A stretch of DNA of 64,000 nucleotides, from positions 1-64,000 of the forward strand of contig JASANC010003603.1 of the NCBI GenBank assembly GCA_030248135.1, written 5' to 3'. The position numbers were made by a program, and so were the translations under genes. Below, in pieces: positions 1 to 64,000 of the stretch. The first letter of the stretch is position 1. Each line of letters opens with the position of its first letter. This stretch comes from Theristus sp. LFF4_11 (taxonomy: Eukaryota > Nematoda > Chromadorea > Monhysterida > Xyalidae). The notes under the pieces were generated by a model. The model made no database searches. It worked only from the letters and a program-made list of their open reading frames with translations, and had not been told where the DNA came from.

Positions 1-1941
1 AGGAAGCGAGCAAATTTGAAAAACGCGCGCGAGAGGATAACGGCTCATATAATGCGTGATGCGCTGTCCGCTCGCTGACGCTCGCTCGCGCATCCGCATG
101 ATTTAGCGCATGTCTTGATGCCATAGCCGAAATCAAAATGCCTAGTCATGGTGTCCAAAACATATCACAAAGGGTCCACGACTTATGCCGAGTGGCTAAA
201 AAATATTGCATGGAGTGGCCAATACCAAGGCGTAGTGGCCAATACAGGGTTTCAAATCAGGTTTTCAGGGTGATTCAGAAGTTTCAATCGCTTTTTTTAA
301 ACCAAACATGATTCAGTCGTTGACCACCTTGCAATGGATCGTCGACACTAACGAACGAACGGTGATTTTAGGCGATGTTTGTTAGCCAGGGAGGGCTAAC
401 CCAGAACACTTTGCGATATGTTTCGCACACAATGACTCGTTTGGACACTGCCCGTTTGGACATACTTTGCACTTTTACCGTGAACACAAACGGATATACC
501 TCCAACGATCACTGGATTGTTTGCGTCCACTTTCTGTTGCGTTAGAATCGCTAGAAGAGTCAGCACAACGACGTAACTGGTCATGGTCGTTATCGAAAGG
601 ATGTGGTTTTGCGGTCTTTGACAGGTTGATTCGACAGAAATTTTTTTTTTTTTTTTTGAAAACGCAAAAACAGAAAAAAAACCACAAAGAAAAAAGAAAA
701 AAAAAAAAAAAATAAAAAAAAAAAAAAAAAAAAAAAAAAATTAAAAAAACAAAAAAAAAAAAACAAAAAAAAAAAAAAAAAAATTTTTTTGCCTGTTTTT
801 TTTTTTTGTCATGTAGTGGCCACAACATATTATCTTAAAAATTTTTTTAAAAATACAATTGTCCCGCAACTCATCCAGTGAATCGAAGGTGGCGGATCTT
901 ACTTTTGTTCATGCGTTTTGTTTTTTATTTTTTTTTTTTTTTTTTTTTTTATTTTTTTTTTTTTTATTTTTATTTTTTACTTTTTTATAGATTGTAATAG
1001 CATTTGAGGGTGGTCGATCAGACGTTTACATTTGTATGCATGCGGGTACATTTGTAATCTCTATTGGGGCTTTCCGTATCCCCGAGCGGGTGTGGGAGCG
1101 CAAAAAGTGATGACAGAGTGACGTGACATAGGTTGTAATGTTCATAACATGCTGTCCCTTTCCTGATGCGAAAACAGGTCTCTGTCCCGTTTTTGCAGCA
1201 TCCAATTATATTTGTCATGATGAGTTTCGATTTGGACATGTCACATGATCGATGTATTATTGCATTGTCAGGTGAACCGAATTTTGATTGATTACTTCAT
1301 ACAAAATCATTGCAAACGTGCTAGATTGAAAAGAATAAACCAAGCATTTTAACCGTTTTCCAGCACTTGTCTTGTCGGTTGAAAATGCCATCATTTTTGT
1401 TGGTCAAATTTTCTGAAAAAAAAAACAAAAAACATTATTTCCCGAACTAAATTTATGACGTAATTCAGCAACATTTATTGCTCAGGAAATAAAAGCAAAC
1501 AAAGCAATTTCACAAGGTTGAGAAAAAGTTCGCCCAGCTCCAAGCTGTGGGTTGTTTGAAAACTTTTTCATTGAAATAATGCGCAATTTTTAATAATGCT
1601 TTGTACAAGAGCACAATAAAGAGGGCTGTGTTACACGCTGTGAAATGAACAAGTAACTGACAAGCTAAACACATCTGGATATCAGAAGAACCGGTTTCTT
1701 CGAATAAATAAAAGTTTATAAGGTGGAAAAATCCGTTTCATTTCAAAAGAATCGTCGTTTTATTGTTAATAGAAGCACTTTCCGAGCAATAAACCGTATT
1801 CTCGGTTTTTCACTCCAACACTTCTCGTGAATATTAAAATTTTAAAAACTTTGCTTTGGATAATGATGACACATGCAACTCACTGAAGGTTAAATTTTGA
1901 CATTATTTTGCCCAAAAATAACTAACTTTTTCTCAAGCGAC
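1..1941. other. Non-coding leader with repeats and homopolymer tracts
   Basis: No convincing exon is visible before the signal-peptide exon at 1942. Bases 1-125 hold a GC-rich stretch with CGCTCGC runs that resembles bases 40006-40090, including a shared CCGCTGTCCGCTC-like core and a following ATGATTT, so it is probably a dispersed repeat. Bases 640-800 and 920-985 are long poly-A and poly-T tracts. The rest is AT-rich and featureless to me. Confidence 0.5.
640..985. repeat. Poly-A and poly-T low-complexity tracts
   Basis: A T-run at about 641-657 is followed by roughly 125 bases that are almost pure A (with scattered C, G, T), a further T-run near 784-808, and a second almost pure T block at 920-985. 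Open frames through this part encode only poly-Lys or poly-Phe and are not genes. Assembly or sequencing length error is likely here. Confidence 0.9.
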
Positions 1942-4900
1942 ATGACCGCCATCTTGTGGCTTTTGTTGCTCAGCGCACCAAACGGTAAGAAGAAACGATG
2001 CAAACTGAGTGTCTAAAAATAACTGCGTCCCTGCACCTGGAAACATGGCTAAACATTCGCTGGTTGAACTCTACCTGATAGCAATAAAAGCCCAGCCATT
2101 TCAGTTCAGGCAACTTTTTCGCGTTTTTATATTGGAGTTTTTCGGTTTCTGATTCATCACATGAAGAATCTCGTTACTTCTCTGAACGCATTAAAATAAC
2201 GTCTGCAGTCGAACTCTGTAACATATCCAAGTAGCTGCTTGGTTGGTAGTCAAGTGGTGCATAGATTCCATGCGAACAAAACTCCGCCTCCACCACAGCA
2301 ATCCATGCACAGAATGCGTGCATCCAACCAATCACCAGTGGGATATGTCATAGAGTTGCAGTCGAACTCTAAATTATCGAGAATCAGCTGATTGGTTGCT
2401 GAAAACTTGATGCAAAAACGATTCCGCTTCCACAGTAATTTCTGCACAGAAAGTATGTATGCATCACGTGCATCAGCAACCAATCAGCTGACAGCAATAA
2501 TTTAGAGTGCGACTGTAGATCGTGTAAGCGAGCAGCAATCAGTGTGTGTGCGACCACGCAGTGCAGCGGCTGTCGGCGTCGTCACGCACAACTCGACCAT
2601 GTACCGCCTGCACTCGCATTTGTTCGCCGGCTACGATCAGTCGATTCGACCGGCCGTTGATCCGCACCGCGCGACGCTCATCCGCACCGTGATGTTCTTG
2701 AATGGACTGCTGAATGTGGTTGGTTGGCGGTGTGGCATGGTGCGGAAAAAAGGCTGTGTTCACATGAAACGTGAAAACAATGAAATGACATGCAAATACC
2801 AAAAGTTCAACAAACTGTTGAGTTGTGTTATCGCACTGGTAAGCGGAACAAACAATAATTTGCCCAGGCGCCCACTCTTCAATTATGCAAATTTTTGAAC
2901 TTTTGTTCCCACTGACACTAATGGATCGAAAAAGCAACCGATGGATCTGAATCTTTGTTTGGTATAATTAACCAGTTGTCCACTCGTTGTCCACTCTTTT
3001 ATCTCTTCACAATTTCAGAACGAGAAAATCAATGTCATCACCACGAAAGGCCTGATTGAAACGGTAAGAAGAAGGTCGGGTCGTCACGAGACGTGCCTCA
3101 TCTTGTCGTTTGTTTATCTCAATTGTATCGCGGCATTTTGCCTTGCGTCTTGAGAACTGAAGAAAAGAGCGCCATGTTCTTTGGTTTTTTATTGTCACTG
3201 TGAGTCTTTTTTCTGTTTAGTATTGGGAGGATGAATACCTAACGTGGGCACCGGAACGCTTTGATGACGTCAAGGAGATTTATGTGCCCGTCGCAAAGAT
3301 CTGGACGCCACGCATCACCATCATGGACAAGTGAGTCTCTTGCGCATGAACCATGTAGTTGAATTGGTTTACACAAACAAAAATGTGAAGAGTGTGTGAA
3401 GAGTGTGTGAGCCGTGAAATGAAAGTGGAGCGTTAGCATGAGATTTTTTTATCAGCGCCAAAAGCACCGGACCTCTGCCGCCATACGGCGAAGCGGAGCT
3501 GAAATGGAATGGAGTGGTAGAGCAGCGCTGGCCGTTCGTCGCTGAGACGCTGTGCGCGATGGACGTGCGCTATTTTCCGTGGGACGAACACGAATGCAAA
3601 CTTCGGTTGTGCTCTCAGCCAAAATCATTGAAAATGACCTGTGAATCTAGAGTATCTCGCTTTTTATCTCGTTTTATTTAGCGCTATGTTGGCATATGTT
3701 TTTAAGCGATAATCTTAACAACATCAGAAGACAGCAGTAAAAAGCATGTTTGTTGAAACCTGTCACTTCTATCGCAGAATACAGGCCACACAAAAAAGAA
3801 AGAACGAGATCAGAGTTTGCAGGATATCGTGCGAACATACCGTATTTAGCCGCAAATGGAGTGTTTGATTTCAACACCAAAACCTAGTTGCTACTGGAAC
3901 TCAAAGTTTCGCATGCTCTATGTTCTGCGAAAAAAGTGACAGGTTTAAACAAACGTATTTTATTGCAGCCTGAGCATGTGGAGTCGCTATGCGAACAATG
4001 TCATCATATCGAAAGTGGAAAAGCTGCAAGCCGAGCACATGTTCATCGACCAGGAATGGACTGTGCCCGAAGTTTGCGAAAGTTTCTGATTTTTGTTTTC
4101 ATGTTTGCGCGAAACACCGAGATGCTCCATCAGTCAATCGCGTTCAAACTCATAAATTACGTCTAATAATTGCACTAAAGTCAACACGTAAACTCACAAA
4201 AGTTCACTCGCTGAAAGTTCAACAGTTCAAAAGGTGGAGTTTTTTCATAATGGAAATTTGACAAAAAAAACAAAGTGCTCACTGATGCTCAAAACTTTTA
4301 CATCGAAATTTCACAGAAATCCTGCCGAGTGGAGGCTGAGGAAATCGTCGACGAGCCTGGCGAAACGTTCACGTTCGTGTCGTGTCGCTTGCGAATCCAT
4401 CGACGACCGACGTTCTACATCATCAACTCGATCATTCCGTCGATTGTGGTCACTTTGGCCGCGATATTGGGCATCTTTCTGCCGTTTGACGCGCTTGGCA
4501 GACGTCGGGTCAGTTTGCAATGAGCCTGCTCATGCAGTTTTATCGGAGGTTTTTTTGTTGCGAAATAAAATGGAATTGGATGCGGATAGTTCTTGTGATT
4601 GTTTTGTTATCATAAATTGTCTCAGCATATGTACACTTTGAGGTTACACTGGTGGACAATAGCGTGTCATGTCAACTCTTTTTCTGTGACGATGTTTACT
4701 AAAACCACAAGGACGAGTCCTTCACCTTAGAGCACACCACCACTGAATTCTTAGCTATCGTTAGCTGCTTTTTGTACTTTCTAGAGCAGTTTTGCTGCTG
4801 AAATTTATTAAAACATTTTCAGCAGAAATCGCGAGTGGGCGAGGCGGCATTCCTGGCGTTGCTGATGCTGGAACTTCGCGTCATGAACGAACTGCCACAA

Positions 4901-6239
4901 GCGAGCAGTGGGCTGCCGTTGCTGAGTGAGCGGACACGGTGTACAAGAATGCAGTATTTACCAGAATCATTTTTTGTTTAAAAAAACAGCGAAGAATTTA
5001 CCATGCAGGGTCATTAGCAGAATTTGATAAAACTGCGATGCTGTGTGCTAATTTTGATAAAACTCTGACTGATACAGTTCAACCCACAAAAATCAGATCT
5101 GTTATTTTTTGCTCAATATAGTGATCCCTAATTCCATGAGTCCCACATCTGGTCACGTTTAATGTTCTGTTGAATTCTTTCCAACAAAGGAATTCATTTC
5201 GCAGGTTGGTACAGTCTGAGTCTGATGCTGTTGGTGATTGCCGCCGTGGCCGTTGGCGAGTTCCTACTGATCCTTGAGCAGCCTCCCCAGCGCAAACTGC
5301 GTCCGTGGGCGCGTTCGCTGTTCATGCACACGTTGTCCCCTTGGTTTCCGTTTGTCGTGAAACCGAAACCAAACAAACAGTCGGTAAATGAACGTTGATT
5401 CTTTGATGGAATATATTCGCTTCGCGGTTTCTTGCTTCGACAATTTTCCTTTGAATGCTTGAATAGAGAAAACTCAACAGCTGAGTGAGAATTGTAAGCC
5501 TAGGCTAAGCCTAAGCCCAAGCCTAAGCCTAAGTCGAAGCCCAAGTCAAGCCAAATCCTAAGACTAAAGTTAAGCCTAAGCCTAGCCTAAAGATATAACT
5601 AAACCTATGCCTTAACCAAAACCAAGCCAAAACATAATTCAGTTTCAACTGCACCACAAGTCATTTTTCCTCCAGATCACCATCTCAAGCTTCTTGAATT
5701 TCATGCGCAAAAAATGGCTCGCCGCTGAGAAAGGCAGCGATAATGAGAAGAACAAACCTGAGCACAGTCCGCTAGTACAGACAACAAACACCAACGACAA
5801 GTCCACCGAAAATAACCAAAAACAATCGAGAGATCCGAAGCAAAACGGCCCACAATTGACCGAAGTGAACATCATTCGCTCGTCGAAATCAACAACTGAG
5901 ATCGAAAACATTCAACTAAAGTCGTTCACACCGAGTTCTGCTTCCACCACCGGAAAACCGGACAGCCAGAAGCACAGAGAGAAAAGTCGTCAAACGGACG
6001 ATGATGAGCGCCAACAACAACGACAGATTCACGATTTTGAGACGTTTTTCGCGAAAGTTGATGAAATTCTGCGGAATTGGGATCTGATCGTTGAGCACGT
6101 GAACACGGCGACCGCAAGTGAAAGTGAGAAGGCCGAGTGGACTCACATGATTGCGTTGGTCGAGCGGATGTGTCTGATTGTGTTCCTGTTGCTTTTGGTG
6201 GTGCTCACTGTTCTGTTGGTGTGGCATGGCTGGTATTGA
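1942..6239 (+). CDS. Divergent Cys-loop ligand-gated ion channel subunit (nAChR-like)
   Basis: Ten exons in consistent phase: 1942-1984, 2543-2718, 3019-3063, 3221-3330, 3456-3608, 3969-4071, 4317-4508, 4823-4925, 5205-5383, 5676-6239 (about 555 aa). Exon 1 is a signal peptide (MTAILWLLLLSAPN). The extracellular domain has IRPAVDP, the WEDEYLTW strand and the Cys-loop C158-x13-C172 with the FPWD core. M1 (about 243-265) carries the family IIP motif, M2 lies about 281-305, M3 about 310-333, and M4 is the final 25 residues after a long charged M3-M4 loop. Loop C has no vicinal Cys-Cys pair, so this is not a classical alpha subunit. M2 is short and contains Glu and Arg. The ligand cannot be inferred. 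Exon 8 has tandem acceptors (4823 or 4826). The 5' exon choice rests on phase and the signal peptide. Confidence 0.85.
2206..2515. mobile_element. Two tandem MITE copies (CAGTCGAACTCT family) in channel intron 1
   Basis: Bases 2359-2515 start CAGTCGAACTCTAAATTAT and end with the inverse form (TTTAGAGTGCGACTG) followed by TA. Inside, AATCAGCTGATTGG and CCAATCAGCTG form the inner arms. A related unit at 2206-2358 begins CAGTCGAACTCTGTAA. The pair fills most of the intron before exon 2 and ends 27 bases before that exon starts. The short length, inverted ends and absence of coding sequence fit a non-autonomous TA-targeting element. Confidence 0.75.
3690..3966. mobile_element. MITE-like inverted repeat in channel intron 5
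   Basis: The arm around 3740-3782 (AACATGCTTTTTACTG read on the minus strand, with AGTGACAGGTTTCAAC) is repeated in opposite orientation at 3921-3966 as AGTGACAGGTTTAAAC followed by AAACGTATTTTATTG. The right arm runs up to the CAG that serves as the exon 6 acceptor. Fragments with the same GTGACAGGTTT core occur near 7808, 21704, 25168, 55212 and 59546. Confidence 0.6.
5495..5630 (-). repeat. Degenerate interstitial telomere-like repeat (TTAGGC)n in channel intron 9
   Basis: The plus strand reads as many imperfect copies of GCCTAA or CCTAAG, which is TTAGGC on the minus strand, the canonical nematode telomere unit. Units are interrupted by substitutions (GCCCAA, GTCGAA), so this is an old interstitial tract and not a chromosome end. 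It lies entirely between exons 9 and 10 of the channel gene. Confidence 0.8.
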
Positions 6240-6262
6240 AAATGGACTTTTTTGTGAGCACA

Positions 6263-8093
6263 CCGGTGTCATGACATATTTTGACCCCGCCATATTTTGA
6301 CCGGGGGGTCCAAATATGGCAAAACATGTTACCATATTTTGACCCCCCCGGTCATTCTATAGCAACTTGTTGCTGCCATGGAATGACCTACCTTGCCATA
6401 TTTTGACCTACCCGTCGAAACTCAGTGTATGGAGATAGCTGAGAAGGGAAACGTTTTATACGAGCGCTGTGCTAGTCGCTCTCGAGGACGAGGTTGCTTT
6501 GCAGTTTGAACGACCATGCCATGGCTCGGTTTTCGCTATCATATTTTTAATTGGCAACTTGCAAATTGACCCGTGTGTATTCGAATTAATCAAAACCCAA
6601 ACCTTTTTGGTTTGGCAAAGCAATTGTAATGGCCTACTTTAGCCTCGTGCCTCCTTGCCGACAGGGTCGACAGGGGTTGCCGACTTAGCTGCAGCAAACA
6701 GGAATTTTTGAACACAGTTAAATTTTGGTAATTTTCTGAAGAGGAACAATTAAGAAGTAGTGGGTAGGTGTTTGACGCGTTATTTCTCGAGTTGTGTTGA
6801 ATCATATTCAATGAAATTGTAGACAGTTGTTCAGGAAAGTTTAACTTAGATTTGGGCAAAATTTCAGAGAAATTCAGTCACCTGCACACGAATGAGAGAG
6901 AAAAACACACAAAAATGATCCGTTATCGCGCATGCAACTATTGGGCGTTGTGGGTGTTCCAGTGTGTTTTTTCATTGCAACTATTTTTTTCCAGTGGGTG
7001 TTCACGATACCATTACCATTATTTAGAGTTGGGAGTGAAACTCGCTGCCCATGGGAGCCCACGTTGAATAGACTCTTGCCTACGTTGAACAACTGACCAA
7101 CGTTTCCAAACAGAAAAGGACAGCACGTTGATATTTTTGCTTTGTGATGCAGAGAACTGCTAAAAATGTGTGTGCTTCTTGTCACTGTACACGATGGGCA
7201 CGCAAAAATCGACACACAATGAAACATACGAAGAGGCAACTTATCGATTGGTGCTGACTACCGAACGATAAGGCTCGTGTTTCACACCTGGTCAACTATT
7301 ATAAAAACGATCTGGCAAGTTGTTGATTTGGCGATTCACAGCTCCTCCGGGGGCAGCGAAGCCAGGCCGCCGGCTAAACCCGGGGGTCGAGGCCGAGTCC
7401 GGCTTTGGGGTTGCCGGAGCAGTGTAACCTGTGCGTCCCCCGTGTTTCGCTGGGTGTGTGGTTGGCACGGATGAAGCAGGCCCGTAACTATTACCCATGG
7501 TAATAGGGGCTTGTGGCTGCGTCGCCACCGCCCTTTTTATTAGATCTTCCTGTTCGCCGGAACAGGAAAACCAATTTTTTTTCGAGAATCAAATTGAGTT
7601 CAAATCGGCTTTTTCAGAATACCACCCTCCACGGCTGCGTCACAACTGCCTTTTTTTGGCAAAAATTTAAGGCACAGCCACACATATTTAGCCATAAATG
7701 GGGTGTTTAATTCCAACCAAACGCGACGGTTTAATTGTTCGTCCTTCACACTAATATTCAAACTTTTGAAATATTCTGTGCATTCTGCGAATTCTGCGAA
7801 AAGAGTGACAGGCTAAAACGAACATACAGTACGTCATACCGTGCGACGGTGTGGGGTACCAATGTGCGCAGCCCTCAAACCGGTGTGCAGCCCGCAAGAA
7901 CAAACATTGGGAGCTTTGCTTCATTGCACCGGCTGCCTTTACAAATGTGCACAGCCCTCAAAATGGTGCACAGTCCTCAAACCGGTGTCGCCAAAATGCC
8001 ACCGAAAAAACTTCTTACGGGCTGCTTGTTTGTTTGCCATGTTTTGACCCCCGGTCAAAATATGGCGGAAGTCAAAATATGGCATGACACCGG
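6263..8093. mobile_element. Non-autonomous DNA transposon, CCGGTGTCATG family, copy 1
   Basis: The left end reads CCGGTGTCATGACATATTTT and the right end is the inverse, ...AAAATATGGCATGACACCGG. Subterminal CCATATTTTGACC motifs recur several times at both ends. The interior holds a GC-rich island (about 7340-7540) and no transposase-like frame. A related copy at 20757-22166 shares the 6640-7540 interior in the same orientation and carries the left-end sequence inverted at its right end. The element begins 24 bases after the channel stop codon. Confidence 0.75.
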
Positions 8094-8747
8094 CACCCAT
8101 CACGGGATTCACTTTCCTGAAAAAACAACTGCGGTGATTTTGCGATGTCCAACTGTGTATCATTGAACTTTTCTCATGTCTTTTTGTTTTTGTGACGTTG
8201 CCCACAGATCGCGCGTTTGTCCAGAACAAGTTTAACTTTTGTCAGTTCTTTTTGCGACTGCTCTTCCTGATAAAAAGCAATTTCCCGTTCTGCAAATTTT
8301 TTCAATCACGAATCAGAAACATTATAGCATGCCGGTGTAAAAAAAAACAAAAAAATTTGCGGTTGCAGGTTTTTAAACAACAAAATGACATTCAATGATG
8401 AAAAACAATGAAAAAAGTTTGAACGGTTGTTGTGTGTGACTAAAGGTTTGCTTGATGTAACATTCAATTTCAAACTGGACACGTTTTTTTGTTGTGGTGT
8501 AAATGACAACAATTATTATTTACAGATTGATGAGTTGTAACGCACAGCACACTATTTGACACAAAATGCTGTGGAAAAAAATTCCTCAACATTTCATAAA
8601 TGCACTTCAAATTGAACAGAAACTTTAATGGTCTCATCAAATGTTCTTTGAACACTTTTTCACCATTTGAATTGAAACGGAAGAAGGAACTCATTGCAAA
8701 GTTTTCATCAATAAAAATATTATTTTCAGCTTACAGATTGGTCAGCT

Positions 8748-10015
8748 ATGGATTCGTTCGAGTGTTTGCTTATTGTGAGCTTATTGGCTGTGATACAAAC
8801 AATCGGCGGACAATCGCCAAACGGTGCAATAATCGTCAGAGACAAACACGGACAACAGTACCGGCAGGTGAACAAGACGATTGAAAATTTTATCTGTAAC
8901 CTCTGTATCTTATTAAAAGTTGCGATGTGTCCATTCCGCACTCAGACTTTGTGAAAATACTGTGAATTTCTGTGGCGGGAGAAAAACAAGTCTTTAAATT
9001 TTTGCTCGTTTCAAAAGCAGAAAACTAAGAAAAAGCGTTTCCGTTGTTTACAAGACCGCAGGCAAGGATTTTCCTTGCAAGAAGCACCTCTTCAAGGATT
9101 TTAGGTTTGAAAACTACCAATGAGCGCGATTTTACTGCTAGCCTGCACCGACCGTCCAAGCCACAAGTCCACCCAATTAGCAAAACGTTTTTACTGCAGT
9201 TAACACCGGACGAGCGCCTGCAGATGTGCTGCATTGGGCCAATCGCTCAGGGGATGCAAGCAAGCTGCACGAAACTGTGCCGTTATGACAAACTGAACTT
9301 TGCAACAGTCAGTGGCTGCGTTTTCACTTTCCGTTTCAGAAGAGTACATTGCTAACAATTTGTTGAAACACTTGAAAAACAACACGCGACGAAGGTACAG
9401 TGTGACCGCTGTTACATTTGGAGTGCGCCAAAATCGTTTGCGTGAAACGTTTGTTGCTCAGCTTGTGACAACAAGCTGTGATCACTTTTTTGACACAAAA
9501 TCGAAAAGGTTGCCACCACCCAATATGCTGCATGTGATGCTTTCTGTGTGTCCAGCTTCTTTGAACACGAGGTTTGTGTCATCAGTGCACCGTTTCTCTT
9601 TGTTTTCAGCTGAACTCTGCCTTCCACAGCCGTGCGTGCGACAATCACAATTGGGTGTCTCTGTTTCAGTGCGTCACCAGACGTCATGTAAGTCGTTTTT
9701 CATTGCAGTCTTGGTTTTTTTGGTCAGTTATTATTGTTATTTTTTTGTTGAGTGCTGACACTGACGTCCCAACAAAAACTGCGTCTCAAGGACCACCACG
9801 CGTGCTGTCTGTCGCGCGGCGTGCCCGCGTTGTGCAAGCCGTTCTGCGACGGTAGTCGTGTCTACGAGCTTGGCGAGCCCGCTCGCTACGTGTCGTGTGC
9901 CATCTGGCACATGGACAAGATCGTCTCGTGCGCGCGCGACTACGACAGGACACATCCGGCCTACGTGCGCTTGTATCGACTGCCGAACATACCGCCGAGG
10001 AACCGGAGGCACTGA
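8748..10015 (+). CDS. Secreted DB-module protein 1
   Basis: Four exons, all phase 0: 8748-8867, 9200-9307, 9610-9687, 9791-10015 (176 aa). Exon 1 encodes a signal peptide (MDSFECLLIVSLLAVIQTIGG) and a DKHGQQYRQ stretch. Exons 2-4 form the nematode DB module, a cysteine-rich extracellular domain of unknown role: MCC, CTKLC, CDNHNW, CVTRR, ACC, LCKPFC and SCAIWHMDKIVSCARDY. It matches DB2 (11406-12420) at the same length. The intron between exons 3 and 4 is absent from the two neighbours. An AATAAA lies near 10266. Family membership rests on the cysteine pattern. No enzymatic function is implied. Confidence 0.85.
8868..9199. other. Intron 1 of DB-module gene 1
   Basis: The donor GTGAAC follows TACCGGCAG and the acceptor is TTACTGCAG before TTAACACCGG. 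I see no repeat or second gene in it. Confidence 0.7.
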
Positions 10016-11405
10016 GAGAGACGATGATGATGTAGATGCTCAGACGGTGAAGAAAAGATAACTGAATGAGAGGCCATTTTAGTGGACTGCACTCTGAATG
10101 GATTTCTGGTGTTGTATTTCATTGGTTAATTATACACGTGTGCGCGAAAAAAGCGTGATTTTTTTTGGCGTGGGCTGCACATGATCGGCATTTCGTTGTA
10201 CAGGGGTTCCTTTTGCGGACGGCGGCCAACTTTTGCAGTTTTGCCGTTCACTGTTTGATTTTCATAATAAAATGACCAAATTTACACAGTTTCTTCATTG
10301 TGCGGACAAAAGGTGAACACACGCGCACTGTACATTCAAACATAACATTTATATATCATCAGAGCATTCATTTCCACATTGTACCACTGACACAAATCGA
10401 TGAGCGTAAAAACGAGAAGTGGTTAGAGCCTGAACTGTAAATTGAAAAGTTCGCACTTGTTACAAAAATTCTTTTGGTAATGAAGAAAGAACTAACTGAT
10501 TTTTTCGAATTCAAAATGTTTCTCCAAACAAAAGAAGTACGGAATGACCGAGTAAACATGGCAGCTTTTTTCAGGGTGCAAGGAGCGCGCGAAATTTGAA
10601 TGAAAGAAAATAGACGATCAGAAACCAACATGTGTGCCAAATTTGACGTGTTTTTCCAGACTAATGGATTCTTCGTGCTATTATGTTCATTCTTGCTTCC
10701 TTGAACACATGATTAGGAGTTATGTTGGCATTTTTGAAAAAGACAACTCCTAGTCTGCGACTGATCCCGCCTTGACGGGCTGCCTTTTTTATTCGGCCAT
10801 ACTGTACATGATGTGTATAAAAGACAGGGAAGTTTAGTTTGTTCTTGAGTCCGCAAGCGTCAGTTTCTTAGCTTAGCTAACTGTTAGCTTTTAGGTTGTT
10901 GAGTTGAGTTGTTGAGCTTTTTTTAAAATGTTGAGGTTTCTTTCACGCATAGCTTTCCATAAAGTTGGACTTGTGTTGTTTTTCAAAAAAAAACTGCGAA
11001 AGAACAGTGTAACTAATTATAGGACAGGTACACACTGTTGTATGAACAGACATGACAAGCAAAACTATAAGCAACTTTTGGAAATTGCGCACCTATAAAA
11101 GTGAAAGTTCAGAAATTATCTTTGTTTGAGAAATACTGGTTTCATATGACGAAAATTCAGTGTGCTTTAACTGTCCACTTTCAGTTGTTCTTTGTCGGCG
11201 AAATGCATCTTTTTGGGACACCTGCACTGTGCAATATGAATCTTTTTGTCAATTTTTTCACTGAGTGCCAAAAGTAAACAGTGACTAAGTTTTTCTCATT
11301 TTAAATCGATTCAAAACATTGTGAATTGTGGTTTTGCATATCGATTGTTACTGTGAAAAACATTTCGCAGGGGTTCTTTTTATTCGCTTAATTTTCGAGT
11401 GAAAA
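10016..11405. other. Intergenic between DB genes 1 and 2, with one MITE
   Basis: It contains the DB1 polyadenylation signal candidate near 10266 and a MITE copy at 10541-10806. A TATAAAAG lies at 10816-10823, close to the MITE end and about 580 bases before the DB2 start. The rest is AT-rich with no supported exon. Confidence 0.5.
10541..10806. mobile_element. MITE, GGCCGAATAAA family (copy in DB cluster)
   Basis: One end reads GAGTAAACATGGCAGCTTTT and the other reads TTTTTTATTCGGCCATACTG followed by TA. The interior has the family signature CTAGTCTGCGACTGATCCCG. Other copies are at 17604-17873, 29527-29790 and 62266-62537, with a fragment at 41507-41588. Confidence 0.75.
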
Positions 11406-12420
11406 ATGTTGCAGAAATTTTCCAAAATGAATTCTCACTGCGTTCTGGTAATATTCAGCATCATACTGCTGGACGCCGCGTTCAGTCAAATCGTCACTGA
11501 CAGACATGGAAACCAGTACCGCAAGGTAAACGCAAAGCAAGGTTTTAATGGTTTATGCTTTTCCTTGGCCGCTTGGCTGTCGAAGGTAAAATGCATAAAA
11601 ACTCTTAACGCAAAAAAAAACTTTCTGACGATTTTCCGCAAACTGATTGTTCATATTTTTTAGTTGGCTCCAAATGAACGTCTGAAGGTCTGCTGTCGGG
11701 GCCCGCTCGGCGCAGGCATGCCGGGCAGCTGCGCCCGTCTGTGCAACTACAACAATCTGAACTTTCCTCAGGTTTGTTTCTCAGATTGCGATCCGAGATT
11801 TTAATGATTTTGGGACTGGGAGCACGCATTTAGTAAACCGTATGGGATGGGCGTACCAGCAGCCGTTTACTTTTGTCAAATCATTGCTATCATTGATTTT
11901 TTTGACGAATCATTCCTTCTCAGTGATTCGAATTGAGTTTTGAAACAAAAAATGACAATGAATATAGAAAAACCGAATTTAGTCACTGAATCTCCAAACA
12001 CACGAAGCCGGATTCATTGACGAGTCCAATTTCCTGAACCTCTTTTACCTGGGACGTGATGTTTACTTTTAAAAGAACTCGCACAACATTGCGCCAAAAA
12101 AAGCGTATCGATTGCAGCTGAACGCCGCATTCAGCGGCCGCCAGTGCCAGTCGCACCACTGGATCGGCATGTTCACGTGCGTCACACGACGCAAGAATCA
12201 CATCGGCTGCTGTCGGTCGCGCGGCGTGCCTCAGCTGTGCTATCCGTTCTGCGACTCGTCGCGCATGTACAACATCGGCGATCCGAACAAATATCTGTCG
12301 TGCGCTGTTTGGCACATGGACAAGATCGTCTCGTGCGCGCACGACTACGACCGGACACATCCGGCCTATGCGCGCGTCTACGGGGGCAGCCGACGGGTGC
12401 ACCCGTTCGGAATGGCCTGA
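11406..12420 (+). CDS. Secreted DB-module protein 2
   Basis: Three exons, all phase 0: 11406-11525, 11664-11771, 12118-12420 (176 aa). The first exon gives a signal peptide (HCVLVIFSIILLDAAFS) and the DRHGNQYRK stretch shared with its neighbours. An in-frame ATG at 11427 is an equally good start. The DB module shows VCCRGP, CARLCNYNN, CQSHHW, CVTRRKNH, GCC, LCYPFC and SCAVWHMDKIVSCAHDY. It is the closest paralogue of DB1, lacks the DB1 third intron and has the same total length. The acceptors are TTTTTAG and CGATTGCAG. It is probably an extracellular structural or surface protein, which is an inference from the family. Confidence 0.87.
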
Positions 12421-14661
12421 GGCGCAATAATGTGACTGGTGTTGGATGTGGATGTTGATTTCACTGGCAACGTGTGTGCGCATTGAAACGCAATGTTCCA
12501 AACATTTTACCAAACAAAAACACGAAATGCGCCATCATTTTTTGACAAAAGTATTTGGAAATATGGTTTTCCTGTGTGGCTGCTGAAGTGGCTGTTTTTG
12601 GCTACTAAAGTGACTAATAAACGGGCTAGTGGCTGTACCACGCTGAAAACGCCAAAATCAATGCCTAAATTCATTTCATCGCAAAATTTCAAAATTTGCG
12701 CCAAAAGTTTAAAAACTGCAGGAAAAGCCAATGAACTTTCTGCAATTTTTTGAAATCTTGGAATGATTGATTTTGGCATGGAGTAAATGGAGACATGGAA
12801 TTTGACATGAATTTAGGCTTTTTTTGCGTGACTACACAGTTGCTAAATCCACTAAAAACATTATCACAAGATAATAATGTTTTCGCAGCCACTGTCATGT
12901 TGGCCAAATTCGCAACCACGTTTTCTCAGTGTCTTTTTCGCTTTATAGGTTCACCATGTTCAAGTCAGAACCATTATTTCAGTTCTGATTGCTTTTACGT
13001 TGATTTGATTTCAGTGCCGGAGAAGGACAACCATTCCTTGCATCTGGAACAAATGGTCTTCTTTACTTTTCGTGTTTTATTCTAGCGTCTACAAAGTTTG
13101 ATGCTTTTTGTTTACAAAAACAAAAAAATTCACCAGATTGTTGAGTATAGTTCTTGGTTTGCCGACAGTTTGTTCGTTGTTTTGGCTTACTAAAGAACTT
13201 GATGAACTCCATTGTAGACTCACTTTCTTCAGCGTAGGTTTTCGTCGTTCTGTTCGAGCGCGATTTTGTGGAACTCAATTTTTTTGTGTTTCTGATATGT
13301 ATCGCGTGATTTTTTGTCGAAACTTTACATATGTGTCACAATGTTTGAGCATTATTGAAAAGGGAATTTATGCACCATGAACGTGGGCAGCCATTTGCAG
13401 TTTTCTTTTCCCGTGCGTGCAAAAAACATCCTGCACTTCCCGTTTTCTCACTGTTTCAGTGAATTCTCTGCCCTGTGTGGGCGGCGTGCCTGTATGTGTG
13501 TGTGCCCCCTGACCTAATCAATCTGTCAAAACTTTGTTTTTCGTTCATAAGGCGGAACAAGTAAAAACGTTTGAGCTCACGGAGTACAGTACCTGCCGGG
13601 TATTTTGTCTCGACACGCTCCTATTGAAACCGTCCCTCCGATAGTCAAGATTTCAGAAACGATATTTCGATAAAAATACATTCCTTTTTGTTTTTCAGTC
13701 GATCCAGTCATTTTGACGGCATTGACAAGGTTGGGTTGTGAAGATCGTGTCGAGACCAACCGCAGTTGTTACCGTAGTCAGCAGACCAGCGTTTTGGCGA
13801 TTCTCTGTAATTGAACGCTGCGCATTGAAGGTTTATACCGATGATGCGCAAAGAAAAATAGCGGAAGACAGGGAAAAAAATGCGAATTTAGAAAACCCGC
13901 CACGCTAAAATGGAAATCAGCAAACGTTTCATGGATTTTTTTGACATCGAGCAACTATTGGTAAGAAAATAACCACTGATCCTTAAGCGGACCCTTTAAA
14001 ATAAATAAATTTCACAACTGTGCCGCGCATGTACATGGCCTGACCGATCACGTGTAATACAAAATTAGATCGCACAATATGACATAAATAACCAATTCTA
14101 ACGGTGAAAAAAGCAATCCACTGAAAAAATTAACTAATTTAGAATTGAGCATGACACAAAATCAAAAAAATGCAATTGAAATCTCAAAACACTTTGCGGA
14201 AGCAAGACTCAAACGTCAAGGTTACACAAACACGAGAAATTACAGACTTGAGAAACAGGGAAAAAATTTCAAACTGCAACTTCCCGTTGGTTTAGTTTGA
14301 AAAATTTTGATTTGAAAGCTCAATGTCATCAATTATTTGTTTATTTAAATTATTTTATCTGAAAGACACAGTGAACTAAGTTTTTAGGACTAGATATCTT
14401 GAGATGTTTTGGATTTTAAAAAACAAAAAAAAGTATATTTTGTCTGGGTATCCAGCAAGATGGAGCATTTACGGTAGCTATTTTCGCAGACGTTTTGCAG
14501 GCAAAAAGTTTTGTTTTTGTTTGTTACTGGTAAAAAATCTCAAGATACGTACTTGCATGTATGGCAGATATTTAGACAGCGTTAAAAAAAATTTGCACAG
14601 AACGTGGATGTTACTGGTTGTTATTTAACCAGTATTATTTGAGAATTTGAACTAGAAAATA
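12421..14661. other. Intergenic between DB genes 2 and 3
   Basis: AT-rich sequence with no supported exon. Open frames on both strands are short and lack motifs or splice context. AATAAA occurs near 12614. A stretch around 13590-13760 has a GTCTCGACACG ... GTGTCGAGACCAAC inverted pair that may mark a small palindromic element. Confidence 0.45.
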
Positions 14662-16275
14662 ATGTGGAGATCTTCTAAAATTTCGCTCGCTTCTACGGTT
14701 TTGTTTGTTGGCGCGTTCGTGGTTGGTCAAAGATCAAACCAAGGTATTAAGACAGTCCGCGGTAAAGACGGGCATCTGTACAGACAGGTAAGTAGGTGGA
14801 AAAGTCGAACTCTAAATTATAGGCAATCAGCTGATTGGTTGGTGATCACGATGCGTGCTTTCTGTGCGGAACAGACTCCGCCCTCATAGCGCAATACCTG
14901 AACAGAAAGCATACATCACGTGATCATCAACCAATCAGCTGGTTGCCTATAATTTATGCACAAAATCCGTGCACGTACTATACATGTGTATGTAAGTTTT
15001 ATTAAGCCAAAAACCGTTTTTTTCTTCTGAAAACAATGCAGATGCAGCCGTTTTTGTTTCTAAAAATGGAGATGAATCTCTGAACCGATAAGTGCACGGG
15101 TTTGTGCGTCTGCATCAATGCGTGCCCTAACATGTGCATCCAATGTGCATTATTTTTCTGCGTGAACACTTTTTTTTTAAATTTCTTGTACAGCTTGAAC
15201 CAGACGAGCGTCTGAAAGTCTGCTGCGAAGGGCCGCTGGGCGCAGGGATGGCAACCGCGTGCGCCAAACTCTGTCGCTATGATAAGATGAACTTTCGAAC
15301 GGTAAAAATAGAACAGTGAAAACCGTACATTTTTCATGTGACAACAAAAACTGGATAAAACGAAGAAATCTGATGATCACTGCACGTTAATCAAACATGC
15401 AAGAAAAAAACTCCATCCTGCGTTGCATATCCTGCGCTGCAAACTCTTTAAAAATGACCAAAAACGTGCGGTGACCCTACACCCTACATCCTACACCCTA
15501 TGTACATCCTACACCCTACACCCTACACCCCACACCCTACACCCTACACCCTACACTCTACTCTACACTCTACACCCTACACTCTACACCCTACACCCTA
15601 CACTCTACACCCTACACCCACACCCTACACCCTACACCCTACACCCTACACCCTACACCCTACACCCTACACTCTACACCCAACACCCTACACCCTACAC
15701 CATACACCCTACACCCTACACCCTACACCCTACACCCTACACCCTACACTCTACACCCAACACCCTACACCCCACACCCTACATCCTACACCCTACACTC
15801 TACACCCAACACCCTACACCCTACACCCTACACCCAACACCCTACACCCTACACCCCACACCCCACACCCACACCCCACACCCCACACCATACACCCAAG
15901 TGCCATGTTTTCCAGTTAAGCGCCGCGTTCCGCCGCAAGGTCTGCCTGCCGGAGCACTTCATCGGCATCTTCCAGTGCGTCTCACGCGGCAAACAGCACA
16001 CGCGCTGCTGCGAACGACGCCGCGTGCCGCCACTCTGTCGGCCGTTCTGCGACGGCGCCAGTGAGGCGGGCGACTTTCGTCGTCCGTACGCGCGCTATCT
16101 GCCGTGCGCGACGACGCACATGGACAAGATGGTCGGCTGTGCGAAGGAGTACGACTTGACGCACCCGGCCTATGTGAAGGTGCAGCATGCTGACGTCACT
16201 CGGACGGACACGGCACAACAGCGGACGACCGGCTCGCCACGCCCTCATGGGGTGCGCCGGTTTTGGGGCTCATAG
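14662..16275 (+). CDS. Secreted DB-module protein 3
   Basis: Three exons, all phase 0: 14662-14787, 15194-15301, 15916-16275 (197 aa). The signal peptide is followed by GKDGHLYRQ, matching the exon 1 end of its neighbours. The DB module reads VCCEGP, CAKLCRYDKMNF, VCLPEHF, CVSRGKQH, RCC, LCRPFC and PCATTHMDKMVGCAKEY. An extra GASEAGD insertion lies between the FC and PC positions, and the tail is about 20 residues longer than in DB1 and DB2, so this is the most diverged member. Intron 1 carries a MITE and intron 2 a 7-bp repeat array. Confidence 0.86.
14804..14957. mobile_element. MITE (GTCGAACTCTAAATTA family) in DB3 intron 1
   Basis: The left arm GTCGAACTCTAAATTATAGG, with CAATCAGCTGATTGG, is mirrored by CCAATCAGCTGG and CCTATAATTTAT on the right. 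It starts 16 bases after the exon 1 donor site. Confidence 0.75.
15473..15898 (+). repeat. CACCCTA 7-bp tandem array in DB3 intron 2
   Basis: About 60 imperfect copies of CACCCTA, with CACTCTA, CACCCAA and CACCCCA variants, fill the intron almost to the exon 3 acceptor. All three plus-strand frames read through as Tyr/Thr/Leu/His/Pro repeats, so the long frames here are artefacts. The complement, TAGGGTG, resembles a telomeric unit but is not the TTAGGC seen elsewhere in this window. Confidence 0.92.
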
Positions 16276-18001
16276 GGATTTGTATAATAGGATATAACGA
16301 ACAAAGACCCGATATTTGGCGTATTGTCGGAAAGTCTTGCGTAAAAGACCTCCCCCAAGACCTCACCAGACGGGAGCCCAAATTTTCGGTTTCATGAAAA
16401 TCCTAACCCCCCTTTTATTTCTCGAAATCTTACTAATGTTATGTACGTATGGCTTCCTTACAAGATCGATTTTTTACTATTATCTTTTCGTGCGAAGTAT
16501 CTAGATAATTTTGAATGATGTGCGGAAAAGCCGCGCAGCTGAAAAGATGTTTCGCGCGAACATAGTTTGAATCCGAAATAAATAAACTTATTTTGTGAGA
16601 AAAGATTCTGATTAGTTTTCCCAACTTCTTGCACAAATCTACCGTCAGATTACGTTAAGTTCCGCTTATTTCAAATTGCCACTCAGCCATGAAACATTTT
16701 CTCTATCTGTGCGTGCAAACGCATATTGGGTCACGTTTTATAAAAAGATAATAATATTGCGTCGGACTTCACTTCATTCGGATTTTTACTGAAAAACGAC
16801 GGACTCAAAAAATCCGTTCCTCATCTTGTTTTAAAAGTCTACCTCCTTTCGCTTATGGGGGCATCACACAAAAGTCCACTTTTTCAAACTTTTTTGTTTT
16901 TAAAAAATTTATAAGGGCCATATGCAAGACTTTACGGCATTGTTGTCATCATCTGTTATTGAAATTGATTTCTTTCATGGTCATTTACGCGTTCAAATCA
17001 TACGCTCAGGGCTCTTTTAATATTTTTGTCGCTTAATTTTTAGGTCTTATTTACTGGTGTATTAAAAGCTATTTACTTGTGATTGAGCAGAACCAATAAA
17101 TCTACAAATGGACAGTTGTTGCAAATGAAATACTAGTAGTTATTCGAAAAATAATATTTTTCAAAAAAAACCAACTGACGTCAAGGCAAAACGAATCCTC
17201 GCAGATCAAGCAGGGAAAAACATGACGAAAGGCCAGTGAGCAAACACGAGCCATAACGGGCTTGTATTACATTGGAACGAGTGGCTGTTGACTTCAAAAT
17301 AAGCTGGAACTCCTAAAAATAAACAGCAGAACATGTCGGTTGTTGTTGTTATTTTTTAGCCTTATAAGTATCAATAATCCAAATTTCCCCTTTTATTTTG
17401 TTTATTCGCCTACTCCTCAGCTTCAAACTATATTACAAGCGGATTGATCAGATTTGACGTGAATGAAAATTATTTTTTGTAGACTCAGTCCGCTGACGTC
17501 GCATGCGTGTGGGACTCAGTTTTCCGCATGAGTTCTCCTTCCCTCAGTTCTCCTTTCCTCAGTTATCAGCCACCCTGCGTGGCCATGGCCATTCGCAGAC
17601 ATACAGTATAGCCGAATAAATAAGGCAGTCCTTGTATTCTCCATCAAGGCGGGATCAGTCGCAGACTAAGAGTTGTCTTTCTCAAGAATGCCAAGAAAAT
17701 TAGCAATTGTGTGTGCAAGGGAGAAAGAATGAACAGAATAGCACGAAGAAGCAATTAGTTTGAAAAAAACACGTCAAATTTGACACACAATTGCTTTTCT
17801 GAACGTCATTTTCTTTCATTCAAACTTCGCGCGCACCCTGAAAAAAGCTGCCATGTTTAATCGGCCACACAACTAAAATGATTCAATTGAAATAACCTGT
17901 TTTTTGCAGTATTATTCTATTATTTTATTGAAATTGACAAATTTTACACCAAATAAGACAGATCAGATATAAATGATCAGACAAATGACAGACAGGATGT
18001 A
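16276..18001. other. Intergenic after the DB cluster, repeat-derived
   Basis: Bases 16318-16953 have diverged ends similar to the CTTTACGG element at 55386-55647 (GGAAAGTCTTGCGTAAAAGA on the left, GCAAGACTTTACGGC on the right). Within this, 16520-16745 resembles 36980-37230. A GGCCGAATAAA-family MITE lies at 17604-17873. No gene was found. Confidence 0.5.
17604..17873. mobile_element. MITE, GGCCGAATAAA family (copy before the nested stack)
   Basis: It starts CAGTATAGCCGAATAAATAA after a TA and ends CATGTTTAATCGGCCAC. The interior contains GCGGGATCAGTCGCAGACTA, the inverse of the 10541-10806 copy. Confidence 0.7.
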
Positions 18002-18509
18002 TTGTGTACTAGTGTTGGGTCGGTTACCGACCGAAACCGAAAACCGAACTGACCAAAGCGTTTTTTCGTCATTTTTTACCGACCGAAAGCAAAAAATGTT
18101 TCGGTTACCGAAACCGAACGAAACCGAAAAATTAAAAAATCCGAAAAACCGAACCGAACCGAACCGACCGATTTTTTCTTCGGTTATGAGATGTGAATGT
18201 AGTTGAAGCGAAATCTAATTTTCGACAAACTTTATTCGTTTTTTGTGCTTGAACCCACCAAGCAACAAACTCCAACGTTGTGATGCGACGCTGTGCTACT
18301 GTGAAAGGCATTATGCACAACTCAATCAAAATACAGTCGAACTCAATAAAATGTGGAATCAGCTGATTGGTCGGCCGAGGGGAGGCTGCTCACACTCCGC
18401 ACCCTTCTTTTTTCGTGGATCTGGATTCTATTGAAACATGTTTCTTTTGAATGAGTGTGAATTTCCAGCACCCTTTTCATGCTAAAAATAAACTCAAAGG
18501 GTTGGAGAA

Positions 18510-18944
18510 CTGCGAAATTCAGATTTTTTTATTCAACAGATGAAAATGCATTTTTTATTGACGACGACGACGACGACGTCGTCGCTTAATTTTTGCGTGT
18601 GAACTGAAAGACAAAAGCCTGAAATGAGTGCGCTGTGTAGCCAGCTGAAGGGGAGCTGACCGATCGACATGCGTCCGCAATTAAAAAAAAGCGTTCCGAC
18701 TTCGCGGACGACGACGACACGACGACGACTTTGCTTTCATCTTTCATTTTCACCGTTTTCAAGTTGTTTTTGGTAAGCTGCTGTGTTCATTTACTTGGTG
18801 CACGCAGCAAACCATGCACAGCGCACTCCTTTCAGGCGTTTGTCTTTCAGTTCACACGCAAAAATTAAGCGACGTCGTCGTCGTCGTCATCAAACAAAAA
18901 ATACATTTGAGAGCTGTGGATTTAAAAAAATCTGAATTTTGCAG
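18510..18944. mobile_element. Small palindromic MITE with GAC/GTC trinucleotide arms
   Basis: The left end CTGCGAAATTCAGATTTTTT is mirrored by AAAAAATCTGAATTTTGCAG. Inner arms hold (GAC)n/(GTC)n tracts next to GCTTAATTTTTGCGTGTGAA, which is inverted at about 18850-18872. Confidence 0.75.
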
Positions 18945-19254
18945 TCTCTAAAGGTCCGTTTAGCCGTCCGTATTTGCATCCGGCACGGCACGTCACGTCA
19001 CGTCAAACCTCGTTTATGCTGCAAAAAAGAGCAATCCGGCACGTCACGGCACGTCACGTCTTGTTTTAGAACTCGCGCTCGTTTATGTCCCTGTACGGCG
19101 ACGTACGTCGACGTTCAGACAGATACGGACGCATAAACGATGACGTGACGTGCCGTGACGTGCCGGATGGTTTTAGAACACGCGCTCGTTTATGCTCCTG
19201 TACGGCGACGTGCGTCGACGTTCAGACAGATACGGACGCATAAACGATGCGCTG

Positions 19255-19770
19255 ATCACGGATTTTGGGTTAGTTTTCTTACGTGAGCAACTCTAGATGC
19301 TGAATCGTGACGATTTCGGGCGAATCGGCCATGGAAATTGGCGAAATCGGTCCAGAAACGAAAAACAAGAAAAGGATGTTTTCCAGGGTAATTCAATGCG
19401 CTGATCACGGATTTTGGGTTAGTTTTCTTACGTGAGCAACTCTAGATGCTGAATCGCGACGATTTCGGGCGAATCGGCCGTGGAAATTGGCGAAATCGGT
19501 CCATAGACGAAAAACAAGAAAGGGGTGTTTTCCAGGGTAATTCAATGCGCTGATCACGGATTTTGAGTTAGTTTTTTTATGTGAGCAATTCGGCCGATTC
19601 GCCCAAAATCGTCACGAGTCAGTACCTAGAATTGCTCACGCAAGAAAACTGACCCAAAAGACGTGATTGGCGCAATGAATTACCATGGAAAACACCGTTT
19701 TCTTGTTTTTCATTTCTTGACCGTTTTCGCCGATTTCCACGGCCGATTCGCCCGAAATCGTCACGATTCG
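19255..19770. repeat. Short array of the 150-bp satellite
   Basis: About 3.5 units carrying CGTGACGATTTCGGGCGAAT (partly in the opposite orientation), GAAAACACC and TGCGCTGATCACGGATTTTG. The same unit forms the 38340-39450 array. It abuts a copy of the 37231-38270 element here too. Confidence 0.8.
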
Positions 19771-20753
19771 GGCCTTGTGTTAGCAGTGAAAGACTTGGCT
19801 CGACAACGCTTTTCAAGTCTCTAATGTGGTACACACGGATACAAGTACATAAGAGTCATATTTTTGCGCCGCGTTTGTTTGTTTTTTTCTGAAGCACGCC
19901 CCCACCGATTCCGGAAACCCGAAGGTACCAAACTCCGGTGGGATTGGGGAATGGACGGCTCACCATCCCGTGGAACCAATACCCTCTCCACGTGATGGGG
20001 ACAGCCTCTAAGCCCCGCTCTGTCTTGGGGGGGCACCAGTATCTTAGCCCGATTTCGGTTTCGGTGGCCTGCGGTCGCTATATCCCCGGAGGGCAGCGAA
20101 TCCGAAACTTTCGTTTTCGTTTTCGTTTTGCTGAAAAGCGTAAAACTTTGAAGTTATTTTATAATTGTCCTCTTCGATTTAATCTAAAATCACGCCATGT
20201 GCGAAATTCTGTAAATTCTGTGCAAAAACAGAAAAATCAGAGATTGCAAAACATTGTTGCATGTAGCTTTTTCGTTGTTGTTAACGTACGCACCGCTGTG
20301 TACACACCAGCACCAGTGACAAAAAGGAGTTGTCTTCCATTGATTTTCACCTTTTTTACCGGTGTCAACTTCAACTAGTGTGGCAGGATAAACCGTCTGT
20401 CCCGTGAGTCATTGCATTTGCCACAGGAGACCTTGCGTTCCGCAATGCTTCTGCGATACAATTTGTCCTGGACAAACCAGTGTCAGCGAGCTAAAGTCTG
20501 ATTGTTATTTTAGTAGTTTTAGTGGTCGCTAAATGCCCGAAATCCGCAAATGTGAAAGTTTATTTGTCTACAATACAAAGTACGAGGGTTGCCATGTGCA
20601 ACCGAAATCATAAATAAACGGCGTAAAAATATGGCTCTTATGTACTTGTGTGCACCACATTAGAGACTTGAAAAGCGTTGTCGAGCCAAGTCTTTCACTG
20701 CTTACACAAGGCCATATTCCTCCTTTTATATGCGTCTCCCGCATTTTTAGATA
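19770..20753. mobile_element. Left-truncated copy of the ATGCGGGAGACGC element
   Basis: The right end reads CCTTTTATATGCGTCTCCCGCATTTTTAGATA in register with 38240-38270. The left arm begins at CCTTGTGTTAGCAGTG, so the outermost bases are missing. The interior matches 37300-38200 in inverted order. No protein-coding frame is preserved. Confidence 0.7.
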
Positions 20754-20756
20754 ATC

Positions 20757-22166
20757 CTACTTTAGCCTCGTGCCTCCTTGCCGACAGGGGTTGCCGACTT
20801 AGCTGCAGTAAACAGGAATTTTTGAACACAGTTAAATTTTGGTAATTTTCTGAAGAGGAACAATTAAGAAGTAGTGGGTAGGTGTTTGACGCGTTATTTC
20901 TCGAGTTGTGTTGAACCATATTCAATGAACTTGTAGTTGTAGACAGTTGTTCAGGAAAGTTCAACTTAGATTTGTGCAAAATTTCAAAGAAATTCAGCCA
21001 CCTGCACATGAATGACAGAGAAAAACACAAAAAAATGATTCGCTATCGCGCATGCAACTATTTTTTCCCAGTGGGTGTTCACGATACCATTACTATTATT
21101 TAAGTTGGGAGTGAAACTCGCTGCCCATGGGAGCCCATGTTGAATAGACTCTTGCCTACGTTGAACAACTGACCAACGTTTCCAAACAGAAAAGGACAGC
21201 ACGTTGATATTTTTGCTTTGTGATGCAGAGAACTGCTAAAAATGTGTGTGCTTCTTGTCACTGTACACGATGGGCATGCAAAAATCGGCACACAGTGAAA
21301 CATACGAAGGGGCAACTTATCGATTGGTGCTGACCACCGAACGATAAGGCTCGTGTTTCACACCTAGTCAACTATTATAAAAACGATCTGGCAAGTTGCT
21401 GATTCTGGCGTTTCACAGAGCGAAGCCAGGTCGCCGGCTAAACCCGGGGGTTGTGGCCGAGTCCGGCTTTGGGGTTGCCGGAGCGGGTGTAAAAGCCTGT
21501 GCGTCCCCCGTGTTTCGCTGGGTGTGTGGTTGGCACGGATGAAGCAGGCCCATAACTATTACCCATGGTAATAGGGGCTTGTGGCTGCGTCGCCACCGCC
21601 CTTTTTATTTTTTTGAACAACAAAGTTGGACTTACATGTAAATTGGTTTTTAAGGCAAATGTTATGAGCGCTGTTAGTTTGCACACTCTGTATTCTAGAT
21701 AAGTGACAGGTTTAAAACAAAAACAAACATACTATACAAGCACCGATTGTTGTTAATTGCCGCCGCTGCAAAAAATGGTGTATTTCGCACCAATTTAGCG
21801 TGTCAACTACAGGTAGCGGCTGCACGTGAGCGTTACATTACAATTGCTTTGCCAAACCAAAAAGGTTTGGTTGGGTTTTGATTAATTCAAACACACACGG
21901 GTCAATTTGCAAGTTACCAATTAAAAATATAATAGCGAAAACCGAGCCATGGCATGGTCGTTCAAACTGCAAAGCAACCTCGTCCTCGAGAGCGACTAGC
22001 ACAGCGCTCGTATAAAACGTTTCCCTTCTCAGCTATCTCCATACACTGAGTTTCGACGGGTAGGTCAAAATATGGCAAGGTTGGTCATTCCATGGCAGCG
22101 ACAAGTTGCCATAGAACGACCGGGGGGTCAAAATATGGCGGGGGTCAAAATATAGCATGACACCGG
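20757..22166. mobile_element. DNA transposon, CCGGTGTCATG family, copy 2
   Basis: It shares the interior of copy 1 (6640-7540, same orientation) and ends with CATGACACCGG at 22166. Its last 330 bases are the inverse of bases 6263-6600, which shows that intact members have long terminal inverted repeats. The left end is lost against the preceding element. Confidence 0.7.
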
Positions 22167-23439
22167 CATGATTTGTTGCACACTGCCTGCATAAAGTAAC
22201 AAATTTCTCGCGTTTTCAGGAGGCAAAAAGTTGACCCGTAACTAGAAGGAGCAAACTCATTGAGCGTTTGGTAACATCTACAACGTTTTCCTCTTTGTGC
22301 AGTTCTGCACATGGCAATGATTATCTTTCTTATTGAAAGTGTCGTAATATTGTGAAGCAACGTGCTGCGACCCACTGCCACTGGGCCCGTTGCTTGACGA
22401 TTCACTGTTCGTCACAGTGATACGTTGTGTCAGCGTACCAAGCTGCAGACCTGGCCTGTCGGGGCACCCACATCCGCAGCAAACTATTTGTGCACGCGCA
22501 CTGTTGGAAAACATAATGTGTTTTCGCCTGTTCTTCTGCTCTGCATTGAATGAACTGCTCGAAAGACTTGAGCGAAAGACGAAATTTCAAAAGACTTGAA
22601 TCTTTGGGTTGTTTCTAATTTGAGTTGCAATCTCCATTCTCCAGTCAAAATTGGTTGTTGTCGCAAATATTCAATTTCAATTGGCACCTAACTTTATTGA
22701 ATTTTGCTTGGTGACGTACGGCTTTTTAGAGCAGAATCTAAAATACAACGTCACGTCACGGCACGTCACGTCATCGTTTATGCGTCCGTATCTGTCTGAA
22801 CGTCGACGCACGTCGCCGTACAGGGGCATAAACGAGCAAAAATTCTAAAACCATCCGGCACGTCACGGCACGTCACTTCACGGCACGTCATCGTTTATGC
22901 GTCCGTATCTGTCTGAACGTCGACGCACGTCGCCGTACGGACGCATAAACGAGCAAAAATTCTAAAACCATGCGGCACATCACTTCATTTCACGTCATCG
23001 TTTATGCGTCCGTTTATGGTCTGTCTGTACCGCGACGTGCGTCAACGTCCGGACGGCTAAACGGGCCTAAACATTTTCAGTTTATTTTTAGCGTGAAAAG
23101 GGTGCTGGAAATTCACACTCATTCAAAAGAAACACGTTTCAATAGAATCCAGATCCACGAAAAAAGAAGGGTGCGGAGTGTGAGCAGCCTCCCCTCGGCC
23201 GACCAATCAGCTGATTCCACATTTTATTGAGTTCGACTGTATATCTGCACCTGCGATGCAAACACAAAAGTTTCTCAAAATTTGAATCACAGAAATTGAA
23301 ATGAAGAATTAGAACATTCAATACAACAATTCATGAAAGTAACGCGGATGGAACGTCATCCTTAAGGCTTCGCAAGTTTTTTTGCAGGGCTGAAAAATTA
23401 AGCGAAATCCAAAAACCCGTTGTTTTTCAAGAATGCCTG

Positions 23440-23575
23440 TTCGTTTAGGTGGTTTAGGTGTTTGTTTTGTGTGTTTGTTTGTGTTTTTTGTTTGCGTGTT
23501 TGTTTGTTTGTGTGTTTGTTTGTGTGTTTGTTTGAGTGTTTGTTTGTGTGTTTGTTTGTTTGTTCGTTTTTGTGT
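23440..23575 (+). repeat. (GTTT/GTGT)n microsatellite
   Basis: Alternating GTTTGTTT and GTGTGTTT units run for about 130 bases, inside the hAT-like element near its right end. Confidence 0.85.
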
Positions 23576-23819
23576 TATGCGTGTGTCTCATTTTGAGCTT
23601 TTTGTCGAATAAACGGATCTGCAGTTAATAAATCCAATGTGAACCGAAAAATACCGGTAACCGATCGAAATTTTGTTTCGGTTCGGTTTACCGACCGAAA
23701 CCGAAAGCAAAAAATGTTTCGGTTACCGAAACCGACCGAAACCGAAAAATTAAAAAATCCGAAAAACCGAACCGAACCGAACCGACAAAACCCCTAACCG
23801 ACCCAACACTATTGTGTAC

Positions 23820-24851
23820 ATGCGGATACACACAGAAAAACTTTGAAACATTTTGTGTTGTTTTAAAAAGCATCTTTTTGTGTGTTGTGCCCGCTGGGCA
23901 CTGACTGACTGCTACCTTTTTTGGTGCGTTTACAAAGTGTCCGTGGTAAAAAAAATTGAGTGAGCCGTGATTTGGGCTAAAGCGTTTGAAGTGGCCTTTT
24001 TGACACTCTTCATTCTTGGTGCCGTTTTTGGCGACCGCGATTATGGGCGCTTCCTTTGCACATTTCTTTCCGTCGACCAGCGCTTCCATATTGAGTTTTT
24101 TTTATTTTCTAATCTTCAGGAGTTGACCATTTCGAGCTACCGTACATTTTTTGTACAGATGTCGAATACTATTATTCAATATGAGACAAATTCAGTTGCC
24201 CTAATTAAATACAGTACTTCAGGAAAACATGATTCCAGTCATTTCCATTCAGCGAAAAAAAACCACACATATTGTACCACTGCACACTGGTGCAATGTAC
24301 CACGCTGGTTGCCCCTCTTCCTCGTGCCCGTCCATCGAATGTCGTGTCTCTCTAGCCGCAACCTCTACCACCCGTTTTGTATGTACCAAAATGTATAAGC
24401 AGTATTACTTTCGTGTCGTGCCGCGACTTGGTACCCCACACAACAATTGAGCTACGTGATAATTGTGAAAGTTTCAATAAAATTCATTCATTAGTCCAGA
24501 AGTTTCCGCAGAGACTTTTAATGATGCAGACTTCCAGGCTGCTGTCTTCTCGGATCGCTTCCGAAATGCCCTCTCCCCTGCGTCTACTCCCACCTAAAAA
24601 CACTCCGAAAGCCGTACATTGAAACACGCCGGTAAACAACTGAATGAATAGGGTAATACGATAAAAAAGTTAAAAAATATACGAATATGAGCGTTTCTTC
24701 TAATTAAAACATTTTTTTGAAAACAAGACTGGTAATTTCATGTGCGTCAATAGGAAGTGCGCGTTGATAGTCGTAACGGTTGCACATAAATACGAACCGA
24801 ATTGACCTCCACCTCAATCATTTCATGCGAACTATAACTGGTTTTGGTACA
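23820..24851. other. Intergenic before the first two-cysteine gene
   Basis: AT-rich. Overlapping open frames between 23967 and 24620 have no recognisable domain or consistent splice context. A GAATGAAT/AATAAAATTC stretch lies near 24478. Confidence 0.4.
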
Positions 24852-25732
24852 ATGAAACCTCTACTGCTGATAACGTTCCTGTTTGCGGTGCCGATTCTCG
24901 CTGCGATGCCCCCGAAATACATCCTCTGGCCATGGCCGACAGTGCGGCTAAGCGGTAAACCGCCGAAGACAGCCGCTGCGACCACTGCTACTGTTGAGGT
25001 AAAGTAGGTTCCCTTAAACCAGAGCGAAACTTTGAATTACAGTAAAAAACAACGGATGTATCGAATGGTTTGGTTTGGTTGATATAAACACTTGATTTGA
25101 TGCGCTAAATTATTTCTTCTTGCAACACCGATGCCGCTCTTCCTTATATTTAGCGAGCTCTGTAATTTGCGAAAAAAGTGCCAGGTTTATTTAAACAAAC
25201 ATATTGTGTGGTATAAGTTTAGACTTTGAGGTCCTTTGACAATCTGCTTCTTTTGCCATAGCTTTTGAATACGCCGTTTCACGGAACACCGTCTCCAAAG
25301 AACAAAGAACGTGTCCCATGACGGATCTCAGTTGAAGCGGTTTTCTGGTTAAACGGTTTATACTTTTTTTCAAAACAATACACTGAGATCACCAGTGAGT
25401 TTGCTGTGTTCGTCTGTATCTACAGTGTCACTCGTGTTTCACCGTCTGCTGATATGGTAGCGTTCGACACCGGCGAGACTTGAGCGCATCACTGCGTGCG
25501 CCCCTAACCACTAGACCACGAGCGCCAAGCGCGTAACGTGAATTGTGCTCTACTTCAGCCGACCAGCACAGCAGCAACAACACCGCAACCGACCGTGTGC
25601 GTGCCGCGTATGGCCATGAACGGTTCTATTGTGTGCACGCCGTTGAGTATGAAACAGGCACGCAAACTATGGCGCGACATTCAGAAGGTCTTGAACAACC
25701 CGGACGGCCCCACTAGACGAAAAACCGCGTGA
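24852..25732 (+). CDS. Small secreted two-cysteine protein A
   Basis: Two exons, phase 0: 24852-24998 and 25559-25732 (106 aa). An in-frame ATG at 24825 is an alternative start, but 24852 gives the cleaner signal peptide (MKPLLLITFLFAVPILAA). A Thr/Ala-rich linker (TAAATTATVE, TSTAATTPQPT) leads to a C-terminal module: CVPRMAMNGSIVC, then TPLSMKQARKLWRDIQKVL, then NNP and a basic tail ending RRKTA. The module aligns without gaps to protein B (27292-28095) over about 38 residues. I do not recognise the family. AATAAA follows at 25919. The intron holds a tRNA-like sequence and a repeat fragment. It could be a secreted peptide or small effector, which is inference only. Confidence 0.75.
25455..25528 (-). 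other. tRNA-like sequence (possible SINE head) in gene A intron
   Basis: The minus strand reads GGCGCTCGTGGTCTAGTGGT, containing a good internal box A (TGGTCTAGTGG), and about 35 bases later TGTCGAACGC, a degenerate box B. Arms do not fold into a clean cloverleaf by eye, so a tRNA pseudogene or tRNA-derived SINE is more likely than a working tRNA. Confidence 0.4.
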
Positions 25733-27291
25733 ACATGTAGCGCGCGAGAATCCTTTCAAGAATGACGAATAGTAGGATTTCATTTATTTTCTGTTCCTGT
25801 ACAACGGGTTGAGTGGTGTGTGGAATGGCTATGCTGTTGTATATTATTTCATGCAAGTACTTTATCAGAATCCTCATTAACTGTTGGACTTGAACAACAG
25901 AATCGGTATTTTTGCGTCAATAAAATTGAAAAACCAACTTTCATACTGTTGATTTCGCTTCTATGATTATGAAAATAATACGACATTATTCCACGCAAAA
26001 AATGACAGCATCACAAACAGTGGCAAGCTTGACGGTGCGTATGACGGTGCCGCATTCGCCAGACATTGCGACTGACCCCAGCTACAGTACATTTGGAAAA
26101 AGCAAGTTCTCTCTCAGAATACATCTCTCAATATGAATAAAACTTTTTTGCTTACTTTGGGTTTTTCGACATTCAGTTGCACGTTTGTCTCAGTTGTTGT
26201 TTTCCAACTGTCGTTGAGCATCTCTTTCAACAACATGTGTACGTTTTTGCGGTAAACATGGCGATGAGTCGAAATAAAGCGGATCGAAAAGGCAAAAGTC
26301 TGTCTGCACTTTCAATTAAAACTATTGTTTAGAACTATAAATGCTTATATTTGCATTGACTCATCAAGAGTCAGAACTGAATGATAAGAAATATGAGTGT
26401 TGCAAAACAAAAGAAGAAAACCTTATTTAACATTACATCTATGTTATGTATGTAATAATAGTCTTAAAGTTCACGTGGATAATGAAATTGAGATAAAACG
26501 TGTATTTCACTGAAACATAAGATCAATCAATCAAGCAATAGATCAATCAAATTAAGTACAATTTGCAAGTCTCTTTAGCAATTCAAGAAGTTTTTATCAC
26601 CGTAATCCGATAATATAACAAGTACGATATCTGCAACAATGTGTCTCGACTAAACATTAGATTTGCATTCAAAATAATCTTCAGGTTTGTAGCGTTCCTC
26701 TCCTCTGGCTTTATCTAAACCATTTAAACCTTCATGTATGTACCATTTTAAAAAAAGCGAAATAAAGCAGGCGATGAACACAGTTTATTTGCATATTGCA
26801 TGGTATCATACTTCTTAGATACGGTACATGTTCATGTACAGCAGTATGGATAAACACATTCATACTGTAAACTAAAAAAAGTTCAACAAGCGCATGTTCA
26901 ACATTTGTCTAATTGATGTTATGCGTCATTGCACGAACAACATCGGACAAGCGGAGCTAAAACAACGATGTAAAAATGTAGTCATATCACAATGTCGTAT
27001 CCGTGCGTGCACTGTATGTGTACCAATTGCACGTAAAATTAACTTTAAAATATCGAACTTTAAAATTTACATTTAAATTACACCACATTTTTAGAAAAAA
27101 ATTACTCTGCCACAACGATTCTCATTCATTGCTGCAATAGCTCATGCTCATTATTCTTCCTCCATTGCTCGTTTTTCTTTTTAAGTATACACTACTTGAC
27201 CAATTATAATTTTCGCTTTGTTTGTTTTTAGTCGATAAACTGTTGATAAATGCGCTTATAAATAGTTTCAGCAGAGATTTTGCGACGCAAC
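25733..27291. other. Intergenic between genes A and B
   Basis: AT-rich, with the gene A polyadenylation signal candidate (AATAAA, 25919). No supported exon. Short frames on both strands lack motifs. Confidence 0.45.
27257..27264 (+). promoter_or_regulatory. TATA box of gene B
   Basis: TATAAATA lies 27 bases before the gene B start codon. The following TTTCAG (27267-27272) could be a spliced-leader acceptor, which would explain the short distance. Confidence 0.45.
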
Positions 27292-28095
27292 ATGAAACGC
27301 ATTGACCTGTGCATCTATGTGCTCGTGTTTGTCGCGCCGGTGTTGATGATGCCGATGCTCAAAACAAAAGTCGACAAGCAAACAGCAACTGAGACAAACG
27401 TGCAATTGAATACTGAAGAGCCCAAAGTGAACAATGTTCATATATTCTTTTTTTACAGTTCTGCTACTCAACATTGTAGAAGTGGCCCGAGTCCCTGAGA
27501 AACGACGGGGTCACTTAAGCAACTTTGAGTTGCTTCATTCATGCGGCTTTTTGCTTGGACCTGCGTGGTAGCGCATCAGACTCTTGTCTGTGTTGGGGAT
27601 CGAGCCCTGATCGAGAGGTGTAGGCTGGCGCACCACTCGACGGCGTTCTCTGCACACTTTTCCGAATAAGTCCTGGCTAAAAATATCGCCTAAATCACTG
27701 TTTGTTTGTTCATTCGTTCGTTCATGCGCCATGAATATCAGATACAAGAGCAGTACATGGTGACACGAAGACTGGTGTGACGTGCCGCATACGTCAGTAT
27801 GAACGAATCAGTATGAACGAACCGTTAGGATGAGGCTTTCAAGCGGGGCGTGTTCTACCTTTGTGTTCTATTTTTAAGGAGTTACATTGATGCATCTCGC
27901 AACAAACAACGCATAACGTTTTCTTGGGATTTTTAAATGGCGACAACAACTGATCCGGGGATTTGTCTTCCGGTGGCTGACGTGAACGGCAAAATGGTCT
28001 GCAAGCCGTTCAATACAAGAGCGTTGCGCCGCTTTGGTGAACTGATGCGAGTGCTGCTGAATAATCCCGTGGCGCGACGACGACTTACGTTGTGA
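27292..28095 (+). CDS. Small secreted two-cysteine protein B (acceptor site abnormal)
   Basis: Exon 1 is 27292-27426 (signal peptide MKRIDLCIYVLVFVAPVLMM, then a Lys/Thr/Glu linker ending EEPK before the donor GTGAAC). The C-terminal module at 27937-28095 reads CLPVADVNGKMVC, KPFNTRALRRFGELMRVLL, NNP and ends RRRLTL. Spacing is identical to protein A: Cys-x11-Cys, then 22 residues to NNP. Phase 0 joins the parts to about 97 aa. However, the bases before 27937 are GATTTTTAA, an in-frame stop with no AG, where TTTTTCAG would be expected. Either the acceptor is non-canonical, or the gene is decaying, or there is a base error. A MITE starts 31 bases after the stop. Confidence 0.6.
27541..27605 (+). 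other. tRNA-like sequence in gene B intron
   Basis: GGTAGCGCATCAGACTCTTG resembles a D-arm plus anticodon arm, and GGGGATCGAGCCCT contains a perfect box B (GATCGAGCC). The 5' half of box A and a proper acceptor stem are missing, so it is probably a SINE fragment or tRNA relic. Confidence 0.4.
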
Positions 28096-28126
28096 TATGC
28101 CAACTTTTTGTAGATGTTGCAGTTTT

Positions 28127-28615
28127 GGCGCTCTTTACTTTTACGTGACCCAACGCAAAATGAATGGCCCATCGCAAAATGAATGGCCCATCGCAAAATG
28201 AGTAGGTTCCTAATCCTAAATCTAATCCTAATCCTAAGCGAAGCCTTTTGGTTAAGGTGAAAATGTTGCTTGCAATGAGTCATTGTAGGTTCCTAATCCT
28301 AAACCTAAGCCAAGCCTTTTTGATAAGGTGAAATTGATCATTTTCACCTTATCAGAAAGGCTTGGCTTAGGATTAGGTTTAGGAACCTACGACTCATTGC
28401 AAGCAACATTTTTCACCTTATTCAAAAGGGTTGGCTTTGGATTAGGAACCTACAACGACTCACTGCAAGCAATCTCAGATCAAAAATCACTTTTAAGAAG
28501 GTATACAAATCGTTGGGCCATTCATTTTGTGTTGGGCCACTTATTTTGTGTAGGGCCATTCATTTTGCGATGGGCCATTCATTTTGTCTTGGGCCACGCA
28601 TTAGTAAAGAGCGCC
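28127..28615. mobile_element. MITE with 13-bp TIRs and 8-bp target duplication
   Basis: The ends GGCGCTCTTTACT and AGTAAAGAGCGCC are perfect inverses. GCAGTTTT flanks both sides (28119-28126 and 28616-28623), as expected for hAT-type insertion. The inside is palindromic, with repeated GGCCCATCGCAAAATGA on the left and GGGCCATTCATTTTG on the right, and CCTAATCCTAA tracts near both arms. Confidence 0.85.
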
Positions 28616-29069
28616 GCAGTTTTTTGGGCAGATATGGCACTGAAATCACCCTTTTTTGAAAGTTGTGTTTGATTGTCTGTACTTATTTGTGCTTTCTATG
28701 GATCTTACAAACATGTATTTGGAAATGATGTGCTCTTAAATTATTTTGTCCTGATTAAATTATTTGTAGAAAACCGCGTTTTTGGTTTGCTGTGCACCTG
28801 TGAAAGTGATGACAAAATAATTTTAAAGCCCGTCCATGCTGACGCATGCGTGTACGGCTCGATACGCATCGTGTTTCAGCATACTATAGTTCATGGAGAC
28901 GTGCCTTCTGCCATACGGCAGTCCCATCTGCCATAGGCCATATGACGTCCCCATACGGCAGTATGAATGGGAGTTTACGTCTTATTGCTCATGTATCTGG
29001 ATCTGCTAAAGAAACACCGTGAAGCAACAAATTGATTGAAGAAACATGTTGTTGCTTTTTCCAATAATA

Positions 29070-29524
29070 CCGTATTACCTCTAATAAACCCCCATGGGGG
29101 TTTATTTCTTCAGCGACTTCTGGGGGTGGGGGTTTATTTTTTTTGGGGGGGGGGCTTTATTTTTTTGGGGGGGGTTTATTTGGAAACCATTTTTAGGGGT
29201 GGGCAAAATGACAAAAATACCTTCCATGGCAGGAAGGAAGTCGCAGAAACTTCTACTCCACATAGAAATTTCCTTTCACAACAGCCTTTTGTAATGAAAT
29301 TACCATTAACTCATCCATTTGGGGCCTTTGGTAGCACAATTTCATCATTTTCACTGCAACCAGCCACTGAATTCGCTGGGTATGTGTTTCAAACAGGTTT
29401 CAATAATCCCCCATGGGGGATTATTTTTGGGGGGGGGGATTATTTGGAAACTTGTCGAGGGGGTGGGGGTTTATTTTTGGGGGGGGGTTTAATTTTGGGG
29501 GGGGGTTTAATAGAGGTAATACGG
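29070..29524. mobile_element. G-run MITE, copy 1
   Basis: CCGTATTACCTCTAATAAAC on the left and AATAGAGGTAATACGG on the right are inverse ends, each next to TA. The flanks inside the ends contain many runs of 5-9 G. A 150-base core (ATACCTTCCATGGCA to ATGTGTTTCAAACAGG) is 95% or more the same as in the copy at 50838-51282. Confidence 0.85.
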
Positions 29525-29526
29525 TA

Positions 29527-29790
29527 CGGTATGGCCGATTAAACATGGCAGCTTTTTTCAGGGTTGAAGGAGCGCGCGAATTTTGAATGTAAGAAAAAAG
29601 ATGTTCAGAAATCAAATTGTGTGCCAAAGTTTGACGCGTTTTTTTTGTTTAACGGATTATCCGCGCTATTCTGTTTATTCTTTTCCCGTTGCACACATGA
29701 ATGGGAATTGTTTACATTTTTGAAAAAGACAACTCCTAGTCTGCGACTGATCCCGCCTTGATGGACTGCCTCATTTATTCGGCCATACTG
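29527..29790. mobile_element. MITE, GGCCGAATAAA family, abutting the G-run MITE
   Basis: It starts CGGTATGGCCGATTAAACAT and ends TTTATTCGGCCATACTG before TA. Only one TA (29525-29526) separates it from the G-run MITE. The interior carries TAGTCTGCGACTGATCCCGC. Confidence 0.8.
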
Positions 29791-31288
29791 TAGTAATCAA
29801 TGCAAGCACAACAACAACAGGCTTTGTGCATACTCTGATGAAGAGATGACTTTGAAAATTTCTGCGTAACAAATCCAGGATGTACATGTACATGCATTGT
29901 TTACCAGGCATAAGAGCATACGTACAATGCTTTTTAAAAACGCTCACATGCACAGTTTAACGTAACCTCTTATTGAAAACAATAAACCGTAAGGCCAAGT
30001 AACGCTTGCATACTGAACAGCTTCAGACATCAACAGCTTCTTCGTGTACTTCATGTGCTGGTTGGTTAAGAAGTCAGTCGGATTAAATAAGAGAAAGCTT
30101 AAACGACAAAAACTTATGTGTGTAAGTTAACATGTCACGTTAATAATGGCACAAATTAGTTTTCAAAAACAACAGTCTGCTAATAATGGTCAGTTTTTTA
30201 TTAACGCTGAAAAACTCCCTTCATCGTGGTTCTTTAATTTTTGTCCGTACCATTCTCATCTCTATACTCATTCCCATGCCATTCCCTTTTTCGTGCCCAA
30301 TACGGTCACCGCGTTGGAAAAACAGCCGAGGCGATGTTTCAGTGCTCCATTATACTTGTTCCGGCCAAATCGCATCGCAGCATCGCCCGTGGTCACCGAT
30401 TGTAACAACCCTCACCGCACAGTTCACTGATCAGATCACGCAGAAAAATAAATGCAGTCAAAAAAGCAGATGCAGATGTTCATGCAGATGAAGATGTATT
30501 GTTGATTTATTCAAACGTGTCCGGACTAAAATGACGTCATTTATCATCGTTTATCCAAAGTACAGGCACAAAAATGTCAGCTTGGTGTGACTGATTGGAC
30601 ATTCACCATTTGTTTACGGGAAGAAATCGGCTAAACGGAAAGTCTGGTTTGCAGTGAACGGCAAGCGCATGTTTGGCGGCACATGACGTCATTTCAGTGG
30701 GACACGTTTCAAAAAATAGGTCATACATAGCTGTAATAATCGCTGCAGAACAATCCCGCGTGGAAATTTTTTTCACGACGAAAATTTCTTTTAATGGATC
30801 AAGTTCAGGTTCACCGCACAGCCGTTTTTATTCTTTTCTACATTTTTCCCCATCTGCATCAATATCCGCACGAACATGTATGTGCATGTGTATCTGAATT
30901 TGCATCTATCCAGGAAAACAATGGAACACAATCAATCACATGAAGTGTCTGAGAAGGAACTAGTAGCGTCTGAAAACGTCCATCATACGCATGCACCTCT
31001 TTTAAACAAATCAATCGCCTTGCTCTGTGTTTGACGCTCAAACGCACTTGTTATGCGCTGCATTATTGTTCCTAAGCCATATCTAAATTTACCTTGTAAT
31101 TCAGTGATGATATGCCTAAGTGATGGTAATAATATTATTATCTCATAGAGAATCTTCAGAGTACTCATTTTACCGAGGAAACTTCTTCAGTATTCGCGTT
31201 TTAACGTATATTTCTCAGAACAAAACGTTCATCCATAAACGAACATGCAATCATAATCCCATTCGCGCATGCACACGATCAACCCAAA
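29791..31288. other. Intergenic with one MITE
   Basis: AT-rich. Frames at 30146-30491 have no recognisable features. The only structured part is the CAAACGTGTCC MITE at 30505-30720. Confidence 0.4.
30505..30720. mobile_element. MITE, CAAACGTGTCC family, copy 1
   Basis: ATTTATTCAAACGTGTCC at one end and GGGACACGTTTCAAAAAATA at the other are near-inverse. The interior contains TGACGTCATTT near both ends and CACCATTTGTTTACGGG. An inverted copy at 45282-45475 lies in an F-box gene intron. Confidence 0.75.
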
Positions 31289-32277
31289 ATGAGCAACATC
31301 TCCCACCCGGCCGTCAGCACCTCTGAGACGTCATTCACTTCACCGATATCCACCGTTGATCGACTGATCGACAGTGCTCGATTCAACTACATCAACAGTG
31401 TCACCGGCGACAACATCCGCCTGAAAAGCTTCGACGATGCCACCAGTAACAGCACCTATTTCAGCTCGCATAACTTTAACAACTCCAAGAGTAAGTCTGG
31501 CGCGTTGAAATCGTCGTTCAACCAGCAACGCAAACGACTGAAGAGTCGAATGTTGATGAAAAGTCGCATGTCGATGGCATCCGTCATGGTGACGCGGCCG
31601 GACTCGCGAGCTGGCTTGGATTCGTCGTTTGGACACCAGGTGGGTTTTTTTGCTTTTGCTTGACACAAGCTTGTTATGTTATGACACAAGTGAGAAGCGT
31701 CACTAAATTATAGGCAATCAGCTGACTGGTTGGTGGTCACCACCTGATTGATGCATGAATTCTGTGCAGGCATTGCTGTGGGGGCGGAGTCTGTCCGTGC
31801 ACAGAAAGTATGCATGCACGTGGTGATCACCAACCAATCAGCTGATTGCCTTTAATTCAAAGTGCCCATACATTTCAGTACCACGGCACGATCACACGTC
31901 GCCTAGCGTTCGGCCCCTGGGAAGACACGGGCAGCAACCAGCATCTGCTCTCGCTCACACGCCACTCGCGCATTCTGCTGAATGTGGCCGTGCTGTCGAG
32001 CACGCTGCTCTGCGTGGTCTGCCTCTACATGTTCCTGTTGTCCGAGCGAGCCATCGACGAACAGCTGAAGGCGAAGTATGGCTGGACGGCCAGCTACACG
32101 CATCGGCGGTCACTGGAGATCATCGGTCAGCAGACGTTATTCAACCAACAAACGTCAGACGTCGCAAGCGAACGATCGACCTCGGTGAAGTCCGACGTTC
32201 AAGAACAACGATATCGATGGACGATAATTGAGAGGTCGAACCAGCCTATGGCGAGTAACCAGAGTGACAACGAATAG
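31289..32277 (+). CDS. Single-pass membrane protein of unknown function
   Basis: Two exons, phase 0: 31289-31639 and 31879-32277 (249 aa). The first 117 residues are Ser/Asn-rich and hydrophilic, ending in a basic stretch with the repeated MLMKSRMSM. Exon 2 begins YHGTITRRLAFGPWE, followed by one clear transmembrane segment (ILLNVAVLSSTLLCVVCLYM, about residues 156-175) and a charged C-terminal tail. There is no signal peptide, so a type II or tail-proximal single-pass topology is likely. I do not recognise the family. The intron is 239 bases, of which about 170 are a MITE that ends roughly ten bases before the acceptor. Confidence 0.72.
31698..31867. mobile_element. MITE (CTAAATTATAGGC family) inside the 239-base intron
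   Basis: CTAAATTATAGGCAATCAGC on the left and CCAATCAGCTGATTGCC with TTTAATTCAAAG on the right form the arms. The centre has the family hairpin with GGGGGCGGAGTCTG. The outer GTCGAA is degenerate on both sides. Confidence 0.78.
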
Positions 32278-33444
32278 ATTTTGTGAATGTGACTTCTGAC
32301 CATGCTGTGGAAACAAAAAGCATGCTGCGGGTTTTAATTATCTCCCATCTGATTTACTGATGTTTGAGTGTCATCATATTATCCAATCCACGTCTTTTCG
32401 CGACGTATTTTTTTATTTGATTCAGTTTTACACAGACTGAACTACTCGGGCAATTCAACGCTCAAACACTACTACAAGCAAACCATTGTTTTCTTCTCGT
32501 GTACACATAGTTTAATGAACGGAATACAATAAGCGGGCGAAAAGTGAGAGAAAAGCAGAAAAATTTACACGTTTTGAACTTTTTAAATTGAATCAAAACC
32601 ACACAACAACATAATCGTAAAAGGCACAGCAAGAAGGATCCAATGAAAGTATCGGTGAGTCGGGGAGCTGTGCCGAGAAGGAATGAATCATCGTATGACC
32701 TTTGGTTTTTTTGTGAAATCGAAAGTTTCAGAAATGCGGTTGTGTGGCGGTTCAGTCACTTCACCAACCCTGCACGCATCTGGCAACGTTCTCAGACATC
32801 CGACATTTGAAACCTGAAATTGACTCCGTTAGCGACTGAAGCAAATTAAAAAGCACTACTGCAAAACCTGTTGAAAAAGTGAAATCCCAGAACAATAACA
32901 CGTAAATGCATAATTGTAAATAAGCATTTACTGAAAAATGGTCAGCGAATGATGCATGGTTTCTGTGCATGAATTGCTGTGGAGGCGGAGTTTAGTTTGA
33001 ATAGAATCCATGCATCGTACTTGAACATCAACCAATCAGCTAGTAGTTGGATATGTTACACCTAAAGTTATGTAGACTGTAACCAGTTTCATGCATGACG
33101 CGGGACTTCAAAGTTAGCAAAGTGATCCGAGTCCCTAAATACCGCAGAGTCACTTAGGCAATTTTTAATTGCTAATTGCTACATAACGATTGGAACTAGT
33201 TTCCTTTCACGTCTCCAAACGCATTGAGTCGCAGAACCTAAAAAAACTGACAATACCTGGCTTGCACTGCATTTTTTCGCAGCCTGTTCGTCTGTTCACT
33301 GCGATCGGATCGCATCTGTCCTCACAATCTCGTCGCGTCGCGAAGATGTTATCGTTGCCCTGCAAAGAAAAAGAAGTCATGAATTTTGGAGAGAGACAGC
33401 TAAAATTAGCATCCAGATTATATCACACAGCAAACGCGGATTCC
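32278..33444. other. Intergenic between convergent genes, with MITE remnants
   Basis: Bases 32937-33079 contain TGCATGGTTTCTGTGCATGA and ACCAATCAGCT typical of the GTCGAACTC MITEs. Bases 33110-33190 (CCGAGTCCCTAAATACCGCA) resemble 27484-27540 and, inverted, 53325-53420. No gene was recognised. Confidence 0.45.
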
Positions 33445-33818
33445 TCAAAAGCTGAATTGATCACACTCGTGCAAGCACTTGCGGTTTCGCGTATACCGCG
33501 GGCTCCCAGGCTCGTCAGTGCGACAAGGCCCGTGCCGCAAGGTTGAACGAGTCAACAACAAACCACACATTCACCAACCCCGCATCCGGTGTAGAGAAAC
33601 TGAACGCAGCGCAGCAGGTTCGCATCGAAGCCCCACCGCGGGAAGATCGGAAAGCAGCCGGTGTCCGTGAGTCCGGGGTCGATGTCGTGCTCGCACTCGT
33701 CGTGCGGTATTGTGCCGTCCCAAGTGGCTATCGACGGATTCGGAGCAATCGTGTGAGTCGCACCAAACACCAGCACCAGTATCGCTGCGCATAACGGTGA
33801 CTGCAGGTTGTAGAGCAT
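33445..33818 (-). CDS. Secreted single-domain Kunitz-type protease inhibitor
   Basis: Two exons on the minus strand: 33818-33579 and 33510-33445, joined at phase 0 (101 aa). A signal peptide (SPLCAAILVLVFGATHTIA) precedes one Kunitz domain. The cysteine spacing is C-x12-C-x15-C-x7-C-x12-C-x3-C. All intervals match BPTI except the first, which is 12 instead of 8. The FPRWGF and FLYTGCG motifs fit the fold. The intron (68 bases, donor GTTGGTGA) falls right after the fourth Cys. The residue after the second Cys (P1) is Phe, which in this family suggests chymotrypsin- or elastase-like targets rather than trypsin. It is likely secreted and inhibits a serine protease. The specificity is inference. 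Confidence 0.82.
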
Positions 33819-35574
33819 CTTGGTTGTTCAGTTCAATTGTGCAGGGAGGGCAGTTCTCTGTCGACTGTGATATCGGGCGCGGGCGACAAATCACCAAAAA
33901 AAACGTGCTTACAATGATATTCGTCTGTTGAGCTGAAACGGTGACAACAAAATGTTGCAATTATCACATGAGAAATCCTTCGGGTAAACATACAATAAGC
34001 ATAAATTACTACGCTTGAATAGTTGAACATTATTACAATTATATACATGGGGAAATATTTTGCGATTTTTATTTGCAAATTCAAAATAAGTGTAATCAAG
34101 ATGCAGATTACTGACGCCAAAGCAATTTTTTATACCAAACATAAATAACAATAGTGGTGAAATGGGGTCAACATAACAGCAATAATAAAGTCTACGTGTA
34201 TGAGAAAAAAGGATTCAAGTTTGTTCAAACCAAAAATAAAAGAACGGATGATTTTGGTCGGGTATTTATATTAAGGCGTGCCTAAATTTTTTCCATTCTG
34301 CGGTGATGATGTAACTGCGAATTTTACTGGTGCAAACTACATTTTTCCTGTTTTTCATTCAAACAATGGTGAATGCTGATGAAATGCTGATTGAATAACA
34401 CGTGAAAAGGTCACCGTAATAGTTATTGTTGTTTTCATTCAAAAAGGACAAATAAACAAAGGTTAATAAGATGATACAGGTGATCGAGAAGAAAGTTTTG
34501 GATGAAGATAACACATCGCGATGATTGAATTCAAAGAAAAGTATTTCGGACAAAAAGAAAGTTCTGGAAAAAAACACATTACACATTGGCAAAAGGATGT
34601 TTCCAAACAGACAAAGCAAAACCTGTGAATGAAATATCGCCGCGTGATTTTCAATTTATAGTCCAGCTGAGTTGTGCAAACTCGTTGACATGTTTGACCT
34701 TTCACTCTTGAACATTCAGATTATTTACAAGTTACGCCAGTGCACACTGCGTTCGGTAAACAGTTTTGTGGTTTTAGAACAATTGAACAAATGTTTGCAC
34801 TGAGAGAAACGCTACCAACAATGGGTTATATAAAGTACCAAATACCAGCAAAGTAATCGAGCCAGAAAGTGCCACCTTCTTTGAATACCTGAAATTCTTT
34901 TCATTTCAGAAATTTCAGCTATGTACAGCATCTAAAACTATTTGAAATATTTGGTTCAACAATAAAAAATGCAACAAAATTCGCCGGAATTTCGCGAGTT
35001 ATGCGAGCACGGTATTCCTCGAGCTTCTGGAATGCAAGCACAGCTAAACAGCATTAATCAGCTATTCCTATTTATCTAGATAACAGCAGTAAATAAAGAC
35101 AACCTTGTTGTGTCCTGAACATAACAATGAAATGGTCCAAATGATATAATAGTGCGGTTACAATTTTTGACTCACTGCAGTGTGTGAAGCTGTTTTCTGG
35201 TCAAAAATATTGCTAAAACCGGAAACTGAAAAGACATGAAATGTCTATTTGACAGCTATTTATTGGTTTTTACGAAGATTAGAAAAAATAACACTAGAAA
35301 ATTTTGTGCAGGACTTGTTTTGGTCCATTTAATGAGCATAGTTCAATAATATCATTTTCATCTTGCACAACTTCAGCATATCAGAGCGTTGGTGAGTATA
35401 TGTTTTCGCCGATGTGTACCTGTATTTATAGGAACATTTTGCAAGTTAAAAGGAAACTTATCATTGATATTGTGGGTCACATGCGCACATTAAAAATTGC
35501 TACAGTGAATCTGACGTATAGAGGTGCGAAATACAGACGAAATAATACGGTTTTTATATTTAGGATAGATCAGT

Positions 35575-35820
35575 TCGCATGTCATAGTTAGTCGCTGTCC
35601 AGTAGACATATTTGCCACTGATTTTCTGGTGTAATCTTAATCTGGTAAATTGAACCAAGGTTAGATTTCCACTGGCCACACAGTCGCAGTAGCACTGTTC
35701 GTTTCTATTAACGCTGCGTGCAGATAGAATTTTTATCACGACGTTGCAGTCTGGTTGGTAATTGGTATCAGCCAAGCACATACTGCTGCTGATACTACGC
35801 TTTGAACAGATCCCGGAATT
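35575..35820 (-). CDS. Possible terminal exon of an unknown cysteine-containing protein
   Basis: On the minus strand, an acceptor-like TTCAAAG is followed by an open frame of about 80 codons ending in TAA. It contains SSMCLADTNYQPDCNVVIKI, EQCYCDCVASGNLTL and KISGKYVYW. Base composition is more balanced than the surroundings and the cysteine clustering looks secretory. No upstream exon could be assigned with confidence and no family is recognised. Confidence 0.3.
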
Positions 35821-36347
35821 TAGTGACAATAATAATGTTGGCAAGCAAAAATGGTGAATTTAAAAGTAAAACAGTTATAAAATTGTAGTAGAATGCAGGA
35901 GGCAGAACAGGTGGAAAAAGTTTTGGGTTGAAATGATGATGGGTCTGATTGAAAGACGACCGACTTTTCATGTAAAATGTAACGACGTTTAACGGAAAAC
36001 TGACGAGCTTGGGAGACTCTACAAACGCACAATTTACAGCTGCCCACAAAAATTTTCAGAGCGGGCATTGTTTTCTAGTTTTAAAACCGAAATCCAATCA
36101 AACGGTAAAAAAAGAACCTTTTATACAGCTGTACACTGTTCATTTTCAGCCAAAAAATAAACAATTGTTTTTGGCAACTGGTAAAAAATAAAAAAGTAAT
36201 CTCTTCTGTATGCTCTAATATCTGATGGTTGCACCAACAAGCTTAAAGTAGCACAATACCTCATAATCACGTCTTCTGATAATTAGTGAAAACGCTTTTC
36301 AAACGCGCAATTCAACATACAATGTGCAAACGTTTTCCATCACAAAT

Positions 36348-36610
36348 AGGGATGTTGCGGGTCCGATCCAGACTGTTGCTTGCAGGGCCCAGGGGCTTTT
36401 GGTGGGAATGCTGGCAGGGTATAGAGGGAGGGGGTGGTCAGGCCAGGTTCTAAAAGTTGTTGCAGATCAGGGTCAAGCTTGACTTACTTTTTGCGGCTCG
36501 CGCCTGTGTGCACGCCAGGCAAAAATTCTTACGGGTCTAGTGACATCCCGCAAACCCGAACCGCACGTTGCGCCGGACGTGTTTTGTTCCCTTAGGGTTG
36601 CAACATCCCT
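36348..36610. mobile_element. Small TIR repeat (AGGGATGTTGC)
   Basis: AGGGATGTTGC on the left and GCAACATCCCT on the right are perfect 11-bp inverses enclosing about 240 bases of GC-richer sequence. No clear target duplication. Confidence 0.5.
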
Positions 36611-36728
36611 GAACAGGTACCGAAGATAACGAGGGTGTCAGCTTTGGTACTGCTGGACATGAATCAAATAAATGTCAATATTGTGCAAAAATAGAAGTCC
36701 AACTTTTGTTCGCTGATTTGGGGCAGTG

Positions 36729-39700
36729 TTATTTCTTTGACTTGTCCGTCTTTTCTGTTTGTTGTTGTTGGCTTTCTTCAGGGTTGCTTGATTGTCGATG
36801 AGGCTCACTGAGCACTTTCCAGTGACTTGATGAAGACACCTGAAAAGAAGAACAGAGACTGTTGCTGGTTTCAAATTGTTGATAAACCAGGACACATTTG
36901 GGATTCGATGAGCAATCTGACGACGGAAAACAGCATAGCAGTATTATCCTAGCATAGCAGTGCAAAGGAGGCGGAGCAATGCTGAAGGGATCTGTGGAAA
37001 AGCCGCACGCTGTTTCGCGCTCAACCGTAGCCCGATATGAATTAAAATAATTTTATTGCGTGACAAAGATTTTGATTAGTTTAGTTTTTCTCGTTTTCTT
37101 GCACAAAACTGCCGTCAGATTACGTTCAGTTTCGCTGAGTTCAAATTGCCGCGAACTCGCGAAACATTGTCCCTATCATTGCGTGCAAATGCATATTACG
37201 TCAGGTTCAAAAAGACAGATAATAATTAAATATCTAAAAATGCGGGAGACGCATATAAAAGGAGGAATATGGCCTTGTGTAAGCAGTGAAAGACTTGGCT
37301 CGACAACGCTTTTCAAGTCTCTGATGTGGTACACACGGATACAAGTACATAAGAGCCATATTTTTGCGCCGTTTATTTATGATTTCGGTTGCACATGGCA
37401 ACCCTCGTACTTTGTATTGTAGACAAATGAAACCTTCACATTTGCGGATTTCGGGCATTTAGCGACCACTAAAACTACTAAAATAACAATCAGACTTTAG
37501 CTCGCTGACACTGGTTTGTCCAGGACAAATTGTATCGCAGAAGCATTGCGGAACGCAAGGTCTCCTGTGGCAAAGGCAATGACTCACGGGACAGACGGTT
37601 TATCCTGCCACACTAGTAACAAGTTTGAAGTTGACAGCGGTAAAAAAGGTGAAAATCAGCGGAAGACAACTCCTTTTTGTCACTGGTGCTGGTGTGTACA
37701 CAGCGGTGCGTACGTTAACAACAACGAAAAAGCTACATGCAACAATGTTTTGCAATCTCTGATTTTTCTGTTTTTGCACAGAATTTACAGAATTTCGCAC
37801 ATGGCGTGATTTTAGATTAAATCGAAGAGGACAATTAAAAAATAACTTCAAAATTTTACGCTTTTCAGCAAAACGAAAACGAAAACGAAAGTTTCGGATT
37901 CGCTGCCCTCCGGAGATATAGCGACCGCAGGCCACCGAAACCGAAATCGGGCTAAGATCACTGGTGCCCCCAGGACAGAGCGGGGCTTAGAGGCTGTCCC
38001 CCTCACGTGGCGAGTGTATTGGTTTCACGGGATGGTGAGCCGTCCATTTCCCAATCCCACCGGAGTTTGGTACCTTCGGGTTTCCGGAATCGGTGGGGGG
38101 CGTGCTTCAAAAAAACAAACAAACAAACGCGGCGCAAAAATATGACTCTTATGTACTTGTATCCGTGTGTACCACATCAGAGACTTGAAAAGCGTTGTCG
38201 AGCCAAGTCTTTCACTGCTTACACAAGGCCATATTCCTCCTTTTATATGCGTCTCCCGCATTTTTAGATAATATTCTGACTTTTACATAAGCCCTGAAGG
38301 TCGGACCAAAATCACAATTCGACTCAGGTTTTTCATTTTTCGTTTTTTAGGCCGATTTCGCCTATGCTATTTCTATGGCCGATTCGCCCAAAATCGTCAC
38401 GATTCAGTACCTAGAATTGCTTACACAAGAAAACTGAGCCAAAAGCCGTGATTGGCGCAATGAATTACCATGGAAAACACCGTTTTCTTGTTTTTCATTT
38501 CTGGACCGGTTTCGCTAAATTCCACGGCCGATTCGCCCGAAATCGTCACGATTCAGTATCTAGAGATGCTCACACAAGAAAACTAACCCAAAATCCGTGA
38601 TCAGCGCATTGAATTACCCTGGAAAAACCGTTTCCTCGTTTTTCATTTCTGGAGTGATTTCGCCAATTTCCACGGCCGATTCGCCAGAAATCGTCACGAT
38701 TCAGTATCTAGAGTTGCTCACATAAAAAACTAACCCAGAATCCGTGATCGGCGCAATGACTTATCATGGAAAACACCGTTTTCTTGTTTTCATTTCTGGA
38801 CCGATTTCGCTAAATTCCACGGCCGATTCGCTCGAAATCGTCACGATTCGGTATCTAGAATTGTTCATATAAGAAAACTAACCCAAAATCCGTGATCAGC
38901 GCATTGAATTACCCTGGAAAACACCATTATCTTGTTTTTTTTCGTTTCTGGACCGATTTCGCCAATTTCCACGGCCGATTCGCCCGAAATCGTCACGATT
39001 CAGTATCTACAGTTGCTTACATAAAAAAACTAACCAAAATTCGTAATCAGCGCATTGAATTACCCTGGAAAACACCCTTATCTTGTTTTTCGTTTCTTGA
39101 CCAATTTCGGCAATTTCCACGGCCGATTCGCCCGAAATCGTCACGATTCAGTATCTACAGTTGCTTACATAAGAAAACTAACCCAAAATTCGTGATCAGC
39201 GCATTGAATTACCTTGGAAAACACTGTTTTCTTGTTTTTCGTTTCTTGACCGATTTCGCCAATTTCCACGGCCGATTCGCCCGAAATCGTCACGATTCGG
39301 CATCTAGAGTTGCTCATGTAAGAAAACTAACCCCAAATTCGTGATCAGCGCATTGAATTACCCTGGAAAACACTCTTTTCTTTTTTTTCGTTTTTGGACC
39401 GATTTCGCCAATTTCGACGGCCGATTCACCCGAAATCGTCACGATTATAGTCATTTAGCTGTTATTCCTGTATTTTTTTCAAAAAATAAAGGTCAAATTC
39501 AAACTCTCCACTGTTGGTTACCCCGGAAACTTTTTTATTTGTCAAATAACGGTTTGTTTCATGCGCAGAAATCGCAAATACCGTATTACCTCGGGAATAT
39601 CGTATTATATTATATATATAATAAATATATATTTATTATATATATAATAAATATCGTATTACGATTTTAAGCCTTGGGAAGCGTCGGATCAAAAAATAAA

Positions 39701-42486
39701 TGCGAAATTTGAAAATTCCAAAGATTTTTACCCTAGAAAATGTTTTTATCAAAACAGTCAGAATTTTCTTTATATCACTGAAACTGCGCACACATTTTAT
39801 GACATAGTCGAAAAAAGGGGGTTAGAAGAATAATTAACAGCCTATTCAGAATCCATGTTTTGCGCACACAGCGTGTGTAGAAGATCACCAGGAAAAAATT
39901 TCTGGTGCACACAGCGTACCTATGGATTATCTACCTGTGTGCAGGAGAAAAATTTCTCAGCTCCTTTTATGTTCACAATTCGAGGCACAGTAAGTTTCGA
40001 ATTTTAGCGCGAACGATGCACGGGCCATATTATGCCTGCATCCGCTGTCCGCTCCGCTCCGCTTCGCTCGCGAATGGGCATGATTTGATCAATCCATAGG
40101 TGTTCTAGGGGGGGGGCTGGGGGGCCGGCCTCCCCCCCCCAAAATTTTCGAGTCTATCTCTATCAGACAGGTTTTTTCGGCTCACCTATTATCGATCAAA
40201 AAAAATTTCTCAGCCAGCTATCTAGCTAAAAATTTTTGTCTTCGAAGACATAAAATGAGTCAATTTTTGACCAAAATTGACCATTTTTGCTCGTAATTCT
40301 TGAAAATTTTGGTATTTTAGGTAAAATACGCGTTTATACTTGATTTTCAGTGTATTTTTAGCATTATTTTGCTGTTTTTATAGCTTTTAACGTTTTAGCT
40401 ATCTATCTATCAAATTTCAAAATTTTGACCGGCCCCCCCAAAGTCACATGCCCCCCCGCGGCCCCCCCAAAATTTTCCAGCTATCTATCTATCTGGAAAA
40501 TTTGCTCCAGCTATCTATATCGGCCCCCCCCCCAACCCCTCGGCTCTGGAACAACTGTGGATCAATCCCCCTGCCGCCAGCCCCAAAAAGTGAACGACTG
40601 TTGTGCTTGTTGCCTCATTTCGTGTGTTAAACCTACAGTCAAGAAAACAAATGAGAATAACGGTTAAAAATAAAATTCACCTCACCTGCATTCCGTGCAC
40701 ACGCTCTTGATGATCTTTGCAGTGCTCGACAAACATGAATCCTTTGTGGCAGATGCCGCATTTGTACGCCCATTCGCCTGTAACAAAACAAAGAAAGATA
40801 AAACGGAAATTTTTAAATTTAATTTAAAAAAGTCCAACTGGCTGAAAACTTTCTGTCAGATGAGATTCAATTCAAATTATAAAGACTGAATAGTTTTCAA
40901 AAAGAAAGGAAAACAGGGATTCGGATTGGATCGAACTCTGTGAAAGACATTTCCCCACACTTTAATTTTGAAATTATTTGTGAGCAAATTCAAAACATGA
41001 GAGAGCAATCAATTGCACAACATGAACTTCGGTTATCAAGTTCTATCAAAATCTTGCTTCAACTGCAAGTACCTAATTCAAGTTCTAAATTGCGCGAGAT
41101 TATATTATTGGGCATTTATCGTTCGATTTGTGCAATGTCCGGTACCACTGAAATACCGACGTGAAACATTTTCTTCGAGAACAATAACAGGAACTCAGAG
41201 CGGTTGGGTTCGAGCGAATGACTTCAATGGGCAGCAGGAAACAAAACAAATAGAAACAAAATACGAGTTGTACTGTGTTTGTTTCGGAAAACGAATGCAA
41301 CCGACCGTCCGTGTGCACCATTTGGCAGTGTCGATGGCGCGTCTCAGCGTCCACGAACATTTGACCGCAGATCACGCACTCGCAGCCGCGAATTTGCGTC
41401 TCCGCAAGTCGATCCTTGAAATTGCACAATGTATTTCTGTCCTTTTTCCGAAAAACAAACGTCACTGAAGCACGAAACTCGGCCAATGGGTGGGTACTGG
41501 GTTCTTGAGCAACCTACTCCTAGTCTGCGACTGATCTCGCCTTGGTGGAGAATATGCATGGTAGAGTGGCTGATTTATTCGGCCGTACTGCACACCAGCA
41601 ACACACCTGAATTCTGTTGGCGACCGCAGCACGCCGCTGTCGCAAGCCGATCGAGTCGTTCCATTTCTTGCGCGGCATCCTCCTGCGGTCGCGTTCTCTG
41701 ATTCGCCTCTGCAACAGTTGAAGCATGCAAATGCTTGCACTCTGTCACTATTTCTCTGGTTCTCTGTCGTTTATTGTCTGAAAAAAACGGTGAAACAGTG
41801 CCAACGCGGCAACCGAACTACACCAACAACTACACAAGAAAACTTTCGACAGTTTCATTATTTTTTTTTGGAAAACTCGAGCAGAAATCTTCAGGAAAGG
41901 ATAAATCAACTTTTGCGGGGCAAAGTCAGCGGAGGGAAATCTTCGCTGCGTGGTAAAGCGGTCTGTGTTTGCGTTGCATATATAGTGCCATTTTTTCAGT
42001 TTCAAAGCACACATTTCCAACTCGTTGCTCAGTTTAGTGGTGCACAAAGTGTAACACTTTACTCAATGCCTACTCACAAACATGAGATTTATGCTTCAAG
42101 TGCACCATAGTTTTTCATTTTGGTGACCTTAGTGGTGGCCATTTCGTTGACCATCAAAAAAAATCAAAAATCACTTCTGTAGTTTACCGCAGTTAGTTTT
42201 CTGTAGTTATCACTTCTTGAAGAAATGAAGCCATTTTTTTCATTTTGGTCACCAAAATGGCCACGAAGATAGTCACCAATATGGTTACCAAAAAGGTATA
42301 GTCACGAAAAGGGTCACCACTAGAATACCAAAATGGAAGCTTTTTTGCGTGAATCAAAAAATTCTGTTCAAAGCCCCTCACTTTCCAACTTACAAATCTT
42401 CCGACTTGTCTCGGCTGATGCAGTAAAATTCTGTTTGCCACATTTGCGGCACGCAGTTGCTTGCACCTTCTCTGAGCATCGGGTTG
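36729..42486 (-). CDS. C2H2 zinc-finger protein (5' incomplete, last exon tentative)
   Basis: Minus-strand exons with matching phases: 42486-42394, 41708-41607, 41414-41306, 40777-40686, and tentatively 36839-36729. The first two encode basic sequence (RERDRRRMPRKKWNDS, LRQRRAAVANRIQ). Exon 3 has the finger CVICGQMFVDAETRHRHCQMVH. The 41306/40777 junction restores a TDGEWAYKC linker like the classical TGEKPY linker, and exon 4 has CGICHKGFMFVEHCKDHQERVH. The last piece is Ser/Gln-rich, ending KTDKSKK, and is separated by a 3.8-kb intron full of repeats. A possible upstream exon ends near 42838 (PQYLPPMFPTPFS). It probably binds nucleic acid in the nucleus. The start codon was not found. Confidence 0.6.
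37231..38270. mobile_element. TIR element ATGCGGGAGACGC, full copy
   Basis: TATCTAAAAATGCGGGAGAC on the left is mirrored by CTCCCGCATTTTTAGATA on the right. The inverted arms extend about 150 bases, including GACTTGGCTCGACAACGC. The terminal TA may be the target duplication. No transposase was found. A truncated copy is at 19770-20753. Confidence 0.8.
38340..39450 (+). repeat. About 150-bp satellite array
   Basis: Roughly 7.5 units with the landmarks GGCCGATTCGCCCGAAATCG, CAGTATCTAGAGTTGCTCAC and GATCAGCGCATTGAATTACC. The landmark spacing is 148-151 bases. Long open frames (38892-39344 and others) are by-products of the periodicity. It directly follows the element ending at 38270, as at the other locus. 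Confidence 0.9.
39600..39662. repeat. (TATA)n palindromic AT tract
   Basis: ATCGTATTATATTATATATA and its inverse around 39650 form an AT hairpin next to a partial TACCGTATTACCTC end resembling the G-run MITE terminus. Confidence 0.6.
40100..40560. repeat. C-run and CTAT low-complexity region
   Basis: Runs of 6-9 C or G alternate with CTATCTATCTATC tracts and AAAATTTT. It lies in the last intron of the zinc-finger gene. Bases 40006-40090 just before it resemble the window start (1-125). Confidence 0.7.
41507..41588. mobile_element. Fragment of GGCCGAATAAA-family MITE in a zinc-finger intron
   Basis: CTCCTAGTCTGCGACTGATC and TTTATTCGGCCGTACTG match one end of the full copies. The other half is missing. 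Confidence 0.6.
42110..42340. repeat. Irregular GGTCACCAAAATGG repeats
   Basis: TTTTGGTCACC / ACCAAAATGG / AGTCACCAATATGG variants recur on both strands. Related sequence lies at 53680-53725. Upstream of zinc-finger exon 42394-42486 in plus-strand order. Confidence 0.5.
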
Positions 42487-43494
42487 CTGAAAAAAAAACG
42501 CTCTACAACTTTTGACTAACACCATATTTTGAACACACGACGACGTTTGCGTCTGAGGCGTCTGGTGTTTTTCAGAAACTGCTTCCAAAACAAAATTCAG
42601 ACCAGAGATGTAATAATTGATGACGGTGTCTTGTCCTCTGTGCTGGTACCACAGAGCACCAGGAAGGAACCCTCCGGTTGACTGGCATGGTGCAACATTT
42701 AGGTTGCCATAAAACTTTATTCTCTGGTATTCGTGTTTTTGTTATAGCCGCAGATTTGGAATAAAACAGCTCAAATTACTTTTGGTGGGTGTTCAGCCGT
42801 TGATCGAACTATAAACGTTGAACATACTCACTGAAAATGGCGTTGGGAACATAGGCGGTAGATATTGGGGAATGTAAGGTGAGCTTCGAACAAAGCGGGT
42901 TCTCAGTGCAGAGCGTTGATTGGCTCTTTTTACGGGTCCGCAGAAATGTGCCTCAGCCCTCAGTATGCATTATTTTGCCGCGTCTGTTTTGTCACAGAAT
43001 GCATGCAGAAAAAAAGAAAACGATGCTTTATTGCTGTGACTGGCAAGCTTCAAACTGATAAATGGATTGACAAATATACATCGGGATCGTTGATTGGTCA
43101 CAAAAGAGACCAGGCACAGATAAACATGGAAAATCGGCCTTCTTCGGCAGAACCACAATCAGACATAAACTCAACTGAAACACGTAGAAGCTCAAATGAA
43201 TGATGAGTTGTAAGGTCAAGGACTGTATGAAGTTCAGAACGCACATGAAGTCAAGCTCGCACAACGCTTTTGTGATCTCAAAATATACAATGAACATCAC
43301 TGATTAGATGTTCAATATTACACTCTTTAAACGCAAGCATCTCTGCTCACACTGAAAAAAATAGACAAAAATACAGCCACGCAAAATAATCACACAAGTT
43401 GCTTCAACTTTTCCACCGGAAGCTTAACAACTTATTGACCACACTGTTGTTGCACACTGTTTTTCTCAGTGAGTCCACAAAGAGTTCAATATGT
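42487..43494. other. Gap between zinc-finger and F-box genes
   Basis: It may contain 5' exons of the zinc-finger gene, with one candidate around 42838-42890 on the minus strand before a GTGAGTATG donor. Otherwise there is no supported gene. Confidence 0.4.
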
Positions 43495-46082
43495 TCACTT
43501 GCTGCTGTCCACCAATATCACGTGCACGTCGCACAGCCCGGCGGTTCTGATGATTCGTGCCCTGTACAACGTCTTTCTTCTGCCGCTGTTTCGCTGTTTG
43601 CCGAGTGTTTCGACAGCGACCATCAGACCGCACGGACGAAGCAGCTCCTGAAACGAAAGTCCGCAGAAAACGCTTAGTCGGAAACTGCTACAGTTTTCCA
43701 AAACCTGAGCCAATCAATGACCACTAACAACCGACTGAAAAAGTTCAGTCTCTTCGAAGAACTTTTCCCACGCTAAAAAATGCCAAAATACATATGTATA
43801 TTCCAAAATTTTTACAACTTGCAGAAAACGCCAAACAGAGCACCGGAGCAGTCTGGCTAGAATGCTTGTATTTTTTAAATTTATAGTTTAAAAATTTACA
43901 AGTTCATAGGCTTTGCTTTAAAAATCATATTTCAGTCACCTCCAAAAACCGTTCATTTTCCACCTCAGCCGACCCATCCCTACTGACGCAGAACGTTCCG
44001 AGCTTCAACAGCGAATTCTCGTCGTTCAGATGCGTCACCCAGGCATTCACCACTTCAAACAGCTGCTCCGACGGAAGCGGCTCGTTCAACTGCGGCCCGA
44101 TCGTGAAGCAGAATGCGCGCGGTGCTTGTACGGCGGCCAGTTGTAGCCAATCAGCGTGATGCCTTGAATGTCTGCTGGCGTTGGGGTGCACAGTTTCGGG
44201 TGACGCACCGTCAGAATTGTTGTTGACGACGTCAGTGTTGTTGTGGTTCGAATTTTCGTTCAAAATCACCGGACTGAAATCGACTTCGAATATTGACAGC
44301 CGACTGAATGCTTTGGCGGAGACGAGCGGCCAGAATGCGCCAAAGTCGAAACAGGTCACTTCATCCACGGTGTTTATTGACAGATCCTATAAAAGACACA
44401 AGCCGTTTTTACGTTTGAAAAAAAAATAGTATCGGATAGCTTGCTTGCTGACCAACAACAACAAATGCTTTAGTTTTTGTGGTTGGCTTCTGTGTCTGGC
44501 ACTCTGGCTGGCGTGTATTTTCCGCCAGAAATGACCATGACACAAAGAACTTTTCATTAATGACATCCACCACCGCGTAAACAGAACACCTGCACCTCCA
44601 AGGAGTCCTCCTTGATTGCATTCACCAGTTCGGCCAGCTGCACAGCAGTCGGCACATCCAGCAATTCCAACTTCAACGACTTCAGCGGTTCTCCTTTGAG
44701 CAACTCGACCAGCACCATTATAGGGACGTCTTCGGCCAGAAACGTGTTGTTCAGTGTGAATGACGTCAGACTACTCGTTGATTGGCTGAGATTCGCGCGC
44801 ACTGATTGGACGGCTTTCGACCAGTTGCCCGCCGGAAGCATATCGATCGTCAACGTGTCCATTGTGGATTGTTGACTATCCGGCATTGAATCGTCGGAGC
44901 CGTTGTTTCGAATTGCCTCGACCGCTTCAGTGGACGTCGCTGATTGGCTGACGTTCGTCGTGTGCACCGCTGATTGGTTGCTTGACATCGAGATGGCGCT
45001 GTCCGTGCTGCTGTCGACGGTTTGACAGACGTGCGCTGCCTGCCTGGTTGGTGAATCGGCAGAGTGAGCGATCGGAATCTGGAAAGATTTGTTTTCGATG
45101 GAGATTCTGCATGTTTTTGCTTGCAGCAAAGAGGTTTTCGAAAAGAGAGTAAAAATCGGTTTGGTGGACCGTCGCGCAGACTGAAAGGCATGTGCACATC
45201 CGCGCTGCATACCGCACAAACTACATGAAACAATGAGCTTCATAAGTAAAGCTCCTCTCGGCTTTCTGTTATGGCCTATTTTTTTAAACGTGTCCCACTG
45301 AAATGACGTCATGTGCCACAAAACATGCGCTTGTCGTTCACAGCAAACCAGACTATCCGTTTAGCCGATTTCTTCCCGTAAACAAATGGTGAATGTCGAA
45401 ATTTTAGTGCCTGTACTTTGACAAACGGGCGTTTTTAAATAAAATGACGTCACGTTAGTCCGGACACGTTTGAATAAATCCACAATACTCGACTCTTCAT
45501 CACTCTCCAAAGCAGACCACCAAAAAACGCAACCCGTCAATAAACAGGAATACAAACCAAGGACAATTTCAGCCGGACACCCATCAACTTAGTCAGTATC
45601 GGATTCAAGTACTGCTGCAGGTCGGCCATGTCAACGAACAGTTCCAGTTCGACGTCGCGCAATTCCACGAACGCCTCCGGTTGCGAGTGTCTGGCGAGCG
45701 CCAGCCACACGGCGCACAGATAATCGCTCGCGTTGGCTGACGTCAGATTCAACTGCAGCCGACGTAAGCGGCGGCATTTCGCCAGCACGAACGCCACAAA
45801 AACCTCGGCCGACTGACTGCGGTACACGTCCTCGTCGGCGTCGTCGTCGACGAACGTCAGCTCGTCGTCGGAGACGCTGATCGCACGGACACCGTCCCAG
45901 ACGCGTTCGCAGCGCATCACCGTTTGCCGCCAGCGACGACAGGCGGCGCTCGCGCGCAGTTTCCCACGCACCGTGCGAACGTGGCGCAGGATGAGCGTGA
46001 GAGTCTTGTCGTCGAGTCTGTCGATTGGGCTGCTGCTGTTGCTCGCCTCCGAGCAGGCCGACTCGCGACTGTTGGTTGACAT
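43495..46082 (-). CDS. F-box protein
   Basis: Four minus-strand exons, all phase 0: 46082-45558, 45078-44590, 44386-43940, 43647-43495 (537 aa). An N-terminal F-box spans about residues 18-60 (PIDRLDDKTLTLILRHVR ... ACRRWRQTVMRCERVW), the motif that docks substrate receptors to Skp1 in SCF ubiquitin ligases. The rest has leucine-rich stretches (LRRLQLNLTSA, LKSLKLELLDVPT, FSRLSIFEVDF) consistent with degenerate LRR-like substrate-binding repeats, plus a Ser/Thr/Gln-rich insert in exon 2. The substrate cannot be inferred. An upstream in-frame Met lies at 46133, but 46082 is the better start. Intron 1 contains a MITE. Confidence 0.8.
45282..45475. mobile_element. MITE, CAAACGTGTCC family, copy 2
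   Basis: AAACGTGTCCCACTGAAATG at the left and GTCCGGACACGTTTGAATAA at the right. It is inverted relative to the 30505-30720 copy and slightly shorter, and lies in F-box intron 1. Confidence 0.75.
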
Positions 46083-49000
46083 TGCTCTGATTCTGAAAAT
46101 TTGACTTGACTTTTTTGGCTGAAACCGGTGCAAAATAATATGTTTTTCAGATATATAGTCTGAAACAAACTTTTTCGAGCTCCATAGAGAAAAACTGAGG
46201 GAAACTGAAAACTAGGAATTGAAAGGAGAAATGGCGGAAGTGGCGGAAGACAAAACCGCAAAGGTCAAACTGGCGTAGATCTGAATTTTGAGCCTTTTGA
46301 AACCCGAGATATCTGAGCGAGTTGCCAAAGTCAACGAACCAGTCAAATGACTGAAAAACGAATAAATGCGTGGGCAAAATTCGCGTGAATGCGCACATGA
46401 ATATCAGATTTGACATGATAATTGGACCTTGTTATGGCATCCATAAGAGAATCCGGGAAAAGTTTCGCGTCATAATGTTACAATCCAGGCCGGCGCAGAA
46501 TCAATAACCACAATCAATAACAAAAGCGACAAACGACGATCAACTATTTTTTGCAGTTTGTTCACGCTAATAAGTGCGTTGGAGGGCCTAAATGTAACAA
46601 AAAAAATGTTCAAATGTTTTTTGGACATCATACTGTGCACATAGCAAAACTGTTCAGAAGAAAGCCACGATTTTTTCTGAAAAGCCCATGATGAACTGAA
46701 CCAGATCGAATAAACACGAGAATAGACGGACTAGACTACCTAAAAAGCCCGAAAATTCCAGAGCGCTGCATAGCCTGGATATAGAGAGAGGGCAGCGCAA
46801 AAATTCACTCACGCGCACGAAAATTTGCATTTTTTATTTCCGCTCTTGCCGCACCATATTCAGCTGAATACAATGTCTCTTTGTGGCAAGAGTCTTCAGC
46901 GAAACGAAACATAAACAGAGACAAAGTGCACAACTTCCTTTTTCTGTTTTAAAAAGTGTGGCCACCGACTGTTTTCGAAAACTCAATGAAAAGAATAGCA
47001 GAGCACCTTTATAGCCTTTCAAAAATTGTTTTATGTTTCGTTTTTTTTGAAATACACTTCCGCCAACAAGATCGGGGGTTCTCCACAGCTGAAGAAGGCA
47101 AATAAAAAACGCACGGCTGTTCTTTGCAGCGACCGTAATACGAGCAACAAGAACAGAATGAGTAACCACAGCCTAAAAATTTGTTGTGCTGTTTTTTTAA
47201 AGCTGAAGAAAATTCACTACATGAGCAATTGGTTGTGCTGTCAGCATTTTTTGTGTTCTCAACCTGCTGCTGATTGACTGTTGGATTTTTTACAGCGGTG
47301 TACCACGGAACGAGGCAACGAACGAACGAACGTTTATGGGCTTGCCGAATTTTCGGGACACTCGCTCCACCCTGCAAAGCCGTTCAATAAATCTTGGTTT
47401 GTGGTACACACACCACGCCGTCGTCTGATAATAAACCAATCAACGTCGTTGATCCAAAAAGGTTTATTTTTGAATTCTGTCTAAAACATCATTCACTTGA
47501 TGAAAGACAGCGGAAAAAAGTTTGAAATTCTCCGCAGCGGCTTACATCAGAGAGTACGTTTCCATTGATAGTGAACACCCAGCTAATCAAAAGTAATCGA
47601 ATTGTGCGAGTTTTTTCACAAAAAACACACTATATTTCAACACATGTCTATCAAATTTTCGAACATCGACAAAAAACGAAAGCCTGCGCGCTGTGTTAGG
47701 CTGACAGAATACGGTATCTACCGTGCGATTGGTCTCGACCCGATCGGCAGTTTGATGTTGTATAAACTATAAATGGGTAAAACTAGAGCTTCAGTTTCTT
47801 TTCCTCGCCTACAGGAGCACTTTTCAGCAAAAAACTTCCATAACAATTTTGAAAAGTGTAATAAGAGTCTCAGGACCAAATAAAGAACAGAAATGCTGTG
47901 TTTACAGTACAGTCTGCGGTTGTTTTCGCTATTCAACACTGTAATATCGATACACACAACGTCATTGAACACTTCTGTGTTTGGACGGGGGCGGCAATTT
48001 GAACTGTAAATCGTTAAAGTGACGTGTGTGTACCGACCGACAAAGGGTCATAAAAACGTTCAAAAGCACAAAACATTAAAAAACTGCTCAATGCGAAACA
48101 GACAAAAACATTAAAAAACGCGTTTTCAGACTTGATTTGAAAACACGCATTTTTTATTCAAAAGGGTTGCAATCAAAGGGCGTTTTCAGTCGCTTGCTGC
48201 TTGGATGCAACAAAAGTCCACGACCAATAAGCGTGTCTGTATTTTTGTTTATTGCAACGCGATCCAAAAAGTTTTGAACATTTGGAAAGTGGGAAAATGA
48301 CAACTTCGTTGCGATTACATGGTTTTTTGCTCTCAGCGCGTAATAATCAGCGCAAAAACCTCAAACGCCGAAAAAGCAATAATAAATTCGTCTATGTCTT
48401 ATAATGCAAATGACAAAACCAGTTTTGCTCTGCCGCATCAACAACTCGAAACCGCATTAAAATGTTTTTTCCGCCATGTACAAATGTATGCGGTGTGGTG
48501 ACGATTTTATAGACATGTACAATGTTCAAGATTTCAAAAGTGCACGGTAATTTGTCAAGACACTCGTTCTGTCAGGTTTTCAGTTTGCAAAAAAGCATCG
48601 ATTTGTGAATGAAAAACTGGGGGACGCGACGGTGTTTGCATTCATGGAGTTGTTTTTACCTCTGTGTTTGGTGTTGTGGTGAGTGTGACTCAGCATGCTG
48701 TACACTTTCCAGCATGTTACTTTTTATTTATTTCATTTTTTACCGTTTTATTCACGCCATTTCCTATGTTTGATTCTTGGTCATTTCAGCTGATCTAGAA
48801 AAGGTCTGTGGTGTAACACCGTGTCCCCATCACACTGAAACTTTTTCTCTTAAAGAAGTTTGCTGAAAGGAGTTGGACCGGTAGCTTTGTATTCAGTGTC
48901 TGATGATGGACTGGTCGGTCAGCACTCCAATGGTCTCTGCGACATCTTCAAAAGCCTGCTAAGTTTTTAAAACGTTTTATTTTTTGAGTATTATAAGTTG

Positions 49001-49300
49001 GATAATTTCCGAATCCCCTATAACGCACCAATTTGTTGATGGGTGTCTCGCGGATTTTTTTCATATACAACATACGCAATCACAATCATCGACAATGCGA
49101 AAAGTTGCACGTACGCAGCAAAAAAAAAGTAAATATAAATGTTCACGCAATAGTAATATTTGATAACTATAGTATGATGTGTAAATATGTAAGTTCATAA
49201 AAACCGAAATATCCGGACACACAGTTGCTTTGTTGCTGAGGCCAAAAAAGTAGCGCTTTAACGTTGGTGCGGCCAGATTTTTGGTGAAAAGCTATAAAAG
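46083..49300. other. Intergenic, no gene recognised
   Basis: AT-rich. Minus-strand frames near 46834-47377 are open for 110-120 codons, but the overlapping frames have no motifs and poor splice context. ACGAACGAACGAAC is a short tetranucleotide repeat near 47318. Confidence 0.4.
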
Positions 49301-49309
49301 GGATTGATA

Positions 49310-49910
49310 TCACTGTGTAAAAAACGCTGCTGTTATCGCAAAAAAGTAGAAATCCAAATAGCTTCGACAGCAAACTGACAGAAGAATTAAAAAGATCTTT
49401 TCTCTGTTTTTTATTTCAAAAACACCTCTATGTTGCTGGGAACCACTCGGTGGCAATGTTTTACTCATAACAGAATACACATGAACAATGCATATGCATA
49501 CCAAAGGCGTTCTAAGTGAAAAAATGTTTGCGCAAATCCTGATCGTTTTCATCAGCAGGTACAGCGATGCTGACGAGAAATAGATGCCAACGAACACAAC
49601 CAAATAAAGCACCATCGACGTACACTGCGGCTGTACAGCACTTCCTTGCAGTAGGTACATGTGATCGTTTGGCAGAATGGGTTCGCTGGAAAATTGGTGC
49701 CGAAGTTTCTGACCAGGTAGCCCTTCATCCAGATTTTCGTACGGCCGCGCAGTAAGCAGACTTCGACCAATGCTACACCTTCCTGCAATTCCAATTCCAC
49801 ACCACCCTTTCTGCACTTCATTGAGCAGGATTCGCAGTAAGCATGAGCCTTGACGGACTTTTGACCGAAGTGCGTTGTGTATACGGAACCCCACGCTTTA
49901 ATCGGCAATT
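49310..49910 (-). pseudogene. Cysteine-rich, single-TM protein fragment with a frame break
   Basis: From about 49908 down to 49640 the minus strand reads a cysteine-rich ectodomain-like stretch (AYCESCSMKC, then FCQTITCTYCKEVLYS). The next reading frame then carries CTSMVLYLVVFVGIYFSSAS, a convincing transmembrane segment. The switch happens around 49625-49640, where no plausible intron fits, so this looks like a frameshifted relic. The cysteine layout followed by a membrane anchor recalls envelope-like glycoproteins of nematode LTR elements, but I cannot confirm this and found no polymerase or LTR nearby. Confidence 0.35.
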
Positions 49911-52900
49911 CACCGCGTCTTCAGTCACGAAATATGCGACTTTTCGTTCTGTTTGTACCTAGATAGTAGCAAAACTTTTTTGCATCTTATGAACAGTCCT
50001 GCAATTCACAAAATAATGACATGCCGACTGTCTTTGTGTCGGTGCCGATGCAGTCGTGCTGTTCAGTGGTCGCCATGTCGAAACTCAGCTTTCTAATTTT
50101 CGTCCTTTTATGTTCGAATTTGTTACCAAACAAATAGTTTCTCAACCGGTTATTTCAGCCATAAATCAGCTCAATTCAAAAAAGCTCCAAAGCACGTTTT
50201 TCAGTCTGACACGAAAAGCAAAATTTTTACAATTGACATTTTTCAATTTCCGTCGTTTTACAAACATCCAAAAACACGATAAAGCACATGAGAAGATTTT
50301 TATCTTACTTATCTAGATACAACATGTTATAGTTACAACAACAGATGCATAAAAAAAGAGGCTACACAGATGCAAATGGCTTTTGAACAGACAAGCAAAC
50401 AGACACACCATGATTCGACCTTTTAAAAAAACCTTTCAAAAAATTGTGCTTCACATTCATGTATCAAGCTCGCTTATGCGACATAGGGCAGTTCTGCCCG
50501 GGCGCTTTTGTCGCGCTGACCAGCCAAGTCTACATGTCCACCTGACGAAACAACCGCAAGCAGCCAACGTCGGAAAACCACAAAAACGTTGCCAAGTTGG
50601 TGCCTTTGTTAATGCTCATGCCTTATGCTACCCATGACGCCCACACTTGTGCCCATAATTAAAAAAGGCTAACAGCGTTTCTGGACTCATTTTAAGCCAA
50701 ATTTTTGATTTTTTTTTTAAAAATGGACACCAAGAAGGCTAATTCTCTGAGCGCTGAACCGTAAAACACTACGTCAGTAAAATTTTTCGCTTTTGAAACC
50801 CACCAACATGGGCACCAACTTGCACACTATGTGAATACCGTATTACCTCTAATCTGGGGGTTTATTTCTTCAGCGACTTCTGGGGGTGGGGGTTTATTTT
50901 TGGGGGGGGAGTTTTTTTGTTTGGGGGGGGGGTTTATTTGGAAACCATTTTTAGGGGGGGGCAAAATGGCAAAAATACCTTCCATGGCAAGAAGGAAGTC
51001 GCAGAAACTTCTACTCTACATAGAAATTTCCTTTTACAACAGCCTTTTGTAATTAAATTACCATTAACTCATCCATTTGGGGCCTTTGGTAGCACAATTT
51101 CATCATTTTCACTGCAACCAGCCACTGAAATCGCTGGGTATGTGTTTCAAACAGGTTTCCAATAATCCCCCATGGGGGATTATTTTTGGGGGGGGGGATT
51201 ATTTGGAAACTTGTCGAGGGGGTGGGGGTTTATTTTGGGGGGGTTTAATTTTGGGGGGGGGGGGTTAATAGAGGTAATACGGTACTGAGGATTCAGTTTA
51301 AATAAATTTGCAAGATGTGTTGTTGAGCGTCATGTGATGATTGAATCCCACTTTTTTCCCCATGTTTTTGTGTTTTGTCTGATTGATTGAACAAAACGGT
51401 CGAAATTTTTTCACTATCGCTCATAAAACATTCGTCTCTGTTTTTTAACATAACTGTTTTTCTGATTGCCCGAAATTATTTTTGAATTGTTTCATTTTAT
51501 TCATATTCGACCATCCGCGCCATTTGATTTTCAAAGAAGAGGAGTAAGTATAAACAACACACGGCATGTGTCGTCAGTATGATGCCTGCAGAAACAATAT
51601 TACTAATACTGTTTTTTGAAATCAACACTGAAACAAAAACACACAGGTGAAAACCTAAATTTCCAACAGAGATAATCGTCTCGACCAACGAAGGTTCAGT
51701 ATAAATACAAATGTATTTCAGGTGTGGGTGAATTAAGGCAAGTTGTCGTTGTGTTTATTGCGAACTGTCACACAACAAATGAAATTTTGGGGTACATTGC
51801 GCACACAATGAATGTTGGATTTTCAGAAAATGTAATCACAAGTTTTCTTGCATCAAAACCATTCGCTGTTCTGCTCATCACCTTTTTATACGTGAACTTG
51901 TCAAAAAAAACTTAACACACGATGAATTAGCCCTCGCCGAAATTAACGATGCACCACCATACATATCCAAAAACGCAACAAAACGTCGATATTTTTAACG
52001 CACATGATGAAACGACGGTAATAACACGCGTATGTGCCTGAAAATTCGCAAAATCGAAGTTCAATGTTTGTTTATGTGTGCGGTGAAAGATGCGGGCAAA
52101 GGTTAATCAAAACAGCGAACTACGTGTTGTTCTTGAAGACGTACTGAAAAAAGTTGTTCCTTTGCCGAATGTCTACACGATTTTTTCTGTTCTTATTGCA
52201 CGTTTTCTTGTTACCCGTGCCGTGCCCCATCTGCTCCGGTGTCCCAAATGTACTGAGAGCAATTGCAGGTTATTAACCATGAAAAACTCGTCATGAAATA
52301 GAGCTTAGATCGACAAAAGAACAGTGGACGGACACTGAAAAACCAAATGCAAGACATTGAACTTTCCTTTTTTTCTGACTAATTTTCTTTACGGGCTGAA
52401 TAGCAAACATGTTCGTTCATTTGAGATTCGACAGTTGTCGCAGGGTTTGGTAGAAATTTGCACCTTGGTCCTGCACCATCGCCTGTCATTGTTTCCATCA
52501 TGATCAACGCTTTGAAAACAAAATGCAGATCACTAATTCTTTACTATTCGTTAAAAAAATTACTGTCTGTTCTGCGTATCTGCTGCGGTCTGTCCTGTTA
52601 ATTGGTTGGCCAATAAAGTTGTAAAAATAGTTGACTGAAGATGTGAAAAAACTGCTGTTACTGAAAAGGTGTCAAAGTTGTGTTATGTAAATAAAAACTT
52701 TTTTTTAAAGAAGGTCACAAATGAATGTGTTATGTGTTCCGTGTTTCAATCGTGCTACTTTGTCCCATGAAATACATAAAATTTTCACCGAACCGCCATT
52801 AAAAATTTCCGGTTGATTTTTTTCACCTGCGCTGTTATTTTATTACCATAAAATGTCATTATGACGTTACACGCAATTTGATTTCGGGTTATTATTTCTT

Positions 52901-53118
52901 TGTTCGAATTTGTTTCTTGATTTGGATTTTTGATCCACAAAAGCCTGAGGTTATTCAGAATAGATTCCATTTCCAAAAGTTTACCCTGAAGAATGAACTC
53001 AAATGGACAGAATACTAATACAGTTTACTAGAAAAAGAAAAACCACTGGTTTTTGAGAAGGTGAAAATTGATTTTCGAACGCATTTTTCATTGTTTTCAT
53101 ATCATTCAGGCTTTAAAC
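49911..53118. other. Intergenic with the second G-run MITE
   Basis: Except for the MITE at 50838-51282, I see no supported feature. Short frames at 51724-51915 and 52090-52296 are uncharacteristic. Confidence 0.4.
50838..51282. mobile_element. G-run MITE, copy 2
   Basis: It starts CCGTATTACCTCTAAT after TA and ends TAATAGAGGTAATACGG before TA. The interior matches 29070-29524 base for base over most of the core. G-run lengths differ between the copies. Confidence 0.85.
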
Positions 53119-56100
53119 ATGCACTACCATTTATTTTCGCTCATTGCCTCAATCGTCATTCCCCTGTCCAGCACGCGGCAGGAGTTGCAACCGGCTGACT
53201 GCGTCGACAAACACGAAGTCTGTTATTATCAATTTTTTGGAGGGTTCTGCGACTCCTCAGACCTCAATGCGTGTTCAGACTTAGAAAGGAATCTAATCTC
53301 TATCGTTATGGGGCAATTGAAAATAGCCTGAGTGACCCCGGCCCTATTTAGGAGACTCGGAGCACTTTGCCAATTTTGAATTCCCGCGTCATGCATGAAA
53401 CTATTTACCTCATCTATGCACGCGTTGAGTCTCGCGACCAAAATTCTTGCGCCCTCTCTGCGATTAAATTTTTGGTGACCATCAACAAAAATAAAATCAC
53501 TTCTTAGACTTCTCAGCAAGTAATCGCTGATCGCTGCATAATGAAAATGTAACCAAATTGCTGGACAGGTTTTGTGACCTGCCACAGTAAATGACGACGA
53601 GTTCACGATTCGGACTGGAAATATATAACTCCAGAATGTCTCCCGTAAACTGTAGAAGTTATTTTTAGTTTTTTTTCATGGTCACCAAAGTGGGCACTAA
53701 GAGGGCACAAGGGGCACCAAAAGAAACACCAAGACTCAAGAGGGATTATTTTTTTGCGGTCACTAATTTGGTGCTTTGTTTTTTGTAGCGCGATTTTCGA
53801 CTTAAGATTCTGAAGCAATGTTTGTTTTATGTTGTCAATTTTTTTGCCTTTTTACAGCAATTCTTCAACCCCTGAAAACATTTCAGCGATGTTGCTTTTG
53901 GGCGGCGACCAACGAATGTTTCACCAACCGCATGTACATGGCGGAGTTCTGTCCTCGTTCATGCAGCATCTGCAACTGTAAAGGTGACCATTTCTAAAGG
54001 TTGTTTTGTTTCAAGTGATCTTTCTTTTGTCGCTTCTACTGTATCAATTGATTTGAAAAAAAAGAACCAAACTGCAAAATACGTCTGTGCAAAGAACGGG
54101 ATATCACCACACAGAATTGAACAAGTACTCATGTCCAATGTCCGTATCGCCCGAATGCAAACTGGGACCGGGCGAAATCGGCATTCCAAACAATCCGGAT
54201 GCCGATCCGATTCCGTCGCCAGTCGTTGATCCCGTCTGCGGTGACAGATACATCGTGCGTTTTTTTATCATAAATTGTTCAACGCTATTAACTTTGTTTT
54301 TTAGGAAATTTCAAAATACAACAACCAATATAACAGTTTTCAAAACCATCAAGATACAGTTTCCCATTACCACACGAGAAGTGGAAATGTTGCACGACTC
54401 AGTACGTGATTGTAATTGTTTTTCACTCAAAAACGAAGTGCAATTGTCGGTCGGACACTTTTGACGTGTGTTTGTTTTCAAATCAAGGGTTTTCAACTCG
54501 GTTGAACAAATCTTGTTACAGGACTGCTGCGCATGGCAGAAACGGGGATTTTGCAAGACAAATCCATTTTTCATGCGACCGAACTGTCAGAAGGCTTGCG
54601 GTACCTGCGGTTGCACATGTTAGTTAAAAATTATTTTTTAAGTTCATGTTTGTTTGTTCTGGAAGTTTTTGTAAGGTGTTTCGTGAAAAACACTCCAGTA
54701 GTTTACGTGTGCACTGGTCCCGCTGAGAAAATTCACCGAGTCCAAATCCGGGTCGCGTTCGAGTCAGAATTTTGTAAAAATGAGCAACTGACCATTTTCT
54801 AAGCACAAGACAAGACTCACCGTTGAAACAGTTGGAAATTCCACAAATTTCGGCTACAGACAGACTCGGCCAGATACGGACGATTTTTTAGCGTGTACCG
54901 AATACCGATAGGGATTATAGGTCAATCAAAAAGTCCACTTGTGTGTGTTTCCGTCATTTGTGTGTGCGTTTTTTCTCCGATTCTCAGTGCAAACGGCGTT
55001 GCTGAACGACTGTCACCCGAAGGAGACCGGCTGTGCGGAGCAGGTGGTGGCCGCATTTGGCGACGTCACCATCAACGGGAAGCACAGTGTGGACGCGAGC
55101 GAGCTGTTCCTGTTGCAGCAGGTGACCACGACACGCAACGGGCGCGCGCAGCCGCCGGGGCCGTCGCTCAGCGATCTCTCCGATGGTTAGCTGTACAGTG
55201 GCTTTGTTGGAACCTGTCACTTCTTTCGCAAAATACAGAGCACATGAATAAAGAGATAAATACGAAACCGGAGTTGCCAGAAGTCATATTTAGTCACATC
55301 ACAACTATGGTGTTTGCTTTCTTACTGTTACTTCTTTTTACTTGTATTCAAAGGTTCGCGTGCTTCGTATTGTGCGAAAGAAATACCGTAAAGTCTTGCA
55401 TATAAGGTTCCTCCCACTTATAAGACCCCCACCCAAAAGTGGGCGGAGTGTCACACGGCGGGAAACCAAAAAATTCAAAATTTTGACTTGGTCGAAATCC
55501 TACCCCGTTTATAAGGCCCGGAATTCCTAATGTTCGCTTTATAAGACCTCCTCCCACTTATAAGGCTGTCACACGAAATTCCACTTTTTTCAGAAATTTT
55601 TGATTTTCAATTTTGTATAAGGAGACCTTATATGCAAGACTTTACGGTACTGACAGGTGTAAGCAAGCTTGTGCGAATAAAAGCCTACTCGAGTAACAGC
55701 ACTTTTTTCTGCCACTGCTTCTGCTTTGAGACCTTTGTGTTTTGTACTGTAGGGGTTTGATTTTCGTAGCTGCGTCGCTTTCCCCACAGCGGTGTTGCAA
55801 CACGTTCGCATTCATTCCGTCTCCATTCTTCTCCATTTCAGTCTCGGAAAAGATCATCACGTAACAAAACTTGCAGTCGAACTGAACAGTCCGCACCGTC
55901 GATGCACGCTCGAAGCGCCCGTTCAGCAGTCCGTGTTGAACTGCCGGAAACCCGTGCGCCGACGAATGTGGACGTGGGTGCCGGCGCACCACGAATGTCT
56001 TGCGATCGCTCTGCTGGTCTGCGCCGACTTCGACATCAGAATCGTGAACGCGTTCGAGACGTGGGGCGAGTGTAACATCTGTAAACCGGGTGAGCAGTGT

Positions 56101-58666
56101 TTACTTTGTTTGGTGTTCGCTCGGAAAAAAGTGTTCGTGTTCAAACATTTTGTTCAAGGATGAAATTGTACACCCGAAAGCTTTTTTATCGCGCTTCCAC
56201 TTGACAATTCTAAGAGAAGTCTAGTGCAAACGGTGGCGTCAGCATTTACGCAAGGGTAAACTATAAAATTTTAGTCTTCTCGAAACGAGTCTCTGCCTCC
56301 AAACATAGGAAAAATTCTAAAATTCGCCTTTTATCTTCCAGCGGACAGCCCGACGTGTGCGGGCAACAGTGAGCCAGCGAAGGACGTACTTGGCGAGCAA
56401 GTGCTCTGCAACTTCGGTGGTCCGAACAGCGGTGCCTGTCCACCGGGGTACATCTGTCGCATGGGCGCATTCTTCGGCTCCTGTTGCCAGCAGAACAGCG
56501 AAGGTTTGCGGGTTTGTTTTTGCAAAGTGTAGCAAAAAATCGCTGCTTATTTGCTTTGGTGGTAACAAAAACACATTTTTTATTATCATGCAGCACTGTA
56601 CGCACGGAATTACGAGCCAAAGTGCAAATCGATCAATGCAAACGGTGAAGAGAATCTCACTGATCCGGTGACAATGACAGACAATGGGGTGCCGTTGGTT
56701 CTGCTCGGCAGGTGAAATACTTCGTTTTGTTTGCTTCGTTTATTTGTTCCACTAATCTCTTTACACATTTTATGTCAAGATCATATGTGCAGTATACGTA
56801 GTTTCCGCTGACAATGCACACGGTTATGAGTGTGACACAGTATTTGTTGCACATCAATCACAAAAACACACGTTCACACACACAACATGAGTTGTATTAT
56901 AGCGCATGTGAGCCGGTTGCCAGTGTGTTTGTTGGTGACTCTGCATTAATACAGGGGTTAGAAGAACCAACTGCACTTTTTCAAAAAAGTTCTACATACT
57001 ATCCAACCAGTGGTGCATTTTGAATCCTGATTACTCCGATATGTGCATCATCAACACGCAGTGCACTGTGTTTGCATAGCCGAATGAAAAAAAATTGCCA
57101 GAGTTTTTCTTGGATAGCTGGAACAAATGCGCCCCACACCACTGTTTTTTCTGTTCGTTCCAGATCGTGTGACGACATCTTCTGTCCGGTGAACACGAAC
57201 TGCGTCCAGATGGAGCTGTTCGCGCATTGTTGCCAGCAGTCGCCCGCCGCCACTGATCCATTGCAGTCGCGCCAGCTGCACGTGCAACCGATCAAGACCG
57301 CGTTCGCACACGACAGCGACCGCGGCATTGCCGTCATCAGACAGGGTGCGCCACTGTTGTTTTCTATACCAGCGAAATGTGCCGCACGTTATTAGCAAAA
57401 ACGCAGTCGATTTGCAAGCCGTTTCCGACTTGTCGCGTAATCTGTTTCAACCGTCGAACTCTAAATTACCGGCTGTCAGCTAATTGGTCGGAGATCACGT
57501 GACGCATGCTTAGGCTTAGGCTTAGGCTGACAGGACAGAGACTCCCGCCTCTGCACAGAAGGCATGCATCACACGTGACCACCAACCAATCAGCTGTCAG
57601 TCTTATAATCCATCATTCGACCGTACCAATGTTGCGGTTTGTTCCGTCGCGCGGCAGGCGGTCGAAGCGCCGAGGCGCACCTGCTGCGGGTGCACGTGAC
57701 GGGCAGCTGGCTGCTGATCGCGGGTCGTGTCGTGTTCGAGGAGACCGCCGACGATGCGGTGCGTGTGTCCGGCTACGTGCGCGGTCTGCGGCCCGGTCGG
57801 CACGGTTTTCACGTGCACGCGAAGGGCACCATCAATTGCACGGACGCTGGCGGACACTTCAACCCGACCGATCAGCCGCACGGCGCACGCGAGTCGACCG
57901 TGCGACACGTCGGCGACCTCGGCAACATCGAGGCCGACGTGGACGGTGTGGCCGTGTTCAGGTGGGAAACGTGCATGCGATGCATGTTACGGGACATGTT
58001 ATGTGACATGTTATGTGACATGTTATGTGACATGTTATGTGACATGTTATGTGACATGTTATGTGACATGTTATGTGACATGTTATGTGACATGTTATGT
58101 GACATGTTATGTAACATGTTATGTGACATGTTATGTGACATGTTATGTGACATGTTATGTGACATGTTATGTGACATGTTATGTGACATATTATGTGACA
58201 TATTATGTAACATGTTATGTGACATGTTATGTGACATGTTATGTGACATGTTATGTGACATGTTACGTGACATGTTATGCTACCACGCTACATGCTACGC
58301 TACATGCTACGCTGCTGTTGACCACTGATCAAGAAAGTATGCTGCAAGTAAACGTGGCAACATGTTGTTGTTTGTTTCAATGTTTCGTCTGGCTGAAGCT
58401 CAAGTCAAAGTCCGAACTATTTTCTCGCGCCTGCGGCCCGTGAACTATTCGCCAGCAAATCAAATAAAAAACAGGTGCACCAACTGTATTGCAGTTTTGT
58501 CGATCGAACGATCAAGTTGAGTGGTGCGCACAGTATCGCCGGGCGTGCACTGGTCGTCCACAAGGGCGAGGACGACGAGGGTCGTGGTGGCAACGAGCAA
58601 AGCCGCCAGACCGGCAACGCCGGCGCGCGCTTTGCCTGCGGCGTCATTGGCATTATGGAGCAGTGA
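53119..58666 (+). CDS. Secreted ShKT-ShKT-Kunitz-like-lustrin-Cu/Zn superoxide dismutase fusion
   Basis: Eleven exons in unbroken phase (593 aa): 53119-53217, 53887-53983, 54115-54254, 54522-54618, 54988-55185, 55877-56089, 56342-56503, 56594-56711, 57164-57345, 57658-57961, 58495-58666. A signal peptide leads to two ShKT modules (residues 28-63, CVDKHERCC ... CPRSCSIC; 107-141, CGDRYIDCC ... CQKACGTC). A divergent Kunitz-like module follows (220-279, with WTW and NAFETWGEC), then two lustrin-type modules (CPPGYIC..CCQQ; CPVNTNC..CCQQ). The C-terminal SOD domain (441-593) has all metal ligands: H487, H489, H502, H510, H519, D522, H559. It also keeps the C496-C585 disulfide and R582. It should dismutate superoxide outside the cell. 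The module combination is unusual. Exon 1 donor choice (GAA|GTCTGT) is supported by the restored ShKT spacing. Confidence 0.83.
55386..55647. mobile_element. MITE (CCGTAAAGTCTTGCATATAAGG TIRs) in SOD-fusion intron 5
   Basis: CCGTAAAGTCTTGCATATAA and its inverse TTATATGCAAGACTTTACGG bound the element, with TA on both sides (55384-55385, 55648-55649). The interior has repeated CTCCCACTTATAAG. A diverged longer relative is at 16318-16953. Confidence 0.85.
57452..57623. mobile_element. MITE (GTCGAACTCTAAATTA family) in SOD-fusion intron 9
   Basis: CGTCGAACTCTAAATTACC on the left and CCAATCAGCTGTCAG ... CATTCGACCG on the right. Its centre contains three exact TTAGGC units (57510-57527), the nematode telomere repeat. 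It ends about 35 bases before exon 10. Confidence 0.78.
57983..58280 (+). repeat. 12-bp minisatellite (TGTGACATGTTA)n in the SOD intron
   Basis: About 25 nearly identical 12-bp units fill the intron between exons 10 and 11, starting 21 bases after the donor. Because the unit is a multiple of three, frames on both strands stay open (for example CDMLCDML), which produces false long ORFs of 130-240 codons. Confidence 0.93.
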
Positions 58667-61460
58667 AGAAAAAAGTAGAAACGATGACGAAAAGGACAAT
58701 CATCAGGAAAACAATACCACTTCAAGATTTGTGAAAATTCAATTTCCTGGATGAGTGGGCTGATTTGCACTGGTTTTGTTTGTTCTGCGGCTGTGCCTAG
58801 TTCCGATGTGAATGCTAAGAACGTTTAGTTTTATGTTTAGCTTGTTTTTGCCATGTTTATTTTCTCTGATCAAAAAAAACAACAGAACACCGATGACTGC
58901 GTTATGTACAACACTTCGGATCTATTGTTCGATGTTACCTGACATTTGCTTTTTTGACCATTTGACCCGCGTTAGTTCCAGTGTCAAATCTTGAGCGAGT
59001 GAACTTTAATTGTAGCCGATTAGCTGCGCTATTCGCAGTTGATCTGCTGCATTTTTATTTGAATTCGTTGTTGCTAAAGTTATTTCCGTGTTTTTGCCGT
59101 TTTGCCAAAGATTATGTCCAGTTGATTTGCACTGCTGTTATTAAAATTGAATCTGTATCCAAAGATGTACCGTGTGAAATAATTTTCCCGATCAAGTTTT
59201 ATGTCATTCAGCGACTGAATAATTTTCCACATTCGTTCCATTCCAGTCAATTTGAGTACCAGTTAGTTTCATGTCAGCATACAGTGTTTCAAGTTTCATA
59301 AAACCTGGTTGAATTGTTTCAGTTATTGGTTGAACGGAAACCAATGTCAGTTTTGTTTGTTGTCTTAATTTTCGACGACTGTCAGTTTTTTTCCGCAGAT
59401 GACAGAGCTCCCGAAAGAAGAAAGAATGGAATCGGAGTTACAAGAACTCATATTTAGCCATTTTTACCAAGCACGAGACATTCGTTCTTCTAACTGTAAG
59501 TTCAAAGTTTTGTATGCGCTGTGTTCTCCACAAAAAAATGACAGGTTCAAAAACAATACTTTATGTTTTTCAACAGTAGAACAACGAACAACCTTTTTTA
59601 TTGAAGTTGTTTTATTTTTGTTTCATTGTTGCAACAAAACCAAGCCGAATAAAGATAATAAAGTATCTAGATACTACTGCATATACGTTTACGTTAAAAA
59701 TTGAATAACGGTTAATGGTATTCAATATCTTTGCGGTCAAGCGCTGAAGGATTTTTTCTATCCCCATGACGGCATTTAATGATTTTCGCATGTTGATCGA
59801 AAATAAAAACAAATCAATTCAACGTGACAAATTCAAATCACCACAAAATGTTTCGTAACCATGTGCCGACTGTAGTCGAATGCAAACATTGAAGAACGTT
59901 GCTTGTTGTTGTGCCCGGTCGGTGATTCGGTGATAACAATCTCTGACCGAAATCGAAATTTACGACATAAACAAAACAACAATCACATTTTTTTAAGTTT
60001 TTGGTAGTATAATAAATGAATGCACATTATTCGGCGAATTTCATCAAAATTAACGCGGCGAAAAGTGAAAACAACGGTTTTGTGAAGTTTATTGCGCACT
60101 CCACTCGACAATTGTGTATCTCCTGTGTACCCAGCATGCACGCGTGTGGAACACAGGGAACAACGGTTTAGTGTCAGGGTTTGGAAAGTCGGAACACAAA
60201 TTACAAAGTTTTTGTTTGAATGGTGTTAAACATTTTTCTTGAATATCGTCAAAAAAGACCAGAATGCAAAGTTTTTTTGTAAATTTTAATTAAACATTCG
60301 CAACACAAATACAGTAATAATGAATGACACACATTTACTGGACGCATTTGCGGGTTCGGACACGATGGTTTCATTGTGTGACAAAAAAATAACGGATAAT
60401 TTTTTCAGAAACTGCAACATCAATCAGCAAGATAAGACGCGTATTCCGGATGAGAACGACACTTTTTCTGTTTGTTTTGTTTTATCCTTTATGATGTAAT
60501 CATGTACGTATTTTAAAAAGTGTTTTTCTCGATCCCAAACCTTTATCGAAATGACTTTTTGTTGTTGTTTTTTATGTAAGGCTGTTAAAGGTTATCATTT
60601 GTACGCTGATGTTGATATGCAACGTACGCTCATCCACAAATCCGTGGCCTGTCTTTCAACGAGAGAGACGGTTGTTTTTGTAAAAACATTTCACTTTTTG
60701 ATCGCATCATGTCTGTGCACTACGACCACGGCGTAATACGCCCGTTTTGCCAAATCCGTTACAAATATTAGTTCGTTCATTATGTGCACGTCTCGGCAAC
60801 TGCAAGATTGAGACAAATAATAATGTCGTTGAGAAAATTTTACGCAAATTTCGGTTAACTACAGAGGCTGTATAGGTTTTTAACAAAGTGGGCTAGTGAT
60901 GAGTGAGTGAGTGGTTGTAGCGCAGTTTCACTTTTTTCCATCAATTTTTCTCAATAAAACTGAAATCATCGGCTGTGTTGCGTTATTCCACTGCAAAACT
61001 GTAAATATAGCCTAGATTACAGCATATAAGGACACAGTGTTACCTTTAACCAACAGACATACACGGCGTTATGAGACGGTTGCAGTGATAAAAAACCATG
61101 TGGCCGTGTTGATAGCGCACCGTGATTTTTTTTCAGAACGTTGTGGCAAAAAAATTATGCAAAAAATTTACCGCTGTACCCGAGTGCGTTTCGCGTTTAT
61201 TCGCTATTGCGTAAACTGCTGCACCAAATGCGCTCAGAATAGCTCTAGAAATGCGCAGATTATCATGTAACTTTCCGTTTTACTGTCCGATTGTTGTATT
61301 TCAGGAAATAATTTTTTGTTCTATAATCTCAAATAATCATATTACAATTCTAGACTTTTTATATCCGGAGTTGCAAGATATTGTTTTTATGAAGCAAAAG
61401 TTGCATTGATTCTGGTCTTGAGTTCACTGTGTTGTTTTGCAGCACTTGCTTTAACCGTGG
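58667..61460. other. Intergenic, AT-rich
   Basis: No supported gene. The stretch 59399-59560 (GGAGTTACAAGAACTCATATTTAGCCA and GACAGGTTC) repeats sequence seen at 55210-55300, so it is probably a transposon relic. AATAAA occurs at 60953. Confidence 0.4.
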
Positions 61461-61463
61461 TTG

Positions 61464-62057
61464 TCATATTAAGTTCCAGAATAAGATACTGTTTGGTTTG
61501 GAGCAATTCCTTTGACTCTTATGGTTGTTATCTTTAGTTCCAGAATTTTGTTTAGAGCGATTGCTTTGACCGTGGTTACTGTCTTGAGTTCCAGTATGTT
61601 GTTTGAAGCAACTGCTTTGACCATGGTTGTTAACTTGAGTGCCAGGATGTTGTTTGAAGCAACTGCTTTGACCATGGTTGTTCACTTGAGTTCCAGTATG
61701 TTGTTTGAAGCAACTGCTTTGACCATGGTTGTTCACTTGAGTTCCAGTGGTACTGCTTTGACCATGGTTGTTAACTTGAGTGCCAGGATGTTGTTTGAAG
61801 CAACTGCTTTGACCATGGTTGTTCACTTGAGTTCCAGTATGTTGTTTGAAGCAACTGCTTTGACCATGGTTGTTCACTTGAGTTCCAGTATGTTGTTTGA
61901 AGCAACTGCTTTGACCGTGGTTGTTCACTTGAGTTCCAGTGAAGCAACTGCTTTGACCATGGTTGTTCACTTGAGTTCCAGTATGTTGTTTGAAGCAACT
62001 GCTTTTTGACCATGGTTGTTCACTTGAGTTCCAGACCAAGCACAATGTTTGGAGCAA
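61464..62057 (-). CDS. Possible 17-residue-repeat protein encoded by a 51-bp minisatellite
   Basis: The minus strand has one open frame of 197 codons, made of about ten copies of a 17-residue unit (FKQHTGTQVNNHGQSSC) that degrade toward both ends. Two shortened units (near 61745 and 61938) have lost multiples of three bases and keep the frame. The plus strand is also open for 165 codons across the same repeats, so frame maintenance alone is weak evidence. No splice sites, signal peptide or known domain. It may be an expressed Asn/Gln/His-rich repeat protein or just a minisatellite. Confidence 0.3.
   Translation of the reverse strand: MLQTLCLVWNSSEQPWSKSSCFKQHTGTQVNNHGQSSCFTGTQVNNHGQSSCFKQHTGTQVNNHGQSSCFKQHTGTQVNNHGQSSCFKQHPGTQVNNHGQSSTTGTQVNNHGQSSCFKQHTGTQVNNHGQSSCFKQHPGTQVNNHGQSSCFKQHTGTQDSNHGQSNRSKQNSGTKDNNHKSQRNCSKPNSILFWNLI
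61530..62035. repeat. 51-bp minisatellite
   Basis: The unit is TTGTTTGAAGCAACTGCTTT followed by GACCATGGTTGTTCACTTGA and GTTCCAGTATG. It has about 10 copies, two of them internally deleted, and one has an extra T (near 62006). Confidence 0.9.
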
Positions 62058-62265
62058 ATTGCTTTGGCTGTGGCGGTAATTGTCTTGCGACCCAGGATAT
62101 TGTTTGGAGCATTTATTTTGTTTGGAGCATAACTGTCGTCAGTTACAGGATAGTGTTTTGAAAAATGGTTTTGATTCTGGTTGTTGTCTTGAACTCCAGA
62201 AGAACATCGTTTAGGGCACTGGTATGACTGCAGTTATTGTCGTTAGTTACATCTTGTTGTTCACT

Positions 62266-62537
62266 CGTATGGCCGAACAAATAAAGCAGTCCTGGTCTTC
62301 TCAATCAAGGCGAGGTTGCAGACCAGGAGTTGTGTTTTCAAAAATGCTGATTTTATCCAATCGCGTGTGCAAGGGACCAACTGACGGAATAACCCAAAGA
62401 ACCACTGAATTATTTAAAAAAAACACGTGAAATTTCGCCCACAATTGGGTTTCTGAACGTCTTTTTCCATTAATTCAAATTTCGCGGGGCTCACTGCACC
62501 CTGCAAACAGCTGCCATGTTTAATCGGCCATGCCGTA
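62266..62537. mobile_element. MITE, GGCCGAATAAA family (diverged copy)
   Basis: TATGGCCGAACAAATAAAGC on the left and TGCCATGTTTAATCGGCCAT on the right, with the degraded core AAGGCGAGGTTGCAGACCAG. It is the most diverged copy in the window. Confidence 0.65.
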
Positions 62538-62873
62538 CGTATTCATTGTTGGACAACTGAAACGTACTTGTTTTTTGTACTGCTCCTCCAATCCGAATTT
62601 TGTCATATGTCGTAGTTCGCCATATGAAACACCGTTACACACAAGTGCATAATGCTGATTACACAGTTCATTCATTATTCAAAAACGCTTTTTGTTTTTT
62701 TTTGTTTAGACTTTGTTTTGTATCATCATTACACTAGGCGTGTGCGACGTGAAGTATCATTAATTATTCTTTTGAACACGATTGAAAAACACGATCATTG
62801 TTGTCATCGCCGTTCATGATTAGGTGCATTGCTCAATAGGGCGTGCGATGCGGAGAGCGGTTGCACAATATGT

Positions 62874-64000
62874 CATCGCCATGACAAACTTTTACGACTT
62901 CCACCCAGAGAAAAACAAAACAGAACAGTCGTCGGAATTGTTCAGTCGGCTGTTTTACGCAAGTACACCAAACTGTTCTCATTCATGATAATCGTCATTG
63001 TCCTTTTTTGTGCGGTTTTTAAAAACCCACTGTTAAAAGTGAAATCGTTTGCTCACTGGTTGGTGATAACAAACCATAAAGGGGAAGACATACGGGAGAC
63101 GCTGACAGACACGCGTAAACATAACAGGTAATCATTTAGGTGAATCACGGTGAAACGGTTGTTGAAAATTGTATTGTTGAAAATTGTATTGTATTTCAGT
63201 AGTTTGGTTTTGGTGATGTGATATTTAGCACAGATAGGACAAAAATATAAAATATTTCACTCAAATTAGCAGATGTTTATGTCATGGCTCCAGTAGTGCG
63301 GAAATATGAAAAAACAAAGCAAATCGAACTTTGCGCGATAATTTTGTTGACATTTGGCATGCATGCGCTCAGCAGACTCATAAATCTTCATAGAACAAGA
63401 ATTGGTCTGCCTGTCTTGCCTTCTGTTTTATGTGAAACTTGACAAAAATCACATTTGATTTCCCTTTTTCTGTTTCTTCAATAATCTCTTATTCAGTTGA
63501 CTTTTTTGTCTATACGTATGCGTCTTTTACTTCATTAATGTTTTGAAAATATCCGTGAATAACACCAATAATAATTTCTGTGGGTGCACCATTTTTATCT
63601 CACCACGCAGTAGTTTCTTTCGCTGTCGATGGATTTGCTGTTTTCACTTTTTTAACCGATTTTTACAAAACTATTGTTTTGGCTCACACGAATGTAAATC
63701 TTTCGTTGACTTTTGATTGCATAGTGCGTCGTCGAGAGCACGTTTGTTTGTGCCGTACTTCTTGTGTGGACCTCCAGTGGAGTTTCCCATTAAATTACAG
63801 CCAAACGCCAAAAGAAAATATGCGAAAAAAAATTCTAATCGTTTGCCCTTTAGAACTGCCTCCGCATGCACTCCAAAGCATTTATGGTTCAATGGCAAGA
63901 GGAAAAGCAATTTCTAAGGTTGAATTTTCTTTTTCAGATAAAAAAATCACACAAAAAAGGCAGCGAAAAGGACACCACACGAACACTGCCAACATGATTG
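62874..64000 (+). CDS. 5' part of a possible type II membrane protein gene (runs off the window)
   Basis: An open stretch ending at 63125 before a GTAATC donor encodes YTKLFSFMIIVIVLFCAVF, a strong hydrophobic anchor near an N-terminus, followed by a lumenal-looking HWLVITNHKGEDIRETLTD. The start is unresolved: Met at 62982 in the anchor frame, or an upstream exon joined at TTGTTCAG near 62950. A candidate second exon begins after GATTGCATAG (63724) and another after TTTTCAG near 63937, but two frames are open in the former. The topology would suit a Golgi enzyme. No family motif is visible. Confidence 0.3.

Follow-up and report, generated by a model that had tools for sequence, protein, structure and literature searches.

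Secreted Cu/Zn superoxide dismutases (SODs) are represented by the nematode SOD-4 type and by vertebrate SOD3, and extracellular SODs are usually regarded as either free or held in place by a short charged tail. Other enzymes are combined with ShKT modules. In the sections of the sources used here, nematode peroxidases (MLT-7, SKPO) and the tyrosinase-like TYR are reported to carry ShKT, with a redox link suggested (PMC13273113), metalloproteases, prolyl hydroxylases, tyrosinases, peroxidases and oxidoreductases are given as ShKT carriers (PMC6409789), and a phosphatidylethanolamine-binding protein has two ShKT domains (PMC3611597). Multi-SOD-domain proteins are known from oysters, according to the portion of the source cited (PMC9118643).

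Here we describe a locus in the window, i.e. the whole analysed stretch of 64,000 nucleotides (bases 1-64000 of C2302, a 77,687-base contig from a genome of 159 Mb). Judging from sequence, we consider it rather probable that this locus is one gene for a secreted multidomain Cu/Zn SOD with a full 593-residue product. In order, this product would comprise a signal-peptide-like start, two ShKT modules, a linker, one Kunitz-like module, two lustrin-like modules and, last, a SOD domain whose active site is complete. With the secreted SODs (SOD-4, SOD3) it shares the signal-peptide-like start, the Cu/Zn ligands, the disulfide cysteines and the Arg, but adds an N-terminal ShKT pair and a Kunitz/lustrin-like cassette. 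It resembles the ShKT-bearing peroxidases and tyrosinase-like proteins in having ShKT module(s) ahead of a redox enzyme domain; unlike in MLT-7, SKPO and TYR, this enzyme is a Cu/Zn SOD, which is not among the ShKT carriers named in the part of that source used here (PMC13273113). Oikosin 13 of the Oikopleura house likewise has SOD domains within an extracellular-matrix protein, but belongs to a tunicate and, in the excerpt describing it, has no known domain apart from its two SOD domains (PMC3390340).

Gene model and identity of the modules

The model consists of 11 exons on the forward strand, with GT-AG borders throughout, which are spliced in phase into 1782 nt (593 aa) without a stop; the length and open frame given in the initial annotation were thus reproduced exactly. 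Exon 1 (53119..53217) encodes a hydrophobic, signal-peptide-like start and the first part of ShKT1 (CVDKHE), and ends in phase 0. The same CVDKHE ends exon 1 of a tandem paralogue downstream, the start of which is similarly hydrophobic (both starts as they appear in the translations). The remainder of ShKT1 is in exon 2 (53887..53983). Exon 3 (54115..54254), whose acceptor is backed by E-x-N-K...C in the paralogue, contains a Cys-containing linker and the first part of ShKT2 (CGDRYI), and exon 4 (54522..54618) the rest of it. When 24 combinations with other donors and acceptors were tried around exons 2, 3 and 4, three stayed open, differing solely in the exon 4 donor. Exon 5 (54988..55185) is a linker entered and left in phase 1, the start of which resembles the paralogue and a Pro-rich ShKT gene on contig C751. 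A divergent Kunitz-like module with six Cys (exon 6, 55877..56089) and the first lustrin-like module (exon 7, 56342..56503) follow, both flanked by phase 1 on either side. The second lustrin-like module is divided between exon 8 (56594..56711) and exon 9 (57164..57345), the latter also encoding a linker and ending in phase 1. Finally, exon 10 (57658..57961) encodes the first part of the Cu/Zn SOD and exon 11 (58495..58666) its last part and the stop. Two further claims of the initial annotation hold in this model, namely that each ShKT module is completed only by splicing (exons 1+2 and 3+4) and that the second lustrin module is split by an intron (exons 8/9). In intron 10, a 12-bp tandem repeat, CATGTTATGTGA, is present in about 25 copies (57983-58279).

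Left unspliced, exon 4 would end in TGC ACA TGT TAG, as the sequence after ShKT2, GTTAGT (54619..54624, forward strand), contains an in-frame TAG at 54621-54623. At the same position the paralogue has GTGAGT and the C751 gene GTAAGT, and a similar exon start follows in all three genes, so GTTAGT is read as a donor. Translation stop at this TAG was ruled out by the ordinary donors in the homologous exons of the two other genes. On C751 (34000-36400), the ShKT-pair exon set apparently belongs to the same gene as the long Pro-rich repeats next to it.

In a Pfam search with the whole protein, ShK (PF01549) reached 53.2 bits in two stretches (cut-off 20.9, E 4.2e-14) and Sod_Cu (PF00080) 150.6 bits (cut-off 28.9, E 4.3e-44), covering positions 2-133 of the 133 in the profile. 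We take the roles and numbering of the SOD residues (Cu/Zn ligands, C57-C146, R143) to be the customary ones. Aligned to a reference row that has an engineered S at 83, the SOD domain keeps equivalents of all Cu ligands (H46, H48, H63, H120), all Zn ligands (H63, shared with Cu, H71, H80, D83), the disulfide C57/C146 and the active-site R143. The domain is therefore as complete in metal ligands, disulfide and active-site Arg as originally proposed.

As for the remaining module labels, ShKT stood as assigned, while Kunitz was recovered via relatives only and lustrin by one sub-threshold match. The whole-protein Pfam search gave no Kunitz or lustrin at E<=10, a setting at which HMMER filters discard most matches above 0.1, and the Kunitz exon alone gave no match to PF00014 at E<=10. 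Nine relatives of this exon were listed and seven tested: one exceeded the PF00014 cut-off (26.8 bits), four fell below it at E 0.003-0.03, and two, including the closest relative, on contig C3462, had no Kunitz match. A family of eight Kunitz-like sequences aligned by hhalign to three Kunitz domains at 92% (E 5e-7). In a PDB profile search, 24 of 26 matches were Kunitz-type judging by name, with a weak best E of 0.017. The exon has its six Cys in Kunitz order with altered spacing, and AlphaFold gave it, when folded alone, a mean pLDDT of 49.5. Because the window exon itself has no PF00014 match, we call it Kunitz-like and not a Kunitz member. Given the altered Cys spacing and the lack of a family-level score, the proposed inhibition of host proteases by this part is a guess. 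The lustrin region alone matched Lustrin_cystein (PF14625) in module 1 only, at 20.4 bits (E 6.5e-4); as this sole match is under the cut-off of 27, exons 7-9 are named lustrin-like. A relative's lustrin-like region on C3178 had no lustrin match by Pfam.

The tandem paralogue and the Kunitz-lustrin cassette

The paralogue begins with the last seven bases of the window (63994..64000, forward strand), by the end of which it is truncated; the whole gene occupies C2302:63994-68255 and has eight exons. A 51-bp tandem repeat array (61496-62034) is located between the two SOD genes. In phase, the paralogue encodes 380 residues with a hydrophobic start, two ShKT modules, a similar linker, a Thr/Pro-rich stretch and SOD. 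It is devoid of Kunitz and lustrin exons, and its exon 5 is spliced to SOD through a phase-1 intron. Exons 1-5 and the SOD exons have the same order and phases in both genes, which are 53% identical over 153 codons of the ShKT blocks and 61% identical over 155 of the SOD blocks. In all five exon-block comparisons with relatives, the third codon position was the one that differed most. The repeated order and phases and the excess at codon position 3 suggest that the window exon chain is more than chance. From sequence alone, a secreted-looking ShKT-SOD fusion, backed by the tandem paralogue, is likely.

A near-identical copy of the paralogue is present on contig C2624, with all exons open and GT/AG signals kept. 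Its 1143 coding bases show four substitutions and a single 3-nt indel, its introns 30 differences over 3083 aligned bases, and it is identical from exon 6 on. It is probably the other allele. From position 11647 on, C2624 matches C2302 at 96-98%, with two breaks, starting at C2302 position 62420. Repeats aside, C2624:1-11646 has no match to this part of C2302, and the window gene is absent from C2624, a point against the one-gene model; since these first 11.6 kb are unmatched, the window gene has no allele with which to compare it. The loss of collinearity upstream of the paralogue suggests that the haplotypes differ in structure on a large scale here or that the assembly contains a join.

The block of exons 6-9 is symmetric, being entered and left in phase 1. 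In the preferred reading, the window gene would be one of two tandem ShKT-SOD genes, and its Kunitz-lustrin cassette would occupy the phase-1 intron which in the sister gene links the ShKT linker directly to SOD, a position that exon shuffling would predict. The simplest reading of the sequences is that the cassette was inserted into this intron or was lost from the sister gene. Similar exons occur elsewhere in the genome, on C3462 and C758, with the same Kunitz-lustrin-lustrin order and similar exon borders. Unlike those of the window, they are on contigs without a SOD match, have a signal-peptide-like exon immediately ahead and are duplicated as a set. On C3462, the exons after this signal-peptide-like one are Kunitz-like and lustrin-like, with borders that read as phase 1, and two copies of the set lie on the same strand within about 4 kb.

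Alternative gene structures

The one-gene model has to be weighed mainly against a division into two adjacent genes at intron 5, which we regard as rather unlikely. In this arrangement, gene A would be a ShKT-pair protein of 211 aa ending at TAG 55188-55190 in the unspliced exon 5 frame, and gene B a Kunitz-lustrin-SOD of 410 aa with its ATG at 55307 and a splice from 55353 to 55842. The locus could be two genes because three features are present in intron 5: a signal-peptide-like ORF, an AATAAA at 55247, past the exon 5 TAG, and a donor/acceptor pair (55353/55842) that scores 8.5/9.5, whereas the exon 5 donor and exon 6 acceptor of the one-gene model reach 6.6/6.4. The scoring was trained on a small hand-picked set (22 donors and 21 acceptors, eight of each from the window gene). 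Gene B also stays open through to the SOD stop. However, both the ORF from 55307 and the AATAAA lie inside an old interspersed repeat (55193..55382, no strand assigned), with 43 genomic matches to 55186-55383, its own copy included, and six other genomic places with 67-69% identity cover the ORF stretch. Among 500 Markov-resampled sequences, 189 contained comparable ORFs by chance; AATAAA turned up in 130 of 500. Against the division also stand the Kunitz exon of the relative on C3462, which read from sequence is apparently entered in phase 1 and not phase 2, and the paralogue, which joins the homologous exon 5 to SOD in phase 1 and in whose intron 5 neither a signal-peptide-like ORF with a phase-1 donor nor AATAAA was found. 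If the division were true, this locus would still have a Kunitz-lustrin-SOD fusion, and the paralogue would still join ShKT to SOD. Next to the old repeat, intron 5 also contains a recent MITE-like insertion (55384..55649, no strand assigned), whose terminal inverted repeats are perfect over 25 nt. At least 39 further copies in the genome are 96-99% identical to it (among the best 40 of 1902 candidates, which were scored), so the element was probably recently active.

Alternative splicing or two promoters could include or omit exons 6-9, yielding both the 593-aa form and a ShKT-SOD of 368 aa; we assign this a low probability. Skipping the symmetric 1-1 block preserves the frame, which makes a short form like the sister gene possible, and the paralogue represents such a form. 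That the locus is a non-functional duplicate, open by chance, is very improbable: a single copy of the window gene was found in the assembly and its intron 5 carries two repeats, but the spliced frame is stop-free, the active site is complete and the third-position excess was seen in five of five comparisons. We can hardly credit a separate SOD gene that starts near exon 10 and is unrelated to the upstream exons. It would be favoured by the weak exon 10 acceptor (1.9 bits; four of the 21 training acceptors score lower), although no other acceptor was found in phase without a stop. Yet the SOD frame has no ATG between the upstream in-frame stop and exon 10, intron 9 contains no signal-peptide-like ORF with a phase-1 donor, and ShKT is joined to SOD in the paralogue. 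An own SOD gene at exon 10, which the initial annotation had named as refuting the fusion, was thus rejected, as no start for it was found.

Comparison with known proteins and with the rest of the genome

In a search of 5.8 billion proteins, 5575 candidates for the 593-aa protein included 31 matches at E<=0.001; for the paralogue, 2606 candidates included 245 matches at E<=0.01, 120 of which were listed. By precomputed Pfam annotation, none of the matches listed from both searches has ShK and SOD in one protein, and a ShKT pattern scan of 149 fetched proteins returned only P0031, a prolyl hydroxylase. For region 208-440, the same 5.8 billion proteins gave nothing at E<=1 among 575 candidates. 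The initial annotation was aware of no reported protein with a complete Cu/Zn SOD behind these modules. P0001 and P0011, two public predicted proteins of 761 and 543 aa, are alike in having Kunitz beside SOD, but differ in their several SOD stretches, a Kunitz over the Pfam cut-off and no ShK or lustrin at E<=0.1. In the searched portions of open-licence full texts, no protein was reported to combine ShKT with SOD. Among these proteins and texts, we thus met no earlier account of ShKT modules joined to a complete SOD.

Of the initially proposed secreted ShKT/Kunitz/lustrin-SOD fusion, the secreted-looking ShKT-SOD part is borne out by the paralogue, and the presence of all modules in one transcript is likely only. 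According to the proposed mechanism, all modules would be encoded on one transcript, the protein would be exported, its SOD would clear superoxide outside cells, and the Cys-rich modules might serve as anchors or adaptors keeping the enzyme on cuticle, matrix or secretions. Tentatively, Cu/Zn SOD may join peroxidases and tyrosinases as another class of redox enzyme tethered by ShKT, a proposal that, taken jointly with its consequences, is possible though doubtful. If true, a whole extracellular chain, leading from superoxide via peroxide to cross-linking, would be placed on a single matrix by ShKT modules, and the tandem pair, with an exon-shuffled Kunitz-lustrin cassette in one copy, would provide two targeted enzyme forms. 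A SOD on ShKT and matrix-type modules would offer a genetic handle on the site of extracellular superoxide removal in nematodes, and the tandem pair, of which one member has the symmetric phase-1 cassette and the other lacks it, offers a clean case for studying exon shuffling.

A profile search of the genome yielded 34 Sod_Cu matches, counted per exon, on 16 contigs, and a ShKT search 163 matches (150 of 171 candidates scored). Among the 16 SOD contigs, only C2302 and C2624 also have a ShKT match among the matches listed, and only C2302 matches a Kunitz- or lustrin-like query (8 and 41 genome matches, respectively); all these counts are lower bounds, because the contigs are fragmentary and the best candidates alone were scored. 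Two other SOD genes with hydrophobic starts, on C3009, had no ShKT pattern in the scanned stretches, which counts against the preferred model. In a SOD tree of 15 rows, the window gene and the paralogue group with C3009a/b and C233 (80/74); this tree does not settle whether the two are sisters, and its C1236 branch is very long. The C233 SOD paralogue (L015 9468-9722, L016 1214-1369) is probably no active SOD, because Asp replaces the bridging His and Pro the active-site Arg. The exact SL1 22-mer was absent from the genome, and RF00198 had no match, nor was any control genome positive. As fits a nematode, the genome contains 84 cuticle-collagen (Col_cuticle_N) and 8 TTR-52 matches. Six SOD-like matches are located on a single contig, C2281, perhaps reflecting a local SOD expansion.
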